Origin: Frankia sp. AgB32
Lineage (GTDB): Bacteria > Actinomycetota > Actinomycetes > Frankiales > Frankiaceae
DNA length: 64,000 bases
Reading direction: 5' to 3'
Assembly (NCBI RefSeq): GCF_023243045.1
Contig: NZ_JALKFX010000006.1
Span: 1 to 64,000, forward strand
The notes beneath the pieces were generated by a model. The model did no database searches. It had not been told where the DNA came from and was given only the letters and a program-made list of their open reading frames with translations. The number at the start of each line of letters is the position of its first letter. Position 1 is the first letter of the stretch. Positions 1 to 64,000 of this stretch are shown here, one piece after another. The position numbers and the translations under genes were made by a program.

Positions 1-1
1 C

Positions 2-254
2 TTCATGCGATCACTACGCGTCATCCGCCGCCAGGTCACCGACCAGGCGGATTTTTCCCCCTGACGACCACACACACACGCTCCGGGAAACCTTCACAGA
101 GATCACCGAAAGGCTCAACCCTGCGCGCCGCCACCGCACATACCCACGCACCATCAGACGAGGCCGACACAACGCCTACCGGGTCAAACGCCCAACAGAC
201 ACCGGCACCCGACATGATCAGCCACCGAAGATCATCCTTGCCCGGACCGCTTAA
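2..254 (+). pseudogene. IS4-family transposase, C-terminal remnant with frameshift
   Basis: The end of an IS4-type DDE transposase. One frame reads LRVIRRQVTDQADFSP and hits a stop at 62-64. The next frame continues from about position 60 with DHTHTLRETFTEI, then a basic tail with YPRTIRRGRHNAYRVK and a TAA at 252-254. Removing one C from the five-C run at 57-61 joins the two frames exactly (DFSPDDH), so this is a single-base frameshift. The part upstream lies outside the window. The bases just after the stop resemble an element end but no second terminal repeat is visible. The family call rests on recalled C-terminal motifs. Confidence 0.7.
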
Positions 255-605
255 CTAAGCGCCATTGGCCTATATGCCGGAGACCGCCTGGGCAGTAAAC
301 GGGTATCTCCCAGACTTGTCCCGGAGTAGTTTTGCGACTCCGGTTTTGATCTCGCCTGACTTCATTTCGACACGTCAACGGCAGAGGGCTGTTCACCCAT
401 CGCTCATCTTTCCGGGCCTCACCTGACGCGATCCAGTCGCGCCTTTTCCCGCGACGCTCACCACAACGGTCTTCAGCCAATGCGGCTCGGGGTGGTTTAG
501 AGCCTCTCCCCGCAGAGCGGCTCTGGAGGGCCAACAAACCTCCATCTCCCATACAGCACCGCGGTCCGCAGGACGTCATCTCTTCCTACCTTCCGCGTTC
601 GTGTT
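255..605. other. Spacer between IS remnants, possible group II intron fragment
   Basis: No convincing protein gene. The minus strand is open for 115 codons (232-579), but the product has low complexity and no recognised domain. The minus-strand sequence is rich in purine runs of the kind seen in the structured 5' part of group II introns. I could not find a domain V hairpin or a reverse transcriptase gene, so this is only a guess. The block sits exactly between an IS4 tail and a decapitated IS3 tail. Confidence 0.2.
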
Positions 606-932
606 CACAACAAGACTCTCAAGTACAGTTATGATTTTCCGGACCGGTTCGGGTCGCTGGCCGATGCCCGCGCCTACTGCGAGGGCTTCTTCACCGCCTA
701 CAACCATGACCATCGTCATTCCGGGATCGGGTTCCACACCCCTGCCTCGGTCCACTTCGGCACCGCAGGCCAGGTCCAGACCCACCGGCAGGCCACCCTC
801 GACCGCGCCCACGCGGCCCACCCCGAGCGGTTCGCCCGCCGGCCACGACCACCCCGCCTACCCAAGATCGTGTGGATCAACCAACCCATTCCAAGCCAAC
901 CGAGCGACGACCAACTGTCGCAGTTGACTTGA
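606..932 (+). pseudogene. IS3-family transposase OrfB, C-terminal remnant
   Basis: The frame starting near 606 reads HNKTLKYSYDFPDRFGSLAD, then YCEGFFTAYNHDHRHSGIGF and HTPASVHFG, and ends at TGA 930-932. This is the last third of an IS3-family integrase-fold transposase: the NHxxxHSGIGxxTPxxVH block is the classic C-terminal signature. The catalytic N-terminal part is missing. Sequence upstream of about 606 does not continue the family, so the copy was cut by a later insertion or deletion. Non-functional. Confidence 0.85.
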
Positions 933-1268
933 CAACTAGCGGATCGGGTCGATCGGAAAATCATCTACCCAATCGAACAGATGTTCCGCATACCTGACGG
1001 TTTCGGGCCTGCAAGCAAGGTAACGGGGAAGTATGGGTGCGTCTTTTGTTCGCCGGTTTCGTCGGCGTGTTGGCTGGCCAGCGAGAGGAAACCGCGTGCG
1101 GCTTGGTCGTCGCCGAGGTCGAATGTGCCAGCCGAGACGCTGAGCTCCCCGCTACCGCCGGCGGACCTGTTCACGATTTTCGACCCCGACGCCGTCGCCG
1201 CGCCCGCAACCAGCGGCTTCCGTGCGGTGCTCGAGCATCCCGGCGTGCGCAGGGTGCGGCCGAGCAGA
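933..1268. other. No gene recognised
   Basis: About 335 bases between the IS3 tail and the stop of ppk2. Open frames exist on both strands but none has a recognisable domain or a good ribosome binding site. The plus-strand frame that begins at 981 runs antisense into ppk2 and is taken as a shadow. Probably decayed sequence. Confidence 0.5.
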
Positions 1269-2102
1269 CTACTCCAGGTCGCGGCTGCGGTCGGGCACCC
1301 ACGTGTAGAGGTCTCGGGGCGGCCTGACATAGTTCTGGGCCTTTGGCCGGTCCGGAATGACAAGCGAGGGTCGCTCGACCTCCTGGTACGGAATGGTCGA
1401 CAGCAGGTGGCTGATCATGTTTATGCGGGCTCGGCGCTTGTCGTCCGCCTCGACCTCGAACCAGGGCGATTCCGTTGTGTCGGTGTGGACGAACATGTCG
1501 TCCTTGGCGCGGGAGTAGTCCTCCCAGCGGCGGATGGACTCCAGGTCCATCGGTGAGAGCTTCCAGCGGCGCATCGGGTCATCCAGCCGGTCGCGGAAGC
1601 GGTCGTCCTGCTCGGCGTCGCTGACCGAGAACCAGTACTTGCGCAGCATGATGCCGTCGTCGATGAGGAGCCGCTCGATCACCGGGCACTGTGCGAGGAA
1701 ACGTCGGTGCTCGGCTGGCGTGCAGAACCCCATGACCCGCTCGACGCCGGCGCGGTTGTACCACGACCGGTCCATCAGGACGATCTCGCCGGCGGCGGGC
1801 AGTTGCTCGATATAGCGCTGGAAGTACCACTGAGTTTTTTCCCGCTCCGTTGGCACCGGGAGGGCGACGATCCGGGCGACCCGCGGGTTCAGATATTCGG
1901 TGACGCGTTTGATGGCGCTGCCCTTCCCGGCGGCGTCTCTGCCCTCGAATATCACGACCAGGCGTCCGCCAGTCTCGCGGATCCACTCCTGCATGGTCAC
2001 CAGCTCAGCCTGGAGCCGGAGGAGTTCCTTCTCGTAGAGCTCACGCTTCAGCCGCGGTGCGGCGTCACGGGTGCCGGTCCGGCGTCTGACTTGTCCGCTC
2101 AT
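1269..2102 (-). CDS. ppk2: Polyphosphate kinase 2
   Basis: Cytosolic PPK2-family enzyme that transfers phosphate between polyphosphate and nucleotides. The 277-residue length fits a single-domain member. Visible motifs are the Walker A-like VVIFEGRDAAGKGSAIKR, the DRSWYNRAGVERVMGF block with the catalytic Asp/Arg, and the lid segment RKYWFSVSDAEQ. The C-terminal half keeps the conserved WKLSPMDLES and SPWFEVEADDKRRARIN stretches, so the gene looks intact. The start at 2102 gives MSGQVRRR just before the domain; an upstream ATG at 2237 would add 45 unconserved residues. It stands alone between IS remnants, so it may be mobile or a relic of the older chromosome. Confidence 0.92.
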   Translation of the reverse strand: MSGQVRRRTGTRDAAPRLKRELYEKELLRLQAELVTMQEWIRETGGRLVVIFEGRDAAGKGSAIKRVTEYLNPRVARIVALPVPTEREKTQWYFQRYIEQLPAAGEIVLMDRSWYNRAGVERVMGFCTPAEHRRFLAQCPVIERLLIDDGIMLRKYWFSVSDAEQDDRFRDRLDDPMRRWKLSPMDLESIRRWEDYSRAKDDMFVHTDTTESPWFEVEADDKRRARINMISHLLSTIPYQEVERPSLVIPDRPKAQNYVRPPRDLYTWVPDRSRDLE

Positions 2103-2421
2103 ACCTGTCCAAGGAGGGAGGCCGCAGGGGCTGGTCCGTTGCCGCCCGCCATTATTCCATCCGGCCTGCTCACTGGTGCACCATCCTCGTGTCGGAACTC
2201 GTAAATGGGAGAGTTCGGACACGCCCCTGGTCCCCACCGGGCCATCGCCCTGCTCGCTCGACCGTCAAGGTCCGGCATGAGTTCCGCGAGGCCCGGTGGC
2301 CCAGGACACCCCGACTGGCTACAGGGCTGCGCGCCGGAGAGCGCCGATCAGTGAGCGACCGGCTGCGGTGTCCCGGGACCACCGGGTGTCTTCCCACTGG
2401 TGGAGCAGCGAGGAGACACAC

Positions 2422-2892
2422 GTGAGTATCGACCCGATCCCGGCGCCGCGTGTCTGCGCCGGAGTGGACTGGGCCAAAGGCGACCACGCGGTGGCGGTCG
2501 TGGACGCCGACGGCGAGGTCCTCGACCGGTTCGCGGTCTCCCACGACGCCGCCGGGCCGAGGAACATGGTCAAGCGGCTGCTCAGACGCGGCGTGACCGA
2601 GGTCGGGATCGAACGCCCCGACGGGCCGGTCGTCGCGGCGCTGCGCCAGGCCGGGCTGACGGTGTTCGTGATCCCACCCGGCCAGTTGAAGAACCTGCGG
2701 TCCCGCTCCGGGTCGGCGGGGAACAAGGACGACCGGTTCGACGCCTACGTCCTGGCCGACGTGGTGCGCACCGACCGGCGCCGGTTGCGCCCGCTCGTGA
2801 GCGACAGCGCGGCCACCACCGCACTGCGCCGCAGTGTCCGCGCCCGCCGGGACCTCGTCGCCCACCGGGTCGCGGTCGCCAACCAGCTGCGC
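2422..2892 (+). pseudogene. IS110-family transposase, N-terminal half only
   Basis: GTG start at 2422 with AGGAG at 2411-2415. The product begins VSIDPIPAPRVCAGVDWAKG and holds the DEDD-type catalytic domain of IS110 transposases: D in GVDW, E in GIERPDGP and the DDRFDAYVLAD block. Homology stops after VAVANQLRA, where a complete protein would continue for about 250 more residues with the transposase_20 domain and its essential Ser. The downstream sequence is unrelated. The copy is truncated and should be inactive. Confidence 0.85.
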
Positions 2893-3209
2893 GCTTGCGA
2901 TCCCTCCAGGGATGATCAGCGACCCGATAGGTCGAGTACCCCACCGATTTTTCCGTGGCCCACGTTTTCCCCGGCTCGCCGGGTCCGCGACCGTTACAGA
3001 AGCGTCGGCCATGGCGGCGGTCTACTTGATCTGATGCGCCCGGATCTCCGGCCGGTTCCTCCGGCGACCCGGCAGCGCTTGCGGTCCAGGCGCCTACCTC
3101 GAGGCGGCTGCCGACGGGTCGCCGTGGACAGGGCGTGGATGAGCGGAACTACTCCGCCGACTCCCGAGACATCACCGCAGCTCACAGCATATGTTGATCT
3201 TCGGGAACG
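2893..3209. other. Scrambled junction sequence, no gene
   Basis: Sequence between the broken IS110 gene and the acyl-CoA dehydrogenase tail. The IS110 frame runs on as low-complexity Arg/Pro-rich residues to 3258 without any domain. A small inverted pair, CCCTCCAGGG, lies near 2902-2911. No other structure is visible. Confidence 0.4.
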
Positions 3210-3284
3210 AAGGTCATGCAGATCTTCGAAGGCACCAACCAGATCCAGCGCATGGTAATCGCCCGCCACCTCGCCAAGGGCTGA
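3210..3284 (+). pseudogene. Acyl-CoA dehydrogenase, last 24 codons
   Basis: The frame AAG at 3210 to TGA 3282-3284 reads KVMQIFEGTNQIQRMV followed by IARHLAKG and a stop. This is the highly conserved C-terminal signature of acyl-CoA dehydrogenases (the IxEGTxQIQR motif and HLxxG end). Nothing upstream matches the rest of the enzyme, so only the extreme 3' end survives. It shows that the chromosome was cut here, probably together with the IS110 decay, and marks the left edge of the CHAT locus. Confidence 0.85.
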
Positions 3285-3375
3285 TCAGAGGTCGCACCAG
3301 CGGCGAGGCCGGGCCCCACCGCGCCTGGCCGTAGGCGCCCCACGGTGCGAGAAATCGTTTTGCGGGCCCGTTTCC

Positions 3376-5664
3376 ATGGTAAGCATGGCAGGCTGTGAGG
3401 TTATGAGCACAGAGGCGCCCGACAGCGTCCCTGGCCGAAGGCTGAGGGAAAGCAAACAGGGCGAGGACGCGACGACGAACGACCACGAGATCGAGATCGC
3501 CTCCCGTAGGATGACCCACCGCGAGATCATCTCAAAAGGCACATTCTGGTCTACGATTCTCTCGCCGCTCATGTTCGCTCTGTTCGCTCGCCGTCCGGAC
3601 GGAGTCGGCGACATTTTCTGGGAGGCCAGGATCGCCTGTGCTGCCCTCATCTCACTCCGCCTTTATGGACAGTACCGGGCAGTCCTCAAGTACACACTGC
3701 CCACCAGACGCAGGATCCGTGACCGCATCGAGCTCCGGTATCTTGTGACGCTGCTCGTCGCCCTGGTGGGACCCGTCAGTGGATGGATCTCCAGCCTGTG
3801 GCTCGCCCTGCCCACCACCGGGACGATCCTGGTTCCGGTGGTGGGCACACTGTTCATGCACTTCTTCGTCGGGCGCCGGAGCGTCCTGCTCGCCGAGTCC
3901 GGCGCCGCCGGGCGCTGGTCTGGCTGCCTCCTCACCGTGCTCATGGCCCCGTTTGGGCTGCTGGCCGCGGACGGCGTGCTCGCGTTTCTGGTCGCCGGGG
4001 TCGCTCAGCCCTCCAGCGAGCTGATGGTCGCCGCGTTCTGCACGTCCTTCGGCGCGCTCCTCGGCTGGGCCTACGAGGACCGCCACGAGGACGGCGTGTT
4101 CGCCCGCCTCTCGGACGCGACCACCGTCGGCAAGCTCCCGAGAAAGGATGCCGTGGCCGCGCTGTCGTTCTGGCTCGAGGACCAGGTGGTCCTGCGCGCG
4201 GGCAGGCCCGACTTCGCCCTGGTTTACTGCCTGGTCGCGGTCGGCGGAATGCCGTTCATGTTCGCCACCGACAAGGGCGACTTCAGGGTCCCGCTGGTCC
4301 GCAAGATGCCGTTGGAAGAGGGGGAGCGGTACCTGCACCTGGCGGAGACCATGCTGGCCATGATCGATCACCTGGCGGCACAGGAGGAGAATTTCGCCTA
4401 CCTCTCGAACGAGCGCACCCTCCAGTTCTGCCGCGCCTCGTTCAACCTCACCAGCGGAATCCGAGCTGAACGGCTCAATCGTCCAGAGGACGCCGCCTCC
4501 GCCTACCGCGCGGCTTCCCAGGCATTCACGTCCGCCGGGATGCCGGAGCACGCCGCGCTGGCGGCAATCTACGTCGGCAGTGCGCTCCTGCGGGGCTACG
4601 ACGCACCCGAGCGCGCCATCGAGAGCCTGCAGGCGATCGCGCACGAGAGTCACACCGGCCTGATGCTCCGATTCGCGCTCGCGTCCGCCGACGTCGGCCG
4701 TCTGCTGCGCGCTGGAGAACCGGACCCGGACCTACGGCAGGAGGTGGCGCATAGGCAGGCCGCCTATCCTGACGTCGAGGACGACATCAGGACGATAACG
4801 GCGGAGCTGCCCCCCGGCCTGTACAGGTTCGGCGGCGTCGTCCTGGCGAAGGCTCTTCCCCAGACCGTACGGCAGCTCGAGGAGGTCATCGTCACCGGCC
4901 ACACGACGACACCGGGCAGGGGACCGGGCTTCAACGGGCTGGTGAAGGTCGCGCGGGCCCACTATGCCACGTTGGAGCGCGCCCAGAAGGCCTACGACGA
5001 CCGTCGGCCCCAGGAGGCGGGGCGGTTGGCAGTCACGGCGCTTCGGGAGGCGGCCGAGTCCAGCGATTCCCAGGTGCTCCTCAGCGCCAGCTTCCTCCTC
5101 GCGCTCCTGGCCGTGCAGGACGGCCGGTGGACCGAGGCACACGACTCCCTAGCAATGATCATCGATTTCGGTGAGCTGCTCAGAGAGCAGAGCCTGAACC
5201 CCGAACGCGGCTCCCCCCGAGAGGACATCGTCCAGCAGGCGGTCACCCTCCTGGTGCTGCTGCTCCTCGGCAGCGGTGCCGGGCCTGACTGGCCGCCGCC
5301 CGACGCCGTTCCCAGGGCGCTGTCCTACATCGAACGATCCCGCTCCCGGACTTTGCTCAGCATGCTCGGCGAGACGGTACGTGTCCCCGCGCCGGAGGGG
5401 CTGGACGCGCTGGCGGCCGACGAGCAGCGAGCCCTGGTGGAGCTCCGGGAGTGTCGCCGCCACCTCGTGGCGCTCGACGGCACCGCCGTCGCCGCCCTGC
5501 CGGCCGTCACCGCCGCCCGACGGGCGGAGAACCGGCTGCGTGCCATAGAGCAACAGATCCGTGAAACAGGCCCTGCGGGCGCGGAGTACCTTGACGTCAG
5601 GCGAGGCACTCCGATCGCCTTCACCGAGATCCAGGACCTGCTACGTGAGAGCGCGGTCAGCTGA
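3376..5664 (+). CDS. Membrane-TPR protein: N-terminal part of a split CHAT protease
   Basis: 762 residues from ATG 3376 (in-frame ATGs at 3385 and 3403 are alternatives). About five hydrophobic segments lie near residues 54-72, 118-165 and 182-235. Helical TPR-like repeats follow (for example ERLNRPEDAASAYRAASQAF) up to about residue 650, then the coiled stretch that normally leads into a CHAT domain (AVTAARRAENRLRAIEQQI). The last residues, TPIAFTEIQDLLRESAVS, match the linker just before the first CHAT strand (typically ...LLP...xVLVEYFV). The ORF stops two codons after an 11-base repeat whose partner lies in the CHAT gene at 8865-8875. I infer that the C-terminal protease domain was separated by inversion of the 5658-8864 segment. 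As it stands the protein has no catalytic domain. Confidence 0.75.
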   Translation: MVSMAGCEVMSTEAPDSVPGRRLRESKQGEDATTNDHEIEIASRRMTHREIISKGTFWSTILSPLMFALFARRPDGVGDIFWEARIACAALISLRLYGQYRAVLKYTLPTRRRIRDRIELRYLVTLLVALVGPVSGWISSLWLALPTTGTILVPVVGTLFMHFFVGRRSVLLAESGAAGRWSGCLLTVLMAPFGLLAADGVLAFLVAGVAQPSSELMVAAFCTSFGALLGWAYEDRHEDGVFARLSDATTVGKLPRKDAVAALSFWLEDQVVLRAGRPDFALVYCLVAVGGMPFMFATDKGDFRVPLVRKMPLEEGERYLHLAETMLAMIDHLAAQEENFAYLSNERTLQFCRASFNLTSGIRAERLNRPEDAASAYRAASQAFTSAGMPEHAALAAIYVGSALLRGYDAPERAIESLQAIAHESHTGLMLRFALASADVGRLLRAGEPDPDLRQEVAHRQAAYPDVEDDIRTITAELPPGLYRFGGVVLAKALPQTVRQLEEVIVTGHTTTPGRGPGFNGLVKVARAHYATLERAQKAYDDRRPQEAGRLAVTALREAAESSDSQVLLSASFLLALLAVQDGRWTEAHDSLAMIIDFGELLREQSLNPERGSPREDIVQQAVTLLVLLLLGSGAGPDWPPPDAVPRALSYIERSRSRTLLSMLGETVRVPAPEGLDALAADEQRALVELRECRRHLVALDGTAVAALPAVTAARRAENRLRAIEQQIRETGPAGAEYLDVRRGTPIAFTEIQDLLRESAVS
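5647..5657 (+). repeat. Left breakpoint repeat of the inverted CHAT segment
   Basis: GAGAGCGCGGT. It matches, at 9 of 11 bases and in inverted orientation, GAGACAGCGGT read on the minus strand from 8875 to 8865; the last five bases (GCGGT) are identical. Both copies are read in the same codon phase (ESAV here, ETAV there). The left copy runs into a perfect 12-base palindrome, GGTCAGCTGACC, at 5655-5666, which holds the stop codons of the two convergent genes. Whether this is a recombinase site or only microhomology cannot be told from one sequence. Confidence 0.6.
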
Positions 5665-7108
5665 CCGGAGTGATCAGCAGCACGCCGCCACCCCTGGCGA
5701 GCGCCGCGACCGTGGTCGCCGGATCGGCACCGCCCACGGCCAGCACCACGGCACCACCGAGCACGTTCAGGACGAGGACGTCGGTGAACGCCCGTGACGG
5801 CGCGTTTCCTCTCGGCTCGAGGAGGGCGGTCGTCCTGGCCCCCCGGTCAACGGCTGCGGCCAGTGTCCCGTCCGGGTCAGGCAGGACGAGCACCCATCGC
5901 CCGGCCAGCTCATGGGGCGGCAGAGCCGGTCCGAGGTCCACGGACGCGATCCGGGCATTGCGGTCGACCGGCCGCAGCAGATAGCGGCCGGCAAAGGCGG
6001 CTCGCCCGTCACCAACCAGATCGTCGACGACGATCTGGTGGTAGGCCGCCAGCGAGCGCCCGGCGCGGACCGGGTCCCGCGGCGGCGAGAGGAGCCCGAC
6101 CGCGGTAACCGCCACCGCCACGACGAGGAACAACGCGACCAGCACAATCCCCGGGTGCAACGGGGCCGCGTTGGCATTCGGCGGGGGAACGGGCGCGGGA
6201 GCCGGCGCGGGACTCGCGCCGGGGTTGCCTGCGACGATGGGGGTGTATCCGAGCGCGGACGCCCGGTCGGTGTCCACCGTGCCCTCCGCCCAGAGCTGGT
6301 CCAGTGCCTCCCACTGCCTACGTTCGGCCGCGAAACTAGTCGCGGGATGCAGACCCATGGTCTCCAGCAGCGTCCTGCGGTGGACGTCGAACGCCGCGCG
6401 GAAAAGCTGCCCGTAGACGGTCGCCGCGCTCACCGCGGCCCGGTACCCGAGGCCCATCACGGCCACGCCGGCCGCCAGGCACACCAGCGGCCACGGCAAC
6501 GGCAACAGGAAGACGGCGAGCGCGCTGCCCGCAAGAGTGAAGACCGCGCCCAGCCCACAGAGGGCGACAGCCTGCTCCAGTCCCGCGTTCGCCGAGGCAA
6601 AGGCCTGCTGGAATGCCTCGGGAAGCACCGGGTAAAGGCGAGGCCAGGCCGTCACTCCGTCGATACGGTAACGGCCGCGGGGGTGGACCTCGGCTCCGCG
6701 CAGGACGTTACCGAACGTCGTCGGCATGACGAACGCGTCAACGACCGGATAGTCGCGGAACCGCACCGGGTTCTGGTTCCGCATGTTCCGCTGCCTGCTC
6801 GCGCCGCGCCTTCCCAGCCAGCCGCCCCCCGGCAGCCCATCCCAGTAGCCCTCCAACAGCCTGATGAACCCCGGCCGCACGGCGGCGGTGAGCTGGCTGC
6901 CCGCGAGCACCAGGACGATCGCAGCGCACAGGAGGCCGGTCTTGGCCTCGGGACTCAGCCCCCGCCAGTGCCGCCATGACTCCGCCCAACCCGTACCGCA
7001 CAGGACTACCAGCCCGAACGCGGAGGCAAGCCCGAGGACCGGCAAAAGGGTCGCGACCAGCCACCGCCGGCTGATCAGCCCGGTAACGGTTTCCACGAGG
7101 CCGCCCAC
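5657..7108 (-). CDS. Membrane protein with C-terminal SAF-like domain
   Basis: 483 residues from GTG 7108, one base after the stop of the preceding gene and behind GGGAG. Hydrophobic segments lie near residues 16-38, 57-76, 182-235 (two) and 319-341. A Pro/Ala linker (about 297-316) precedes the last one. After it a roughly 140-residue outer domain resembles SAF/CpaB-type domains: AAYHQIVVDDLVGDG, RYLLRPVDRNARIASVDLGP. The central part has an unidentified cytosolic loop (about 80-175). It is the third gene of the minus-strand set CHAT, CBS/zinc, SAF; tight spacing argues for one operon. Its stop lies in the palindrome shared with the convergent TPR gene. The function is unknown; a membrane partner of the CHAT protein is inferred from context. 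Confidence 0.7.
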   Translation of the reverse strand: MGGLVETVTGLISRRWLVATLLPVLGLASAFGLVVLCGTGWAESWRHWRGLSPEAKTGLLCAAIVLVLAGSQLTAAVRPGFIRLLEGYWDGLPGGGWLGRRGASRQRNMRNQNPVRFRDYPVVDAFVMPTTFGNVLRGAEVHPRGRYRIDGVTAWPRLYPVLPEAFQQAFASANAGLEQAVALCGLGAVFTLAGSALAVFLLPLPWPLVCLAAGVAVMGLGYRAAVSAATVYGQLFRAAFDVHRRTLLETMGLHPATSFAAERRQWEALDQLWAEGTVDTDRASALGYTPIVAGNPGASPAPAPAPVPPPNANAAPLHPGIVLVALFLVVAVAVTAVGLLSPPRDPVRAGRSLAAYHQIVVDDLVGDGRAAFAGRYLLRPVDRNARIASVDLGPALPPHELAGRWVLVLPDPDGTLAAAVDRGARTTALLEPRGNAPSRAFTDVLVLNVLGGAVVLAVGGADPATTVAALARGGGVLLITPVS

Positions 7109-7109
7109 G

Positions 7110-7622
7110 TCACTCCCAGAACGCGACAAAGAGGTGGTCGCCGCCCTGACAGACACCCGGGTCCTCAGGAAAGCCATGCGGGAAGACGTTCGGGGTACCA
7201 CAGACATGGCACTGGACCCTGCTGGGTCTCCGTTCACCAGGCCGATCACCATGTGGCTTGTGGTCGGTGTGCAGGGTGTAGGCGCCGCGATCCAGCAAGC
7301 TGCGCTCGACCGCGGGAAGTAGACGGTCAGCGTGGACCAGGCCCACCGTGCGCGCCCGCTCGCCACGGACGGCGACCAACGCCGGTATCCCGCCTGCCAG
7401 CGCGTCCAGCAGAACGCCATCGAGCACGGCTGCCTCGACCTGGCGTCCGGCATCGACCAGGACAGCCGGCCACGCACCTTTGGCACCGACAAGCCCCGCG
7501 GGCTCACCCGAGGAGTCGATGAGAACACCAAGAGCATCGGAATTCCGCGCCAGGACTACCCGGATGTCGCTCAGAGTACTCGCCATCACCTCAACCGGGG
7601 ACATCAGATCCTTGATCAGCAT
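7110..7622 (-). CDS. CBS-like protein with C-terminal zinc-ribbon-like motif
   Basis: 170 residues, ATG 7622 preceded by GGAGG, 14 bases after the CHAT stop. The N-terminal 110 residues look like a weak CBS-domain pair: KDLMSPVEVM opens as CBS domains do, and ALGVLIDSSGEPAGLV and PALVAVRGERARTVGLV match the strand-turn-strand of each half. The last 35 residues contain CHVCGTPNVFPHG, a further Cys in GVCQGGDH and several His, fitting a small metal-binding ribbon. CBS pairs bind adenine nucleotides, so this could be the sensor of the system. That role is inference. An ORF in another frame (to 7537) is a shadow. Confidence 0.65.
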   Translation of the reverse strand: MLIKDLMSPVEVMASTLSDIRVVLARNSDALGVLIDSSGEPAGLVGAKGAWPAVLVDAGRQVEAAVLDGVLLDALAGGIPALVAVRGERARTVGLVHADRLLPAVERSLLDRGAYTLHTDHKPHGDRPGERRPSRVQCHVCGTPNVFPHGFPEDPGVCQGGDHLFVAFWE

Positions 7623-7636
7623 GGCATCCTCCGTTT

Positions 7637-8944
7637 CTACAGCCAGTCACCTGACAGGAAGAAGGGAGCCCAGAAGCGGGGGTCGGCGAAGGGACAGCCC
7701 GGGGCGGCCCGCAGACCGCCCAACTGAGCGGTGACGCGAATCTGCCGAACACGTGACTCGGCGCGCTCGCGGCGCGCCGAGGACACCGCCGGGCTCGCAG
7801 CCACGGCACGGTACCGCTCCAGCGCGGCTCCGGGATTGCCGGAGGCGGCGTGAAGCCACGCCTCCTGCTCCAGGACAGTCGCCTCCAGGAACGGTTCGCC
7901 CGCGAACTGGTCCCGGCTCGCAGCGACCAGAGCCAGGACGTCGCGGAAGGTCTGGGTGCGCAGCCAGAGCTGAGCGGCGCGCAGGGCCTGCGCCTTGGAG
8001 ACGCCGGACCTGAGCTCGGTGTAGAAACGGGTGAGCAGCAGGCTCGAGGCCAGCTCGTCCACCTGCCACAGGCTCACCAGCGCAGAGGGCGCGCCAGCGT
8101 AGAGAAGGGCCCAGGTCAGGCCGAGCATGTTGTCGCCGGGCAGGTCGGCTCCGATCCCGCTGTCACAGGCTCCCAGCGTGACGAGATCGACGTCAAGGGA
8201 CAGGCTGAGCACATCGGCTGCGGTCAGTCTGCCATCGACCAGTTCCAGGCCTGAACGCATGGGATCGTCAGGATCGAACACCCCGTGGGCCGTGAAGTGC
8301 AGAACGTCGACGCCGCCGTCCGGCTCGGACAGCACGTCCATCAGGTATGCACGCGAGGCACCCCGGCCGGAGACCACCTGCGAGCTGCGGAAAACGTCCG
8401 CGACCAGGAGGCTCTGCATCTGCCCGAGGGCCAACGGACGGTTCTCTGCCGGTCCGGTGACGACCATGACCGACTCCCGTCGCGCCTTGCGCTTGGCCCG
8501 GCAGTAACGCAGGACCGAGGCGCTCGGCACCGTCATCACCGGATTCCGCTCGATCAACGCCGTCCCCTCCACCTGGACCGCCTGCAGCGGAAGCCGGTGC
8601 ATGGCCTGATGCGGCACCAGATAGACCACGTCTTCCGGCCGCGCCCACCGCGCCACCGGCGCCAACAGCCTGGCGAGCCCCCGGTGCTCCAGAGCCGCGG
8701 CCACCTCCCCCGCCGCAACGGCCCGCGCGAGCTCCGCCAACTCGTCGGCACCGACAGCCACGGCAAGCGTCTCGGGGGCCTCCCACTCCGGAGCCACCGC
8801 GACGATGTATGTCTCATCGTCGGTCACGAAGTACTCGACGAGCACCAGACGCGTCATCACACGCACCGCTGTCTCGACGCGGAACTCCCTAAAGTTGCTC
8901 CCTCGCCCAAACCACTCCCCCGTAGGCAGTGGGGCCGACTGCAT
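7637..8944 (-). CDS. CHAT-domain protease, separated from its TPR half
   Basis: 435 residues from ATG 8944; ATG 8857 (MTRLVLVEYF) is an alternative, and neither has a good ribosome binding site. CHAT is a caspase-like Cys protease fold. The catalytic pair is visible: His220 in VLHFTAHG and Cys260 in LVTLGACDSG. The usual strand motifs VYLVPHQAMHRLPLQAV and SLWQVDELA are also present, and the C-terminus carries an extra helical repeat (about 340-420). A normal CHAT protein has TPRs in front; here the gene begins abruptly at VETAVRVMTRLVLVEY. The residues before that (about 1-23) come from unrelated sequence beyond the repeat at 8865-8875. Joining ESAV of the plus-strand TPR gene to RVMTRLVLVEY restores a standard linker in frame. 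Confidence 0.82.
   Translation of the reverse strand: MQSAPLPTGEWFGRGSNFREFRVETAVRVMTRLVLVEYFVTDDETYIVAVAPEWEAPETLAVAVGADELAELARAVAAGEVAAALEHRGLARLLAPVARWARPEDVVYLVPHQAMHRLPLQAVQVEGTALIERNPVMTVPSASVLRYCRAKRKARRESVMVVTGPAENRPLALGQMQSLLVADVFRSSQVVSGRGASRAYLMDVLSEPDGGVDVLHFTAHGVFDPDDPMRSGLELVDGRLTAADVLSLSLDVDLVTLGACDSGIGADLPGDNMLGLTWALLYAGAPSALVSLWQVDELASSLLLTRFYTELRSGVSKAQALRAAQLWLRTQTFRDVLALVAASRDQFAGEPFLEATVLEQEAWLHAASGNPGAALERYRAVAASPAVSSARRERAESRVRQIRVTAQLGGLRAAPGCPFADPRFWAPFFLSGDWL
8865..8875 (-). repeat. Right breakpoint repeat of the inverted CHAT segment
   Basis: On the minus strand this reads GAGACAGCGGT, the inverted, 9-of-11 partner of the repeat at 5647-5657. The bases to its left (on the plus strand) belong to the CHAT domain. 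The bases to its right do not resemble any part of a CHAT/TPR protein and would be the original 3' flank of the SAF gene in the unflipped arrangement. Confidence 0.6.
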
Positions 8945-9148
8945 CCGGCCACCGAGATGAGCTAAAGATAGCAGGGCTCATATTTGTCTCCCGGTCGGCA
9001 AATCCGCAGTCCGCGCCGCCGACGGCCGACATGGAGAAGCCTTCAACCGCGCGTTGCCATCAGGCCAGCGGACCGCCCGTGAACAGCGATCATGTATCGT
9101 CGCACTTGGCGGTGAACTCGCAGGTCAGCAGTCCGAATCAAACGTCTT

Positions 9149-9277
9149 TCAGTCAGCGCGGCGGCCCGGTTCGACGTGCCCCGTGGTCCGCGGGCACTCG
9201 AACCGCAGTGCCCCGTCCGGCAGTTGCTGGGGCCGCACCACTTCGTGCGCAGGCGATGGGCGGTAATACAACTCCAC
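9149..9277 (-). CDS. Possible 42-residue hypothetical protein
   Basis: A short frame beginning with GTG 9277 (VELYYRPSPAHEVV) and ending ...HVEPGRRAD at TGA 9149-9151. The start has only a weak GGTGAG upstream. The segment RPQQLPDGALRFECPR looks like real protein rather than a shadow, but I do not recognise a family. It may be a remnant of a longer gene, since the frame stays open upstream (RVRRGENRLVELYY). It lies downstream of, and on the same strand as, the APH-like kinase gene. Confidence 0.25.
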   Translation of the reverse strand: MELYYRPSPAHEVVRPQQLPDGALRFECPRTTGHVEPGRRAD

Positions 9278-9391
9278 CAGCCGATTCTCACCGCGCCGTA
9301 CGCGGTGCCTCAGCCGGCGGTTTCACCCCTGGGCGGTGGCGCGGCGGGTGGAGAACGGCGGGGTACCACCCGGACCGCTGGCGGAGAAAGT

Positions 9392-10441
9392 TCACCGAGA
9401 GGCTCGTACCCGCTTTTCGACCCCTTGCCGATTGAGGGTGTGGCCGGTCTGCCAGACGGCGTGGGCGGCGGTCAGTTTGGTGGTGAGCTTGTCCAGGAGT
9501 GCGGCCTCGGCGACAGGGGATTCGGTGTGGCTGGTAATCAGTTTGGTGTAGCGGACGGTGTCGACGATCGCCGACTTGACCCGCTCGTGGGCGAGGTACG
9601 TCGTGAGGTCGGCGGTCCACTCGATGGCGGCCTCGGCGGGGACGGCGGCGCGCCAGGCAGTGCGGGCGGCGTTTTCTTCGTCGGGTTGGTAGGCCATCTT
9701 GTGGAGGTGCACGGCGAGGTCGTAGACGGGGTCGCCCCAGAGGGCGAGTTCCCAGTCGAGGAAGTAGGTCGCACCCGCACAGATGATCATGTTCTTGCGG
9801 TGGATGTCGGTGTGGAGGAGCCGGAATGGTCTGGGAGAGAGGGTCTGCCAGCGTTCGAGGATGGGCTCACATGGGTCTGCGGGGAAGGCGAGGGAGGAGA
9901 ACAGGTCGCCAAACTCGTCGCGGAACCGTGTATACACGTCGATGGTGACAGCGGAGAGCCGATGAGCGAAGGTGGCCGTGTCACTGTCGGTGGGCCAGTC
10001 TTCTGGCAGCGTCGGTAGCTGGTCGAGGGGAACCTGGCCGAGCTGGCGGAACAGTTCGCCGACATCCGGGATCACATGGTCCGGAACCCGCTTCTTCCGC
10101 GGTGCCACCGCGTCGAGTACCTCGCCGGTGATGAACTCGACCACCTGGTAGGCGGGGTCCGCGTTGGCGTGGAGCAGCCGCGGCACCCGAGCGACGGCAG
10201 GGCTGATCGCCTGGACGACGCCGGCCTCGGGCCAGATCGTCAGATCCATGGTGTCCGTGCCGGGGATCGGGATCCGGACGACGACCGGTCCTTCTCGGGT
10301 CTCGACCCGCACGTTGTGGTTGTAGAAGCCGGCGCTTCGGTCGGTCCGGGCCAGAGCCATGCGGTACAGACCGTCAGGATCGCCGGTCGTGGCCGCGCGG
10401 GCCTCACCGGCTGGCGGGTTCGCGGACTCGGGGAGGGTCAT
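9392..10441 (-). CDS. APH-fold (aminoglycoside phosphotransferase-like) kinase
   Basis: 349 residues. The protein kinase-like APH fold is shown by the Brenner-type motif HTDIHRKN (His210, catalytic Asp212, Asn217) and the metal-binding FLDWELALWGDP (Asp229). The N-lobe strand VVVRIPIPG replaces the usual AVxK with Arg. The substrate is unknown; members act on antibiotics, choline, homoserine or other small molecules. The ATG at 10441 overlaps the TGA of the upstream STAND gene (ATGA at 10438-10441), so the two are translationally coupled. That makes a role as effector or partner of the STAND protein more likely than simple drug resistance. This is inference. Confidence 0.82.
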   Translation of the reverse strand: MTLPESANPPAGEARAATTGDPDGLYRMALARTDRSAGFYNHNVRVETREGPVVVRIPIPGTDTMDLTIWPEAGVVQAISPAVARVPRLLHANADPAYQVVEFITGEVLDAVAPRKKRVPDHVIPDVGELFRQLGQVPLDQLPTLPEDWPTDSDTATFAHRLSAVTIDVYTRFRDEFGDLFSSLAFPADPCEPILERWQTLSPRPFRLLHTDIHRKNMIICAGATYFLDWELALWGDPVYDLAVHLHKMAYQPDEENAARTAWRAAVPAEAAIEWTADLTTYLAHERVKSAIVDTVRYTKLITSHTESPVAEAALLDKLTTKLTAAHAVWQTGHTLNRQGVEKRVRASR

Positions 10442-13005
10442 CGGGTGGCCTCGCCGAGGCCGAGCAGGTCGCGGGCGAACACGTCGATACGGCCCTTCAC
10501 ATCGTCAAGTGTCGTGAGCGGCTGGATGGCGCGCTCGGCGCGCTGGCAGGCCTGCGTCACGGCCTCGTCCTCGATACCCAGTTCCCGCAGCGTGATGCCG
10601 GCGGCCAGTATCAGCGTCGGATACACCTCCGCGGCCTCCAACTCGCTCACCGCCCACCGCACGGATGTCTGAGCGAGGTCACGCCGGCCGCGTCGGACTT
10701 CCAGTGCCGCCCGGTACAGCCTGGCGCGGGCAAGCCCGGAACGGTAGCTTGCCCGGGTTAACGCTTCGACCGCGTCGCTGAGGGCGGCCTCGGCGTGGTC
10801 AAGGCGGCCTAGCCGCAGCGATGCGACGGCGATGGCCGTGTGGCACTTGCCGAGTTCGTGCTGAGCGCCGATCTCGGTCTGGACCTCGATGGCAGCCCTC
10901 GCCTCGGTGAGTGCCGCCTCCGGGTCGGTGAAGGCGAGCAGTTCGGCCCGGTTGGTTCTGATGTTGGCGTTGCCGAGGTACGACCGGGCCGTCTGGTAGT
11001 AGGTCGCGGCCTCGTCCAGGAGGCGCCCGGAGGTGGCGAAGTCGAAGGCGAACCGGTGGGCGAGGTGGCGCAGCCGGGCGACATCCCCGCGGGCCTCGGG
11101 GTGTCGCCGCGCGGCGATCGTGTCGAGTTCGGTCGCGAACCGTTCGGCGTCGACGAAACGGCCCTGGCACATGTGCAGGTCGGCCGCCCACAGGCCGGCG
11201 CCCATCCGGGCGGTGTCGTCGTGGCCGTTCCATACCTCGTTGTAGAGCGTCAGCGCTTCGGACGTACGTCCGGCGATGCGGCGTGCCTGGCCAGCCGCGA
11301 CGGCGAATCGGGCGCCGACTGTGGTGCTGGTGTTCCATGCCTCGTCGGGCGTCAGTTCCAGCGCCTTGGTGGCCTCGCCGCTGCGCAGCACCGCCTCGAC
11401 GTCGAGCACCTGGGCGGTCTGCGTCAGCTCGGGTGTGGCTTTGGCTGGGTGGTCGCGCATGAACTCGCGCAGGTCGGCCAGCACCCCTCCGGCAGCGCTC
11501 TCGGAACCGCCGCGGACCGCGACTTCGACCAGGTCGAGTAGTTCCGTCCCGGTCACCTCTCCGATGGGAAACGCATGGAAGACCATTTCCCGGAACGCGA
11601 CCGGGTCCGCCAACATCCGTCCGTGCACCGCCCGGGAAGACTCCTGGCTGGTGATGTCGCCATCCTCGGGATCCTCGAAGGCCCGCTGTCTCCAGGTGTC
11701 ATGCAGGAGCCGGTGCAGCTCGAGGCGGGCCGGTTCCGACAGCCGGTCGCGCAGCGCCTCCGCCATGAGCTGATGGAAACGTAACTGCTCACCCGCCGGG
11801 TAGACGAAGGAGTACGACGAGATCGACTCCCAGGCCGTCACATGACCTGGCAACTGCAGCGCGGCCGTCAACGCCCGGAAGACCTTCAGATCGAAGATCC
11901 TTGCCACTCCGAGCACCTCGAGTGTCCGGACCTCGTCGGGACCGACATGCTGGAGGAAGCGTTGCAGGATCTCCCGCTGGGTCGCTGCGGCCCGTGCCAG
12001 GCGCCGTCCGGTGGCGTCGCCTTCAGTGCCAGAGCCACTGGTGTCGACCGCGAGGTGCAGATAGAACGGAAGCCCAGCGCTCGCCGCCGCCAGCCGCAGC
12101 CGTTCGTCCTCCTCGGCGATCCCGGATGAGCCGAGCAGCGCCATGCGCGCCTCCATCGGCAGCCCGCCGATGGTGCAGGTGTCGATGAGTCCGCGCCAGT
12201 CGGCGTCGTACACGTCCCAGCGCAGCGGCTCCCTCCCCGCGATCACGACCAGCCCGCGGTCAAGCTGAGCTATCAGGTCCCGCAGCCAGACGTCCGCGAG
12301 CTGGGTGCGCCCCGAGCGCGTCGGTTCCGGGACCAACGCCTCGTAGGTGTCGATCGTCAGCACGTAGGGACGGGTCTCCGATGCGGCCCGCAGATCCTCG
12401 GCGAACAGGAAGGTCACGGCGTCGACGACCTCGGCGTTCGGAAGGTCGTCGAGCGATGACAACGTTTCGTCGTGGCGGATGCGGTACCGACGGCGGGCAT
12501 CGGACGTCGCCTTCTCAGCGGCCTTGAGCAGACCGAGAGCCGTGCCGAACACCGGTAGCCCGGCGACCGAGTCGACGATTTCCATGAGGATCCCGCTCTC
12601 CTCGACGAACGGCAACGTCTCCCGACTGATCCGCAGGTGCGGGTGAATTCGTTGCCACAACACCGCGTAGGCGAGGTCGAACCGATCAAACCGCACACCC
12701 TGCCCGCCCAACTCGGCGCGCAGCACCGCGAGAGCGTCCTCCTGTTGCCGCATCGCCGGCACCTGAAGATCCAATGATGCCGTCCGCCAGCCCTCCGGCG
12801 CCCGAACCCGCAGCTCCCGCAACAGCCGCGACTTCCCGATTCCCCCGACGCCCGTCACGTTGAAAACCCGCGGGGACGAGGTGCTGTCGGTGAGTGCGGC
12901 CCGAACCTGATCGATCTCCCCCGCGAACGCCTCCAGCAGCGGTGCCCGATCCACGAACTCCCGCTGAAGGGCCGCAACCCGACGAAACCGCGGCGTGATC
13001 GCCAT
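10438..13005 (-). CDS. STAND-type P-loop NTPase with TPR repeats
   Basis: 855 residues. The start at ATG 13005 is set by GGAGG seven bases upstream and by the domain start; the frame stays open to 13263 only because it runs into an ISAs1 remnant. Residues 52-59 are the Walker A GVGGIGKS, and YVLTIDTYEAL fits the Walker B region. After the NTPase come winged-helix-like segments (VLGVARIFDLKVFRAL), then TPR-like helices from about residue 500 to the end (ALTLYNEVWNG, AEAALSDAVEALTRASY). STAND proteins are sensor switches in regulation and phage defence: target binding on the repeats opens the NTPase and activates an effector. No effector domain is fused here; the overlapping APH-like kinase gene is the obvious candidate. 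Confidence 0.8.
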   Translation of the reverse strand: MAITPRFRRVAALQREFVDRAPLLEAFAGEIDQVRAALTDSTSSPRVFNVTGVGGIGKSRLLRELRVRAPEGWRTASLDLQVPAMRQQEDALAVLRAELGGQGVRFDRFDLAYAVLWQRIHPHLRISRETLPFVEESGILMEIVDSVAGLPVFGTALGLLKAAEKATSDARRRYRIRHDETLSSLDDLPNAEVVDAVTFLFAEDLRAASETRPYVLTIDTYEALVPEPTRSGRTQLADVWLRDLIAQLDRGLVVIAGREPLRWDVYDADWRGLIDTCTIGGLPMEARMALLGSSGIAEEDERLRLAAASAGLPFYLHLAVDTSGSGTEGDATGRRLARAAATQREILQRFLQHVGPDEVRTLEVLGVARIFDLKVFRALTAALQLPGHVTAWESISSYSFVYPAGEQLRFHQLMAEALRDRLSEPARLELHRLLHDTWRQRAFEDPEDGDITSQESSRAVHGRMLADPVAFREMVFHAFPIGEVTGTELLDLVEVAVRGGSESAAGGVLADLREFMRDHPAKATPELTQTAQVLDVEAVLRSGEATKALELTPDEAWNTSTTVGARFAVAAGQARRIAGRTSEALTLYNEVWNGHDDTARMGAGLWAADLHMCQGRFVDAERFATELDTIAARRHPEARGDVARLRHLAHRFAFDFATSGRLLDEAATYYQTARSYLGNANIRTNRAELLAFTDPEAALTEARAAIEVQTEIGAQHELGKCHTAIAVASLRLGRLDHAEAALSDAVEALTRASYRSGLARARLYRAALEVRRGRRDLAQTSVRWAVSELEAAEVYPTLILAAGITLRELGIEDEAVTQACQRAERAIQPLTTLDDVKGRIDVFARDLLGLGEATR

Positions 13006-13149
13006 ACCCCAACCTCCGGCAGCCCGACCGCTCCAGATCGCCCGAGTGACGCTGCGATCGCCCTCCGCATCGAACCATGCCGGTATGCCTTTCTCGGACC
13101 AAAACCTGCAACTCGGCCTCTCCTCGTCACCGGCCCCGACAGCGTCAGG

Positions 13150-13350
13150 TGCGAGCCACAGCGCGTTCGGGGCGGCGGGCCTGGTGACGGGGATCCCTAC
13201 GGCGATGTTCGTGTCGCCGGTCAGGCGTAGGACCGTGATAGCGAGGTTGCGCACGCTGGCCATGACCTGACTCGTGTTGCGGTCCGGATCTGGCCGAGGT
13301 CCTCACCGACGGTGACATCGCGGAGCCGGTGCAGCCGGTTCTCCGCGAGC
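13150..13350 (-). pseudogene. ISAs1-family transposase, C-terminal remnant with frameshift
   Basis: On the minus strand one frame reads RWLAENRLHRLRDVTVGEDL then GQIRTATRV. The neighbouring frame continues MASVRNLAITVLRLTGDTNI, so a one-base shift separates the two near 13264-13270. HxxRDVxxxED...RT and RNLAIxxLRLxGxTNIA are the end signatures of ISAs1 (H-repeat) transposases. After NIA the sequence departs from the family. The second frame is continuous with the STAND gene, which explains the misleadingly long open frame there. Confidence 0.7.
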
Positions 13351-13452
13351 CAGCGCTACGACGCGGGCCGCTTTGCACCGGATTCTCATCGTCGGCAAGT
13401 CAGGATCGGCACTTCGGCGCCTGTTGTTGGCTAATCAGCCGAAGCAGGAGGA

Positions 13453-14685
13453 ATGAAGTGGACTCGGCGCATCGAAGCGGAGAGCGGCGCCCGACACCGA
13501 GGGCTCCATTCTCGTCGCATGAATATATCCCGCACCGCCGCACGGCTGTTGCTGGCCATCGGCGTGATGCTTTCAGCGGTCTTTTTCTGTGCGTATGCGG
13601 CCCAGGCCGCCCCATCACAGGTCAAGATGGCTCCAACACCTCCGTCGTTGACATCGGGGACGGCCGCCCCACCCTCCGACCTCGTCACCGCGAAGGCCCG
13701 ACATGCAGTCGGGCCGGCGGTCGCCTACCACGTGTCGCTCGCCGCCAGCCCAAGCTCGCTGTGGCCGACGCAGTACTCGACGTTGACCGCGCGGTCCTCA
13801 GGTGACGTCGGGCCCACCCCGTACTGGATCAGTATCGTCGACGTCGCAACCCACACCTACCTGGCCCGGTGCGGCAGCGGAACGGTCTGCACGGCGAGCG
13901 TCACGCGTCCGAGTGCCACCGCCGCGAGCTACCAGGCCTATGTGTCGGCCTACCCGACGGACGGCATCGTGCCTCCAGGCGCCGTCCAGGCGACGTCCCA
14001 GCCCGTGACGGTCAGCTGGCACTCCACCTCACTCACGCTGTCCACGAACGCGACGACCCTGCCACTGGGCCGCGCGGCGACGCTGGTCGCCACCACCGGC
14101 GACGACGTCGGACCGTCGCCGTTCTACATCGAGATCTTCGACACGACCACCGGTGGCCGGCTGACCTACTGTGGCTTCGGCACCAGCTGCACCGCGACCG
14201 TCAGCCAGCCGACGGCCACGACACACAGCTTCGTCGCCCATGTCGCCCCCTACGGCACGACCGCTCCCCCTGCCGGTGCCATCGCGACCTCGACCACCAG
14301 CTACATCACGTGGTCGCCGTTGGGACACCAGATCTCGCTCACGGTGGCTCCGCGCAGCATCATCTCGCCCACCGCGACCCTCACCGCCACCTCCACGATC
14401 GACGTCGGACCCACGCCCTACTTCATCGAGATCCTCAACCAGCGGACCGGCGCGCTGGTGACGATCTGCGGCACGGGCACATCCTGCGTCGCCACCGTGA
14501 GTCTCGGCTCCGGCAGTACTCCGTTCATCGCCTTCATCGCGCCCTACAGCAGCGCGCTGCCGCCTGCCGGCGCCGTCGCGAACTCCAACCGTCTGGAGGT
14601 CAACCGAATCCGGCTGCTGCTTCCGCGGCCGCGGCCGTTGCCCCTGCCACAACCGTTGCCCCAGCCGGTGCCGCCCGTCCGCTGA
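13453..14685 (+). CDS. Secreted protein with three Ig-like tandem repeats
   Basis: Up to 410 residues. Two starts are possible: ATG 13453, almost touching AGGAGG, or ATG 13519. The second begins MNISRTAARLLLAIGVMLSA, a clean signal peptide ending near AQAAPS. The mature part has three repeats of about 99 residues. Each carries a DVGP(T/S)P(Y/F) strand, a Cys-rich turn (CGSGTVCTA, CGFGTSCTA, CGTGTSCVA) with two Cys that probably form a disulfide, and a (V/I)(P/A)PP(A)GA end. The C-terminus is a Pro/Leu/Arg-rich tail (PRPRPLPLPQPLPQP) with no sorting signal. I do not recognise a named family; a cell-surface or exported adhesin-like role is a guess. A strong hairpin follows the gene. Confidence 0.7.
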   Translation: MKWTRRIEAESGARHRGLHSRRMNISRTAARLLLAIGVMLSAVFFCAYAAQAAPSQVKMAPTPPSLTSGTAAPPSDLVTAKARHAVGPAVAYHVSLAASPSSLWPTQYSTLTARSSGDVGPTPYWISIVDVATHTYLARCGSGTVCTASVTRPSATAASYQAYVSAYPTDGIVPPGAVQATSQPVTVSWHSTSLTLSTNATTLPLGRAATLVATTGDDVGPSPFYIEIFDTTTGGRLTYCGFGTSCTATVSQPTATTHSFVAHVAPYGTTAPPAGAIATSTTSYITWSPLGHQISLTVAPRSIISPTATLTATSTIDVGPTPYFIEILNQRTGALVTICGTGTSCVATVSLGSGSTPFIAFIAPYSSALPPAGAVANSNRLEVNRIRLLLPRPRPLPLPQPLPQPVPPVR

Positions 14686-14700
14686 CCGGCTCGGAGTGTC

Positions 14701-14744
14701 GCCTCGATGGCGTCGTGCCTGGCCGGGCCCGGCGCCATCGAGGC
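14701..14744 (+). terminator. Perfect 12-bp-stem hairpin after the secreted protein gene
   Basis: GCCTCGATGGCG (14701-14712) pairs perfectly with CGCCATCGAGGC (14733-14744), with a 20-base loop that itself contains the self-complementary GGGCCC. It lies 16 bases after the stop of the secreted protein gene. There is no U-run, as is usual in GC-rich actinobacteria, so it is a likely intrinsic-type terminator or 3' stabiliser. Confidence 0.6.
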
Positions 14745-14846
14745 TTCATGGTCTCGGAACCCGAAAACACGATCAAAACCTCGCCCCGCAGCGGTCGACA
14801 ACGATATAAAAAGCACAGAGGTCACGTTCGACGTCGGGGGGCGGGC

Positions 14847-15788
14847 ATGGGTATCACCGTTGTCGACGCGGCCAGGCTGATCCAGACCAACAAACGCGCG
14901 GAGGAAGAACTGCGCGACCGCGAAAGCCAACTGGCCGGTCGGACGGCCGCCGAGGTCAGTGCGCAGGAACAAGCCCGGCGAGAACTATTTACGGAAGGCC
15001 TGCTCCCTTTCCAGGAGTTGTTCGGGCGTTTGAAGGCCGTGGACGTGGCGGAACTCGCCGCGATCGACCTGCAGTGCGGGGTTGACCTGCGCAAACCGGC
15101 GCCAAGCGCGGTCCGGGCCGGCGTCGGACATGCTCTCGGCGCCGTCGCGGGTGGCGCGGTCGCCGGGACGGCCGTCGCCGCCGGTGCCAGCGCGGCCACG
15201 ATCACGACCGTCGGGGCCCTCGCCACCGCCTCGACGGGCACCGCAATCTCCGGGCTGTCCGGCGCCGCGGCGACGAACGCGACCCTGGCCTGGTTGGGCG
15301 GCGGCTCGATCGCTGCCGGGGGCGGTGGCGTCGCCGCCGGCACGGCCGTCCTGGCCGGGATTGCCGCCGCGCCAGCGCTGCTCGCCTTTGGTGGCGTCGT
15401 CGCATGGCAGGCCCGCCGAGTGCGGCGCCACCAGCAGGGCCGTGCCGACGAGCTCACGAACGACGCCGCGCGGCTGGACCAGGCCGAACGGACCGGCCGG
15501 GCCGTCCGCCGACTGAGCCGCCAGGTCCGCGACATTCTGAAGGATCTGCGCCGGGCCATCACCTGCCGTTTACCGGTTCTCGCCGCCCTGCTCGACACCA
15601 CCGACGACTACCCGGCGATGACCGTCGACCAGCGGCATTCCATCTCGATCCTGGTCGCCATCGCGACGACCGCGGTCACGGTGATGAGCACCGCGATCAC
15701 CACCGAGGACGGTGAGCCGTCCGCCCAGTGCCGCCGCGCGGTCCTCGACGCCCGCCAGCAGCTCAACGCCCTGGGCCACCCGGGATGA
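14847..15788 (+). CDS. Glycine-zipper membrane protein
   Basis: 313 residues from ATG 14847. Residues 1-65 are charged and helical (RAEEELRDRESQLAGRT). Residues about 95-190 form long Gly/Ala-rich hydrophobic stretches (GAVAGGAVAGTAVAAGASAA, GGGSIAAGGGGVAAGTAVLAG) of the glycine-zipper type, which pack tightly in membranes. The rest is a cytosolic helical domain (ILKDLRRAITCRLPVL). Its stop overlaps the start of the next gene (ATGA at 15785-15788), so the two are co-translated. Proteins of this type sit next to nucleases and toxins in variable regions of actinobacteria. A pore or membrane-anchor role is inferred, and no enzyme motif is seen. Confidence 0.7.
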   Translation: MGITVVDAARLIQTNKRAEEELRDRESQLAGRTAAEVSAQEQARRELFTEGLLPFQELFGRLKAVDVAELAAIDLQCGVDLRKPAPSAVRAGVGHALGAVAGGAVAGTAVAAGASAATITTVGALATASTGTAISGLSGAAATNATLAWLGGGSIAAGGGGVAAGTAVLAGIAAAPALLAFGGVVAWQARRVRRHQQGRADELTNDAARLDQAERTGRAVRRLSRQVRDILKDLRRAITCRLPVLAALLDTTDDYPAMTVDQRHSISILVAIATTAVTVMSTAITTEDGEPSAQCRRAVLDARQQLNALGHPG

Positions 15789-17422
15789 ACGTCCCGACGC
15801 AACCGGGTCGGCCCCGGTCCGCAGCGCCACCCGGGACCCCGGGTCTCGACGATGCCGCCGTGTCTGGCAGGTCCACCGTGCCCAGCCAGCCCGGACCCGT
15901 CGGGGAGGACGCCGCCGCGCACTCGGCGGCAACCGGCCCGGCTGATGGCGAGGCGGTCCCCGAGGGCGTGCGCCGGTTCCTGTCCGTGCTGCCCGGGGGC
16001 GCCGATGCCGCCGTCTGGACGATCAGTGACCTCGCCACCCGTCGCGCCGCCGCCGCTGTCGTCACCACCCTGGCCAGCCAGGACGACGTCGCCAAACTCG
16101 CCCAACGCTGGGCCGGGGTGGGCAACGCGCAGCGCGCCGGCCATCTCTTCGAGGTGATGCACGCCGCGACCTTCAACCGCAACGCCGCCCTGCGCGGAGC
16201 CGGCGTCCGCGCCTACGTCCAGGCCTGGACGGAAGGCGGCTCCCCCACGGGAAAGGTCGACATCAGGCTGCGGGACGGCACCACGTTCCGTCACGTCCAG
16301 GCGAAACTCCTCAGCGACCCGGTCCGGGCAGCGCGCGCCGTCGCCTCACCCGACTACGCCGGCATGCGGCGACTCGTGCCCGCCGACCAGGTCGAAGCCA
16401 TCAACACCGTCCTCGACAAGGCCCTCAAACGCTCCACCGACGGCACCTACTACGCCGGGTACGCCGACGCCAGCACGCACCTCACCGACACGCTCGACCT
16501 CGGCGGCATCCACAGTGACCCGGTCACCCTCGGCCAGGCACACAAGGCTGCCCGCGACCCGATCCGCTGGGCCAACCTGCAGGTCGCACGTTCCACCGGG
16601 CGTCAGATCGCCACCGGCGCCGCGGCCAGCGCCGCCAGCGGAGCGCTGTTCGCCGGACTCACCGCGACCGCCGCCGAAACGGCCCGCGCCCGCGCCGGCG
16701 AGACCTCCGCCGGCGCCGCCGTCATCACCGTTACCGGCGCGATCGCCCGCAACGCCGTGCGCTCCGGCACCGTCGGCGCGCTCGCCCAGAGCATCCAGGT
16801 GGCCGCGAAGGCCGGCGCCCTGCCCGCTGCTCTCGGCACCGGGACCATCGGCGCCGTCCTCGCCGACGCCGTCACGACCATCGCCACCGCCGGCATCGAC
16901 TACGCCCGCGGCTCCATCGACGCCCCCGAACTCGCCGCCCGCAGTGCGTCCGCGACCACCCGGACGAGCCTCGTCTGGGTCGGCGGCCTCGCCGGCCAGA
17001 CCGTCATCCCCGTCCCCGTCCTCGGTGCTCTTCTCGGTGGCATCGCCGGCCAGGCCGCCGCTGTCCTGGTCACCCAGGGATTCCAGCTCGCCCTCAGCGC
17101 CACCCGCGGCAGACGCACCTACCCCGATCGCCTGATCATCCTCGCGGCCGAAGCCATCACCACCACGGCCACCGCCGCCTCCCTGCGGGCCCTCACCCAT
17201 CAGCTCGCGGTCGACCACCACGCCGCGTTCACAGACGACATGCTCCCCCGGCTCGCCGCCCTCACCACGACGCTCGGCTCCAGCCAGCCCGGCATCAGCG
17301 TCGACGGCCTCACCACGCTGACCACCAACTTCGCCGCGAAGCCGAGCATGTCCACCGTTGACGAGTTCGACCAGTGGATGGCCGACCGCACCGCGACCCT
17401 CACCCTCGACCCGAACTGGTGA
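15785..17422 (+). CDS. Membrane protein with PD-(D/E)XK-like nuclease domain
   Basis: 545 residues from ATG 15785, overlapping the previous stop. The first 60 residues are disordered (Pro/Gly/Ala). Residues about 115-180 have the order of a restriction-endonuclease fold: Glu123 in HLFEVMHAATFN, Asp159 in KVDIRL, then Gln172-x-Lys174 in FRHVQAKL. This matches the E...(V)D(I)...QxK variant used by many PD-(D/E)XK nucleases. Residues about 275-430 contain Gly/Ala-rich hydrophobic stretches similar in style to the partner protein (AAASAASGALFAGLTATAA, VLGALLGGIAGQAAAVLV). A membrane-embedded nuclease paired with a glycine-zipper protein suggests an anti-invader or abortive-infection device. This is inference; the nuclease call rests on the motif order only. 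Confidence 0.65.
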   Translation: MNVPTQPGRPRSAAPPGTPGLDDAAVSGRSTVPSQPGPVGEDAAAHSAATGPADGEAVPEGVRRFLSVLPGGADAAVWTISDLATRRAAAAVVTTLASQDDVAKLAQRWAGVGNAQRAGHLFEVMHAATFNRNAALRGAGVRAYVQAWTEGGSPTGKVDIRLRDGTTFRHVQAKLLSDPVRAARAVASPDYAGMRRLVPADQVEAINTVLDKALKRSTDGTYYAGYADASTHLTDTLDLGGIHSDPVTLGQAHKAARDPIRWANLQVARSTGRQIATGAAASAASGALFAGLTATAAETARARAGETSAGAAVITVTGAIARNAVRSGTVGALAQSIQVAAKAGALPAALGTGTIGAVLADAVTTIATAGIDYARGSIDAPELAARSASATTRTSLVWVGGLAGQTVIPVPVLGALLGGIAGQAAAVLVTQGFQLALSATRGRRTYPDRLIILAAEAITTTATAASLRALTHQLAVDHHAAFTDDMLPRLAALTTTLGSSQPGISVDGLTTLTTNFAAKPSMSTVDEFDQWMADRTATLTLDPNW

Positions 17423-17592
17423 CAGGCGTGCCGTCGTGCTCCGGGGTCAACGCCGGCGTGCCACGACGTTGCGACCCAGGGTGGTGACTGCTGGGAAGCA
17501 TGTACTACTGTCCCGGGTCGTACCAGTTCGTCTCGACGGTTCCTCCCAGCCATCACGGAGCATGATGATCGCCGCGACTCCCCCGGCCGGGC

Positions 17593-19317
17593 ATGCAGGA
17601 CCTTGAACCAGGCGATCCGCGGTCCGTCGGCGGCTACACGCTGCGCGCCCGCCTCGGTGAGGGCGGGATGGGGCGGGTGTACCTCGCGCACTCGCGGTCC
17701 GGGCGGCTGACAGCCGTCAAGGTGATCCGGCCGGAGCTCGCGCACGACGCCCTTTTCCGCGGCCGTTTCCGCCGTGAGGTCGCGGCCGCCCGGCTGGTCA
17801 GCGGGGCGTTCACCGCACCTGTCATCGACGCCGACCCGGACGCGGCCAGCCCGTGGCTGGCCACCCAGTACGTGCCCGGGCCGTCCCTGCACGAGGCGGT
17901 CACGCAGGCCGGGCCGTTCGCGCGGTCCGTCCTGCGCCGCCTTGCCGCGGGCCTGCTCGAGGCGCTCATCGCGGTGCACCGGGCCGGCCTGGTGCACCGC
18001 GATCTCAAACCGAGCAACGTGCTTCTCGCCGCGGACGGGCCGCGGCTGATCGACTTCGGCATCGCCCGTGCCGCCGAGCACACGGACCTCACCCGCGCCG
18101 GCGACATCGTGGGCACGGCCGCCTACATGTCGCCGGAGCAGGCCAACGGGCTGGAGGCCGGGCCGGCCGCCGACGTGTTCGCGCTGGGCGCCGTGCTGGC
18201 CTTCGCCGCGACCGGCCACAGCCCGTTCGGCCACGGCACCCCCGCCGGCGTGCTGTTCCGCGTCGTGCACGGCGAGCCGGATCTGGCCGGGGTACCCAAG
18301 GACCTGCGGGACACCCTGCGTTCCTGCCTGGCGAAGGACCCGAGTACCCGACCGGAACCCCAGGCGCTGCTCGGCTGGTTCGCCGATGGCGTGCAGGTCG
18401 TCGGCCCCAGCTGGCCGGACGGGGTCACCGCCCTGCTCTCCGAGCGGGCCGCCGAAGTCGGCACTCGCCTGTCCGCTCCCCTCTCGGCGGGCAACCTCGC
18501 CCCCACACCGGACAACCGCCCGGACACTCGCGGGTCCGTCCAGGGCGTCTCGCCAGTCAGTCCGCCGGTCGACTGGCAGCCGTCCACCGCGCCGGTCGCG
18601 ACCCCGCCCGCTTTCCCTCCGCCGGTCTTCAACCAGCCCCCGGCGCCGCCCTCACCACGGCCCGACGTGTCGCCGACCCCCCGGGCTCGGCCGTCGGTCG
18701 GGCACGAGGCGGTCTTCGCCGGGCACTGGCGTAGACATCTGGCGCTCGGCGTCCCGCTGCTCCTCGCCGGCCTGTTCCTCGTCATGTGTCTGATCGTGGC
18801 GATCCTCGAACCCGCCGCCGGAGGGGGCGCGGCGTTTTTCGTCGCTTTCCTGTTCCTTGTCCTGAGCGTGGGCGCGCTGTCGGCCGCCTGGTGGCGCCTG
18901 CGTTATGCCCTGCACCGGCCGTCGCTGGTCCTCGGCCTGGACGGCCTGCACGCCCGAGCGGGCGGGCGCAGCGTCGACATCGGCTGGCAGCAGATCGCGA
19001 GGGCCGACGTCATCCGGCTCGGGCGTCGCGAGGTGCTCGCCGTCCGCCCGGTCGTACCGCGGACGACGTGGGTCGCCCAGGGCTGGCGGGCCTGGCGCCT
19101 GCCCCGCGGGCGCAACCGCGGCTTCTGGCACCACAGCGCCCTGCAGATCGACGTGATCATGAGCATGGACCTGCTCCGCGGACACCCCGCGCGTGAGGTC
19201 TCCGCCGCCCTCGGCGCGATCCCACCAGCGACGCCGCCCAGCGCACAGACCCCCGGCCCACACCGGCAGGCGCAGGCGCCGCACGAGCCCAGCTCGGGGA
19301 CCGCACCCCTCTGGTAG
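17593..19317 (+). CDS. Transmembrane Ser/Thr protein kinase (PknB type)
   Basis: 574 residues. The N-terminal Hanks-type kinase domain spans about 15-270: Gly loop LGEGGMGRVY (21-30), Lys43 in AVKVI, catalytic HRDLKPSN (Asp137), DFG (154-156) and the activation-segment end GTAAYMSPEQ. A Pro-rich linker (about 300-365) leads to two hydrophobic segments (LALGVPLLLAGLFLVMCLIV and FFVAFLFLVLSVGALSA), then a small PH-like region (LVLGLDGLHARAGGRSVDIG). No PASTA repeats. This is the common layout of actinobacterial STPKs that phosphorylate local partners. No target is identified; the upstream nuclease gene is 170 bases away on the same strand. The start lacks a clear ribosome binding site. Confidence 0.9.
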   Translation: MQDLEPGDPRSVGGYTLRARLGEGGMGRVYLAHSRSGRLTAVKVIRPELAHDALFRGRFRREVAAARLVSGAFTAPVIDADPDAASPWLATQYVPGPSLHEAVTQAGPFARSVLRRLAAGLLEALIAVHRAGLVHRDLKPSNVLLAADGPRLIDFGIARAAEHTDLTRAGDIVGTAAYMSPEQANGLEAGPAADVFALGAVLAFAATGHSPFGHGTPAGVLFRVVHGEPDLAGVPKDLRDTLRSCLAKDPSTRPEPQALLGWFADGVQVVGPSWPDGVTALLSERAAEVGTRLSAPLSAGNLAPTPDNRPDTRGSVQGVSPVSPPVDWQPSTAPVATPPAFPPPVFNQPPAPPSPRPDVSPTPRARPSVGHEAVFAGHWRRHLALGVPLLLAGLFLVMCLIVAILEPAAGGGAAFFVAFLFLVLSVGALSAAWWRLRYALHRPSLVLGLDGLHARAGGRSVDIGWQQIARADVIRLGRREVLAVRPVVPRTTWVAQGWRAWRLPRGRNRGFWHHSALQIDVIMSMDLLRGHPAREVSAALGAIPPATPPSAQTPGPHRQAQAPHEPSSGTAPLW

Positions 19318-19494
19318 ACGTGTCAGCCTCGTCTTCCCGGCGAGGCGACGGTCAGGTGGCGACGAGCTGGGGCCTCGTGCGCCGGGCTGGTGGACGAGGC
19401 ACTACACAGCAGGAACGCGGGGGACAACGGACGGACCCACCGCGTGGACGATCGTGCGGCCGGCCAGGGACCAGCGCCCGCTATCCTGACTGGT

Positions 19495-19701
19495 ATGGGT
19501 CTCGCGGTGCACGTCCCCTACACGGTGGAACAGGACGAAGACGGAGTCTGGTGCGCCCACGCCTACGTAGGTCGTGTCGGATGTAACGGCAACGGTGATA
19601 CCCGCGAAGATGCCTTGGCAGATCTGCGGGACGCCGTCCTCATGATCCTTGAAGACGACGGCGCCCCGGAGGAATTCACCATCATGCTCGACGTCGCCTG
19701 A
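19495..19701 (+). CDS. hicB: HicB-like antitoxin
   Basis: 68 residues from ATG 19495. The sequence reads VHVPYTVEQDEDGVWCAHAY, then GNGDTREDALADLRDAVLMI, the partial RNase H-like fold of HicB antitoxins (here without a fused DNA-binding domain). HicB binds and neutralises the HicA RNase and usually represses the operon. The toxin gene starts five bases after its stop. The order is antitoxin first, the reverse of classical hicAB. The open frame extends upstream to 19390 but has no conserved residues there. Confidence 0.82.
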   Translation: MGLAVHVPYTVEQDEDGVWCAHAYVGRVGCNGNGDTREDALADLRDAVLMILEDDGAPEEFTIMLDVA

Positions 19702-19706
19702 GTCGA

Positions 19707-19937
19707 ATGCCGCCGGTACCGTCCATACCCGGGAAAGATGTCGTCAAGGCACTGCAAAAGGCTGGATTTGAGCTGGTCCGGGTCAGCGGAAGCCACCACC
19801 GACTCCGCAACCCCGACCCCCGCGGACACGACATCACTGTTCCCGTCCATGCCGGACGCGACATACCCAAGGGTACACTTCGCCAGATACTCGCAGACGC
19901 GGGACTGACCCCAGAGGGCCTCCGAGCACTTCTGTGA
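19707..19937 (+). CDS. hicA: HicA-type mRNA interferase toxin
   Basis: 76 residues. This is a double-stranded-RNA-binding-fold toxin that cleaves mRNA. The conserved core is complete: MPPVPSIPGKDVVKALQKAG, FELVRVSGSHHRLRNPD with the catalytic His in SGSHH, and TVPVHAGRDIPKGTLRQIL. The length is typical. It is co-transcribed with hicB directly upstream, a complete type II toxin-antitoxin pair inside the accessory region. Confidence 0.92.
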   Translation: MPPVPSIPGKDVVKALQKAGFELVRVSGSHHRLRNPDPRGHDITVPVHAGRDIPKGTLRQILADAGLTPEGLRALL

Positions 19938-20083
19938 TGCCGACCAGGCAACGCGCCTCGCGGTTGTTTCAGGCGCCGACGAAATCGACCTGTCGCTGCA
20001 TCTGCGCACCGATACTCCGCAGAGCCACAACAGAATTAGCAGGCCATCCCTGATTCGTACTTGTCATCGGTGGGCGAACTGGT

Positions 20084-20321
20084 TCAGCCGTTTTCGACGA
20101 TGCGGGTCGCGTTCAGGGTGACCACGACGCGGTCCTCCGTCGGGCCGGTGAAGGACTCCAGGTTTCTGCCGGGCCTTGGTCAGGGAGGTGCGGACGACGT
20201 CGCCGTCCAGCAGCGCCCAGATGGCGGTGACCTGCGGCTGTCCATCGGAGCCGACCGTGGCGAGGGCTACGGTGGCGTGGTTCTCCAGCAGGTCACGGTG
20301 ACTCGGCGAGATGGTGGGCAT
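20084..20321 (-). pseudogene. PPOX-class F420-dependent oxidoreductase, internally deleted
   Basis: The start, ATG 20321, reads MPTISPSHRDLLENHATVAL then ATVGSDGQPQVTAIWALLDG and SLTKARQK, the N-terminal third of a PPOX-class (pyridoxamine oxidase-like) flavin/F420 enzyme. From about 20160 the adjacent frame reads NLESFTGPTEDRVVVTLNAT then RIVENG and a stop at 20084-20086, which is the family's C-terminus. About 70-80 middle residues are missing and the frame is broken at the joint. The two ends are well preserved, so the deletion is probably recent. Its start overlaps the 3' end of the helicase gene. Confidence 0.75.
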
Positions 20322-23300
20322 CGGGGAGCTCTCTTCGCTCCGGTGGTGGTGCTGCCAGGCCCAACCCGCCCATCTTCGCTGGCCTTCCGGCGGATGCGCC
20401 GGAGGCCGCGCTCGGCGAGGGGTTCGCCATCACGAGATGCGCCTCGGACGGATCACCAGTCGCGGGGAGAGTCGCCACCGGTCGGATGCCGAGGTCGTCG
20501 AGGGTGGTCCAGAGGGAGGCGAGTGCGGTCTGGGGATGGCGGTAGAAGGCCGAGCCGCGTACCCGCCAGAACGTCCAGCCCTGGCGTTCCAGGACCCGTT
20601 GGCGGCGGAGGTCGGATTCCCACTGGTCGGGTCCGTGGAACTGGTCGCCGTCGCATTCCACGGCCAGCCGGGCCCTGTCGCTCTCGACCACGAGGTCGAT
20701 GCGGAATCGTCCGACCCGGTGCTGCGGCCGGACCCGGTAGCCGCGGGACAGCAGTTCGCGCAGCACCCGGCGTTCGAAGTCGCTGTCGCATTTTTCCTCG
20801 AGCGACGTGACCTGCTGCCGGGGGTTGTCCACGCCGTAGGCGTAGACGAGCAGCTGGCCGCGGATGTCGTCGGGATGCAGAATGCCGGGATCCACCGAGT
20901 GGAAGATCCAGAGCTGGTCGCGGGCCCGGCTGGCCGCGACGTTGATGCGCTGCTGGTCGAGCCGCTTGACCGCCGCGTAGCGCGCGTCGTCGGCGACGAC
21001 GGACAGGAAGATGACGTCGCGTTCGTCGCCCTGGAAGTTGTAGGCGTCGCCGACGCGCAGCCGGCGGCGCTCGAAGCCGTCGCTGCCCAGCCTGTCGAGC
21101 AGGCGTTGTTCGATCAGCCGGCCCTGGCCGGCGCCGAGCAGCGTCACCACGCCGAATGTCAGGCCGTCGTAGGCCGGGTCCCGGCAGCACGCGACCAGCT
21201 GCTCGACCAGCGCCGCCGCCTCGGGTTCGTTGGTGTCGCCGTACTGTCCGCTGGTCCGCACGCCCGTGGGCACCAGGACGGGCCGGACGGACGCGCCGAT
21301 GCCGCGGTCGCGTTCCTCGCGGACGGGCAGGATCCGGCCGTCGTAGAAGCGGTTGGAGAACTCGATGATGTCCGGCACGCAGCGGAAGTGCTCACGCAGC
21401 AGGACCACGTCGGGGAACACCCTGGTGGCGGTGTCGTAGAGGCTCGCCTCCAGGTCGAGAAGGGAGCGCTGCGCGAAGCCGGGCAGGTGCGCCTCGATCA
21501 GCTGGAAGACTCGTGTGCGTTCGACGCCGACGGCGGCGGGGCTGATCTGCCTGTCGTCGCCGACGACGACGACCTTGCGGCCGAGCGCGAGGACCCCGAG
21601 CGACAGCACGTCGCACTGGCTGGACTCGTCGACGATGACGACGTCGAACAGGTCGGTGCGGCGCGGGTCGAAGCTCTGCAGCACCCGGTGGATCGGCATG
21701 ATCCAGATCGGCACGGCGCCCATCGCCGTCGGCATCTGGCTGCGGGCCTCGGCCTCCCAGCGGCGGGCGAACCTGCCGGTGCCCTTGCCGATGCGGGCCA
21801 GTGACTGCAGCCAGCCCATCAGCGCCCGGCGCTGCTCCTCGCGCAGGTTGACCTTCATGCCGAGCCGGGCCGACCGGGCGGCGATCTCCACCACCAGGGC
21901 GCCGACCCGGCTGCCAGCCTCGTCGAGACGCCGCTGCAGGACGCCGACGTCGCCGCGGCCGTGCAGGGCGGTGAGCCAGGTCTGGGCCTGCCGCCAGCAC
22001 CACAGCCGTGGCAGGTCGACGGCCTCGCCGCGCACCGCCGGTGCCGCGGCGCTCTCGATGATCGCGGCGGCCCACAGCGGGGCCTGGGTGGCGAGCTGGG
22101 CGGCCAGCGCGTCGCGGCGCAGCAGGGCGGGGCGCAGTCCGGCGAGGCGGGCGGCCTCATCGCGGGCGGCGGCCCAGGCGGCGATGTCGCGCCGCTCCCC
22201 CGCATCGCGCAGGGCATCCCACAGGTGGCTCGCTGCCGGGCTGCGCCGTCCGATGACCAGGTATCCGAGTACTTCGTCGAGCGAGGCCGTGAGGCGACGC
22301 TCCCGTTCGCGTGCCGCGGCGGCGTCGAGAACGGCGGCCGCCTCGGTCAGGTCCGCGCTGGTGGGGCGGGCGGGGAAGGTCGCGAGCAGCGCCCGCAGGC
22401 GGGCGGCCAGCGCCGGGCCGTCGGCGGTCTCCCAGCGCAGCGCGTCGCGCAGCCGGGCCACCCGCTCCCCCAACAGCGGCAGGAAGGCGGCCGAGTCGCC
22501 GGGCAGCGGCGGCGCGCCGGCCTGCTCGGCCAGGTCCTGGCTCTGCCGGGCGACCGCGGCGGTCCGGACCCGTTCCCGCAGTTTCGCCCGGACGACGTCG
22601 ACGTCCGTGCTCGTGCGCAGGTCGAGCCCGTCGACGCGGACCGCGCCGTGGAAGGCCCGCAGGTCCCTGGCACCGAGCCGGGGCAGGCCCCGTCCGGCGG
22701 CGAAGCGGTCGCCCAGGTCGTCGAGGAACTGGCTCTGCACGCGATGGTCGCCGGCGGGAATGTCGACGTCGCGGCCGAAGGTCTGCCGGCGCAGGTCGAT
22801 GATCTCGGCGCTGGCGGCGTCGAGCGCGTCCGTCTGCTCCCGCCAGAGCGCCGCGAGCGACTCCGACCGCGCGATCTGCGTGCGCACACTGTCCAGCCAT
22901 GGTTCCGCGAGGGACTCGACGCGCCGCGCCGCGGTTCGCACGGCGACGGCGAGGTCGGCCAGCGCCACCGGGCCGAGCTGGTCCACGCCGGCGAACCCGA
23001 CGCCCCGGGCCTCGAGGTCCGCCAGGTCGTCGCGCAGTTCGTCGAGTTCACGCAGGCTCTGGGCGAGCTCGGCCGGCGAGGGCAGCCGCGCGGGTTCCGG
23101 CAGGTCGCGGCGCGCCGCCTCGGCGTCGCCGGCGAGGCTGGCGGCGAGGCGGGTCAGCTCGTCGAGCTCGGCGACGGTCAGCGGCGCGATCTGGTCCTCG
23201 CGCAGCGGGTCCGGGATCCGGTTGTGGTCCTGCTCGTGGCGCGCCAGCCAGTCGGCCACCTGGGCCGCCTTCGCCCGCCCGTCCGGGAGGGTGAACTCCG

Positions 23301-24804
23301 CGCCCTCGTCGGCGAGCAGCTCGAGCAGCCGTCGTTCGAGCTGGCGCTGCTCCGCGCGGGCCGCGTCGAGCTGGCGGACCAGCCCGGCCAGCGCCGCCCG
23401 TTCGGCGCCTACGTCGACGCCAGCGACCGCCTCCATGATCATCTGAACGGACGCGTGCAGCTGGGTGAGCGACGCGGAGCTCCCGCCGAGGACGGCGACG
23501 GACAGGTCCCGCAGCTCGGCGGGGATCTTGTCGCGCAGGACGGCCAGGGCCTGCTCGTTGTGCGCCGTCACGAGCACCCGCTGGCCGTGGGCGACGAGGT
23601 GGCTGACCAGGTTCGCGATGGTGTGGCTCTTGCCGGTGCCCGGCGGGCCCTGGACGGTGACCCCGCGGGCGCGGCTCAGCTGCACCGCGATGCGTTCCTG
23701 CTCCTCGTTGCTCGCCAACGGCAGCAGCAGGCGCTCGCCGAGCAGGTCGGCCACCACCCCGGCCGGCGGGGCCGCGCCGACCGCCGCGGGCATGCCGACC
23801 GCCGCGGGCATATGGTCGCCAACGGTGTCGGCGTCGGAGCTGTCGTCGGCGATCGTCGCGAACGCGTCGGGCAGGAAGTCGCGCTCGGCCAGGACCTCGC
23901 GCAGTTCGGCATAGAAGCGGGGGAACATCGCCGGCCGCGGGCGGACGAACAGCGCCCAGGTGTCCACTAGCACCGCGCGCTGCGCCGGCGGCGGGATGTG
24001 GTCGCCCGGCGCGACGACGGCGTCGAGCCCGAGCGGGGCGACGGCCTGGGCGTAGAGCTCCGCCAGGCCCTCGCCGTCCCACGGGTCCGGCGGGCTGGCG
24101 CGCACCCGGTCCCGCAGCGCCGTGAGCTCCTCCATCGCGGACAGCCCGAGGTCGTCCAGCGGTGCGGTCTCCAGCTCCGGCAGACCGTCCGGCACGACGG
24201 TCAGCACGCCGCTGTCCGCGTCCATCTCGATCGAGACCCGGGTGATGACGAGGGGATGCTCCACGGCCTGGCCGCCCGTGAGCCACGACAGCACCCCGTG
24301 GCCCCACACCAGCTCGTGCGTCGCGTTGTCGCGGGCCAGGCGCAGGCGCAGATCGTAGAGCTGCTGGTAGAGCTGACGCGCGGCCATCGTGACCCGCGCC
24401 GCCTCGGCCCAGGGCGCCCAGTGCCGCTCGACCCAGTCGGCGTGCCGCGCGCGCAGCTCGCCGGGAGCGTCCCCGACCCGCTCGCACCTGTCGTCGAGGT
24501 CGACGGGCAGCGACGGCGGCGTGGTCACCCCGACCGGCACGCCGACGAGATGGCGCGCCAGCGCGACGGGCAGCGTCGGCGGCCGCGGGTCGGCGACCTT
24601 GGCCACCCGCAGCCAGAACGGCCGCGACGGCGTCCCGCCGAGCGCCACCGCGGGGCTGTCCGGCACGTCGAGCGGCTGGATCAGCGGCGGCTCATGGTCC
24701 GACAGTTGCCGCCGCGGCCTGCCGGAGAGCTGGCCCGCGAGCGCGACCAGATAGTCAAGAAGCCGAAGCGACCGCTCCTTGGCCGTGCCCCCGACCTCCG
24801 ACAC
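20293..24804 (-). CDS. Large SF1 helicase with C-terminal Vsr/DUF559-like nuclease
   Basis: 1,503 residues. Walker A GPPGTGKSHT lies near residue 385, Walker B-like VIVDESSQCD near 1055, motif III VVVGDDRQISP near 1080, and motif V/VI NFQGDERDVIFLS and NVAASRARDQLWIF near 1260-1290. A long Arg/Leu/Glu-rich helical insert (about 440-1000) separates motif I from motif II. The C-terminal 130 residues (from about 1340) form an endonuclease-like domain: RFRIDLVVESDRARLAVECD then GDQFHGPDQW, the DUF559/Vsr-type PD-(D/E)XK pattern D...ECDG, followed by the typical LRRQRVLERQGWTFWRVRGS. Such helicase-nuclease fusions are frequent in defence islands. That role is inferred; a DNA repair role is possible. 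It appears intact. Confidence 0.85.
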   Translation of the reverse strand: MSEVGGTAKERSLRLLDYLVALAGQLSGRPRRQLSDHEPPLIQPLDVPDSPAVALGGTPSRPFWLRVAKVADPRPPTLPVALARHLVGVPVGVTTPPSLPVDLDDRCERVGDAPGELRARHADWVERHWAPWAEAARVTMAARQLYQQLYDLRLRLARDNATHELVWGHGVLSWLTGGQAVEHPLVITRVSIEMDADSGVLTVVPDGLPELETAPLDDLGLSAMEELTALRDRVRASPPDPWDGEGLAELYAQAVAPLGLDAVVAPGDHIPPPAQRAVLVDTWALFVRPRPAMFPRFYAELREVLAERDFLPDAFATIADDSSDADTVGDHMPAAVGMPAAVGAAPPAGVVADLLGERLLLPLASNEEQERIAVQLSRARGVTVQGPPGTGKSHTIANLVSHLVAHGQRVLVTAHNEQALAVLRDKIPAELRDLSVAVLGGSSASLTQLHASVQMIMEAVAGVDVGAERAALAGLVRQLDAARAEQRQLERRLLELLADEGAEFTLPDGRAKAAQVADWLARHEQDHNRIPDPLREDQIAPLTVAELDELTRLAASLAGDAEAARRDLPEPARLPSPAELAQSLRELDELRDDLADLEARGVGFAGVDQLGPVALADLAVAVRTAARRVESLAEPWLDSVRTQIARSESLAALWREQTDALDAASAEIIDLRRQTFGRDVDIPAGDHRVQSQFLDDLGDRFAAGRGLPRLGARDLRAFHGAVRVDGLDLRTSTDVDVVRAKLRERVRTAAVARQSQDLAEQAGAPPLPGDSAAFLPLLGERVARLRDALRWETADGPALAARLRALLATFPARPTSADLTEAAAVLDAAAARERERRLTASLDEVLGYLVIGRRSPAASHLWDALRDAGERRDIAAWAAARDEAARLAGLRPALLRRDALAAQLATQAPLWAAAIIESAAAPAVRGEAVDLPRLWCWRQAQTWLTALHGRGDVGVLQRRLDEAGSRVGALVVEIAARSARLGMKVNLREEQRRALMGWLQSLARIGKGTGRFARRWEAEARSQMPTAMGAVPIWIMPIHRVLQSFDPRRTDLFDVVIVDESSQCDVLSLGVLALGRKVVVVGDDRQISPAAVGVERTRVFQLIEAHLPGFAQRSLLDLEASLYDTATRVFPDVVLLREHFRCVPDIIEFSNRFYDGRILPVREERDRGIGASVRPVLVPTGVRTSGQYGDTNEPEAAALVEQLVACCRDPAYDGLTFGVVTLLGAGQGRLIEQRLLDRLGSDGFERRRLRVGDAYNFQGDERDVIFLSVVADDARYAAVKRLDQQRINVAASRARDQLWIFHSVDPGILHPDDIRGQLLVYAYGVDNPRQQVTSLEEKCDSDFERRVLRELLSRGYRVRPQHRVGRFRIDLVVESDRARLAVECDGDQFHGPDQWESDLRRQRVLERQGWTFWRVRGSAFYRHPQTALASLWTTLDDLGIRPVATLPATGDPSEAHLVMANPSPSAASGASAGRPAKMGGLGLAAPPPERRELPDAHHLAESP

Positions 24805-24887
24805 CCGCGCTCCCCACGCCCGCCCACCCGGCGAAGCTCGACTTCACCGATCTTACCGACGACGTACCACCACGTGATGCCGTCCGG

Positions 24888-26213
24888 TCACCGGTCGCGG
24901 TGGACGCCGGTGCTCTCCTCGCGGCCCGGTGGGAGAACGTCGGTGGCGCGGCTGGTCCAGCGGGCCGGGTCGGCGATCACGGTGGCCAGCTCGGCGAAGG
25001 CGGCGCCCGAGGCGCCCGAGGCGCCGGGGGCGGCGCCCGGCCCGGCCGCGATGATCTTCGGCATGACCCAGCGGGCGGACAGCACGCGGGTGCGCAGGGC
25101 CTCGTCGAGGTCCGCGCACAGCAGGTCGGCGATCTGGCCCAGGTGACCGCCGAGGACGACGGTGGGGACGTCGAACATGTTGATCACGCTGGCCAGCGCG
25201 ACGCCCAGGGCCCGGGCGGCCGCGGCGACGGCGTGACCCGCGGTGGGGTCGCCGGCGCGGACGCGATCGCGCAGCAGCTCGGGGTGTGCGGTGGCGGGCA
25301 GGCCGGCGGCGGCGAGCAGCGTGTGCCGGCCGGCGTAGCGCTCCAGGCAGCCGGTCGAGCCGCAGGGGCAGCTCGGGCCGTTCGGATCGACGCAGACATG
25401 GCCGATCTCGCCGGCCCAGCCGTGCGGGCCGGTGATGACCGTGCCGTCGCGCACGACGGCGCCGCCGATGCCGATCTCACCGGACAGGTAGATGAAGTCC
25501 GGCAGCGCCCCGGGCTGGCCCGGGGCCCGCTCGGCGACGGTGCGCGCGGCCAGATCGGCCTCGTTGCCGATCGTCAGCGTCAGGTCCGCGAACGTGCCCG
25601 TGTCGAGGACGTCGGCCGGGCGGACATCGGACCAGCCGAGGTTCGGTGCCCGCAGCAGCAGCCCGTCGGCCACGGCGACAATGCCGGGCAGGGCGAGCCG
25701 TGCGCCGACCAGGCCGGTCCCGGGTGGCAGCCGGCGCAGCACGTCGCCACCACCGGCGTCGAGCCGACGCAGCGCCGTCAGCGGCCCGAGCGCGGCCACA
25801 TCGACGCGCTCGACCCACTCGGCGAGAACCTCGCCGCGCAGGTTGACCACCCTGGCGGCCAGGAATCCGGCGTCGATCTGCAGGCCCAGCGCCGCGATCC
25901 GGGAACCCAGGGTCAGCGGTGTCGCGGGACGGCCGCGGCGGGGGGCGGGGCGGTCCAGCTCGTCCACGACGCCGCCGGCGACGAGTTCGTCGACGAGACG
26001 GGACGCCGTGGCCCTCGTCATCGACGTCGCCGCGGCGACGTCGGCCCGCGAGTAGTGCGTCGGCGCCGCGGCGGCGACGGTACGGGCGACCAGCGCGAGG
26101 TTGCTCTCCCGCAGGGTGGCCTGCCGCGCCGCGCCCGCCCGCCGGGCGCTGCCTACCGCCTCGGCCGCGACGGACGCCGTACGCGGACGAGATCCGGACA
26201 GTTCCGAAGACAC
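24888..26213 (-). CDS. ROK-family transcriptional repressor, XylR-like
   Basis: 441 residues. An N-terminal winged helix (YSRADVAAATSMTRATASRL, about 52-100) is followed by a ROK sugar-kinase-like domain. The ROK zinc motif is present (CPCGSTGCLE) with the preceding GHVCVDPNGP, and GEIGIGGAVV and VVLGGHLGQI fit the sugar-binding and nucleotide-like loops. ROK repressors of this layout control sugar operons. Divergent placement 110 bases from xylA-xylB makes a xylose repressor likely. The segment GPGAAPGASGASGAAF near the C-terminus is a local Ala/Gly expansion. Confidence 0.85.
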   Translation of the reverse strand: MSSELSGSRPRTASVAAEAVGSARRAGAARQATLRESNLALVARTVAAAAPTHYSRADVAAATSMTRATASRLVDELVAGGVVDELDRPAPRRGRPATPLTLGSRIAALGLQIDAGFLAARVVNLRGEVLAEWVERVDVAALGPLTALRRLDAGGGDVLRRLPPGTGLVGARLALPGIVAVADGLLLRAPNLGWSDVRPADVLDTGTFADLTLTIGNEADLAARTVAERAPGQPGALPDFIYLSGEIGIGGAVVRDGTVITGPHGWAGEIGHVCVDPNGPSCPCGSTGCLERYAGRHTLLAAAGLPATAHPELLRDRVRAGDPTAGHAVAAAARALGVALASVINMFDVPTVVLGGHLGQIADLLCADLDEALRTRVLSARWVMPKIIAAGPGAAPGASGASGAAFAELATVIADPARWTSRATDVLPPGREESTGVHRDR

Positions 26214-26274
26214 ACGTTGACGCTACCGCCACCCCGGCTTATGTTTTACGGCGATACTTAAGTCGTCGGCCGCC

Positions 26275-26319
26275 CGACCACGTCACGAGCGACCACGTCA
26301 CGAGCGACCACGTCAGGAG
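26275..26319 (+). repeat. Three 15-bp tandem repeats ending in the xylA ribosome binding site
   Basis: CGACCACGTCACGAG at 26275-26289, repeated exactly at 26290-26304, and once more at 26305-26319 as CGACCACGTCAGGAG. The single C-to-G change in the last copy creates AGGAG, five bases before ATG 26325. The region also lies in the xylR/xylA divergent spacer, so it may double as a regulator binding site. Confidence 0.85.
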
Positions 26320-26324
26320 CGGTG

Positions 26325-27542
26325 ATGTCCCGACAGCCCACCCCCGCGGACAGGTTCTCCTTCGGGCTGTGGACGGTCGGCTGGCTCGGCGCCGACCCGT
26401 TCGGCCTGCCGACCCGCACGGCGCTGGACCCGTGGGAGTACGCCGCCAAGCTGGCCGAGATCGGCGCCTGGGGCATCACCCTGCACGACAACGACCTGTT
26501 CCCCTTCGACGCCGACGAGGCCACCGCCGCGGCGGCGGAGCGCCGGCTCAAGGCGGCGACCGACGCCTCTGGCCTGGTCATCGAGATGGTCACCACGAAC
26601 ACCTTCACCCATCCGGTGTTCAAGGACGGCGGCCTGACGTCGAACGACCGCGGGGTGCGCCGGTTCGGTCTGCGCAAGGTGCTGCGCGCGGTCGACCTCG
26701 CCGCGCGGCTCGGCGCGACGACCTTCGTGATGTGGGGCGGGCGCGAGGGCAGCGAGTACGACGGGTCGAAGGACGTCTACGCGGCGCTGGAGCGCTACCG
26801 GGAAGGCCTGGACACCGTCGCCGGCTACATCAAGAGTCAGGGCTACGACCTGCGGATCGCGCTCGAACCGAAGCCGAACGAGCCGCGCGGCGACATCTTC
26901 CTGCCCACCGTCGGGCACGCGCTGGCGCTGATCGCCGAGCTCGACCACGGCGACATCGTCGGGCTCAACCCGGAGACCGGCCACGAGCAGATGGCCAACG
27001 TCAACTACACGCACGCCCTCGGCCAGGCGCTGTGGAGCGGGAAGCTGTTCCACCTCGACCTCAACGGCCAGCGGGGCCTGAAGTACGATCAGGACCTCGT
27101 CTTCGGGCACGGCGATCTGGTCTCGGCGTTCTTCACCGTCGACCTGCTCGAGAACGGCTTCCCCGGCTACCCGGATGCCCCCCGCTACACCGGCCCGCGC
27201 CACTTCGACTACAAGCCGTCGCGCACGGAGGGGATGACCGGCGTCTGGGCGTCGGCCCGGGCCTGCATGTCCACCTACCTGCTGCTCGCCGAGAAGGCGG
27301 CGGCGTTCCGCGCGGACCCGAACGTCCAGGAGGCGATGGCCTACGCCGGCGTGTTCGAGCTGGCCGAGCCGACCCTCGCCGCCGGTGAGACGGCGGCGGA
27401 CCTGCTCGCCACCGACGACGGCTTCGACCCGGTGAAGGCCGCCGAGCGGGACTTCGGCTTCGTCCGGTTGCAGCAGCTCGCGACCGAGCACCTCATCGGC
27501 TCTCCCACGCCGGGCGCGGCTGCGGGCCGCCCGACCGGCTGA
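26325..27542 (+). CDS. xylA: Xylose isomerase
   Basis: Converts D-xylose to D-xylulose in the cytosol. It has 405 residues from ATG 26325 (GTG 26322 is in frame and overlaps), behind AGGAG. Hallmarks of the actinobacterial (class I) enzyme are visible: [10 protein letters not shown], the catalytic His region [20 protein letters not shown], the metal ligands in [22 protein letters not shown] and FHLDLNGQ with [11 protein letters not shown]. The size is typical. xylB follows after 13 bases, so the two form one operon, probably controlled by the divergent ROK repressor. Confidence 0.96.
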
Positions 27543-27555
27543 GCCGGCCGACGTC

Positions 27556-29052
27556 GTGGCGCTCGTCGGGGGCATCGACTCGTCCACCCAGTCGTGCAAG
27601 GTCGTCATCCGGGACGCCGAGTCCGGCGTGCTCGTCCGCCAGGGTGCCGCGCCGCATCCCGACGGCACTGAGGTCGACCCCGAACGCTGGTGGACGGCGT
27701 TGCTCGCCGCCGTCGAGCGGGCGGGTGGCCTCGACGACGTCGAGGCCGTGTCCGTCGGCGCCCAGCAGCACGGTCTTGTTGCGCTGGACCGCGACGGCCG
27801 GGTCATCCGGCCGGCGCTGCTGTGGAACGACACCCGGTCCGCCCAGGCGGCGGCCGACCTCGTCGTCGAGCTCGGCGACGGTGAGGGCACGCGGGGGGCG
27901 AAGCGCTGGGCGGACGCGGTCGGCTCGGTTCCAGTCGCCTCGTTCACCGTCACGAAGCTGCGCTGGCTCGCCGACCACGAACCCGACGCGGCGGCCCGCA
28001 TCGCCGCGATCGCGCTGCCGCACGACTGGCTGACGTGGCGGCTGTCCGGTGCCCGGTCGCTGGACACGCTGCGAACCGACCGTTCCGACGCCTCCGGCAC
28101 CGGCTACTTCGACGCCAGCGCCGACGTCTACCGCCGCGACCTGCTCGCGCTGGCCCTGCGGCGCGGACCTGGCGACGTCGAGGGCCTCGTCCTACCGGTC
28201 GTCGCGGCCGGCGACGAGGCGGTCGGCCGCGGCGACGGTGCGCTGGGCTGGGGGCATCTCGTCCTCGGGCCGGGCTGCGGCGACAACGCGGCGGCGGCAC
28301 TGGGGCTGGGCCTCGGGCTCGGCGAGGCCGCGGTGTCCCTCGGCACCTCCGGCGTCGTGACCGTCCGCTCCCCCGTCGCCACCCGCGACGCGACGGGCCT
28401 GGTGGCCGGCTTCGCCGACGCCACGGGCCACCACCTGCCGCTGGCCTGCACCCTCAACGCCAGCCGGGTGCTCGACGCGGCGCGCACGCTGCTCGGCGTC
28501 GACCACGACGAGCTCAGCCGGCTCGCCCTGACCGCGCCGCCGGGCGCCGCGGGCCTGGTGTTCGTGCCCTACCTCGAGGGCGAGCGCACCCCGAACCTGC
28601 CCACCGCCACCGGCTCCCTGCACGGCCTCACCCCGGCGTCGATGACCCCGGCGAACCTCGCTCGCGCCGCCGTGGAAGGCGTGCTGTGCCTGATGGCGGG
28701 CTGCGCCGACGCCCTGCGCGCGCAGGGCGTGCCCATCGCCGGGGTGGCCCTCATCGGTGGCGGCGCTCGGTCCCATGCCGTCCAGCAGCTCGCGCCCGCG
28801 CTGCTCGGCGTCCCCGTCGCCGTCCCCCCACCCGCCGAGTACGTCGCCAACGGCGCGGCCCGCCAGGCCGCGACCGTCCTCGCCCGCGCCGGCGGCCACG
28901 CCCCGCCGCGCTGGCCCCGCCCCGAGGGCGTCGTCCACACCGCCAACCCGCAGCCCGCCGTCCTCGACCACTACCGCGAGGTCGCCGCATCCGTCGCCAC
29001 CACGATCGAGAACCCGCTTCGCCAGGCGGCCGCGCCGGCCCGGCCTGTCTGA
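27556..29052 (+). CDS. xylB: Xylulokinase (FGGY family)
   Basis: Phosphorylates D-xylulose to xylulose 5-phosphate, the second step of xylose use. GTG 27556, 498 residues. FGGY-kinase features: [14 protein letters not shown] (phosphate 1 loop), [21 protein letters not shown], the catalytic Asp in [14 protein letters not shown], and the second signature [20 protein letters not shown]. It lies directly downstream of xylA. Typical length, no defects. Confidence 0.94.
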
Positions 29053-29333
29053 CCTGAGCAGAACTGACGGCCGGCGTGCTGTCCGCAGGCGTGCGGGGGT
29101 TCGTGGGCCACCGCCGGGCGGCTGGGATGACCGTGCGTGGTCGGTGCCGACCTAGGCGATCAGACCCGTACGTCTTCGTGGTCCCTCTGTCACGCAGATA
29201 TCGGACCAAACGGTCAGATCTGGCCATGCGGTCGGTGACCGCGGTACTCGAACGGCAGCGGAGACAATGCCGAGACCGGCCGGGCAACGCTGGAGTGCCG
29301 TCCCGTCTCCACGCGGGTCCGGCGCCGGTTCAC

Positions 29334-30107
29334 CTACCGCCTGGCGCGGCGCAGCAGGTAGATGTCCATGATCCAGCCCTTGCGGCGCCGGGCGTCGGCG
29401 CGGGTGCGGGCGATGGCGTCGCCGACGTCGGCGCCGCGGCCGTGGATGAGCATCTCGTCATCGGTGCCGAGGTAGGCGCCCCAGTAGATGTCGAGATCGG
29501 GCTCGTCGAGGTCACGGAAGGCGGTGCCGGCGTCGAGCATGACCACGGCGTCGTCGACGCCCGCCGGGAAGCCCTCGGCGGCGAGGCGGCGGCCGGTGGT
29601 GATGGTGACCGGGCCGCCGACGCGGTTGAGGACCAGGCGGTGGCGGGCGGCCAGCGCCTGCACACTGGTGATACCGGGGATGACCTCCAGGTCGAACGCC
29701 GCCTGGTCGCGGGCGGTGACCCGGTCGAGGATCCGCAGCGTGCTGTCGTAGAGCGACGGGTCGCCCCAGACCAGGAACGCGCCACAGCCCTCGTCCGGCA
29801 GCTCGTCGACGATCATCCGCTCGTAGAGCTCGGCGCGCCGCGCGTGCCAGTCGTCGACGGCCGCGTCGTAGGCGGCGGTGTCCGCGGGCCTGCGGTCACG
29901 GCGAGGGTCGGCGGCCTCGACGAGCCGGTAGCCGCCGTCGCCGAGATGGCGGTCCAGGATCTCGCGCCGCAGCGCGACCAGGTCAGCGGCGGCCTCGCCC
30001 TTGTCGAGGGTGAAGAAGACCTCCGCGCGGCCGAGCGCCCGCACGGCCTGCAGGGTGAGCTGGTCGGGATCGCCCGCGCCGATCCCGACCACGAGGATCG
30101 TCCGCAC
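29334..30107 (-). CDS. cobF: Precorrin-6A synthase (deacetylating)
   Basis: 257 residues, GTG 30107. SAM-dependent methyltransferase of the tetrapyrrole (precorrin) family acting in aerobic cobalamin synthesis: C-1 methylation with loss of the acetyl group from precorrin-5. Family signatures are TILVVGIGAGDPDQLTLQAV at the N-terminus, FLVWGDPSLYDSTLRI and LEVIPGITSVQALAARHRL. No other cob genes lie nearby, as is common for cobF in actinobacteria. It starts seven bases after the upstream flavoprotein gene, so both are likely co-transcribed although their functions seem unrelated. Confidence 0.93.
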   Translation of the reverse strand: MRTILVVGIGAGDPDQLTLQAVRALGRAEVFFTLDKGEAAADLVALRREILDRHLGDGGYRLVEAADPRRDRRPADTAAYDAAVDDWHARRAELYERMIVDELPDEGCGAFLVWGDPSLYDSTLRILDRVTARDQAAFDLEVIPGITSVQALAARHRLVLNRVGGPVTITTGRRLAAEGFPAGVDDAVVMLDAGTAFRDLDEPDLDIYWGAYLGTDDEMLIHGRGADVGDAIARTRADARRRKGWIMDIYLLRRARR

Positions 30108-30114
30108 CGCCCGC

Positions 30115-31860
30115 CTAGCCGGCGTCCGGCCTGGCCGCCGCGGCCGGGGTGGCCTCGACCGCCGAGGCCGGGGTGGCTTCGGCCGAGACCGGCCCCGAAG
30201 GGATGATCTTGCCGGGGTTGAGGTTGTGGCCGGGGTCGATGCCGTCGAACAGGGCGGTCATCAGGGTGACGCCGGCCGGGGAGATGTCCTCGGCGAGCCA
30301 GCCGGCGTGCTCCAGGCCGACGGCGTGGTGGTGCGACAGGGTGCCGTCGAGGTCGATGAAGCCCTGCTGGATCGCGGACTTCACCGTGTCGTACCCCTCG
30401 ATCGCGTCCAGCGTGATCGGCGCGGAGTAGGCGAACGTGAAGTACAGGCAGGCGCCGGAGTGGTACGAGTGCGACAGGTGGCACATGATCCAGCCCTGCA
30501 CGCCGAGCTCGGCGAACGCCTTGTTCGCCCGGGCGACCACGCCCCGGTAGAGCGGCGCGAGCTGCGACCAGGACGTCGAGGTCTCCGACACGTCCGCGAC
30601 CGCGCCCTGGCCGAGCAGGAAGTCACGGATGTAGGGGGTGTCGAACTTCTTCTGGTCGTAGAGCTGGCCGGGGCCGGTGCCGACGCAGAGCCCGCCGTGC
30701 CGGCTGACGATCTCCCCGACGAGCTTGCGCTGGGTGCGCACGTGGCCGGCGGTGCCCTCGAAACCGATGAACGACAGGCACATCTTTTCCAGGTCGAACT
30801 TGCGGACGCGGCGCAGGTACTGCTTGAGGCCGGCGGAGAGCAGCTGGTTGGTCGGCGAGCCCTTCTTGCTGGTCGCGAGGGAGAACTGGGTCTCGTTCGC
30901 GTCGGAGACGCGGGTGACCGACACCGTCGCCTCGCTCTCGGCGATCTCCCGCATGGCGAGCAGGCCGTCGTCCCAGGTCGGGAAGAAGTAGCCGAGGATG
31001 ACGCGCTCCTCGGGCACCCGGTGGACCTGCACGGTGGCCTCGGTGATGATGCCGAGCCGGCCCTCGCTGCCGAGGATCATCTCCCGCACGCTCGGTCCGG
31101 TCGACTGGCTCGGGACCGGCCTGGTGGCGAGCACCCCGGCGGGGGTGACGACCCGGACCGCCCGGGTGATCTCGGCGATGTCGCCGTACTTGTCCGACTG
31201 CATGCCGGACGAGCGGGTGGCGATCCAGCCGCCGAGGGTGGAGTGGCTGAAGCTGTCCGGGAAGTGGCCGAGCGTCCAGCCCTGGGCGTTGAGCTGCTCC
31301 TCCAGGTGCGGGCCGAGCGCGCCGGCCTGGATGCGGGCCAGCCGGGCGTCGGCGTCGATCTCCAGCACCCGGTCGAGCCGACCCAGGTCGACGGAGATCA
31401 CCGGCCGGGTCTCGCCGCGCGAGGCCTCGAGGCTGCCGGCGATGTTCGACCCGCCGCCGAACGGGATGACGACCGCGTCGGCCGCGAGCGCCGCGGCGAG
31501 CACGGCGCGCACCGCCTCCTCGTCCGCCGGGTAGACGACGGCGTCGGGGAGCCGGCCGAAGTCCTGGTTACGGAGCCGGACCAGGTCACGCAGGCTCTTG
31601 CCGTAGGTGTGGACCACCCGGTCGAGCGCGTCGATGTTGACGTGTTCGGCGCCGACGGCGTCGACCAGCGCGGCGCGCAGGCCCTCGGGGAGCTTCGGCG
31701 GGTCGACCGTCAGGTCGGCGAACGCCGGCGCCTGCGCCGGCGGGCGGGTGATGTCGAGCCCGATGTGGGTGCGCACGAACGGCGCGAGCTTGGGCTTGTC
31801 GTTGTGGGTGAACGAGACGCTCTCCCGGCCCCAGCCCCACCACTTCATGTGCTCGACCAC
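30115..31860 (-). CDS. FAD-binding oxidoreductase, alkyl-DHAP synthase-like
   Basis: 581 residues from GTG 31860 behind AAGGAG. VAO/PCMH-type flavoprotein: the FAD-binding loop VVIPFGGGSNIAGSLEA, LARIQAGALGPHLEEQLNAQ, and the STLGGWIATRSSGMQS segment. The C-terminal part has DGTLSHHHAVGLEH, the His-rich active-site loop of alkyldihydroxyacetonephosphate synthase, and ends DPGHNLNPGKII. Actinobacteria carry several such AgpS-like proteins. True ether-lipid synthesis is not proven, and D-lactate/glycolate-oxidase-like activity is possible. The last 30 residues (PVSAEATPASAVEATPAAAA) are a low-complexity extension. Confidence 0.85.
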   Translation of the reverse strand: MVEHMKWWGWGRESVSFTHNDKPKLAPFVRTHIGLDITRPPAQAPAFADLTVDPPKLPEGLRAALVDAVGAEHVNIDALDRVVHTYGKSLRDLVRLRNQDFGRLPDAVVYPADEEAVRAVLAAALAADAVVIPFGGGSNIAGSLEASRGETRPVISVDLGRLDRVLEIDADARLARIQAGALGPHLEEQLNAQGWTLGHFPDSFSHSTLGGWIATRSSGMQSDKYGDIAEITRAVRVVTPAGVLATRPVPSQSTGPSVREMILGSEGRLGIITEATVQVHRVPEERVILGYFFPTWDDGLLAMREIAESEATVSVTRVSDANETQFSLATSKKGSPTNQLLSAGLKQYLRRVRKFDLEKMCLSFIGFEGTAGHVRTQRKLVGEIVSRHGGLCVGTGPGQLYDQKKFDTPYIRDFLLGQGAVADVSETSTSWSQLAPLYRGVVARANKAFAELGVQGWIMCHLSHSYHSGACLYFTFAYSAPITLDAIEGYDTVKSAIQQGFIDLDGTLSHHHAVGLEHAGWLAEDISPAGVTLMTALFDGIDPGHNLNPGKIIPSGPVSAEATPASAVEATPAAAARPDAG

Positions 31861-31914
31861 GATGGCTCCTTGACGATGTGAAACGAGGGACGGGCGGGCG
31901 CCGGCGCCGTCCGG

Positions 31915-32877
31915 CTAGGTGCCGGCGAGCCGGGCGACGACGGGGGCCAGGTCGGTCAGCGCGTCCAGGCCGAGGCCGACCGTGCTGATGCCGAACCGCT
32001 CGCGGCGCTCGATGAGATCATCGCAGATCTCCTCGACGGATCCGCACAGCGCGTGCGGAGTGGCCGACGCCTGCTCCGGCGTCAGCCCGAACCCGGCGGC
32101 GAGCTGCTCGATGATGGCGTGCCGGTCGTCGGTGACGATCGCCAGGTGGATGCGGACCTGCAGGGTCAGGTCGTCCCAGCGGGCGCCGGCGGCGTCGCGG
32201 ATCCAGCCGACCTTCTCCTCGGTCGCGGCGACGGTGGCGTTCGGGCCGAGGGAGGCGTCGATGACGCCACCGGCCATGTTCATGTTCAGCCCGATGATGT
32301 CGGCCTCGCGCGCGGCCAGGGACAGCAGCCGGCGGCCGCCGCCGCCGATGACGATCGGCGGGTGCGGGCGCTGCACCGGCTTGGGTGTCCCGTTCAGGCC
32401 GTTGACCTGGTAGAACTCGCCGCTGTGGTGCAGCGGGGCGTCGGCGAACATGCCCTTGATGACGGCGAGGGACTCGGCGAGGCGGGCGATGCGCACGCCG
32501 GGCGGGTCGAGCGTCAGCCCGGCGCGCTGGTAGTCCGACGTCATCCAGCCGGCGCCGAGGCCGAGTTCGAAGCGGCCGCCGGAGAGCGCGTCGAGCGTCG
32601 CGGCCTCCTTCGCGAGCACGACGGGATGGCGGTAGTCGTTGCTGAAGACCATGGCGCCGATGCGCAGGCTGGTCGTCGCGTCGGCGGCGGCCATCAGCGC
32701 GGCGATCGGGGCGACCTGCTCGTCGAGATGGTCGGAGACGGTGAGCGTCGCGTAGCCCAGGTCCTCGACCTGGCGGGCAAGCTCGGCCCACGACCGCGGG
32801 TCGACCCGCTCCGGCGAGGAACACTGGATGTTGAACCGGAACGGCCGCTTGTACGGCCCGCCGGAGATGTCGGTCAC
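31915..32877 (-). CDS. LLM-class F420-dependent oxidoreductase
   Basis: 320 residues from GTG 32877 (MTDISGGPYKRPF), with GGGGAG just upstream; GTG 32892 would add five residues. Luciferase-like monooxygenase TIM barrel. Conserved blocks: YATLTVSDHLDEQVAPIAAL, the F420-pocket strand MVFSNDYRHPVVLAKEAATL, GRFELGLGAGWM, and VQRPHPPIVIGGGGRRLLSL. The pattern fits the family defined by MSMEG_2516 (TIGR03621). The substrate is unknown. It lies 54 bases upstream of the AgpS-like gene on the same strand. Confidence 0.88.
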   Translation of the reverse strand: MTDISGGPYKRPFRFNIQCSSPERVDPRSWAELARQVEDLGYATLTVSDHLDEQVAPIAALMAAADATTSLRIGAMVFSNDYRHPVVLAKEAATLDALSGGRFELGLGAGWMTSDYQRAGLTLDPPGVRIARLAESLAVIKGMFADAPLHHSGEFYQVNGLNGTPKPVQRPHPPIVIGGGGRRLLSLAAREADIIGLNMNMAGGVIDASLGPNATVAATEEKVGWIRDAAGARWDDLTLQVRIHLAIVTDDRHAIIEQLAAGFGLTPEQASATPHALCGSVEEICDDLIERRERFGISTVGLGLDALTDLAPVVARLAGT

Positions 32878-32905
32878 CGCGTCACTCCCCACTCACCGTC
32901 GTCGG

Positions 32906-32990
32906 CCCACCCGAGAACGTCGTCCCACCCGAGAATCTCGTGCCACCCGAGAACCTCGTCCCACCCCAGAAGCAATCCCACCCCAGGAGG
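32906..32990. repeat. Five degenerate 18-bp tandem repeats between two divergent starts
   Basis: Units begin CCCACCCGAGAA at 32906, 32924, 32942 (first base G) and 32960 (spacing 18), and a fifth at 32977 (spacing 17). The last copy reads CCCACCCCAGGAGG, so a strong Shine-Dalgarno-like AGGAGG sits at 32985-32990, 11 bases before ATG 33002. The plus-strand frame that follows runs antisense into def and is probably not a gene. On the other strand the repeats lie upstream of the oxidoreductase gene. Confidence 0.75.
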
Positions 32991-33085
32991 GGAAGGATGT
33001 CATGAGTTCCCAGCCGGAGGCGACACACCCGCGCAGCTCGCCGTCCGGGCGCCGGGATCGTCGCCGGCGCGGCGCGGGCCGCGGG

Positions 33086-33673
33086 TCATCCGCCGGTACG
33101 GCGCAGCGGGTGGGCGCCGGCGCCGGTTCGTTCGGTGCCGGTCACCCGCGGTGTCGCCGGCGGCTGCTCACGCAGCGCCCGCACGGCGGCGGTGCGGGCC
33201 TCGCCGGTGAGCCGCTGGAGGAAGAGCGTGCCGTCGAGGTGGTCGACCTCGTGCTGGAAGCAGCGGGCCCGCAGTCCCTCGCCGGCGTACTCGACGGGCT
33301 CGCCGACGGCATCCACGCCACGCACGACGGCCCGCATCGCCCGTGACGTCGGGTAGTGCAGGCCGGGGACGGACAGGCAGCCCTCGCCGCCGTGCTGCGA
33401 CTCGCCGTCGTCCACGATGGTCAGAATCGGGTTGACCACCACCAGGGGCACCCGGGGCACGGCGCGGTCATGCGGGTCGTAGTCGACGTCGAACACGAAC
33501 ACCCGCAGCCCGACGCCGATCTGCGGCGCGGCGAGCCCGACGCCGGGCGCGGCGTACATCGTGTCGATCATGTCCGCGACCAGCCGGGCCAGTGCCGCGT
33601 CGAACTGCGTGACCAGGGTGGCCGGAGTGCGCAGCACGGGATCGCCGACGGTGCGGATGGGGAGCACGGCCAT
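33086..33673 (-). CDS. def: Peptide deformylase
   Basis: Removes the N-formyl group from nascent proteins. About 195 residues from ATG 33673. All three family motifs are present: GVGLAAPQIGVG (motif 1), EGCLSVPG (motif 2, Cys metal ligand) and QHEVDHLDG (motif 3, HExxH). The C-terminal tail after TGEAR is long and low-complexity. The frame is open to 33727, but that part shows no conservation. Actinobacteria usually have several def paralogues, and the lack of an adjacent fmt gene suggests this is an accessory copy. Confidence 0.94.
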   Translation of the reverse strand: MAVLPIRTVGDPVLRTPATLVTQFDAALARLVADMIDTMYAAPGVGLAAPQIGVGLRVFVFDVDYDPHDRAVPRVPLVVVNPILTIVDDGESQHGGEGCLSVPGLHYPTSRAMRAVVRGVDAVGEPVEYAGEGLRARCFQHEVDHLDGTLFLQRLTGEARTAAVRALREQPPATPRVTGTERTGAGAHPLRRTGG

Positions 33674-33808
33674 GCCGGACACTGTGCCACAACAGAATCG
33701 TGCCCCGGCATGACCGGGGCAGATCACGATCAGGTCACATCACGCAACCGGGCGTTCACCACGCGAGCGCCCGGCCCGTCCGCCCCGCGGGAGCGCCGCG
33801 GCGGATCG

Positions 33809-33913
33809 GCACGTTGTCAGGGCACGTTGTCAGGGGGACGTTGTCAGGGCACACGGTCAGGGCACACGGTCAGGGCACACGGTCAGGGCACACGGTCAGG
33901 GCACACGGTCAGG
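33809..33913 (+). repeat. Eight 13-bp tandem repeats leading into the fur ribosome binding site
   Basis: Three copies of GCACGTTGTCAGG-type (33809, 33822, and a 14-base variant at 33835), then five exact copies of GCACACGGTCAGG from 33849 to 33913. The last copy runs into AGG, giving AGGAGG at 33911-33916, eight bases before GTG 33925. The unit GTCAGGG is nearly a ribosome binding site itself, so this array looks like an expanded Shine-Dalgarno leader. The change from TTG to ACG in the unit shows two rounds of amplification. Confidence 0.9.
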
Positions 33914-33924
33914 AGGTGGATGTC

Positions 33925-34458
33925 GTGGACGAGCCGCGCGCCGTGGGGCCGGAGCTCGCCGCGGCCGGGATCGCGCGGCTGCGGGCGCGCGGCGAGCGGG
34001 TGACCCCGGCGCGGCGCGCCGTGCTGCGCGTGCTGGCCGAGACCAGCGAACACCTCTGCGTCGAGGACGTCCTCGCCCGCGCCGAGGTGATCGTCCCCGG
34101 CCTGCACCGGACCACGATCTACCGGGCGGTGGAGACCCTCGGCGACCTCGGCCTGCTCACCCACGTCCATCCGGCGCACGGCCCGGTGGTCTACCACATC
34201 GCCGCCAGCCTGACCGGCGGCGCGCACCTGCACGTCCGCTGCCGGGCCTGCGGCCGGATCGAGGACGTCCCCGGTGACCTGCTCGACGCCGTCGCCGAAC
34301 GCCTCGCCGCCACCGTCGGCTTCCGCCTACAGGCCGATCATGCGGCCCTCACCGGCCTGTGCCGCACCTGCACGGACGCCCTGGAGGCCTCGGACCCGCC
34401 GTTCGCCGCGTCCTCGGACTCCGTCGCCGACGACGTGGGCGGCGCTGGCCTGCGCTGA
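33925..34458 (+). CDS. Fur-family metal-responsive repressor (Zur/FurB-like)
   Basis: 177 residues from GTG 33925, chosen because AGGAGG lies eight bases upstream. Winged helix: [20 protein letters not shown] then [13 protein letters not shown] and [20 protein letters not shown], the Fur DNA-reading helix. The dimer/metal domain has [15 protein letters not shown] and [10 protein letters not shown], giving two CxxC pairs for structural zinc, plus His in VHPAHG and [14 protein letters not shown] for the regulatory site. Zur is more likely than iron Fur on these features. The C-terminal 25 residues are a disordered tail. No known target lies nearby. Confidence 0.88.
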
Positions 34459-34657
34459 TCCCGGCGAGTGCGAACGGCGCAGGTGGAGGCGGCGATCCGC
34501 GGCGCGGGGCGAGGCCCCGACCGGCGTAGTCTCGGAACCGGTGTGGCCGTTGCGGGCGCGCCCGCCCGTCACTCGGCGCGGGGCGGGTCGGACGGCCGGT
34601 CACCGACGGACTGGGGACGGGCGCAGCGGACGCTCGCCGGATGAGGAGGGCGCGGGG

Positions 34658-35743
34658 ATGCCGGCGCAGCACGGCCCGATGGTGACGGGCCCGGTCGTCA
34701 TGGGCATCGAGACGTCCTGCGACGAGACCGGGGTCGCGCTCGTCCGCGACGGCGAGCTGCTCGGCGAGGCGCTGTCGACCAGCATGGACCAGCACGCCCG
34801 CTACGGCGGGGTGGTGCCGGAGATCGCCGCGCGGGCCCATGTGCAGGCCCTCGTGCCCTGCGTGCGCTCGGCGCTGGCGTCCGCCGGGCTGCGCGCCGCC
34901 GACATCGGCGCGATCGCCGTGACCGCCGGTCCGGGCCTCGCCACCGCCCTGCACGTCGGGGTGGCGGCGGCCAAGGCGTACGCCACCGCCCTCGGCGTTC
35001 CGCTCTACGGCGTGCACCACCTCGCCGGCCACCTCGCCGCCGACCTCGTCGACGGCGAGCCGCTGCCCGACCCGCTGATCGCGCTGATCGTCTCCGGTGG
35101 GCACACCTCACTGCTGCGCGTCGGTGATCTCGCCCGTGACCCGATCGTGCACCTCGGCGACACCCTCGACGACGCCGCCGGCGAGTGCTTCGACAAGGTC
35201 GCCCGGGTCCTCGGCCTGCCCTACCCCGGCGGCCCGGCGGTGGACCGCGAGGCCGTCGGCCACGACCGGACGGCGCTGGCGTTCCCCCGCCCGCTGACCG
35301 GGCGCACCGACGCGGCGTACACGTTCTCCTTCTCGGGTCTGAAGACCGCGGTCGCCCGCTGGGCCGAGGCGCATCCCGACACGACCATCCCGCCCGGCGA
35401 TGTGATCGCCTCGTTCCAGGAGGCGGTCGTCGACGTGCTGACCGCCAAGGCGATCCGGGCGTGTCGCGACCACGCCATCGACGACCTGCTCGTCGTCGGC
35501 GGCGTCGCGGCGAACAGCCGGCTGCGCGAACTCGCCGCGCAGCGCTGCGCCGACGCCGGCATCCGGCTGCGCATCCCGGCCCGGCGCCGCTGCACCGACA
35601 ACGGCGTGATGATCGCCTCCCTCGGCGACCTGCTGGTGCGCTCCGGCGCCGCGCCGTCCGCGCCCGACCTCGCCGCGATGCCCGGCGCCTTCCTCGACCG
35701 CGCCCAGCTCGGCCTCCCCGAGCCCGCCCTGCACGCGGCCTGA
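34658..35743 (+). CDS. tsaD: tRNA N6-threonylcarbamoyladenosine synthase subunit TsaD
   Basis: 361 residues from ATG 34658 behind AGGAGG (34644-34649). Transfers the threonylcarbamoyl group to A37 of ANN-decoding tRNAs, working with TsaB and TsaE. Motifs: [16 protein letters not shown], metal-binding HHLAGHLAA (HxxxH), [36 protein letters not shown] and CTDNGVMIA. Complete. In actinobacteria tsaD normally sits with tsaE, tsaB and rimI; here it stands between fur and ureG without them, so this is either a relocated gene or a second copy. Confidence 0.94.
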
Positions 35744-35898
35744 TCCCGCCGTCCGAGCCCGGACCACACCGCCCCGAGCCATCCCGCGCCGCACCACGCC
35801 GTTCCCGAACCACCCCGTCCGTCACCGCCGCCGCTGGCGCCTCGGGGACCCCGGCCGCCGTGCCGGGACCACCACGACGCGATGGAGAGCGAGCCCCG

Positions 35899-36597
35899 AT
35901 GCACCTCGGTCACGACCTCAACGATGCCCAGCACCTCGCCGGCGGCGGGACAGGCGGCGGGCCGGTGGCGCCGCTCGGGCGGGCGCCGCGGATCGGGATC
36001 GGCGGTCCCGTCGGCAGTGGCAAGACGGCGCTGGTCGCGGCGCTGTGCCGGTCGCTGTCGTCGAGCCTGCGCCTCGGCGTCGTGACCAACGACATCTACA
36101 CCACCGAGGACGCCGACTTCCTGCGCCGCGCGGGCGTCCTCGACCCGGGCCGCATCCGCGCGGTGGAGACGGGCTGCTGCCCGCACACGGCGATCCGCGA
36201 CGACATCACCGCCAACCTCGACACCGTCGAGGACCTGGAGGCCGAGACCGGCCCGCTCGACCTCGTGCTCGTCGAGTCCGGCGGCGACAATCTCACCGCG
36301 ACGTTCAGCTACGGCCTCATCGACCGGCAGATCTTCGTCGTCGACGTCGCCGGCGGTGACAAGGTCCCCCGCAAGGGCGGCCCCGGCGTGACCAGCAGCG
36401 ACCTGCTCGTCATCAACAAGACCGATCTGGCCCCCCTCGTCGGCGCCGACCTCGGCGTGATGGCCCGCGACGCCGCCGTAGCCCGCGGCGACCGCCCCGT
36501 CCTGTTCACCTCGCTCGCCGACGACCCCACCGCCGCCGACGTCACCGCCTGGGTCCGCAGTCAGATCACCGCGCTGATGGCTCCCGTCGCCGGCTAG
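35899..36597 (+). CDS. ureG: Urease accessory GTPase UreG
   Basis: 232 residues from ATG 35899. SIMIBI-class GTPase that delivers nickel to urease. Motifs: P-loop [29 protein letters not shown], the metal-binding [14 protein letters not shown] (CPH motif), [13 protein letters not shown] and [12 protein letters not shown]. The N-terminus before the P-loop is Gly-rich, with His and Asp, but not the long His tail of some UreG. No urease structural or other accessory genes are in the window. Confidence 0.95.
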
Positions 36598-37120
36598 CTC
36601 GTGTCCGGGCGATCTTGCTGGTGGGCGAGTCGTCTCTGCATGTGCTCTGGCCGGGTTGGCAGGCAGCTGGTTGCTGGGGCTCGGTGTTCGGCGTGCCCGC
36701 GACCGCCGCGGCTGGCTCCCTGCCGCCCGCCGCCGCCCCCGGCCGGCCGGGGGGCTCGGAGGTCACGGTAAGCGACGATAATCAGGGACCGCCGCGATTC
36801 AGAAGGACCACGATTGTCGTTCTGTAGGGTTCGGCGCCCGTTTTGTCTGTACCAAGCGACCACAAAGCTCCTCAGCCACGCAGCCTCGCTGCGGGGAGTA
36901 GCGATCAAGGGTCTGGCTGCCCCTCGGCGGGACCGGGCGCGCTTCTGATTGATGCCCGATGGGGCTCGGTGTCCGGTTTGCCCGTGTAAAGGGGTCCGCT
37001 GCGCTGCCGACCGGTCGCTTTGAAGGGGTCGGTGTCCGGATGCCCTCACCATGATCGGCCGGACACAACCTAGCGGACCACCGCCTCCCGAGACGCCCTG
37101 GCACTGCCGGTCTGAGCGGA
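36598..37120. other. Intergenic region with short diverged repeats, no gene
   Basis: About 520 bases between ureG and the EACC1-like gene. Minus-strand open frames (for example to 37052) have no conserved residues. Related segments recur: TGGGGCTCGGTGTTCGGCG at about 36675, TGGGGCTCGGTGTCCGGTT at about 36960 and AGGGGTCGGTGTCCGGATG at about 37024. The last two, on the minus strand, encode the GIRTPTPSK-like peptide that often appears as a spurious ORF product in high-GC genomes. No tRNA was recognised. Confidence 0.5.
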
Positions 37121-37453
37121 CTACTCCTCGGACAGCAGCCGGCTGAGGGCCGCGACGATGCGCGCCGTATCCACGTTGGGCGGCAGGTCGAGCTCCATGT
37201 TCGTGCCCGGGCCCTTGACCAGCAGCCGGATGGGCTGGCCGGTCGCGGGCTGGCGTCCCACCCAGCGGCGCAGTGCCCGCGCCAGGGTGGGAAGCTGGCC
37301 GGCCAGGCCCGCCACCGTGATGAAGCTGGCGAACAGGTTCAGGCCCTCCACCGCGATCATCAGCTCGGGGGCGCCGCGAGTTCCGCTCTCGCCCAGTTCC
37401 AGCTCGGCGATCACATCCTCAGGCAGACAGAGCTCCACACGTTCACTCGCCAT
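37121..37453 (-). CDS. Small EACC1-like protein (effector-associated component)
   Basis: 110 residues from ATG 37453, with GGAG eight bases upstream; ATG 37480 would add nine. The layout is a short acidic strand region, a hydrophobic helix (LNLFASFITVAGLAG), the central LPTLARALRRWVGRQ, then two strands (PIRLLVKGPGTNMELDLP) and a final helix. This matches what I recall of EACC1, the small constant protein found next to caspase, trypsin or other effectors in actinobacterial NTP-dependent conflict systems. It follows the caspase-EAL gene by 47 bases, exactly such a context. The family call is tentative because it rests on pattern and context. Confidence 0.55.
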   Translation of the reverse strand: MASERVELCLPEDVIAELELGESGTRGAPELMIAVEGLNLFASFITVAGLAGQLPTLARALRRWVGRQPATGQPIRLLVKGPGTNMELDLPPNVDTARIVAALSRLLSEE

Positions 37454-37500
37454 TGAACTCACTCCAGTTTTCGCGGACAACGATGTGCGCGGCGCAGCCC

Positions 37501-39729
37501 TTACCGCAGAAAAGCTGCGATCCGCTCACGCAGATCCAGATTCAACGGCAGCAGATCAACGGAGGCCGGCTCCTCGGTGATGTAGCCCTGTACGTAACGG
37601 ATGCCCAGGTTGTAGATGTCGCTGAGTCGCACCGGACACTCGGAGTCGAACCCCTCGACCACCACCACACGGGGCTGCGCCGAATGGCCGCGGTCCATTG
37701 CCGCCCTCGCAAGCTGGACGACGAGTTCGAGCTCCTTGAGCGCGAGGGCGTGATGGAGAATGGAGCGGTCGACCTTTATCTGGGTGAGCGACAGTGTGGA
37801 TATGCGGTCGAGCGAGGAGTGTCCCACGCCGAAGTCGTCGACGGCGAAGTTGACGTGCAGGTTTCGGGAGAGGGCCGCGAGCCGGGCCTGGAAGTAGGCG
37901 GAGGGGTTCGGCTTCCACCGGTCCCACTCGTCCGAGCGGGGTTCGATCGGATCGCGCTCGGAGATTTCGAGCGTGACGGCATGCGGGGCCAGCCCGGCTT
38001 CGCGGATCGCATCGGCCAGCCCATGGGCGTAGGCCGCGCTGAGCAGCGCCCGCACCGAGACGTTGATGGACACTGGCTTCGGGGCGTCGTGACTCCACTG
38101 GCCGCGGCTGTGGGCCAGGGCAAAGGAGCGGATTGCCTTCGTCGCCAGACTCTTGTCCCGTTCGATCAGGAACTCGTCCCCCCAGACGTCGGGAATGGAC
38201 AGCACATCCAGCGGGGCTCGGCGTGCCTTGCTGTCCGTGCGCGCGAGCGCCTCCCAGCTCTGAATTCCCACCGTATTCGCACGATCACTGAGGATCATCA
38301 CAGGCTCGAACACCATCACCAGGGAGTCGAGCAGTCTGCTGTATGCGCTCAGGCCCTGCCGGTAGAGCCGCAGTGGTAGCCGGCCGAACTCCGCGCGCAG
38401 AGCGGTCAGCACGTCCACCTCGACCTTCAGCAGGTCACGCGGCGACCATCTGGTGAGCATGGTGCTGGCAATCACCACCAGCGGTTCGCCGATGTCGAGA
38501 AACGCAGGAGCCGGGTCGACCACGACGAGCGCCGACATCGCCTCGGTGTCGGTCGATGTCAGCGGGACCACAAGCAGCCTGGGTCCGGACGCGGGCGTGA
38601 TCACATGTCCCAGGACCGAGCGGTCCTGCCGGACCACCGAGGCGACGACGGGGAAGGTCTCCGAGAGCTGCTCCGGGCTCAGATTTCCCGACGAGCCGAC
38701 AATCACCGATTCGGCTCCGGAGAGTTTGAGCTCGAGCACGGCGGACGCGTCGAAGGCATACCGCAGAGCGCCCAGTGCCGCGAGCCGGTCGCTGCCCTCC
38801 GGGCGCGTCAGACCGCTGTCGGATCGAAAGATGCGCTCCAGCAGTTTCTCGATGAGGCCAAGCTCGGACTCCAGCGGATTCCGGCAGGCCGTGATGCTGG
38901 TGGCAGCGACGGGGCGCGGTACCGGCCGCGCGTTCCCGGCGGACTCACCGGCCCCGAAAACCGGCCGGGTGAGCGCTGTCGCCGGGCCCCACCCCTGGAC
39001 GACGCACCCGGGTTCGGGCTCTATGTCCTGGGCGCGGACGTACTCGACCAGACTGCCGAACGTCACGCCTCCCCGGGCGTCCGCAGCCTTACCCTGCAGC
39101 CCCCGCAGCACGTGGTGGGTGACCACCCCGCCACGAAGATCATCGTTCTCGCGAGCGGCCTGGTTGGCCGCACAGGCGAAAAGAGCGGAGTGTCGAGCAG
39201 GGCGGTGTCCCTCATGCGCCTCCTCGATGGCCTGCGGAAGTTCCTGCCTGATGCGCACCGGGTCGGCCCCGGCCGCCATCAGGTAGGCGCCGGCATGGCA
39301 GCAGTCGAGGATGAGGAAGGAGGAACCGGCTGTCGCGTGGAAGACGTCCCGCCAGAGAAAGCTCATGCGGACGCCCCCGTCCGGGTCCTCCCGCAACGAG
39401 TTCAGATCGAGATCGGTCGTGACAAGATACGGATCACTGTGGTGCCGCCAGCGCGACATCACGGCATGGCCGGCGAAATACACGAAGAGTATGTCCGACG
39501 GCGTCATGTCCAACGCCGCCGAACGAAGGGCTTCCTTCACTTTTCGCGTGGTCGCAGCCGGACCGAGAAGAAGCTGGACGTCAACGGAGTCGAACGTGCC
39601 TGTTTTTTCATCCGTGAGGGCGTTGTACATCGCCTGCGAATCAGCCTCGGCGTGACGCAGGAGCGGGAGCCTGACGCCGGTGCCGCAGGTGTTCGTACCT
39701 ACGATGACCGCGTATCGCCGCCCGTCCAA
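37501..39729 (-). CDS. Caspase-like protease fused to an EAL domain
   Basis: 742 residues, start TTG 39729 (weak context). Residues 5-250 are a C14 caspase/metacaspase domain: His88 in FVYFAGHAV and Cys144 in LILDCCHAGAY form the dyad. The middle (about 290-480) resembles a GAF-like sensory region. The C-terminal part from about 485 is an EAL (c-di-GMP phosphodiesterase) domain with most active-site motifs: EAL in SWEALAR, Asn in SINVS, Glu in LEISE, DDFG in FAVDDFGVGHSSL, Lys in IKVDRS and the end VQGYI. The protein may therefore bind or cut c-di-GMP and control proteolysis. It is followed by a small EACC1-like gene. Cytosolic; no signal peptide. Confidence 0.85.
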   Translation of the reverse strand: MDGRRYAVIVGTNTCGTGVRLPLLRHAEADSQAMYNALTDEKTGTFDSVDVQLLLGPAATTRKVKEALRSAALDMTPSDILFVYFAGHAVMSRWRHHSDPYLVTTDLDLNSLREDPDGGVRMSFLWRDVFHATAGSSFLILDCCHAGAYLMAAGADPVRIRQELPQAIEEAHEGHRPARHSALFACAANQAARENDDLRGGVVTHHVLRGLQGKAADARGGVTFGSLVEYVRAQDIEPEPGCVVQGWGPATALTRPVFGAGESAGNARPVPRPVAATSITACRNPLESELGLIEKLLERIFRSDSGLTRPEGSDRLAALGALRYAFDASAVLELKLSGAESVIVGSSGNLSPEQLSETFPVVASVVRQDRSVLGHVITPASGPRLLVVPLTSTDTEAMSALVVVDPAPAFLDIGEPLVVIASTMLTRWSPRDLLKVEVDVLTALRAEFGRLPLRLYRQGLSAYSRLLDSLVMVFEPVMILSDRANTVGIQSWEALARTDSKARRAPLDVLSIPDVWGDEFLIERDKSLATKAIRSFALAHSRGQWSHDAPKPVSINVSVRALLSAAYAHGLADAIREAGLAPHAVTLEISERDPIEPRSDEWDRWKPNPSAYFQARLAALSRNLHVNFAVDDFGVGHSSLDRISTLSLTQIKVDRSILHHALALKELELVVQLARAAMDRGHSAQPRVVVVEGFDSECPVRLSDIYNLGIRYVQGYITEEPASVDLLPLNLDLRERIAAFLR

Positions 39730-40277
39730 CAGATGCCCCCATCGCCGCCTCGCACAGTGCCGATGAGGCTATCGCATCGGGATGCGTGCATCCGGGCCCA
39801 TCCACCGGATCGAGCCCGACCGAGCCCATTTCCTGGATGACCGGGCCGCAATCCGTGACATAGGGCGACCAGTGGTCCTTACCGCGCCTCGAGCGACGAA
39901 TGACCACCGTTCCGTAGTACATCCCGAGAACCGACAAAAGCCCTGGTAGATCGGTTGCCGGGCGCCGCCGACGCGCGGTCTGCCACGAGATGCCGCAGAG
40001 ATTCGGACATGTGACCTACCCAGCCCAGCAACATCCTGTAGTTGTGATCACGGATAATGCTATCCGCACGGTCCGGCCCAACTCCGCAGGCCCGGGCAGG
40101 CTGTGGCAGGCAGGCGACGTCCCCGCCCCAGCCGCTCGTCGCGGTGCCAGGCGAGGCCCGGATCGTCGAGTACCGCCGGATCAGTGACATCTCGGCCGGC
40201 GGCGACTGCCTCGACCGCGAGGCTGCGGACCCGTCGTCATGCAGGTCCGGCTCATGGAGGGGACCTGCGCTGGCCGG
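39730..40277. other. Upstream region of caspase-EAL; doubtful small ORFs
   Basis: Between the caspase start and the NmrA-like stop. A minus-strand frame at 39641-39937 (98 codons, including MYYGTVVIRRSRRGKDHWSP) overlaps the first 89 bases of the caspase gene in another frame. A second at 39879-40190 contains MSESLRHLVADRAS. Neither has a recognised domain. The region should hold the promoter of the caspase-EAL operon, but no clear -10/-35 pair could be picked out. Confidence 0.35.
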
Positions 40278-40889
40278 CTACGAGGTGATGGCGACGGCTC
40301 GGCATACGAAGGCGTCACTGGCGAGCTGGGCAAGCATGAAGTCGGCGACGTCGGCGTAGGAGATCGTGGATCTGACGGTCAGGTGCAGGTCGGTGCCGGT
40401 GCGGTAGTGCCCGGTGCGCTCACCGCCCGTGAGGATCGCTGGTCGCGCAATCGTCCAGGCGGTGTCGCTGGCGCGGATGAGTTCTTCCATTCCCTCCTTG
40501 TCCCGCATCAGTGATCTGATCGCGACCCGGGCGAGGGCGACGTAGAGGTTGCGGTGGCGGCTGTCGGCGACGCCGTAGCCGCTGACGGCCACCAGGCGGC
40601 GCACACCATGGGCGTCCATCGCCGGCAGGATCGTGCGCATCCCGTCCGTGCAGACCGTGCTTCCCCAGCTGCGCTGGCCCAGGGCACTGAGCACGGCGTC
40701 GCTGCCGGCCACGACCTGCTTCACGATGTCCGGGTCGCGGACGTCGCCGGCCACCACGCGCAGGCGCTCGTGGCCGGCGAGGCGACTCGGGTCACGGGTC
40801 AGTGCCGTGAGGGTGTCACCCCGCAGGAGTGCCTGCTCGAGCAGGTGGCGCCCAATGTGGCCGGTGCCGCCGAAGACCGCCAGGTGCAT
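40278..40889 (-). CDS. NAD(P)-binding NmrA/SDR-like protein
   Basis: 203 residues from ATG 40889. Rossmann fold of the atypical SDR (NmrA/YwnB) type: N-terminal MHLAVFGGTGHIGRHLLEQA with the GxxGxxG loop, VVAGDVRDPD, and VRRLVAVSGYG. The usual YxxxK is absent, which points to a regulator or reductase acting on unknown substrates. It is divergent from a MarR-family gene with a palindromic operator between them, the standard arrangement for redox- or xenobiotic-responsive pairs. Confidence 0.85.
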   Translation of the reverse strand: MHLAVFGGTGHIGRHLLEQALLRGDTLTALTRDPSRLAGHERLRVVAGDVRDPDIVKQVVAGSDAVLSALGQRSWGSTVCTDGMRTILPAMDAHGVRRLVAVSGYGVADSRHRNLYVALARVAIRSLMRDKEGMEELIRASDTAWTIARPAILTGGERTGHYRTGTDLHLTVRSTISYADVADFMLAQLASDAFVCRAVAITS

Positions 40890-40911
40890 GTCGCATACCC
40901 TTCCAACTCAT

Positions 40912-40965
40912 CAACACTTGGAGAGTCCAAGTATCCACCCCATAGTTGGATTCTCCAAGTGTTTG
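40912..40965. promoter_or_regulatory. Inverted-repeat operator between nmrA-like and marR-like genes
   Basis: CAACACTTGGAGA at 40912-40924 faces TCTCCAAGTGTTTG at 40952-40965; the arms are complementary except for one extra base. The left arm also forms its own smaller palindrome, ACTTGGAGAGTCCAAGT (40916-40932). Two such sites in a 98-base divergent spacer fit binding of the MarR-type dimer to control both genes. Confidence 0.75.
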
Positions 40966-40987
40966 AGGGTCCAGGTAATGTTGGCAG

Positions 40988-41512
40988 GTGGTCGACCTCG
41001 TGGGCCCCACCGACGACGAGTTGACCCATGCCGTCGTCAAGCAGGTGTTCCTCCTCGCAGGCGCGATCAACGCGCTCGGCGCGGACCTGCTGAAGGAACT
41101 CGACCTCACCGAGCCGCTCGCGAACGCCCTGTGGCGGCTGGACCCCGACGCGCCGCCGCCCTCGATGCGCGCGCTCGCGTCCGCCCTGAACTGCGACCCT
41201 TCCACCGTCACGTTCCTCACGGACCGGCTGGAACAGCGCGGCCTCATCCAGCGGCGACCGGTGCCCGCCAACCGGCGACAGAAGGTCATCAGCCTCACCC
41301 CCCAGGGAGTGGAAGCCCGCAGCCGACTCGTTCGGACTCTGACCACGGGCTCCCCGTTCGCCCAGCTCTCGCCCGCCGACCGGCACCACCTCCACGTGCT
41401 CCTCGCCAGGGCGGGGGCCGATCCGGACATGTTCACCTGCCAGGCGCCCGCGCCCTCGGGGTCCGCTACGGACCAGGACGCAGCGACCACGCCACCCGGT
41501 CCAGGTCACTGA
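40988..41512 (+). CDS. MarR-family transcriptional regulator
   Basis: 174 residues, GTG 40988. Winged-helix domain: PSMRALASALNCDPSTVTFL then TDRLEQRGLIQRRPVPANRR and KVISLTPQGVEA, the MarR recognition helix and wing. The N- and C-terminal helices form the dimer region. The last 25 residues (APSGSATDQDAATTPPGPGH) are disordered. It lies divergent from the NmrA-like gene and presumably represses it and itself through the inverted repeat between them. Confidence 0.92.
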   Translation: MVDLVGPTDDELTHAVVKQVFLLAGAINALGADLLKELDLTEPLANALWRLDPDAPPPSMRALASALNCDPSTVTFLTDRLEQRGLIQRRPVPANRRQKVISLTPQGVEARSRLVRTLTTGSPFAQLSPADRHHLHVLLARAGADPDMFTCQAPAPSGSATDQDAATTPPGPGH

Positions 41513-41526
41513 GTGAGGTTCTCGAG

Positions 41527-42111
41527 ATGCAGCGTTATGAGGCCGACAGGCCGTCCGCAGCCTGGGCGACCGTGTCCGATGTTCCCGCGCCGCCCGAAGC
41601 TCCAGCTCATCCCCTCGCAGCCGAGGCAATCGCCAACCTGCTGCCCGCGCGTCGGCGCGTGGCGGAGGCCGTGACGGCGGCGATGGCGGAACTGGCACCG
41701 GCGTCCGCACTGATCACCGTCACCATCAACGCCCCGGACGGTCCTGAACTGGCGCGGGCACGAGCCTGGCTGGACGAGGGTGAGCTGGCCGCGGACGAGG
41801 TCGGCCGGCGCCTGGGGCAGCCGGTGACCGAGGCGGATCTCGTGGGCTGGGTCAGCGAGTGGCCGCTCACGGCGCGCGGCTCCGACCTGGTCGGGACCCA
41901 TCCGGTGCTGCCGGCGACCGAGCCGGCCGAGTTGTCGGTCCACATCGCCGACTGGCTCCAGGATTTCCTGGCCGACGTCGGCATTTCGGACCCGGTCCCG
42001 CCCTGCCCTGGGCACGCCCACCCGATGCAGTTGGACGTGCGCCACGGACAGCCGTGGTGGCTGTGCCCGCGAGGAGAACCCATCCGCGCGTGGCGCGCCG
42101 CCACCGGGTGA
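41527..42111 (+). CDS. Conserved hypothetical protein
   Basis: 194 residues from ATG 41527, 14 bases after the marR stop, with GTGAGG upstream. The N-terminal 100 residues are helical ([37 protein letters not shown]). The C-terminus has CPGHAHPMQLDVRHGQPWW then LCPRGEPIRAW: two Cys and two His that could bind a metal. No named family is recognised. It is likely co-transcribed with marR. The same reading frame is open far upstream, but that part overlaps marR and is not coding. Confidence 0.6.
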   Translation: MQRYEADRPSAAWATVSDVPAPPEAPAHPLAAEAIANLLPARRRVAEAVTAAMAELAPASALITVTINAPDGPELARARAWLDEGELAADEVGRRLGQPVTEADLVGWVSEWPLTARGSDLVGTHPVLPATEPAELSVHIADWLQDFLADVGISDPVPPCPGHAHPMQLDVRHGQPWWLCPRGEPIRAWRAATG

Positions 42112-42205
42112 CGCCGGTAAATGGTTCGCGGGCGGCTTGATCCTCCGGCATGATTCCGCCGTCCGCGTCCGCGTCCGGGCGGACGGCACCCACGCTGGAG
42201 GAACC

Positions 42206-43759
42206 ATGACGGCCACTGCCGCCGGACCGCTGTCCGCCGGGTCACAGCCCGAGGTCCGCGCGGCGGGCGGGGCGCTGCGTGGCAGCCTGGAGTCGGGCGT
42301 GGCGGTCTTCCGTGGCATCCCCTACGCCGAGGCGCCGATCGGCGGCCTTCGCTTCGCCGCGCCGAAGCCGGCCGGGCGCTGGGACGGCGTGCGCCCGGCC
42401 CTGGCCTACGGCCCCCCGGTGCCGCAGACCGATGTGCTCGGGCGGGGTCCGGCTGCCACGGACGCGGCGGCGACTGAGGTCTGGCTGACGGTCAACGTCT
42501 GGTCGCCCGCGCCCGACCCGGCGGCGAAGCTCCCGGTCATGGTCTGGATCTACGGCGGTGGTTACACGGTCGGGATGTCGAGCTGGCCGGAGTACGACGG
42601 TGGCCGGTTGGCTCGCGACGGCGGTGTGGTCGTGGTGACCTTCAACTACCGCCTCGGCGTGGAGGGCTTCGCCCAGATCGACGGTGCGCCGCCGAACCGC
42701 GGGCTGCTCGATCAGGTTGCCGCGCTGGAGTGGGTGCGGGAGAACATCGGCGCCTTCGGCGGCGACCCGGGCCAGGTCACGATCTTCGGTGAGTCCGCGG
42801 GTGGCGGATCGGTCGCCGCGCTGCTGGCGATGCCCCGCGCGGCTGGGCTGTTCCGCCGCGCCATCGCCCAGAGCGTGCCCGGCACCTACTTCTCCCCCCA
42901 GCTTGCCGCCGACCTGGCCGCCGCCTGCGCGGACGAGCTGGGGCTGCGTCCCACCGCCGCGGACCTGGCCACCGTCGACCCGGCCCTGCTGGCGCTCACC
43001 GGAGACTCCGTCACCGCGACGATGCCGGCGCGCGCGGACCGCTGGGGCCAGGCGGCGCTGCGGTCGATCCTGTTCTCGCCCGTCGTCGACGGCGACGTCC
43101 TGCCGACCACGCCGTGGCAGGCGCTCGCCGCCGGCGCCGCCCGCGACGTCGATCTGATCGCCGGGCACACCCGTGACGAGCATCGGCTGTTCACCGTCTT
43201 CACCGGGATGCTCGGCCAGGTCACGCCCGACCAGGCCAAGACCGCGCTGCGCGATTTCGCCCCCGGCGCGGACGGCGCCCGCCGCTACCGGGACGCCTAT
43301 GCCGACGCGAGCCCCGACAAGCTCTACGAACTGGTGCACTCGGACTGGCTGTTCCGGATGCCGTCCCTGCACCTGGCGCAGGCCCAGGTGGCCGGCGGCG
43401 GCCGGGCGTACCTCTACGAGCTGACCTGGACGGCCCCGGGGATGGGTGGCGCGCTCGGCGCCTGCCACGGCCTCGACGTGCCGCTCGTGTTCGGCAACCT
43501 GACCAGCGGCCAGCCCGCGATGCTCCTCGGCGAGAGCCCGTCCGCCGAGGCGACGGCACTGTCGGCGCGGATGCGGACCGCCTGGACGGCATTCGCCACC
43601 CACGGCGAGCCCGGCTGGCCGCCCTACGACCCTGAGCAGCGCCTCGCGCAGGTCTTCGACGCGACCCCGACCGTCACCGCCTATCCGGAGGACAGCTCCC
43701 GCCAGATCTGGCAGGACCACGTGTTTCCGGCGCTGCACCTGCACGGCGACCTGTCCTGA
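42206..43759 (+). CDS. Type B carboxylesterase
   Basis: 517 residues from ATG 42206 behind GGAGGA. Alpha/beta hydrolase of the cholinesterase/para-nitrobenzyl esterase group. Motifs: GVAVFRGIPYAEAPIGGLRF, oxyanion-hole VWIYGGGYTVG, nucleophile GESAGGGS, acid Glu/Asp region in GHTRDEHRLF and catalytic His in LGACHGLDVPLVFGN. No signal peptide, so cytosolic. The first 20 codons and promoter lie in the gap after the hypothetical gene. Its 3' end overlaps the convergent radical SAM gene by 86 bases. Confidence 0.92.
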   Translation: MTATAAGPLSAGSQPEVRAAGGALRGSLESGVAVFRGIPYAEAPIGGLRFAAPKPAGRWDGVRPALAYGPPVPQTDVLGRGPAATDAAATEVWLTVNVWSPAPDPAAKLPVMVWIYGGGYTVGMSSWPEYDGGRLARDGGVVVVTFNYRLGVEGFAQIDGAPPNRGLLDQVAALEWVRENIGAFGGDPGQVTIFGESAGGGSVAALLAMPRAAGLFRRAIAQSVPGTYFSPQLAADLAAACADELGLRPTAADLATVDPALLALTGDSVTATMPARADRWGQAALRSILFSPVVDGDVLPTTPWQALAAGAARDVDLIAGHTRDEHRLFTVFTGMLGQVTPDQAKTALRDFAPGADGARRYRDAYADASPDKLYELVHSDWLFRMPSLHLAQAQVAGGGRAYLYELTWTAPGMGGALGACHGLDVPLVFGNLTSGQPAMLLGESPSAEATALSARMRTAWTAFATHGEPGWPPYDPEQRLAQVFDATPTVTAYPEDSSRQIWQDHVFPALHLHGDLS

Positions 43760-44693
43760 GCCAGTCCGCGGGGATGCGTTCGAGGATGCCGCCGGCGAAG
43801 GTGTCGTAGAGGCCGAGCGGTGCGAGGTGGACGTAGCCGATGTGGCAGTCGCAGCGGTCCAGTGGGCAGGTCCGGGGACGCAGCCCGGCGCGGAACGAGT
43901 CGTCGTAGAGGTTGCCGAGGGTCGTCGGGACGAAGTGGCAGCGGCGGACGGTGCCCGCGCCGTCGACGGACACGACGGTGTCACCGGTGCGGCAGGGCAG
44001 GCCGCGGCTGGGGTGCGGGGTGCGGCTGTGGGCGAACAGCGGGTCGATCGCGGTCCAGGCGGTCGCCTCGGCGGCGGTGTAGGTGTGGCCTTCGGCGGCG
44101 TTGACCCACAGGTACACCTCGGCGGGCAGGTCCGCGCGCAGGCGGCGCGCGGCGGGCAGATGCTCGGGCTGGCCGACGACGCCGACGCTGAAGCGCACAC
44201 CGCGGTCGACGAGGTCGCGGCACCTGCCGAGGAAACGCTCGTGGGGTACCTGGCTCGGATGGTAGGTCGTCCACAGCGCGAGGCGGCCCAGGTCGGCGTC
44301 GGACGTCCAGTCGACGCGGTGGCTCAGGTTGGTCTGGATCGCGACGCGCCCAACGTGCGGCAGCTGGCTGAGTTCGACCAGCGCCCGCCGGTACCAGGAG
44401 CGGACCAGCGCCTCGCCCCACGGGGTGAACAGCACCGACACGCCGTGGCGCTGGGCGCGGACCCAGTCGACGAAGCGTTCCAGGGCCGCCCGGTCGGCCC
44501 GGAGCTGCTCCGGGGTGTCGCGCCGCTTCGCGAACGGGCAGTACGGGCAGTCGTAGTCGCAGCTGGCCAGCGGCCCGCGGTAGAGGATCGTCAGCTGCCG
44601 CGAAGGGTCGTCGTCGGCCGGGACGGCCGGAGCATCCCGGCGGCCCTGGTCGTCGCGGCCGTCAGCGCCGCGTCGACTGTCGTCGGTGGGCAT
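43674..44693 (-). CDS. STM4011-family radical SAM protein
   Basis: 339 residues, ATG 44693 (ATG 44696 overlaps the stop of the previous gene). The radical SAM 4Fe-4S motif is CDYDCPYC (CxxxCxxC) in RGPLASCDYDCPYCPFAKRR. Later blocks are VLFTPWGEALVRSWYRRAL and a C-terminal Cys-rich region (CPLDRCDCHIGYVHLAPLGL) that may bind another cluster. Last gene of the five-gene STM4011-STM4015 set, all linked by overlaps or short gaps. The reaction is unknown. Confidence 0.88.
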   Translation of the reverse strand: MPTDDSRRGADGRDDQGRRDAPAVPADDDPSRQLTILYRGPLASCDYDCPYCPFAKRRDTPEQLRADRAALERFVDWVRAQRHGVSVLFTPWGEALVRSWYRRALVELSQLPHVGRVAIQTNLSHRVDWTSDADLGRLALWTTYHPSQVPHERFLGRCRDLVDRGVRFSVGVVGQPEHLPAARRLRADLPAEVYLWVNAAEGHTYTAAEATAWTAIDPLFAHSRTPHPSRGLPCRTGDTVVSVDGAGTVRRCHFVPTTLGNLYDDSFRAGLRPRTCPLDRCDCHIGYVHLAPLGLYDTFAGGILERIPADWLRTGRRAGAAPETRGPARSGGSCPPDRR

Positions 44694-44695
44694 CA

Positions 44696-46021
44696 TCAGC
44701 GCGCGGTGTGGTCGGTCATGAGGGCGCGGACCCGGGCTGAGAGGAGGGCCGGGCCGATGGCGTCGGAGTGGGCCAGGCCCTCCGGGGACAGGCGGATCGT
44801 GCTCGGGGACTCCTCCGCCAGCCAGCCGCGTTCGGCGAGGCCGGCGAGGTCGACGTCGGCGGCGGCGTCGGTGTGGAAGCGGTCGCGGTAGGCGGCGCGG
44901 TCGAGGCCGTCGGCCTGGAGAAGGGACTGGATGAGGTGGCGGCGACGGCGCTCGTCGGCGTCGAGGGTGAAGCCGACCTGGGCGTGGTCGAAGTCGGTTT
45001 CGCGGACGTAGTCGTCGATGATCGTGCGGACGTGGCGGGCGCCGACCGCGTAGTCGAACGAGTAGTGCAGCTCGGAGGTGTAGGACCGGGCGCCGCAGCC
45101 GAGGCCGATCATGCCATCGGTCTGGCAGCAGTACCGTGTGCCGGCGTCGGCGGCGTCGGCGGTCGGGCGGCGGAACATGCGCATCGAGACCTGCTCGTAG
45201 CCGTGGGACAGCAGGTGGTCGCGGCCGAGGTGGTAGAGCCGCAGGCGCTGGTCGTCCCAGTCGAGGTCGCGGCCGGCGAGGCCGGTGAGGCCGGTGAGCG
45301 GTCGGACGTACAGCGGGTAGAGGTAGAGCTCCTCGGGGCGCCAGGCGAGCGCGGCCGTCAGGGACGCCAGCCACGTGTCGGCGGTCTGGCCGCCGATGCC
45401 GTAGATGAGGTCGATGTTCAGGGTGGGGAAGCCGGCGACGCGGATGCGGTCGAGCGCCGACTCGACGTCGGCGCGTTTCTGCGGGCGACCGGCGGCGCGG
45501 GCTTCGGTGTCGAGGAAGCTCTGCACGCCCATCGAGACGCGCGTCGTACCGAGGTCGCGCAGGACGGCGAGTCGGTCGGTGGTCGCGGTCGCCGGGGAGG
45601 TCTCCACGCTGAGCGGGACGGTGCCCGGCGCGGCGAAGCGGGCGAGGATGGCGCCGAGACGGTCCAGCTCGGCGGCGGTCAGGTAGGTCGGAGTGCCGCC
45701 GCCGATGGCGGTCGTGGCGACGGAGACCTCGCCGTGTGCGTCGGCCGCCGCGGCCTCGGCGAGAGCGGCGTCGACGGCGGTGGCCTGGCGGTCCAGGGCG
45801 TCGAGGTAGCGGCCGGTGAGGTCCGCGGACGCACCGGTGCGGGTGAACAGGTTGCAGAAGCCGCAGCGCATCTCGCAGAACGGCACGTGCAGGTAGAGGG
45901 CGAGCGCGGAGCGGTCCTCCCCCGCCCACACGTCGCGCAGCCGCGGCGGCGGGGACAGCGGGCGGTACGCCGTCTTGTGCGGGTAGGCGTAGAGGTAGTG
46001 CTGGTAGGGGCTGTCGGTCAT
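44696..46021 (-). CDS. STM4012-family radical SAM protein (HemN-like)
   Basis: 441 residues from ATG 46021. It resembles coproporphyrinogen III dehydrogenase/HemW: SAM-cluster motif CEMRCGFC within LYLHVPFCEMRCGFCNLFTR, the TAIGGGTPTYLTAAEL strand, VSMGVQSF and NIDLIYGIGGQT. Gene context (STM4011 after it, STM4013 before it) assigns it to the STM4012 family rather than heme synthesis. Start and stop overlap with both neighbours by about 4 and 3 bases, so translation is coupled. Confidence 0.9.
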   Translation of the reverse strand: MTDSPYQHYLYAYPHKTAYRPLSPPPRLRDVWAGEDRSALALYLHVPFCEMRCGFCNLFTRTGASADLTGRYLDALDRQATAVDAALAEAAAADAHGEVSVATTAIGGGTPTYLTAAELDRLGAILARFAAPGTVPLSVETSPATATTDRLAVLRDLGTTRVSMGVQSFLDTEARAAGRPQKRADVESALDRIRVAGFPTLNIDLIYGIGGQTADTWLASLTAALAWRPEELYLYPLYVRPLTGLTGLAGRDLDWDDQRLRLYHLGRDHLLSHGYEQVSMRMFRRPTADAADAGTRYCCQTDGMIGLGCGARSYTSELHYSFDYAVGARHVRTIIDDYVRETDFDHAQVGFTLDADERRRRHLIQSLLQADGLDRAAYRDRFHTDAAADVDLAGLAERGWLAEESPSTIRLSPEGLAHSDAIGPALLSARVRALMTDHTAR

Positions 46022-46821
46022 GACAGCACGAACTCGCCGTAGGGGACGGTCCAGACGACCTCGTGGCCGAGGCGGTGGCCGGTGTGGCCGTCCTCGCCAT
46101 ATGCGGTCCCGTGGTCCGAGCAGACGATCACGAAGCAGGGCCGGCGCATCAGCGCGAACAGCCGGCCGAGGTGCCCGTCGACGTGGCGCAGCGCCGCGGC
46201 GTGGGACTCGCGGGTGTCGCCGTGGTCGCGGCTGGCGCCGGCCAGGTAGAACCAGTTCGGCTGGTGCAGGGCGGCGACGTTGAGCAGCAGGAACAGCCGC
46301 CGCTCGGCGGGCAGGCGGGCGATCACCTCGCCGACCCGGTCGATCTGGTGGGCGAGCGAGTCCGGGTCGGTGACACCGAACCGCGGCTCCCAGTGGCTCT
46401 CGGCGAACAGCCCGGGCAGCGCGGAGCCGAGCGGCGAGAGCTTGTTGAAGAAGCCGACGCCGCCGACGCAGACCGTGTGGTAGCCGACGGCCGACAGGCC
46501 GGACGGCAGGTCGGGGGCGTCGAACGTCCAGGTGCCGGGCGCGGTGCTGGCGCTGCCGGGAAACTGGGCGGCGAACAGCCGCGGGTGCGGCCCGGGACTC
46601 GCCGGGGTCGGCAGGAAGCCGGCGAGCAGGGCGGTGTGCGCCGCGTAGGTGAAGCTGCCGGGGGTGTGGCGGCGTTCCCAGCGGCCGCCGGGCAGCAGGC
46701 CGCGCAGGGTGGGGGTCTGCCCGGCGGCGGCGAGCTCGGCGGCGACGTCGTAGCGCAGCGTGTCGAGCGTGATCAGCAGCAGGTCGTGGCTGCCGACGAC
46801 GCCGTGCATGTCCCGGCTCAT
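46018..46821 (-). CDS. STM4013/SEN3800-family hydrolase (sulfatase-like)
   Basis: 267 residues from ATG 46821, overlapping the TGA of STM4014. Alkaline phosphatase/sulfatase fold: LLLITLDTLRYDVA at the N-terminus carries the metal/nucleophile region, and VIVCSDHGTAYGEDGHTGHR has the C-terminal metal-binding DHG and His. LLNVAALHQPNWFYLAG is also conserved-looking. It is shorter than secreted sulfatases and has no signal peptide, so it is cytosolic. The open frame extending to 47844 overlaps STM4014 and is not coding. Confidence 0.87.
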   Translation of the reverse strand: MSRDMHGVVGSHDLLLITLDTLRYDVAAELAAAGQTPTLRGLLPGGRWERRHTPGSFTYAAHTALLAGFLPTPASPGPHPRLFAAQFPGSASTAPGTWTFDAPDLPSGLSAVGYHTVCVGGVGFFNKLSPLGSALPGLFAESHWEPRFGVTDPDSLAHQIDRVGEVIARLPAERRLFLLLNVAALHQPNWFYLAGASRDHGDTRESHAAALRHVDGHLGRLFALMRRPCFVIVCSDHGTAYGEDGHTGHRLGHEVVWTVPYGEFVLS

Positions 46822-47900
46822 CGCACCCCTCCGGCCAGCGGTGCCGCCAGCGCCGCGCGGACCTGGGCGGCGTAGGTGTCCAGGCCCGCGGCCCAGGTGC
46901 CGGGCAGCCCGGTGATCCCGGGCAGCAGGTCGCCGAAGGCGTTGACCTCGCCGACCACGACGCGGCGCCAGCCGATCTCGACGAGCAGGTCGACGCCGAC
47001 CATCAGGCTGCCGGGAAAGCAGGCGGCGGCCCGCGCGCACGTGTCCAGGGCCCGCGCCCAGCCGGCGGCGCCGAGCGCGTCGCGCACCGCGGGCACGCTG
47101 CCGCGCACGCCGCCGAGGTGCAGGTTCGTCAGCGGGGAACGGCTGGTCCGCACGACCACGTGCGTCGGCTCCCCCGCGATCACGACGACCCGCAGGTCGA
47201 GGACGCGCCCGCCCTGGGCGGCCTTGGGCAGCCACCGCTCGACGTGCAGCCCGTCCGGCGCCAGCAGGTCGATCAGCCGGGCCACCTCCGCCTCCCGCTC
47301 GTAGGTCCGCACCCGCAGCGCGTTGGCGTACCCAGCGCCGGCGGGCGCGGCGGAGGTGACGGCCCGGACCCGCCCGCCGGGCGCGACCCGCAGCGCCACG
47401 ACGCCGCTGGCGGACGAGCCGTGTGCCGGCTTGACGAACACCTGGTGCAGGCCCGCGGCCGCCATCCGCGCGCGCAGGTCGGCGTAGCCGCCCACGGACC
47501 CCAGCCCCTCGGGGACGGTGACACCCGCCGCGCGCAGGCGGGCGTGGCAGCGCCGCTTGTCGCACATCACGGCGATCTCGTCCACGTCGGCGAGCGGGCG
47601 GGCACCCACCCGGGCGGCCGCGGCGGCGACGCGCTCCAGCGCCGCGGTGAACGACGCGTACCACCGCGCGCCCCCGCCGACCCGCGCCGGCTCGCCGGGG
47701 CCGCGCAGCAGCGCGTCGACCTCGGCGTCCTCGCCGGGCGAGTCGATCCGCAGCGGGGCGCCGGGCACGATCGCCAGCTCGGCGCCGCGCAGCACGTCCG
47801 TCCAGGCAACGACGCGGGGCGGTGCCAGGCCCGCCGCGGCGCACGCGCCGGCGAACAGCGCCGTGCGCCGATCCCGCGGCGCCCCGACCAGCGTGAACAT
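46818..47900 (-). CDS. STM4014-family protein, ATP-grasp-like
   Basis: 360 residues from ATG 47900. The middle reads like an ATP-grasp fold: CDKRRCHARLRAAGVTVPEG, QVFVKPAHGSSASGVVALRV (the ATP-binding Lys and Gly-rich loop) and MVGVDLLVEIGWRRVVVGEV then NAFGDLLPG (metal-binding end). ATP-grasp enzymes join a carboxylate to an amine or thiol. With two radical SAM proteins and a hydrolase beside it, a small-molecule or peptide-modifying pathway is likely. That is inference; the family itself is known only by gene context. Confidence 0.85.
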   Translation of the reverse strand: MFTLVGAPRDRRTALFAGACAAAGLAPPRVVAWTDVLRGAELAIVPGAPLRIDSPGEDAEVDALLRGPGEPARVGGGARWYASFTAALERVAAAAARVGARPLADVDEIAVMCDKRRCHARLRAAGVTVPEGLGSVGGYADLRARMAAAGLHQVFVKPAHGSSASGVVALRVAPGGRVRAVTSAAPAGAGYANALRVRTYEREAEVARLIDLLAPDGLHVERWLPKAAQGGRVLDLRVVVIAGEPTHVVVRTSRSPLTNLHLGGVRGSVPAVRDALGAAGWARALDTCARAAACFPGSLMVGVDLLVEIGWRRVVVGEVNAFGDLLPGITGLPGTWAAGLDTYAAQVRAALAAPLAGGVR

Positions 47901-47907
47901 CAGGCGC

Positions 47908-48834
47908 TCATTCGGAGACCGCGACGTAGAAGCAGTCGTCGTCCGGGGTTTCCTGCTGGTCGAGGTTGACTCCGGGCAGCGCGGCCCGGACCCGGTCCAT
48001 CATCAAGTCGCTCAGATAGTGATGATGCAGGTCAAGGTGGCTGAGATGGGTCAGCGGCCGACCGGCCAGCAGCAGCTCGGCGCCGGTGTCGGTGAGCGTG
48101 CCGAGCGCCAGGCTGAGCGACTCCAGCCGCGCGACGATCGGCGCGCCCGCGCCCGCGACGGCCCCGGCCAGGTCGTCGGCGATCTCGGCGTCCTCCAGGC
48201 CCAGGTGGCGCAGCGCGGGCAGCCGTTCGCCGCCGAGGATGCCGGCGAGGTCGTCCACCGTGGTGTCACCGCCGTAGAGCTCGACGCCGAGCCACAGGTC
48301 AAGGTGCTCCAGCGCCGGCAGGTCGCTGGCACCGACCGCCCGGACCACCTCGGCGGGCAGCCCGCCGGACTCGAAGCGCAGCGTGCGCAGGACCCGGCTG
48401 CGCACGGGCCGCAGCGCCAGGTCCTTGCCGCCGCGCACCTCCAGGTGCTCCAGCTCGGGGAACGCGTCGAACAGGCGGGTGATGTCGGAGTTCTCGATCC
48501 ACGAGATCTCCGCCTCCTCCGGGGTGATGTCGCCGAGGAACAGCGCGCGCAGCCGGGGCAGCCGCCCGGCAAGGCCCACCAGCAGGTCCACCGGGTCGGC
48601 GTTGCCGTGGTCGTCGTAGGACGCGCCCCAGTAGCCGATCACCAGATGGGTCACGGCGGCCGCGTCGACCTGGTCGACGAACTCCCTCAGGACCTCGCCG
48701 AACTCGGGCCCGTCGAACACTGTCTCGACCCGCCAGGCGACGTCTCCGGCTCCCACCGACGCGCCGCCCGACTCGTGATCAAATTCAGCCACCGGCTTGC
48801 CGGCCAGTTCAGCGAGATGCTCGTAGATCGTCAT
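47908..48834 (-). CDS. STM4015-family leucine-rich protein
   Basis: 308 residues from ATG 48834 behind AAGGGA. The N-terminus MTIYEHLAELAGKPVAEF and VTHLVIGYWGASYDD is followed by degenerate leucine-rich repeats (LPRLRALFLGDITPEEAEIS, FPELEHLEVRGG, LPALEHLDLWLG, LESLSLALGTL, LSHLDLHHHYLS). No enzyme motif; probably a scaffold or recognition protein. First gene of the STM4011-STM4015 operon. The longer open frame to 49155 overlaps the HAD gene and is not used. Confidence 0.87.
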   Translation of the reverse strand: MTIYEHLAELAGKPVAEFDHESGGASVGAGDVAWRVETVFDGPEFGEVLREFVDQVDAAAVTHLVIGYWGASYDDHGNADPVDLLVGLAGRLPRLRALFLGDITPEEAEISWIENSDITRLFDAFPELEHLEVRGGKDLALRPVRSRVLRTLRFESGGLPAEVVRAVGASDLPALEHLDLWLGVELYGGDTTVDDLAGILGGERLPALRHLGLEDAEIADDLAGAVAGAGAPIVARLESLSLALGTLTDTGAELLLAGRPLTHLSHLDLHHHYLSDLMMDRVRAALPGVNLDQQETPDDDCFYVAVSE

Positions 48835-48959
48835 CCGGTTCCCTTCAGCGGCCTTCGTCGCCACCGTCCTATCAGCCCCCACCGACAATCCGGCGCGGCC
48901 GCTGCGGACCAGCGGAAACCCAACCGCCACAAAGCCTTCCCCGCACCGCGAGGCCCCGG

Positions 48960-49649
48960 CTAGGGGGCGCTCCGAACCCCCGGAACCGGCCGGAACAGAC
49001 CTCGCAGCGAGGTGATCGACAGCAGCTGGAGGCTCGCCACCACCGCCGCGACCGGAAGCGAGCAGGTGACCTCCATCGACGGGACGAGGACGGTGGTGCA
49101 CCCCGCGGCGAGCCCCGCCCGCGCACCGGACTCGCTGTCCTCCAGTACCACGCACTCATGGGGTTCGACGGCGAGCAGCCGCGCCGCGGTCACGTACGGC
49201 TCCGGATGCGGCTTGACGTGCAGCACCTCGTCTCCGGCGAGGGAGACCGCGAAGTACTCGTGCCCCACCGCGGCCAGGACAAGGTCCACCAGCGCCCGCG
49301 GCGACGAGGAGACCAGCGCCATGGGAATGCCCTCGGCGGCGAGCGCGCGCAGCAGTTCCGGCGCGCCGGGCCGGGTCACGACGGCGCCCGGCGCGGCGAA
49401 CAGCTCCCTGATGCGCGCCCGCAGGAACACGATCGACTCGTCGAAGGCCGACGCCGGAGCGCCGATCATCGACAGCATTGTCCGCAGCCCGTTGCCGCCG
49501 CCCAGGCCGTGGATCGCCGTCTTGATTTCCGGTGTGAGCACGCCACCGAGACGCACGGCGAGCTCGGACTGCGCGACGCTCCACAGCCGCTCGGTGTCGA
49601 CAAGCAGACCGTCCATGTCGAAGAGCACGGCAGCCGGTGCACCAGCCAT
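48960..49649 (-). CDS. HAD-superfamily hydrolase (beta-phosphoglucomutase-like)
   Basis: 229 residues, ATG 49649. All HAD motifs are visible: motif I VLFDMDGLLVDTE (nucleophile and acid Asp), motif II ALVSSS, motif III Lys in HVKPHPEPY, and motif IV VVLEDSESGARAG. The helical cap after motif I fits subclass I. Substrates in this group include sugar phosphates and 2-deoxy sugars. It lies 125 bases upstream of the STM4015 gene on the same strand; a functional link is unproven. Confidence 0.92.
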   Translation of the reverse strand: MAGAPAAVLFDMDGLLVDTERLWSVAQSELAVRLGGVLTPEIKTAIHGLGGGNGLRTMLSMIGAPASAFDESIVFLRARIRELFAAPGAVVTRPGAPELLRALAAEGIPMALVSSSPRALVDLVLAAVGHEYFAVSLAGDEVLHVKPHPEPYVTAARLLAVEPHECVVLEDSESGARAGLAAGCTTVLVPSMEVTCSLPVAAVVASLQLLSITSLRGLFRPVPGVRSAP

Positions 49650-49842
49650 CGTCAGACGTCCCTCACTTCCGCGAACACGTCTCGGTTTCCCGTGAACGGC
49701 CGGTACACGGCACCGCGGATCGGCGGCCCGCGCGAAGTCTACGAGCGATTCGCCGGGGCAGGTGTTGTCACCGGACCGGCGGGCATGATCGACTCAGGAC
49801 GACAGGTCGGGTCAGGGACACGACGAAGCCGAGGAGGAAACG

Positions 49843-49974
49843 ATGAAGTTGCTACGGAGGCTGCGCCATGAGGCCCGCCGTGACGTGAATGCCGCGGACC
49901 GGTCGGCGGCCCGGGGTCTGCGTCGGCTGCGCCGGCGGCCGCGGAACCGCTCGACGTCCGCTGCCCGCTACTGA
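49843..49974 (+). CDS. 43-residue Arg-rich small protein
   Basis: ATG 49843 is preceded by a near-perfect ribosome binding site (GAGGAGG, 49831-49837). The product starts MKLLRRLRHEARRDVNAADR and ends in NRSTSAARY. It is very basic (14 Arg), with no Cys and no hydrophobic segment. The good initiation signal and clean short frame argue for a real small protein; nucleic-acid binding is a guess. No homologue is recalled. Confidence 0.55.
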   Translation: MKLLRRLRHEARRDVNAADRSAARGLRRLRRRPRNRSTSAARY

Positions 49975-50150
49975 CCGACTGTGCCGGCCCGGATCAGGGT
50001 CGCCAGCATGGATTTCGCCGCCCGCCATCGCCTCCCGGTGACGGGCGGCGGTCATGTCCGTCCGGCCTGTCGCACGACGGCGGGAACGCCAGCATAAGGA
50101 CTTTCGGCAGTGCGCACCGGGCACCGCCAGCACTAACCTGATACATCGAG

Positions 50151-50630
50151 ATGAACATTCGCGAGAAACTCGCCTCCCGGGCACAGCCTTACCTGCAACC
50201 CGGCGAGGAGATCCGGCAGGTCTTCCCCGCGCAGACGCTCTCGCAGTATCTCGTCGCGCTGATGCCGATCCTCTACTACACCGGGATTCACCGCATCGTC
50301 GTCGTCACCGATCGCGGTGTGCTGGTGCTTCGCACCCGCAACTGGTGGCCCTATCTACCCGCCGGCGGCGAACCACTGGCGCGGCTGCCCCGCGAGACGC
50401 GCTTCGGCGAGCTCGACGGCGTGCTGTGGGGCCGGGTGACAGTGGCGGACAGCCCGCTGCGGATCGCCCGGCGTTTTCATGCCGACGTCGCCAAGGCCGA
50501 TCGGGAACGGCATCACTTCCGCGCCTCGCGGGCATCGAAAAAGATGGCCGTCGCCGACCCCGCTCCTGACGAGGCACACGGACGACCGGCGCCAGGTCCG
50601 CCAACGCCGGACACCGCCGAACCCGCATGA
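50151..50630 (+). CDS. Hypothetical protein with PH-like core
   Basis: 159 residues from ATG 50151. The first 110 residues read MNIREKLASRAQPYLQPGEE then VFPAQTLSQYLVALMPILYY, RIVVVTDRGVLVLRT, ARLPRETRFGELDG and FHADVAKADRERHHF. The pattern of a helix, then RIVVVTDRGVLVLRT and LPR, is typical of bacterial PH-like proteins (bPH) that handle membrane or protein contacts. The last 45 residues are disordered (Pro/Ala). No strong ribosome binding site and no evident operon. Confidence 0.6.
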   Translation: MNIREKLASRAQPYLQPGEEIRQVFPAQTLSQYLVALMPILYYTGIHRIVVVTDRGVLVLRTRNWWPYLPAGGEPLARLPRETRFGELDGVLWGRVTVADSPLRIARRFHADVAKADRERHHFRASRASKKMAVADPAPDEAHGRPAPGPPTPDTAEPA

Positions 50631-50905
50631 GGTCCGCGCGTTGACCTGACGCGCACCGCCGCGCCTGGGCCGGGCGCCGCGCCCGCCGGCTACGCTCCGC
50701 GCTGGGCGGCCCGGCCGGTGCCGCAGGTGGCGGGGTTGCGGACCAGGCGTTCCTCCTCTACGCGGGGCTCACCTTCCCGCCGAGCCCGGCGCGGCGTCCC
50801 GCGCCTGCCCCGGTGCACTGCCAGGAGCACAGCGGTGGATCTTCGGAATGCCCGGGTGACTGACCGGGTCCGGACCAGGATCGCGTCGCCGCGGCGGTGC
50901 CTCCG

Positions 50906-51574
50906 CTAGCGGGCGATGCCGACCGTCTCCCCCACGCCCGTCCCGTTCTCGGCGGCGCGCAGCATGTGGTGGGCGACGTCCGCGCGGGAGACCGACGTGC
51001 CGCCGCGCAGGTTGCGGCCGTGGGCCGTGCGGTAGGACCCGGTGTACTTTCCGTTGGTCAGCCGCGGCGGGCGCACGATCGTCCAGTCCAGGTCGCTGGC
51101 GCGCAGCGCGTCCTCCATCCTGGCCAGGTCCGCGTAGTGGCCGCGAAGCACCGACTTGATGGCGGGGGCCAGCAGGTGGCGGGTGAGCGGGCCGTCGCCG
51201 GGGTCGTGGCGCGGCGGGTGCGGCCGCGCCGGAGAGGCGACCGTGGCGATCGGCGCGGCGCTGACCACGATGATCCGCGTGACGCCGGCGGCCCGCATCG
51301 CCGCGATGATCGTCTCCGTGCCGCGGGTGGCGATGTCGGTGTCCGCCCGGCTGTGCCCACCGAGGCCGGACAGCACGGCGTCGGCGCCGACGACCGCCGG
51401 CACGAGCGCGTCCGGGTCGACGGTCGCCAGGTCGGCGGCGATCACCCGGCCGGGGGACGGCGTCACCGCCTCGGGCCGGCGGGCGACGGCGGTCACGTCG
51501 TGCCCCGCCGCCAGCGCCCGCGTGAGCAGCAGCCGGCCGATGCCGCCGGTAGCGGCGAAGATCGTCAGTTTCAT
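50906..51574 (-). CDS. NAD(P)-binding NmrA/SDR-like protein, second copy
   Basis: 222 residues from ATG 51574. Atypical SDR with N-terminal MKLTIFAATGGIGRLLLTRA, RVIAADLATVDPD and VTRIIVVSAAPIA, and C-terminal DWTIVRPPRLTNGKYTG. Clearly paralogous in layout to the protein at 40278-40889. Divergent from an ECF sigma factor gene 102 bases away, so it may belong to that regulon. Function unknown. Confidence 0.85.
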   Translation of the reverse strand: MKLTIFAATGGIGRLLLTRALAAGHDVTAVARRPEAVTPSPGRVIAADLATVDPDALVPAVVGADAVLSGLGGHSRADTDIATRGTETIIAAMRAAGVTRIIVVSAAPIATVASPARPHPPRHDPGDGPLTRHLLAPAIKSVLRGHYADLARMEDALRASDLDWTIVRPPRLTNGKYTGSYRTAHGRNLRGGTSVSRADVAHHMLRAAENGTGVGETVGIAR

Positions 51575-51676
51575 CCGATGCACCTTCCGGGTCGGGCGGC
51601 GACCGATCCTGGCTGGTGCCGTCAGATCGGCCGGTCGCCGTTCGTCATTCGGTATGACGTACCGGGGAGGACAACC

Positions 51677-52684
51677 ATGACCGACGACCTCGTCGAGATC
51701 TTCGAGGAGCAGCGGGCCCGGCTGCGCACCATCGCGCTGCGCATGCTGGGCTCGGCGCACGACGCCGACGACGCGGTGCAGGAGACGTGGCTGCGCCTCG
51801 GCCGGGCCGACCGGTCGGACGTCGAGAACCTGCCCGGCTGGCTGACGACGGTGCTGGCCCGGATCTGCCTCGACCAGCTGCGCGCGCGGCGCTCCCGCCG
51901 GGAGGACCCGGCCGGCGTCCAGCTGCCCGAGCCGCTGGTCACCCCCCTGCCGGGGTCCACCGGCGCCTCCGACCCGGAGGCGCAGGCGCTGCTCGCCGAC
52001 GCCGTCGGCCGGGCGCTGCTGGCCGTGCTCGACACCCTCGGGCCGCCCGAGCGGATCGCCTTCGTCCTGCACGACGCGTTCGGCGTGCCGTTCGACGAGA
52101 TCGCGCCGATCGTCGGACGGTCACCGGCGGCCGCGGCGCAGCTCGCCAGCCGGGCACGGCGCCGGTTGCGCGCTGGCGGCGCGGCCACGGACTCCGTGCC
52201 GCATGCCGCCGACGCGCAGCGGGCGGCCGCGGCCGATCCCGCCCAGCAGCGCCGCGTTGTCGAGGCGTTCCAGGCCGCCGCCCGGGAGGGCGACCTCGCC
52301 CGACTGCTCGCGGTGCTCGACCCCGACGTCGTGCTGCGCGCGGACGCGGGTCCACCGGCCGCGCGCGAGGTGCGCGGGGCCCGGGCGGTGGCCGCCCGGG
52401 TGTCGACGTTCGCACCGATGGCGCCGCACGGCCGCCCCGCGCTGGTCGACGGCCTGCCGGGCATCGTCGTCGTGCCGGGCGGCGAGGCGGTCGTCGCGGT
52501 CCTCGCCTTCACGGTCCATGGCGGACGCATCGCGGCCATCAGCGTCCACACCAACCCGGACCTGCTGCGCCACCTCGACCCGGCGGCCTTCGTGGGCCAG
52601 CGGCGGTCCATGGAGAACTCGAGGACCTGCGTCAGGCGGATGTTGTTGCCGGACGGGTCACGGAACGACGTGTCGATGCCGTAG
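51677..52684 (+). CDS. ECF RNA polymerase sigma factor with SnoaL-like C-terminus (SigJ type)
   Basis: 335 residues from ATG 51677. Sigma region 2: EEQRARLRTIALRMLGSAHD then ADDAVQETWLRL and NLPGWLTTVLARICLDQLRA. Region 4: LPPERIAF-type helix LGPPERIAFVLHDAFGVPFD then IAPIVGRSPAAAAQLASRAR. After about residue 180 a SnoaL/NTF2-like domain follows (RRVVEAFQAAAREGDLARLL, VAARVSTFAP, ISVHTNPDLLRHL), as in the SigJ group where it replaces an anti-sigma factor. The last 25 residues, after LDPAAF, read antisense through a decayed VOC gene and are probably not original. Divergent from the NmrA-like gene. Confidence 0.9.
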   Translation: MTDDLVEIFEEQRARLRTIALRMLGSAHDADDAVQETWLRLGRADRSDVENLPGWLTTVLARICLDQLRARRSRREDPAGVQLPEPLVTPLPGSTGASDPEAQALLADAVGRALLAVLDTLGPPERIAFVLHDAFGVPFDEIAPIVGRSPAAAAQLASRARRRLRAGGAATDSVPHAADAQRAAAADPAQQRRVVEAFQAAAREGDLARLLAVLDPDVVLRADAGPPAAREVRGARAVAARVSTFAPMAPHGRPALVDGLPGIVVVPGGEAVVAVLAFTVHGGRIAAISVHTNPDLLRHLDPAAFVGQRRSMENSRTCVRRMLLPDGSRNDVSMP

Positions 52685-52747
52685 GGCGAAGGCGAGCGCC
52701 TCGTCCTGGTCGTGTACCCAGAACTGGGCGTTGGCAATTTTGATCAT
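52600..52747 (-). pseudogene. VOC/glyoxalase-family gene, internally deleted
   Basis: ATG 52747, with GGAGAGG upstream, begins MIKIANAQFWVHDQDEALAF, the start of a vicinal-oxygen-chelate (DUF/glyoxalase-like) protein. Directly at about 52693 the next frame gives PYGIDTSFRDPSGNNIRLTQ, the family's C-terminus. Roughly 80 middle residues are deleted and the frame is shifted; the old frame ends after ALRHRHVVP. The start signal is still good, so the loss looks recent. It overlaps the end of the sigma factor ORF on the other strand. Confidence 0.75.
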
Positions 52748-52779
52748 CGTTGAACCTCTCCTCGGTGGCCGAGGCGACG

Positions 52780-52979
52780 CTATGACCCGGGCGGCTCCTC
52801 GACTTCTCGAAACGTGCGGTTCCGCGGCCGGCCGAAGGCGCGGGCCACGCAGTCGGGGACGCGGATGAGCCGCCGCGCGGGCGGGAAGCTCGCGCGGTAG
52901 GCCTGCGGAGAGGCGCCGAACGCCCGGCGGAACTCCCGGCTGAGGTGCGCATGATCGGCGTGCGGGCACCGTGCCAGGA
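52780..52979 (-). pseudogene. AraC-family regulator, C-terminal fragment
   Basis: The frame reads CPHADHAHLSREFRRAFGAS then PQAYRASFPPARRL and ends PPGS at TGA 52780-52782. HLSREFRRxFGxSPxxYR is the second helix-turn-helix of AraC regulators. Everything before about residue Cys is missing, and an upstream ATG (53052) reads unrelated residues. AraC-VOC pairs are common, so the two eroded neighbours were probably one unit. Confidence 0.75.
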
Positions 52980-53136
52980 CACGTTTTCGCCCTGTCGCCA
53001 ATCCGGCAGGTCTCGTCAATGTTCGGACGACAGCGAATGATGTAATCTCCAACCGATCATCACGCTATCTTCGGGGGCGATTACGCGTGACGGATGACGA
53101 CCGTGGGAAATGCACCAGTGTCCAGCCAGGCCTGAC

Positions 53137-55023
53137 ATGACGGCGGGAGCCACGCGGCTGGCCACCGCCTTTGGTGTGAGTCTGGCCGCCGCCGCAGTGC
53201 TGGTGCCGGGCGCGGTCAGTCTGTACTGGGCGCTCGTCCTCACCGTCGCGTATGTCCTGCTGGACCTCGGCCTGACCTGGCTGTGGCGCAACCAGCTGGC
53301 AGCGCGGTTCGGTCGACGGTGGCGCTGGGCCGCCGGAATAGCACTCGTCATTCTCCTGCTCGCCGCGACACCGACGCTCGTTCTGGTCACCCCACCAGGC
53401 CGGCATCCCGTGCCGGAACCGTCCGGCACGGGGCCCGTCCGGATGGTGCTGCTGGCCGACGAGTCGGGCAGCCTAAGCCCTGCGGACGTCTACCAGGAAC
53501 AACTCGCGGTCCGGCGCCTCGCCCAGGGTACGAGCTCGCTGGACGACGGGTCGAGAATCGCAGTGGTCGGCTTCGGTAGTTCCGATGCGGACGGACAGAA
53601 TCCCACCGACGACCTCTGCCAGCCATCGCCGCCAGGTGATCCTGCCTTCGGCGCCTGCATCGCGAACCTGGAAAGGCGCGGTCCCAGGAATGCGGCGGAA
53701 TCCACCGACCACGACGCGAACGGCACCGACTTCGTCGCCGCGCTGGGGCGAGCAACCAGTATCCTCGACGGTCCGGACAGCGCCGACATTCCCCGGCTCA
53801 TCATTCTTCTGACCGACGGTCACCAGAACGTGAGCAACAGCCCCGGGTACGGTTCGACGCCGGAACAGCGCAATTCCGAGGCGCTCGCCCGTCTCACGTC
53901 GGTGACGGTGCCCAAGGCGAGGCGGGTCCACGCGCAGATCTGGCCGGTCGGCTTCGGCGGCGCGGCCGACAAGGACGGAATGGCCACGCTCGCCACGCTG
54001 GCCAGCGGCGGCTACCAGCCCCCCGTCGACTCGGGCTGCCCCAGGCCGGTCGCGCGCAACGCCCAGACGGCCGGGAGTGCGCAGTTCAGCCAGACCGTCG
54101 CGGACGTCCTGGCGGTGGCGACCTGCAACACCGTGGATCAATACCAGGCAACCATCAACCCGGCCACCGGGAAGGCCACCGCCACCGTCCCCGTCTCCCT
54201 TGCATCGTCGAGCGCCTCCATCGACGTGATCAAGCCAGTGGACGACACGGACGTCTCCTTCATCGACCCGGACAACCACGACGTGACCACCGCCCACCAG
54301 CGCGGCGGATCCACCTTCGAACTGGTGTCGGGGCCGGGGCGCACCGAGTCATTGCGGATTTCCAGACCCCGTGCCGGGAGCTGGACGGTGAAATTGTCCA
54401 TGCCGCCGGGAACCGCGGCTCGAACGGCGACCGTCACCCTCGTCTCGCAGTCCCGGCTCACCTACACCACGCGGACAGTGCCCAGCCAACCGAGCCCCGG
54501 TGAGTACTACGTCATCCAGGCGCGGCTGACCAACCTGCGGGGCGTGGCCGTCCCGGACCAGGAGCTGCCGGAACACCACGAGGTCGTCGCCGACGTCAGG
54601 ACGGGAAACACATCGGTCCAGGTAACGCTCGTGGACGACGGCATCGAGCACGACCAGCGGAAACATGACGGCATCTACACGGCTGGGACCTACCTGTCCG
54701 CGACGGCGCGAGACCGGCCCAGCGTCACCACTCACGTGGTGGATACCAGGCGGGTGATGGGCGATCGCCTGATCCAGGCCGCCGGTTTTCCCTCCGCCGA
54801 CTATCTTCCCGTCGGCGAAGGTCCCCGGCCCTGGTATGACAGCTTCTGGTATCGAAACCTGCTGCCCGTCGCGCTGCTCCTGCTCCTCGTCCCGCTGTGG
54901 ATCGCGCGAGGGCGCGTCGGACGCCGGCGTCCGGTCCCGCCACCTCCCCCGGACGAACCTACTCCTCCCGACGGTCCCCTTCCCCTGCCTCCCGGACCGT
55001 CCCGGCGTGAGCTGACCGGCTGA
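53137..55023 (+). CDS. Membrane protein with von Willebrand factor A domain
   Basis: 628 residues from ATG 53137 (ATG 53110 is also possible). Two N-terminal membrane segments (VSLAAAAVLVPGAVSLYWAL, WAAGIALVILLLAATPTLVL) precede an outer vWA domain: the MIDAS start VLLADESGSLS (DxSxS-like with Glu), TDFVAALGRATSIL and LIILLTDGHQNV. After about residue 350 comes a beta-rich part (SIDVIKPVDDTDVSFI, SWTVKLSMPPGT) like that of chloride-channel-type vWA proteins. A final membrane helix (LLPVALLLLLVPLWI) and a basic/Pro-rich tail follow. Outer-face sensor or adhesion role; the exact function is unknown. A PstS-like gene lies nearby in convergent orientation. Confidence 0.82.
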   Translation: MTAGATRLATAFGVSLAAAAVLVPGAVSLYWALVLTVAYVLLDLGLTWLWRNQLAARFGRRWRWAAGIALVILLLAATPTLVLVTPPGRHPVPEPSGTGPVRMVLLADESGSLSPADVYQEQLAVRRLAQGTSSLDDGSRIAVVGFGSSDADGQNPTDDLCQPSPPGDPAFGACIANLERRGPRNAAESTDHDANGTDFVAALGRATSILDGPDSADIPRLIILLTDGHQNVSNSPGYGSTPEQRNSEALARLTSVTVPKARRVHAQIWPVGFGGAADKDGMATLATLASGGYQPPVDSGCPRPVARNAQTAGSAQFSQTVADVLAVATCNTVDQYQATINPATGKATATVPVSLASSSASIDVIKPVDDTDVSFIDPDNHDVTTAHQRGGSTFELVSGPGRTESLRISRPRAGSWTVKLSMPPGTAARTATVTLVSQSRLTYTTRTVPSQPSPGEYYVIQARLTNLRGVAVPDQELPEHHEVVADVRTGNTSVQVTLVDDGIEHDQRKHDGIYTAGTYLSATARDRPSVTTHVVDTRRVMGDRLIQAAGFPSADYLPVGEGPRPWYDSFWYRNLLPVALLLLLVPLWIARGRVGRRRPVPPPPPDEPTPPDGPLPLPPGPSRRELTG

Positions 55024-55039
55024 CAAGGCACGTTGACCG

Positions 55040-55470
55040 GGCGAGCCTGTACGGCGGCCACATGACCCTGGCCATCACGTCCATCTTCATGGCCACCATT
55101 CACGCGGTCCCGCACAACTTCCGGCATGACGCGTACTTCGACCTGAAGAAGGTCTGGATCCCCTGGCTCGGCGGCGCCGACACCGTCGTCAGCATCGGGA
55201 TCGCCGGCCTGGAGTCATCAACCGGGAAGCCGCAAGATCGTCCCCGCGCCCGCCGCCGGCAAGGTTGCGCCCGCACCCGCGCAGCCGGCCGCCGGCGGCA
55301 GCGGCGCCAGGTAGACGCCCGGATCTGGGACGTCACCGACGGACGCTGCCGCTGCGCGCTGCGCGTGACCGGTCCGCTCGTCGGCATCGCCTGGCATCCC
55401 GACGGAACAGCGCTCGCGGCCGCCGGCGTCCACCTGTTCAGCTACCTGCCTGGCAGGCAGCTCCGTCCGG
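55040..55470 (+). pseudogene. Patchwork remnant: unknown membrane tail and WD40 C-terminus
   Basis: From about 55060 a frame gives MTLAITSIFMATIHAVPHNF then GGADTVVSIGIAG, which looks like the end of another protein. From about 55318 it gives ARIWDVTDGRCRCALRVTGP then LVGIAWHPDGTALAAAGV and HLFSYLP, the last blade of a WD40 propeller. The two pieces are joined by an Arg-rich stretch without homology. Neither has a start. Probably deletion debris between the vWA and PstS-like genes. Confidence 0.6.
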
Positions 55471-55474
55471 GAGC

Positions 55475-57058
55475 TCAGCCGCGGCAGCGGAGGAGGTTGT
55501 CGGGGGTGTAGCAGGGCTGGTCGTCGTCGGTGATCACGTTGCTGCGGCCGGGGCCGGTGATCAGGTAGTTGAGGAACGAGTCGACCAGGGAGCGGGGGAC
55601 GGGCCGGTCGTGGGTGTAGGCGTACTCGACCTCGGTGAAACGGTAGGCGCTGTCGTGGATGGACGGCTGGTGCCCGTCGATGGCGACGGTGTGCGCGTTC
55701 GGCGCCTTCCTGGCCGCGCGCAGGTCGACGAAACCGATGGCGCCCGAGAATGCCGCGACCTTCGCCACGACCTCGTTCGTGCTGGACAGCAGGCAGAACT
55801 CACTGCCCGAGGAGCTCGCCAGGGTGCAGCCCGGCGAACTGTTCGCGGGTTCCGACGACTGGCCGAGGAAAAGCCGGTCGAAGGCCATCCGGCTGCCCGA
55901 GTCCGTCGTGCGGCTCAGGACCTGTATGGGGCCGCGGGCTCCCGGGTCGATGCCGCTCCAGTCGGTCACGCCGCCGGAGAAGATCCGCCGTATCTGGTCC
56001 GCGGTGAGGTTCCGCACGCCAACCCGGTCGTTGACGACAAGCGCGAAGGTGGACAGCGCCGCGGCCTGCCCCCACAGGTTCGGACTCCCGCCCGCGTTCA
56101 CGCGACCGTCGGAGATGGCTGTCAGGTTCGCCGACGGGGACGCGGCGACGTCGCGCAGACCGGCCTCGCTGCCCTGCGCCGCCACCGTGATCGTCGAGTC
56201 GGGGCAGTCCGCCTCATACCGGTCCGCGACCGTCCTCATCACGGGGGCGAAGGCCGTGGAGCCCGCCACCGTGAGCGCGCCGGTGGCACAACCGACGGGT
56301 CTGCGGGCGTGGCCGGGCAGGAGAATGATGGCGGCCAGCACCACGACGCAGACGGTGAGCAGCACCGTGATCAGGCGGGCCGGCCGGCTGAACTTCGACG
56401 GCCGGTCGTCGACCGAGATGCTTTCGGTCTCGACGATCCCGCCGTCGCGTATGCCGCCGCGCACCCGCATGTCGTCGCCCGACCCATCGCCGTCGAGCAG
56501 GACGAGCAGCTTGTAGTGCTGGCCCGGGTTCAGCGGAACGCGCGGCAGATAGATGTTGTTGTCGTGGTAACGGATGCTGTCCGGGCCGGCGAAATGGCCG
56601 AGCAGGTGTTCCTGCCCGGCGTCGGGAATGACGACGACGCTGCGGACGAAGATGTCGGCGGCGTCGACGGTGAGTCCGTACGGCCCGTTGTTGGTGTAGT
56701 CGGACTCGACGATGCTCTGCGCGCCGTAGTTCTCGACGCGCAGCAGGACAAGCGAGGCGTCGGAGATTCCGGGAAGGTCGTTGAGCAGGCCGAAGGCCGC
56801 CTGCGTCCGCCTGCGTCGGTTACCGTTGCCGACCCGGATCGCCATCTGGACGCGGTAGCCGATCAGCCGTCGGCGCGGCCGGCGTTCGTACCAGACCGCC
56901 GCGAACGACGCGACCAGGCCGATCAGCGCGGTGAGCACCGCGATGACGTTGCCGGCGCTCAACCAGCCCACCTGCCACCTCAGACCCCGCGGACGCGACT
57001 CGAACCGGTGTGATCGCGACACCGTATGCGTCAGCGACGAACAGGTGGTGTCCGGCAC
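55475..57058 (-). CDS. Membrane-anchored PstS-like substrate-binding protein
   Basis: 527 residues from ATG 57058; GTG 56968 (VGWLSAGNVIA, behind TGAGG) is a good alternative. Membrane helices lie near residues 35-55 and 305-330 of the long form, with an Ig-like intervening domain (SLVLLRVENYGAQSIVE). The C-terminal 300 residues match the phosphate-type periplasmic binding fold: GALTVAGSTAFAPVMRTVAD, ITVAAQGSEAGLRDV, DQIRRIFSGGVTDWSGIDPG then RTTDSGSRMAFDR. No ABC transporter genes are nearby, so this is a membrane-fixed sensor-like relative rather than a transport subunit. It lies convergent with the vWA gene. Confidence 0.82.
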   Translation of the reverse strand: MPDTTCSSLTHTVSRSHRFESRPRGLRWQVGWLSAGNVIAVLTALIGLVASFAAVWYERRPRRRLIGYRVQMAIRVGNGNRRRRTQAAFGLLNDLPGISDASLVLLRVENYGAQSIVESDYTNNGPYGLTVDAADIFVRSVVVIPDAGQEHLLGHFAGPDSIRYHDNNIYLPRVPLNPGQHYKLLVLLDGDGSGDDMRVRGGIRDGGIVETESISVDDRPSKFSRPARLITVLLTVCVVVLAAIILLPGHARRPVGCATGALTVAGSTAFAPVMRTVADRYEADCPDSTITVAAQGSEAGLRDVAASPSANLTAISDGRVNAGGSPNLWGQAAALSTFALVVNDRVGVRNLTADQIRRIFSGGVTDWSGIDPGARGPIQVLSRTTDSGSRMAFDRLFLGQSSEPANSSPGCTLASSSGSEFCLLSSTNEVVAKVAAFSGAIGFVDLRAARKAPNAHTVAIDGHQPSIHDSAYRFTEVEYAYTHDRPVPRSLVDSFLNYLITGPGRSNVITDDDQPCYTPDNLLRCRG

Positions 57059-57119
57059 AGCCCGATCTCCACCATTTCATCGGGTGTTCACTGATACGTC
57101 GAACATGCCCGGGACAAGC

Positions 57120-57462
57120 GGGCGGGTGCCTGCCCGCGCCGCCCTGCGTCCCAGCGTTGGACGCGACGTTGACGATGTTGCCGCCGGTTTCGAGCAGGTG
57201 CGGTGTCGCGGCCTGCGCGCAGAAGAAGTACGCATCCGGGTTGACGGTGAACGTCAGCCGGTATTCTTCCTCGGTGACGTCGGTGACGTGACCCATGCGC
57301 AGGACGCCGGCGACATTGTCGAGGACGCCGAGCCGGCCGAACTCCGCCACCGCCACCGCGGCGCGGCACTGCGCGGGTTCGCGAAGGTCGGCGACCCGGG
57401 TCAGCACCGTGCCGCTGCCCGCCTTGTCCGCATCGGCCGCCGTCTGCGCCAGCCCGCCTCAT
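57120..57462 (-). pseudogene. Short-chain dehydrogenase, internal fragment
   Basis: The frame from about 57462 reads AQTAADADKAGSGTVLTRVA, LGVLDNVAGVLRMGHVTDVT, EEEYRLTFTVNPDAYFFCAQ and GGNIVNVASNAG, the middle of a classical SDR (NNAG-like and S of the catalytic triad). The N-terminal GxxxGxG and the YxxxK part are missing. The frame then runs into unrelated residues (HPMKWWRSGCAGHHL). Truncated at both ends. Confidence 0.75.
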
Positions 57463-57538
57463 AGTGTGATTTACACGACTCCCGCATGACCCCGCGATCA
57501 CCGCGACCCCCGTCGCGGTGCGGGCGGGGGCGCTCATG

Positions 57539-58273
57539 TCAGTGGTGTGCGGGCGGACCCATGCCGCGCAGGCAGTCGCTGTGCACCGTCGTCTCGACGG
57601 CCTCGGCGAGGCCTCGGACGAGGCGGGAGGCATCCTCGGAGGAGCCCAGCATGCCGGCGAGCGGGGACAGCACGGTCGAGGTGTGGACGAGCCACTGTCC
57701 ACCCAGCACGGAGAACAGCAGGTACACCGTGAGCACGTAGGGCGGCAGCCCGAGGGCGACGCCGACGGCCCGCTCGACGAGCGACAGGTGACGCAGCGGG
57801 CTGCCGCCGCGGCCTGACGGCGGACCGACCACCGGCCCCAGAAATCGCCCGACAGTCGGGTGCGTGCTGAGGTCGGAACGGACGCGGGCCACCTTCGCGT
57901 CCAGCCCGCGGCCGAACATCGACCGGGCGAGCAGGAATCCGAACGGGAAGGCGAACGCCGCGAACGTCCACACCGAGACGTGGTCGGGCACGCACGGCTT
58001 CCCGTACTCGTGGGCCAGGCGGGCGGCCGCCATCCCCGCGCCGAAACAGATGAGATCCACGAAGGTCTCGGCCAGGGTTCCGAGGAACCCCTGCTCGAAA
58101 CAGGTCAGAATGCCGCCGAGAAGCAGCCCGATGGTGACCCCGGTGACGAGGAACCCGACCGCGCTGCCCTGCCCCGCGTCGGACGCCACCCGCAGCAGAT
58201 AACCGGCCAGTCCAATGAACACAACACGGATGAGCGTGAGCCGAACATGCCAGATGAAAAACGAGACCCGCAC
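57539..58273 (-). CDS. Hypothetical integral membrane protein
   Basis: 244 residues from GTG 58273, chosen for GGGGGA five bases upstream. Hydrophobic segments: LIRVVFIGLAGYLLRVA, GFLVTGVTIGLLLGGIL, FVDLICFGAGMAAA, WTFAAFAFPFGFLLA and, after a loop, VGVALGLPPYVLTVYLLFSV. The loop between (GLDAKVARVRSDLSTHPTVG) and the C-terminal stretch SSEDASRLVRGLAEAVETTV are soluble. No family recognised. It is on the same strand as, and 480 bases upstream of, the PstS-like gene, with SDR debris between. Confidence 0.6.
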   Translation of the reverse strand: MRVSFFIWHVRLTLIRVVFIGLAGYLLRVASDAGQGSAVGFLVTGVTIGLLLGGILTCFEQGFLGTLAETFVDLICFGAGMAAARLAHEYGKPCVPDHVSVWTFAAFAFPFGFLLARSMFGRGLDAKVARVRSDLSTHPTVGRFLGPVVGPPSGRGGSPLRHLSLVERAVGVALGLPPYVLTVYLLFSVLGGQWLVHTSTVLSPLAGMLGSSEDASRLVRGLAEAVETTVHSDCLRGMGPPAHH

Positions 58274-58459
58274 ACCGTCCCCCGACGCACACGATGACCG
58301 GGCCGGCCGACCGCAGCGTGGCCCTGTCCGAAGACACGACACTCGCGAGACGACTACTGCCTGTATTCAGCCCTTCGCCGCGATCGTACGGTATCGCTAC
58401 GCTGCCGGGCGCACCGTCCCGGGCATCCTGAAGACCGCGACGCACGAAGGAGATCAACG

Positions 58460-58783
58460 ATGATCGTCATCACTGCCAGGTTCCGCCCGAAGCCCGCGGA
58501 CGTCGAGCGCTGGCCGGAGATCACCGCCGCGTTCACGGCGGCCACCCGCGCCGAACCGGGCTGCCTGTGGTTCGAGTGGTCGCGCAGCCTCGACGACCCC
58601 GCCCAGTACATCCTCATCGAGGCGTTCCGCGACGACGCGGCCGGCGCCGCGCACGTCACCTCCGAGCACTTCGCCGCCGCCCGCCGCGAGCTGCCGCCGC
58701 ACCTGGCATCGACGCCGAAAATCATCAACACGACCGCTCCCGGCGTCGACTGGTCCGACCTCGGCGAGCTCGCCGTCCGCTGA
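58460..58783 (+). CDS. Antibiotic-biosynthesis-monooxygenase-fold protein
   Basis: 107 residues from ATG 58460 behind GAAGGAG. A small dimeric ABM/ferredoxin-like fold: MIVITARFRPKPADVERWPE, TRAEPGCLWFEWSRSLDDPA and YILIEAFRDDAAGAAHVTSE with the conserved His in EHF. Members are quinol monooxygenases or heme-handling or polyketide-tailoring enzymes. No cluster context indicates the substrate. The sequence is complete and typical in length. Confidence 0.92.
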   Translation: MIVITARFRPKPADVERWPEITAAFTAATRAEPGCLWFEWSRSLDDPAQYILIEAFRDDAAGAAHVTSEHFAAARRELPPHLASTPKIINTTAPGVDWSDLGELAVR

Positions 58784-59306
58784 TCCGCCGCCAACAGCGG
58801 CCGCCGGGTGCTCCCGGGCGGGGGCCCCGGCGCGCGGCCCCGCGGCGCCCCCCCCCCCCAGCCGCCCCCACCCGCGGCCGCGGGGTGCGCGGGGGTGGGC
58901 GCCGCGGCGCACTCACCGGAGGCGCAACCGCCCGGCGACGACCGCGCCGACGGCCCCGCGCCGCCGCCAGTACTGGCCGGTACTGCCGGTGTTCCGGACC
59001 GCCCCGATCACCGCCGCTCCCAGTGACGCGGCGTCCACCACGGTGTGGTCATGTTCGACGGTGCCAGAGCTTCGACCGCGAGAACATCGCAAGCCGACGA
59101 GGTCCACGCCGCTCGGGATCATGACGACGCGCACAGGACGGGCAGCCGCCAGGGCGGAACCGCGACTTCGTCGGGGGAGGCGTCAGGACTTGCGCGCACT
59201 GCGTGATGTGCCACGATGGGCCGGTGACGCGGGGCGGACGCCGGCGTCCCGGACGAGGCACGCCGTACCCGGACAGCGACAAGACGGCGTCGGTGGGTGC
59301 ATCGAC
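58784..59306. other. Intergenic region with a 12-C run, no gene
   Basis: About 520 bases. Extremely GC-rich near 58800-58920, with a run of 12 C at 58848-58859, a spot prone to slippage or sequencing error. Open frames on both strands are Arg/Pro-rich shadows. The plus-strand frame leading to the CBU_0592 gene is open from 58989 but has no conserved residues before 59307. Confidence 0.5.
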
Positions 59307-59534
59307 ATGTACGACGTCGTCCAGATTGCCGGCTCGCTGCTCATCCTGGCCGCGTTCGCGGGCGCGCAGGTCGGCCGGATCGACCAGAGCGGCCGGCGCT
59401 ATCTCCTCGCCAACGCGGCCGGCTCGGCGGCGCTGGCCGTCACCGCGATCATCGGCCGCGAACGGGGCTTCCTGCTGCTGGAAGGGACCTGGGCGCTGAT
59501 GTCGCTCGGTTCCCTGCCGCGCCGGACGGCATCG

Positions 59535-60356
<822 letters not shown>

Positions 60357-60470
60357 GCGTCACACCCTCGCCGGTGCCGCGCGACGCCGTGACCAGCGGC
60401 GGATGAACAGCCGCGGAAATTCCGCGCCGCCGGTTGACCGCCCGGCGGGCCGCTGGCGATCGTCGCCGCC

Positions 60471-61592
60471 ATGACGACAAAGCGTTACGACCTGGTGATC
60501 GTGGGGGCGGGCATCGTCGGGCTGGCGCACGCGGCGGAGGCGGTGCGGCGCGGGCTGTCGGTCGCGGTCGTCGAACGCGACGCCTTCGCCCGCGGCGCGT
60601 CCGTGCGCAACTTCGGCCACGGCTGCATCAGCGGGCAGGCCGGCACCGCCCTCGCCTACGCCCGCGTCGCCCGGGAGCGTTGGCTCGAACTGGGCCGCGC
60701 GGCCGGCTTCTGGGCGGCGCCCACCGGCACCGTCGTCGCCGCCCGCGACGGCGACGAGCTGGCCGTGCTGCGGGAGTTCGCGGCCGACGGCGAGGTCCCG
60801 GCGGTGCTGCTCGACGCGGACGAGGTGCGCGCCCGAGTGCCGCTACGGGCACCTGAGCTGGTCGGCGGCGCCCTGCTGCCGTGGGATGTGCGGGTCGACC
60901 CGCGGGCAGCCGTCGGCGCGCTCGCCCGCTGGCTCGAGCGGCAGGGGGTCGTCTTCCACTGGGGCGCCTCGGCGACCGGGGTGTCCGCGGGCACGCTGCA
61001 CACCAGCCGCGGGGATCTCGCCGGCGCGGCCATCGTGCTCGCCACCGGTCACGACCTGGACCGCCTGTTCCCCGAGATCGCCGCAGAGGTGGACCTGCAC
61101 CGGTGTGAGCTGCACATGCTGCGGGTCGCCGCGCCGGGCGGCGCCAGGTTCGAGCCCGCGGTGCTCACCGGGCTGTCGATGCTGCGTTACGCCGGCTTCG
61201 CCGACTGTCCGTCGCTGCCGGCCGTGGCCGACCGGATGGCCGTCGAGCGACCGGATCTGCTCGCCGTCGACATGAACCTGATGTTCACCCAGCTTCCGGA
61301 CGGCGACCTGGTGATCGGCGACACCCACGCGCTCGCCCACACCCACCTGCCGTTCGCCGCGGAGGACGTGGACGATCTCGTGCTCGCCGAGACGGCCGAG
61401 CTGCTGGGCCTTCCGGTGGCCGAGCTCGCCGTGCGGGAACGCTGGCGCGGGTACTACGCCTCGGCGCCTGGGCGGGAGTTCCTCGTCGCCACCCCGCTGC
61501 CCGGGGTCCGCGCGGTCACCGTCACGACCGGCATCGGGATGACGACGTCGCACGGCCTCGCCGCCGCCGTGCTCGACGACCTGCTGGCCTAA
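60471..61592 (+). CDS. FAD-dependent oxidoreductase, TIGR03364 (phosphonatase-linked) family
   Basis: 373 residues from ATG 60471. DAO-fold: FAD-binding YDLVIVGAGIVGLAHAAEAV, VVERDAFARGASVRNFGHG (the RNFGHG block is typical of this family) and C-terminal VTVTTGIGMTTSHGLAAAVL. TIGR03364 proteins are encoded beside phosphonatase-like hydrolases and phosphonate transporters and are thought to oxidise an aminophosphonate. The exact substrate is not established. Divergent HAD gene on one side, ABC transporter on the other. Confidence 0.9.
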   Translation: MTTKRYDLVIVGAGIVGLAHAAEAVRRGLSVAVVERDAFARGASVRNFGHGCISGQAGTALAYARVARERWLELGRAAGFWAAPTGTVVAARDGDELAVLREFAADGEVPAVLLDADEVRARVPLRAPELVGGALLPWDVRVDPRAAVGALARWLERQGVVFHWGASATGVSAGTLHTSRGDLAGAAIVLATGHDLDRLFPEIAAEVDLHRCELHMLRVAAPGGARFEPAVLTGLSMLRYAGFADCPSLPAVADRMAVERPDLLAVDMNLMFTQLPDGDLVIGDTHALAHTHLPFAAEDVDDLVLAETAELLGLPVAELAVRERWRGYYASAPGREFLVATPLPGVRAVTVTTGIGMTTSHGLAAAVLDDLLA

Positions 61593-61732
61593 CCCGTCCA
61601 TCCGGCTGACCTGTCCATCCGGCTGACGCTGCCCGCGCGGCGAAACCCCCGGACCAGGAAGTTCGCCGCGAACGCCTCATCCGCTCATGTCGCGGACACC
61701 AGCCGGTAAGCGCGTGGCACCACCGTTGCGCT

Positions 61733-61751
61733 GGCGGTACGGCATACCGCC
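61733..61751. promoter_or_regulatory. Perfect inverted repeat upstream of the ABC transporter operon
   Basis: GGCGGTA (61733-61739) and TACCGCC (61745-61751) are perfect complements around CGGCA. The site lies about 60-75 bases upstream of the binding-protein gene, in the position expected for an operator. No regulator gene is in the window, so the cognate protein is unknown. Confidence 0.6.
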
Positions 61752-61808
61752 TGTACTGCGCAAAAGCACCGCGGGACAAACATCCACACCGTGGGACATG
61801 GGGGGCAT

Positions 61809-63002
61809 GTGAGCACAGTGGGACTCGGGGACCGGCGCCTCGCGCGGCCGGGCCGGCTGCGGCTGGCCGCCGTCGGGACGCTGGCGGCGGTCGGACTGCT
61901 CGCCGCGGCGTGCGGCAGCGACTCGTCGGGATCGTCGACGTCGTCGGCGGGTGGCGCCACCGACAAGGCGAAGACGGCGACGTCGGCCGCCTCGGCCGGC
62001 GGCATGGACGCCCTCGTCTCCGCCGCGAAGGCGGAGGGAAAGCTCAACGTCATCACCCTGCCGCCGGACTGGGCGAACTACGGCGAGATCATCCAGAAGT
62101 TCTCCGCCAAGTACGGCATCAAGGTGACCAGCGACAACCCGGACGGGTCGAGCGCGGACGAGATCACCGCGGTCAAGCAGCTACGCGGCCAGAGCCGGGC
62201 GCCCGACGTGCTGGACCTGGGCAACTCCTTCGCCCTGCAGGCCGCGACCGAAGGGTTGATCGCGCCCTACCAGGTCGCTACCTGGAAGGACATTCCGGAC
62301 AGCCTGAAGGAGTCCGGCGGCCAGTGGTTCAGTGACTACGGCGGCTACGTCTCGATCGCCTATGACACGAAGGCCGTCAGCCCGGCGCCGAAGTCCTTCG
62401 CGGACCTGAAGAACCCCGCGTACAAGGGCAAGATCGCCATCAACGGGGACCCGACGCAGGCCGGTGCTGCCTTCGCCGCGGTCTTCGCCGCGGCGCTCGC
62501 CAACGGCGGCTCGTTCGACAACATCCTGCCCGGCGTCCAGTACTTCGCCGACCTGAAGAAGAGCGGCAACTTCCTGCCGGTCAAGGGCACGCCGGCGACG
62601 ATCGAGAGCGGCCAGACGCCGATCATGATCTGGTGGGACTACCTGAACGCCTCCGCCGCCGACAAGGCGAAGGGCAAGGTCGACCTTAAGATCAACATCC
62701 CGACGGACGGCGTGTACGCGAACTACTACACGCAGGCCATCAGCAAGACTGCCCCGCACCCCGCCGCCGCCCGGCTGTGGGAGGAGTACCTGTACTCCGA
62801 CGAGGGCCAGAACCTGTGGCTCAAGGGCCGTGCCCGACCGGTCCGGCTCGAGGCCATGACCACGGCCGGCACCGTCGACAAGACCCTGCTCGCCGCCCTG
62901 CCCGAGGCGCCGAAGGACACCCGGTACCCGACGCAGGCGCAGCTCGACAAGGCCAAGCAGGTCGTCAACGACAACTGGGCGAAGCTTGTCGGAGGCGCGT
63001 GA
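61809..63002 (+). CDS. ABC transporter substrate-binding lipoprotein, probably phosphonate (AEP) type
   Basis: 397 residues from GTG 61809, behind a G-rich run. Exported lipoprotein: basic start, hydrophobic LRLAAVGTLAAVGLLAAACG with a lipobox Cys, then a Ser/Thr-rich linker. The mature protein has the iron/putrescine-type two-lobe fold (LVSAAKAEGKLNVITLPPDW, YGGYVSIAYDTKAV, KSFADLKNPAYKGKIAINGD, TPIMIWWDYLNA). 2-aminoethylphosphonate as ligand is inferred only from the phosphonatase-type neighbours. Followed by its permease with a 1-base gap. Confidence 0.88.
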   Translation: MSTVGLGDRRLARPGRLRLAAVGTLAAVGLLAAACGSDSSGSSTSSAGGATDKAKTATSAASAGGMDALVSAAKAEGKLNVITLPPDWANYGEIIQKFSAKYGIKVTSDNPDGSSADEITAVKQLRGQSRAPDVLDLGNSFALQAATEGLIAPYQVATWKDIPDSLKESGGQWFSDYGGYVSIAYDTKAVSPAPKSFADLKNPAYKGKIAINGDPTQAGAAFAAVFAAALANGGSFDNILPGVQYFADLKKSGNFLPVKGTPATIESGQTPIMIWWDYLNASAADKAKGKVDLKINIPTDGVYANYYTQAISKTAPHPAAARLWEEYLYSDEGQNLWLKGRARPVRLEAMTTAGTVDKTLLAALPEAPKDTRYPTQAQLDKAKQVVNDNWAKLVGGA

Positions 63003-63003
63003 C

Positions 63004-63948
63004 ATGAGCGTCTCGGACGCGCCCGCCGCGTCCGCCGGAGCCGGGGAGGCCGACCTCCCCGGCTCCGGGCCGCGCGGCGTACCGGGGTGGCTGCGCGGGA
63101 TCGGGCGCAACGGCTTCGCGGTACTCGGGCTGGTGCCCTTCTTCGCCTACACGGTCGTGTTCCTCGGCCTGCCCACCGCCTCGGTGGCGATCAACGCGTT
63201 CCGCACGGCGCACGGCACGTGGACGCTGCACAACATCTCGCTGAGCTTCGAGGGCATCTACCGGGACGCCTTCATCACCAGCCTGAAGGTCGCGCTGACC
63301 ACCTCGGCGATCGGTGTCGTGTTCGGCGGGCTGCTCGCCCAGGCCGTCCTGACCACCCGGCGCAACGCGCTGCTGCGCCGGGTCGTCACCACGGCGTCCG
63401 GGGTGTTCGCGAACTTCGGCGGGGTGCCGCTGGCGTTCGCGTTCATCGCGACGCTGGGCAGCACCGGAATGGTCACCCGGATGCTGCACTCGCTGGGCTT
63501 CGACCTGTCCTCGACCGGGTTCTCGCTGTTCACGTTCAGCGGGATCGTCGTCGTCTACACCTACTTCCAGGTGCCGCTGATGGTGCTGGTCATCACCCCG
63601 GCGCTGGAGGGGCTGCGGCCGCAGTGGCGGGAGGCCGCCGAGGGCCTCGGTGCGACCGGCGCGGCCTACTGGCGCCACATCGGCCTGCCGGTGCTGGCAC
63701 CGGCGCTGCTCGGGTCGTTCCTGCTGCTGTTCGGCAGCGCGTTCGCCGCGTACGCGACGGCCTGGGCGCTGACCAGCGGCACCGTGCCCCTCGTACCGAT
63801 CAAGATCGGGACGCTGCTGTCCGGGAACGTCATCACCGGCGGCGAGAACCTCGGCAAGGCGCTCGGCTTCGAGATGATCGTGGTGATCGCGGTGGCGATG
63901 GTCGGGTACGTCCTGCTCACCAGACGGGTGTCGCGATGGCTACGCTGA
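63004..63948 (+). CDS. ABC transporter permease
   Basis: 314 residues from ATG 63004, one base after the binding-protein stop. Six membrane segments, beginning NGFAVLGLVPFFAYTVVFLG. The cytosolic EAA loop near residue 215-235 reads REAAEGLGATGAAYWRHIGL PV-type, the contact point for the ATPase. A 40-residue disordered start (APAASAGAGEADLPGSG) is unusual but common in this genome style. Second gene of the uptake operon. Confidence 0.92.
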   Translation: MSVSDAPAASAGAGEADLPGSGPRGVPGWLRGIGRNGFAVLGLVPFFAYTVVFLGLPTASVAINAFRTAHGTWTLHNISLSFEGIYRDAFITSLKVALTTSAIGVVFGGLLAQAVLTTRRNALLRRVVTTASGVFANFGGVPLAFAFIATLGSTGMVTRMLHSLGFDLSSTGFSLFTFSGIVVVYTYFQVPLMVLVITPALEGLRPQWREAAEGLGATGAAYWRHIGLPVLAPALLGSFLLLFGSAFAAYATAWALTSGTVPLVPIKIGTLLSGNVITGGENLGKALGFEMIVVIAVAMVGYVLLTRRVSRWLR

Positions 63949-64000
63949 CCGGCCCGCTGCCCGCGCCGAGCCGCCCGGTCGCGAGCGCGGCCCGCGCGGC
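63936..64000 (+). CDS. Second ABC permease or transporter subunit, start only
   Basis: ATG 63936 overlaps the end of the first permease gene by 13 bases, in a different frame, and reads MATLTGPLPAPSRPVASAAR to the window edge. The overlap and the usual order (binding protein, permease, permease, ATPase) make a second permease likely. Only 21 codons are visible, so the identity is inferred from context. Confidence 0.55.
   Translation, partial: MATLTGPLPAPSRPVASAARA

Follow-up and report, generated by a model that had tools for sequence, protein, structure and literature searches.

Separate, convergent genes for the TPR and CHAT parts of a probable two-chain protease in a soil actinobacterium

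The window analysed here is a stretch of 64,000 nucleotides (contig C241, positions 1-64000) from the genome of a soil actinobacterium, which comprises 6.68 Mb in 274 contigs. As shown in Table 1, an ORF for the membrane and TPR half of a TPR-CHAT protein is convergent with an operon of three genes on the minus strand, which encode a stand-alone CHAT protease, a small protein with a Cys/His motif and a membrane protein. The two main ORFs lie exactly where an earlier note on this DNA had placed them. The stop codons of the TPR gene and the last gene of the operon overlap tail-to-tail by 8 bp.

Table 1. Genes and near-repeats of the window, and the corresponding genes of Streptomyces sp. NBC_00158
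Feature	Position	Strand	Remarks
Membrane and TPR half of TPR-CHAT protein	3376..5664	+	ORF, 762 aa
"SAF" membrane protein (name only)	5657..7108	-	483 aa; CHAT operon gene 3
Small protein, C-terminal Cys/His zinc-ribbon-like motif	7110..7622	-	170 aa; CHAT operon gene 2
Stand-alone CHAT (caspase-like) protease, predicted	7637..8944	-	435 aa; Pfam CHAT
Near-repeat copy 1, GAGAGCGCGGT	5647..5657	+	Present; match to copy 2 at chance level
Near-repeat copy 2, GAGACAGCGGT	8865..8875 (8875-8865)	-	Present; no counterpart at the matching NBC_00158 place
NBC_00158 CHAT gene	L032:8987-10216	+	~70% identity to window
NBC_00158 zinc gene	L032:10219-10731		66-71% identity to window
NBC_00158 SAF-like gene	L032:10734-12197	+	66% identity to window protein
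NBC_00158 TPR gene	L032:12181-14382	-	~55% identity to window

The CHAT protein matches Pfam CHAT (PF12770) over residues 92-433 (E=5.4e-49, 167.6 bits against a gathering score of 24), and a profile match to solved TPR-CHAT chains was also obtained (E=3e-14). Its H220 (TAHG) and C260 (GACDSG) are invariant across ten relatives and align with the His and Cys of the TPR-CHAT structures. Its protease activity is predicted. The true start of the gene may be at 8857 (MTRLVLVEYF) rather than at 8944. The open frame is 446 codons long in the window and 422-512 codons in the split CHAT genes. Since these frames are so short, no TPR half is hidden in frame upstream. The TPR and CHAT parts do not form a single polypeptide here; they are two ORFs on opposite strands. 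A scan of genome contigs with the CHAT half gave distant matches only, and each half is present in the window's genome in a single copy. With PADLOC, the sole result for the CHAT half was a weak match to BovA. Csx29 (NCBIfam NF041237) was considered as an identity for the CHAT half and rejected, since its score of 50.7 bits is far under the curated cut-off of 300 and the neighbours are zinc-motif and SAF-like genes, not a type III-E CRISPR system. Upstream of the operon, on the same strand, the window also carries an APH phosphotransferase gene and a gene for a 941-aa ATPase (weak AAA_16) at 9392-13263.

In the 170-aa protein, C138, C141, C158 and H163 are invariant across eight relatives; this C-C-C-H set is consistent with zinc binding. 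Its gene is conserved beside CHAT in both split and fused relatives. A Pfam search found no match for this protein or for the membrane protein encoded next to it. The labels CBS and SAF, which the earlier note had used, thus lack Pfam support, and SAF-like is kept here only as a name.

The 762-aa TPR protein has hydrophobic segments at about residues 120-300 according to hydropathy, in addition to helical repeats. By a linker profile match, its C-terminal end, EYLDVRRGTPIAFTEIQDLLRESAVS, is the pre-CHAT linker. It was correctly noted earlier that this ORF stops where CHAT should begin; in the alignment, the fused relatives continue into CHAT at that point. Just upstream of the TPR gene, an N-terminal fragment of an IS110-type transposase (2296-3258) adjoins the end of an apparent acyl-CoA dehydrogenase gene (named by reading only), forming a rearranged boundary.

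Is this arrangement peculiar to the strain? When the TPR half was searched for in 58 genomes of the relatives set, the window's own genome gave the only match. The genus as a whole thus does not share the locus. A tblastn search of plasmid records retrieved NZ_CP108162.1 of Streptomyces sp. NBC_00158, in which a CHAT half and a convergent TPR half lie on opposite strands. The two CHAT halves are 70-71% identical, and the TPR half is 54.6% identical to its counterpart over 96%. Both TPR proteins end at the same place, LLRESAVS (...TEIQDLLRESAVS in the window and ...AAIRELLRESAVSSPD in NBC_00158), and both CHAT proteins begin ..RLVLVEYFVTDDET. In another genome, G694, the same four genes occur in the same convergent order, with a CHAT identity of 50%. 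Horizontal transfer of the locus is likely, as its closest copies belong to Streptomyces. Between the window and NBC_00158, neither half has stops, and dN/dS (NG86) was 0.35/0.54 for TPR and 0.19/0.58 for CHAT; since dS is near saturation and the TPR dN of 0.35 is high, these rough values indicate constraint and not a precise ratio. The NBC_00158 zinc gene reads in two frames, its start lying in one and its CHVC...H end in the other; the missing annotation would be explained by such a frameshift or error in sequencing.

Other split layouts were also found. G498 has a TPR gene followed in tandem, with a 4-bp overlap, by a separate CHAT gene and then by zinc and SAF-like genes. In G1183, the TPR gene is divergent from CHAT-zinc-SAF. 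In G258, the order on one strand is CHAT-zinc-SAF-TPR, and the TPR protein (1269 aa) ends ...VDEIRRLVG. In G1058, the direction is the same as in G258, and the linker-bearing TPR gene lies further downstream. The TPR proteins paired with the stand-alone CHAT in G258 and G1058 are without N-terminal membrane segments. The TPR C-termini of G498, G1183 and G258 end at the same linker site as those of the window and NBC_00158, and in all seven split loci a linker-bearing TPR gene lies, in any direction, within a few kb of CHAT-zinc-SAF. Two further genes were observed near these loci. In G258, an ORF of 1666 aa (L033:3083-8083) lies upstream of the stand-alone CHAT gene, possibly in the same operon; it combines trypsin-like, CHAT-like, AAA and TPR domains. 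In G498, a second CHAT protein of 990 aa is encoded a few kb upstream of the split pair (L034:13459-16431).

Fused membrane-TPR-CHAT ORFs exist in other actinobacteria, which bears out the proposal that the two ORFs of the window correspond to one TPR-CHAT protein. Fused ORFs encode 1099 aa in G743, 1140 aa in G1015, 1413 aa in G1051 and 1122 aa in G1069, and G1158 has an open frame of 910. Zinc and SAF-like genes lie downstream of the fused ORF in G1015, G1051, G1069 and G1158. The contiguous membrane-TPR-CHAT ORF with downstream zinc and SAF-like genes that the earlier note had suggested looking for in relatives was thus found in G1015 and G1069. G1051 resembles them, with the order TPR-CHAT-zinc-SAF.

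A tree of 23 CHAT domains (support as bootstrap/SH-aLRT) unites the window with NBC_00158 and G694 in one clade (97/92) and places the split G258 as its sister (96/96). Thus, in the gene tree, the split predates the divergence of the window copy from the NBC_00158, G694 and G258 copies. The grouping of all seven split members as a single clade was neither rejected nor shown (AU test, p=0.255). The fused G1158 was placed among the split members, which bears on the number of fissions or re-fusions.

These results make it quite probable that the window encodes a stable split membrane-TPR-CHAT protease, which arose by an old fission at the TPR/CHAT boundary and is kept by purifying selection, and whose chains probably assemble in trans. 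The ancestral pre-CHAT linker would have become the boundary between a gene for a membrane-anchored TPR regulatory chain and a gene for a soluble CHAT protease chain, the presumed direction being fission of a fused gene. The CHAT gene still shares an operon with the zinc and SAF-like genes, just as the fused genes do. The TPR gene has moved and turned between lineages, and in the window's clade it is convergent with the operon. Most probably the two chains bind, and the TPR chain would position or restrain the active site of the CHAT chain in trans; Csx29 offers a parallel in cis. There, signalling runs from the TPR region to the active site of CHAT, and the catalytic loop shifts upon changes in the TPR domain (PMC10028731). 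Single-sequence AlphaFold models of the two halves were poor (mean pLDDT 42.9 and 41.5) and were set aside. That the pair serves at the membrane as a protease for regulated cell suicide or for defence is a guess, made from the family to which it belongs.

The chances are evenly balanced that a clade of actinobacterial CHAT proteases is two-chain, with a separately encoded TPR sensor and a protease that meet in trans at the membrane. If so, two-chain encoding would let the cell set the ratio of sensor to protease and exchange sensors; the TPR partners in G258 and G1058, which have no N-terminal membrane segments, may be compared. The normally fused sensor of a caspase-like protease has remained a gene of its own in different genera and in several gene orders, with the cut at the TPR/CHAT boundary. 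Such natural split pairs would be material for studying how TPR regions activate CHAT proteases.

The split pair resembles the fused actinobacterial TPR-CHAT proteins of G1015, G1069 and G1051 in having TPR, pre-CHAT linker and CHAT parts followed by zinc-motif and SAF-like genes, and its TPR half shares membrane segments with G1015 and G1069. In contrast, the fused proteins come from single ORFs of 1,122-1,413 aa, without a TPR part on the opposite strand. None of the papers found gives a name to the fused TPR-CHAT proteins with zinc and SAF-like genes, and the words CHAT and SAF are absent from an eLife 2020 paper on conflict systems. Like Csx29/TPR-CHAT of type III-E CRISPR (Craspase), the pair combines a TPR regulatory part with a CHAT domain bearing a His-Cys dyad. 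However, Csx29 is a single chain whose activator is Cas7-11 bound to target RNA, whereas the window encodes two chains with membrane segments and has no CRISPR partner in the operon. The encoding of a normally single protein as two ORFs has a parallel in the split-gene transketolase, whose enzyme is reconstituted from two chains (PMC7661550). That enzyme belongs to another family, and reconstitution of the pair in the window is only presumed.

How did the convergent order arise? There is about an even chance that the convergent form goes back to an old inversion, of either the CHAT-zinc-SAF block or the TPR gene, in a fused or tandem ancestor, and was later fixed. Fused and tandem forms both exist, and the genomes with the convergent order are monophyletic; in their sister, G258, the TPR gene points in the other direction. 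However, G258 favours the turning of the TPR gene alone over inversion of the block. A separate TPR gene already lies downstream of the SAF-like gene in G258, so that inverting this TPR gene alone would give the convergent order. The flip of 5658-8864 from a fused ORF, as first suggested, is possible but is neither required nor the simplest route, the nearest outgroup being already split (CHAT-zinc-SAF-TPR). An old inversion is compatible with a stable split pair.

It is improbable that only chance has brought the CHAT and TPR genes together and that each acts in a pathway of its own. Chance neighbours would suit the opposite strand of the TPR gene in the window's clade and its varying position between genomes, but this gene has the linker specific to the region before CHAT and is never more than a few kb from CHAT-zinc-SAF in 7 of the 7 split loci.

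That a fused gene of this strain was inactivated by a single recent inversion, leaving both halves dead, is very unlikely. The IS110 transposase fragment just upstream shows that the region was rearranged, and fused relatives exist, but the split is common to NBC_00158 (55-71% protein identity) and G694, which have the same convergent layout with separate starts. Moreover, both halves are free of stops with dN below dS, and the catalytic residues are intact. The common arrangement refutes local inactivation, barring three independent identical events. Relatives with the same split and separate starts were what the earlier note itself had named as speaking against its reading; they were found, the TPR protein of NBC_00158 even ends at the same place, and the sister G258 is split as well.

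The programmed switch proposed in the same note rested on an 11-base inverted repeat at both ends. The positions and codon phase of the two copies are correct, and direct reading confirmed the join on paper, LRESAV-RVMTRLVLVEYFV. The repeat, however, does not exceed chance. The copies agree in 9 of 11 bases with a longest exact run of 5; among 1000 random pairs of same-size stretches drawn from the window, 66% contained a match of at least 9/11, and 31% contained one in the same phase. Within the 64-kb window, 58 sites agree with the motif at 9/11 bases or better. In NBC_00158, the copy at the TPR end is kept (it codes for RESAV), and the place of the second copy reads TTGGGGCGGTGGG; no repeat exceeding chance was found at the breakpoints in two relatives. 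The suggestion of a recombinase encoded nearby was not borne out either, since a search of the 115-kb contig C241 for resolvase/invertase (PF00239) and tyrosine recombinase (PF00589) found none. The assembly has one orientation of the locus. Two convergent gene pieces that can be joined on paper do recall phase-variable invertible loci, but, unlike invertase-controlled loci, the window has no significant inverted repeats and no invertase nearby, and the orientation is conserved between genera. That a recombinase flips 5658-8864 to turn a fused protease on and off is extremely improbable: the in-phase near-repeat and the in-frame join speak for it, but the same layout is fixed in three divergent genomes, each half has one copy in the genome, and there is no fused form within the supported clade or its sister. 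The claimed invertible protease switch is thus replaced by a probable case of domain fission.

A promoter scan gave nothing useful. A SAF-like profile matched 15 of the 35 genomes of the window's family, and most SAF-like loci examined there have a fused CHAT ORF of about 1,030-1,320 codons just before. The module of CHAT, small gene and SAF-like membrane protein is widespread in two actinobacterial families (L063-L080 and L093-L110), mostly with fused CHAT ORFs.
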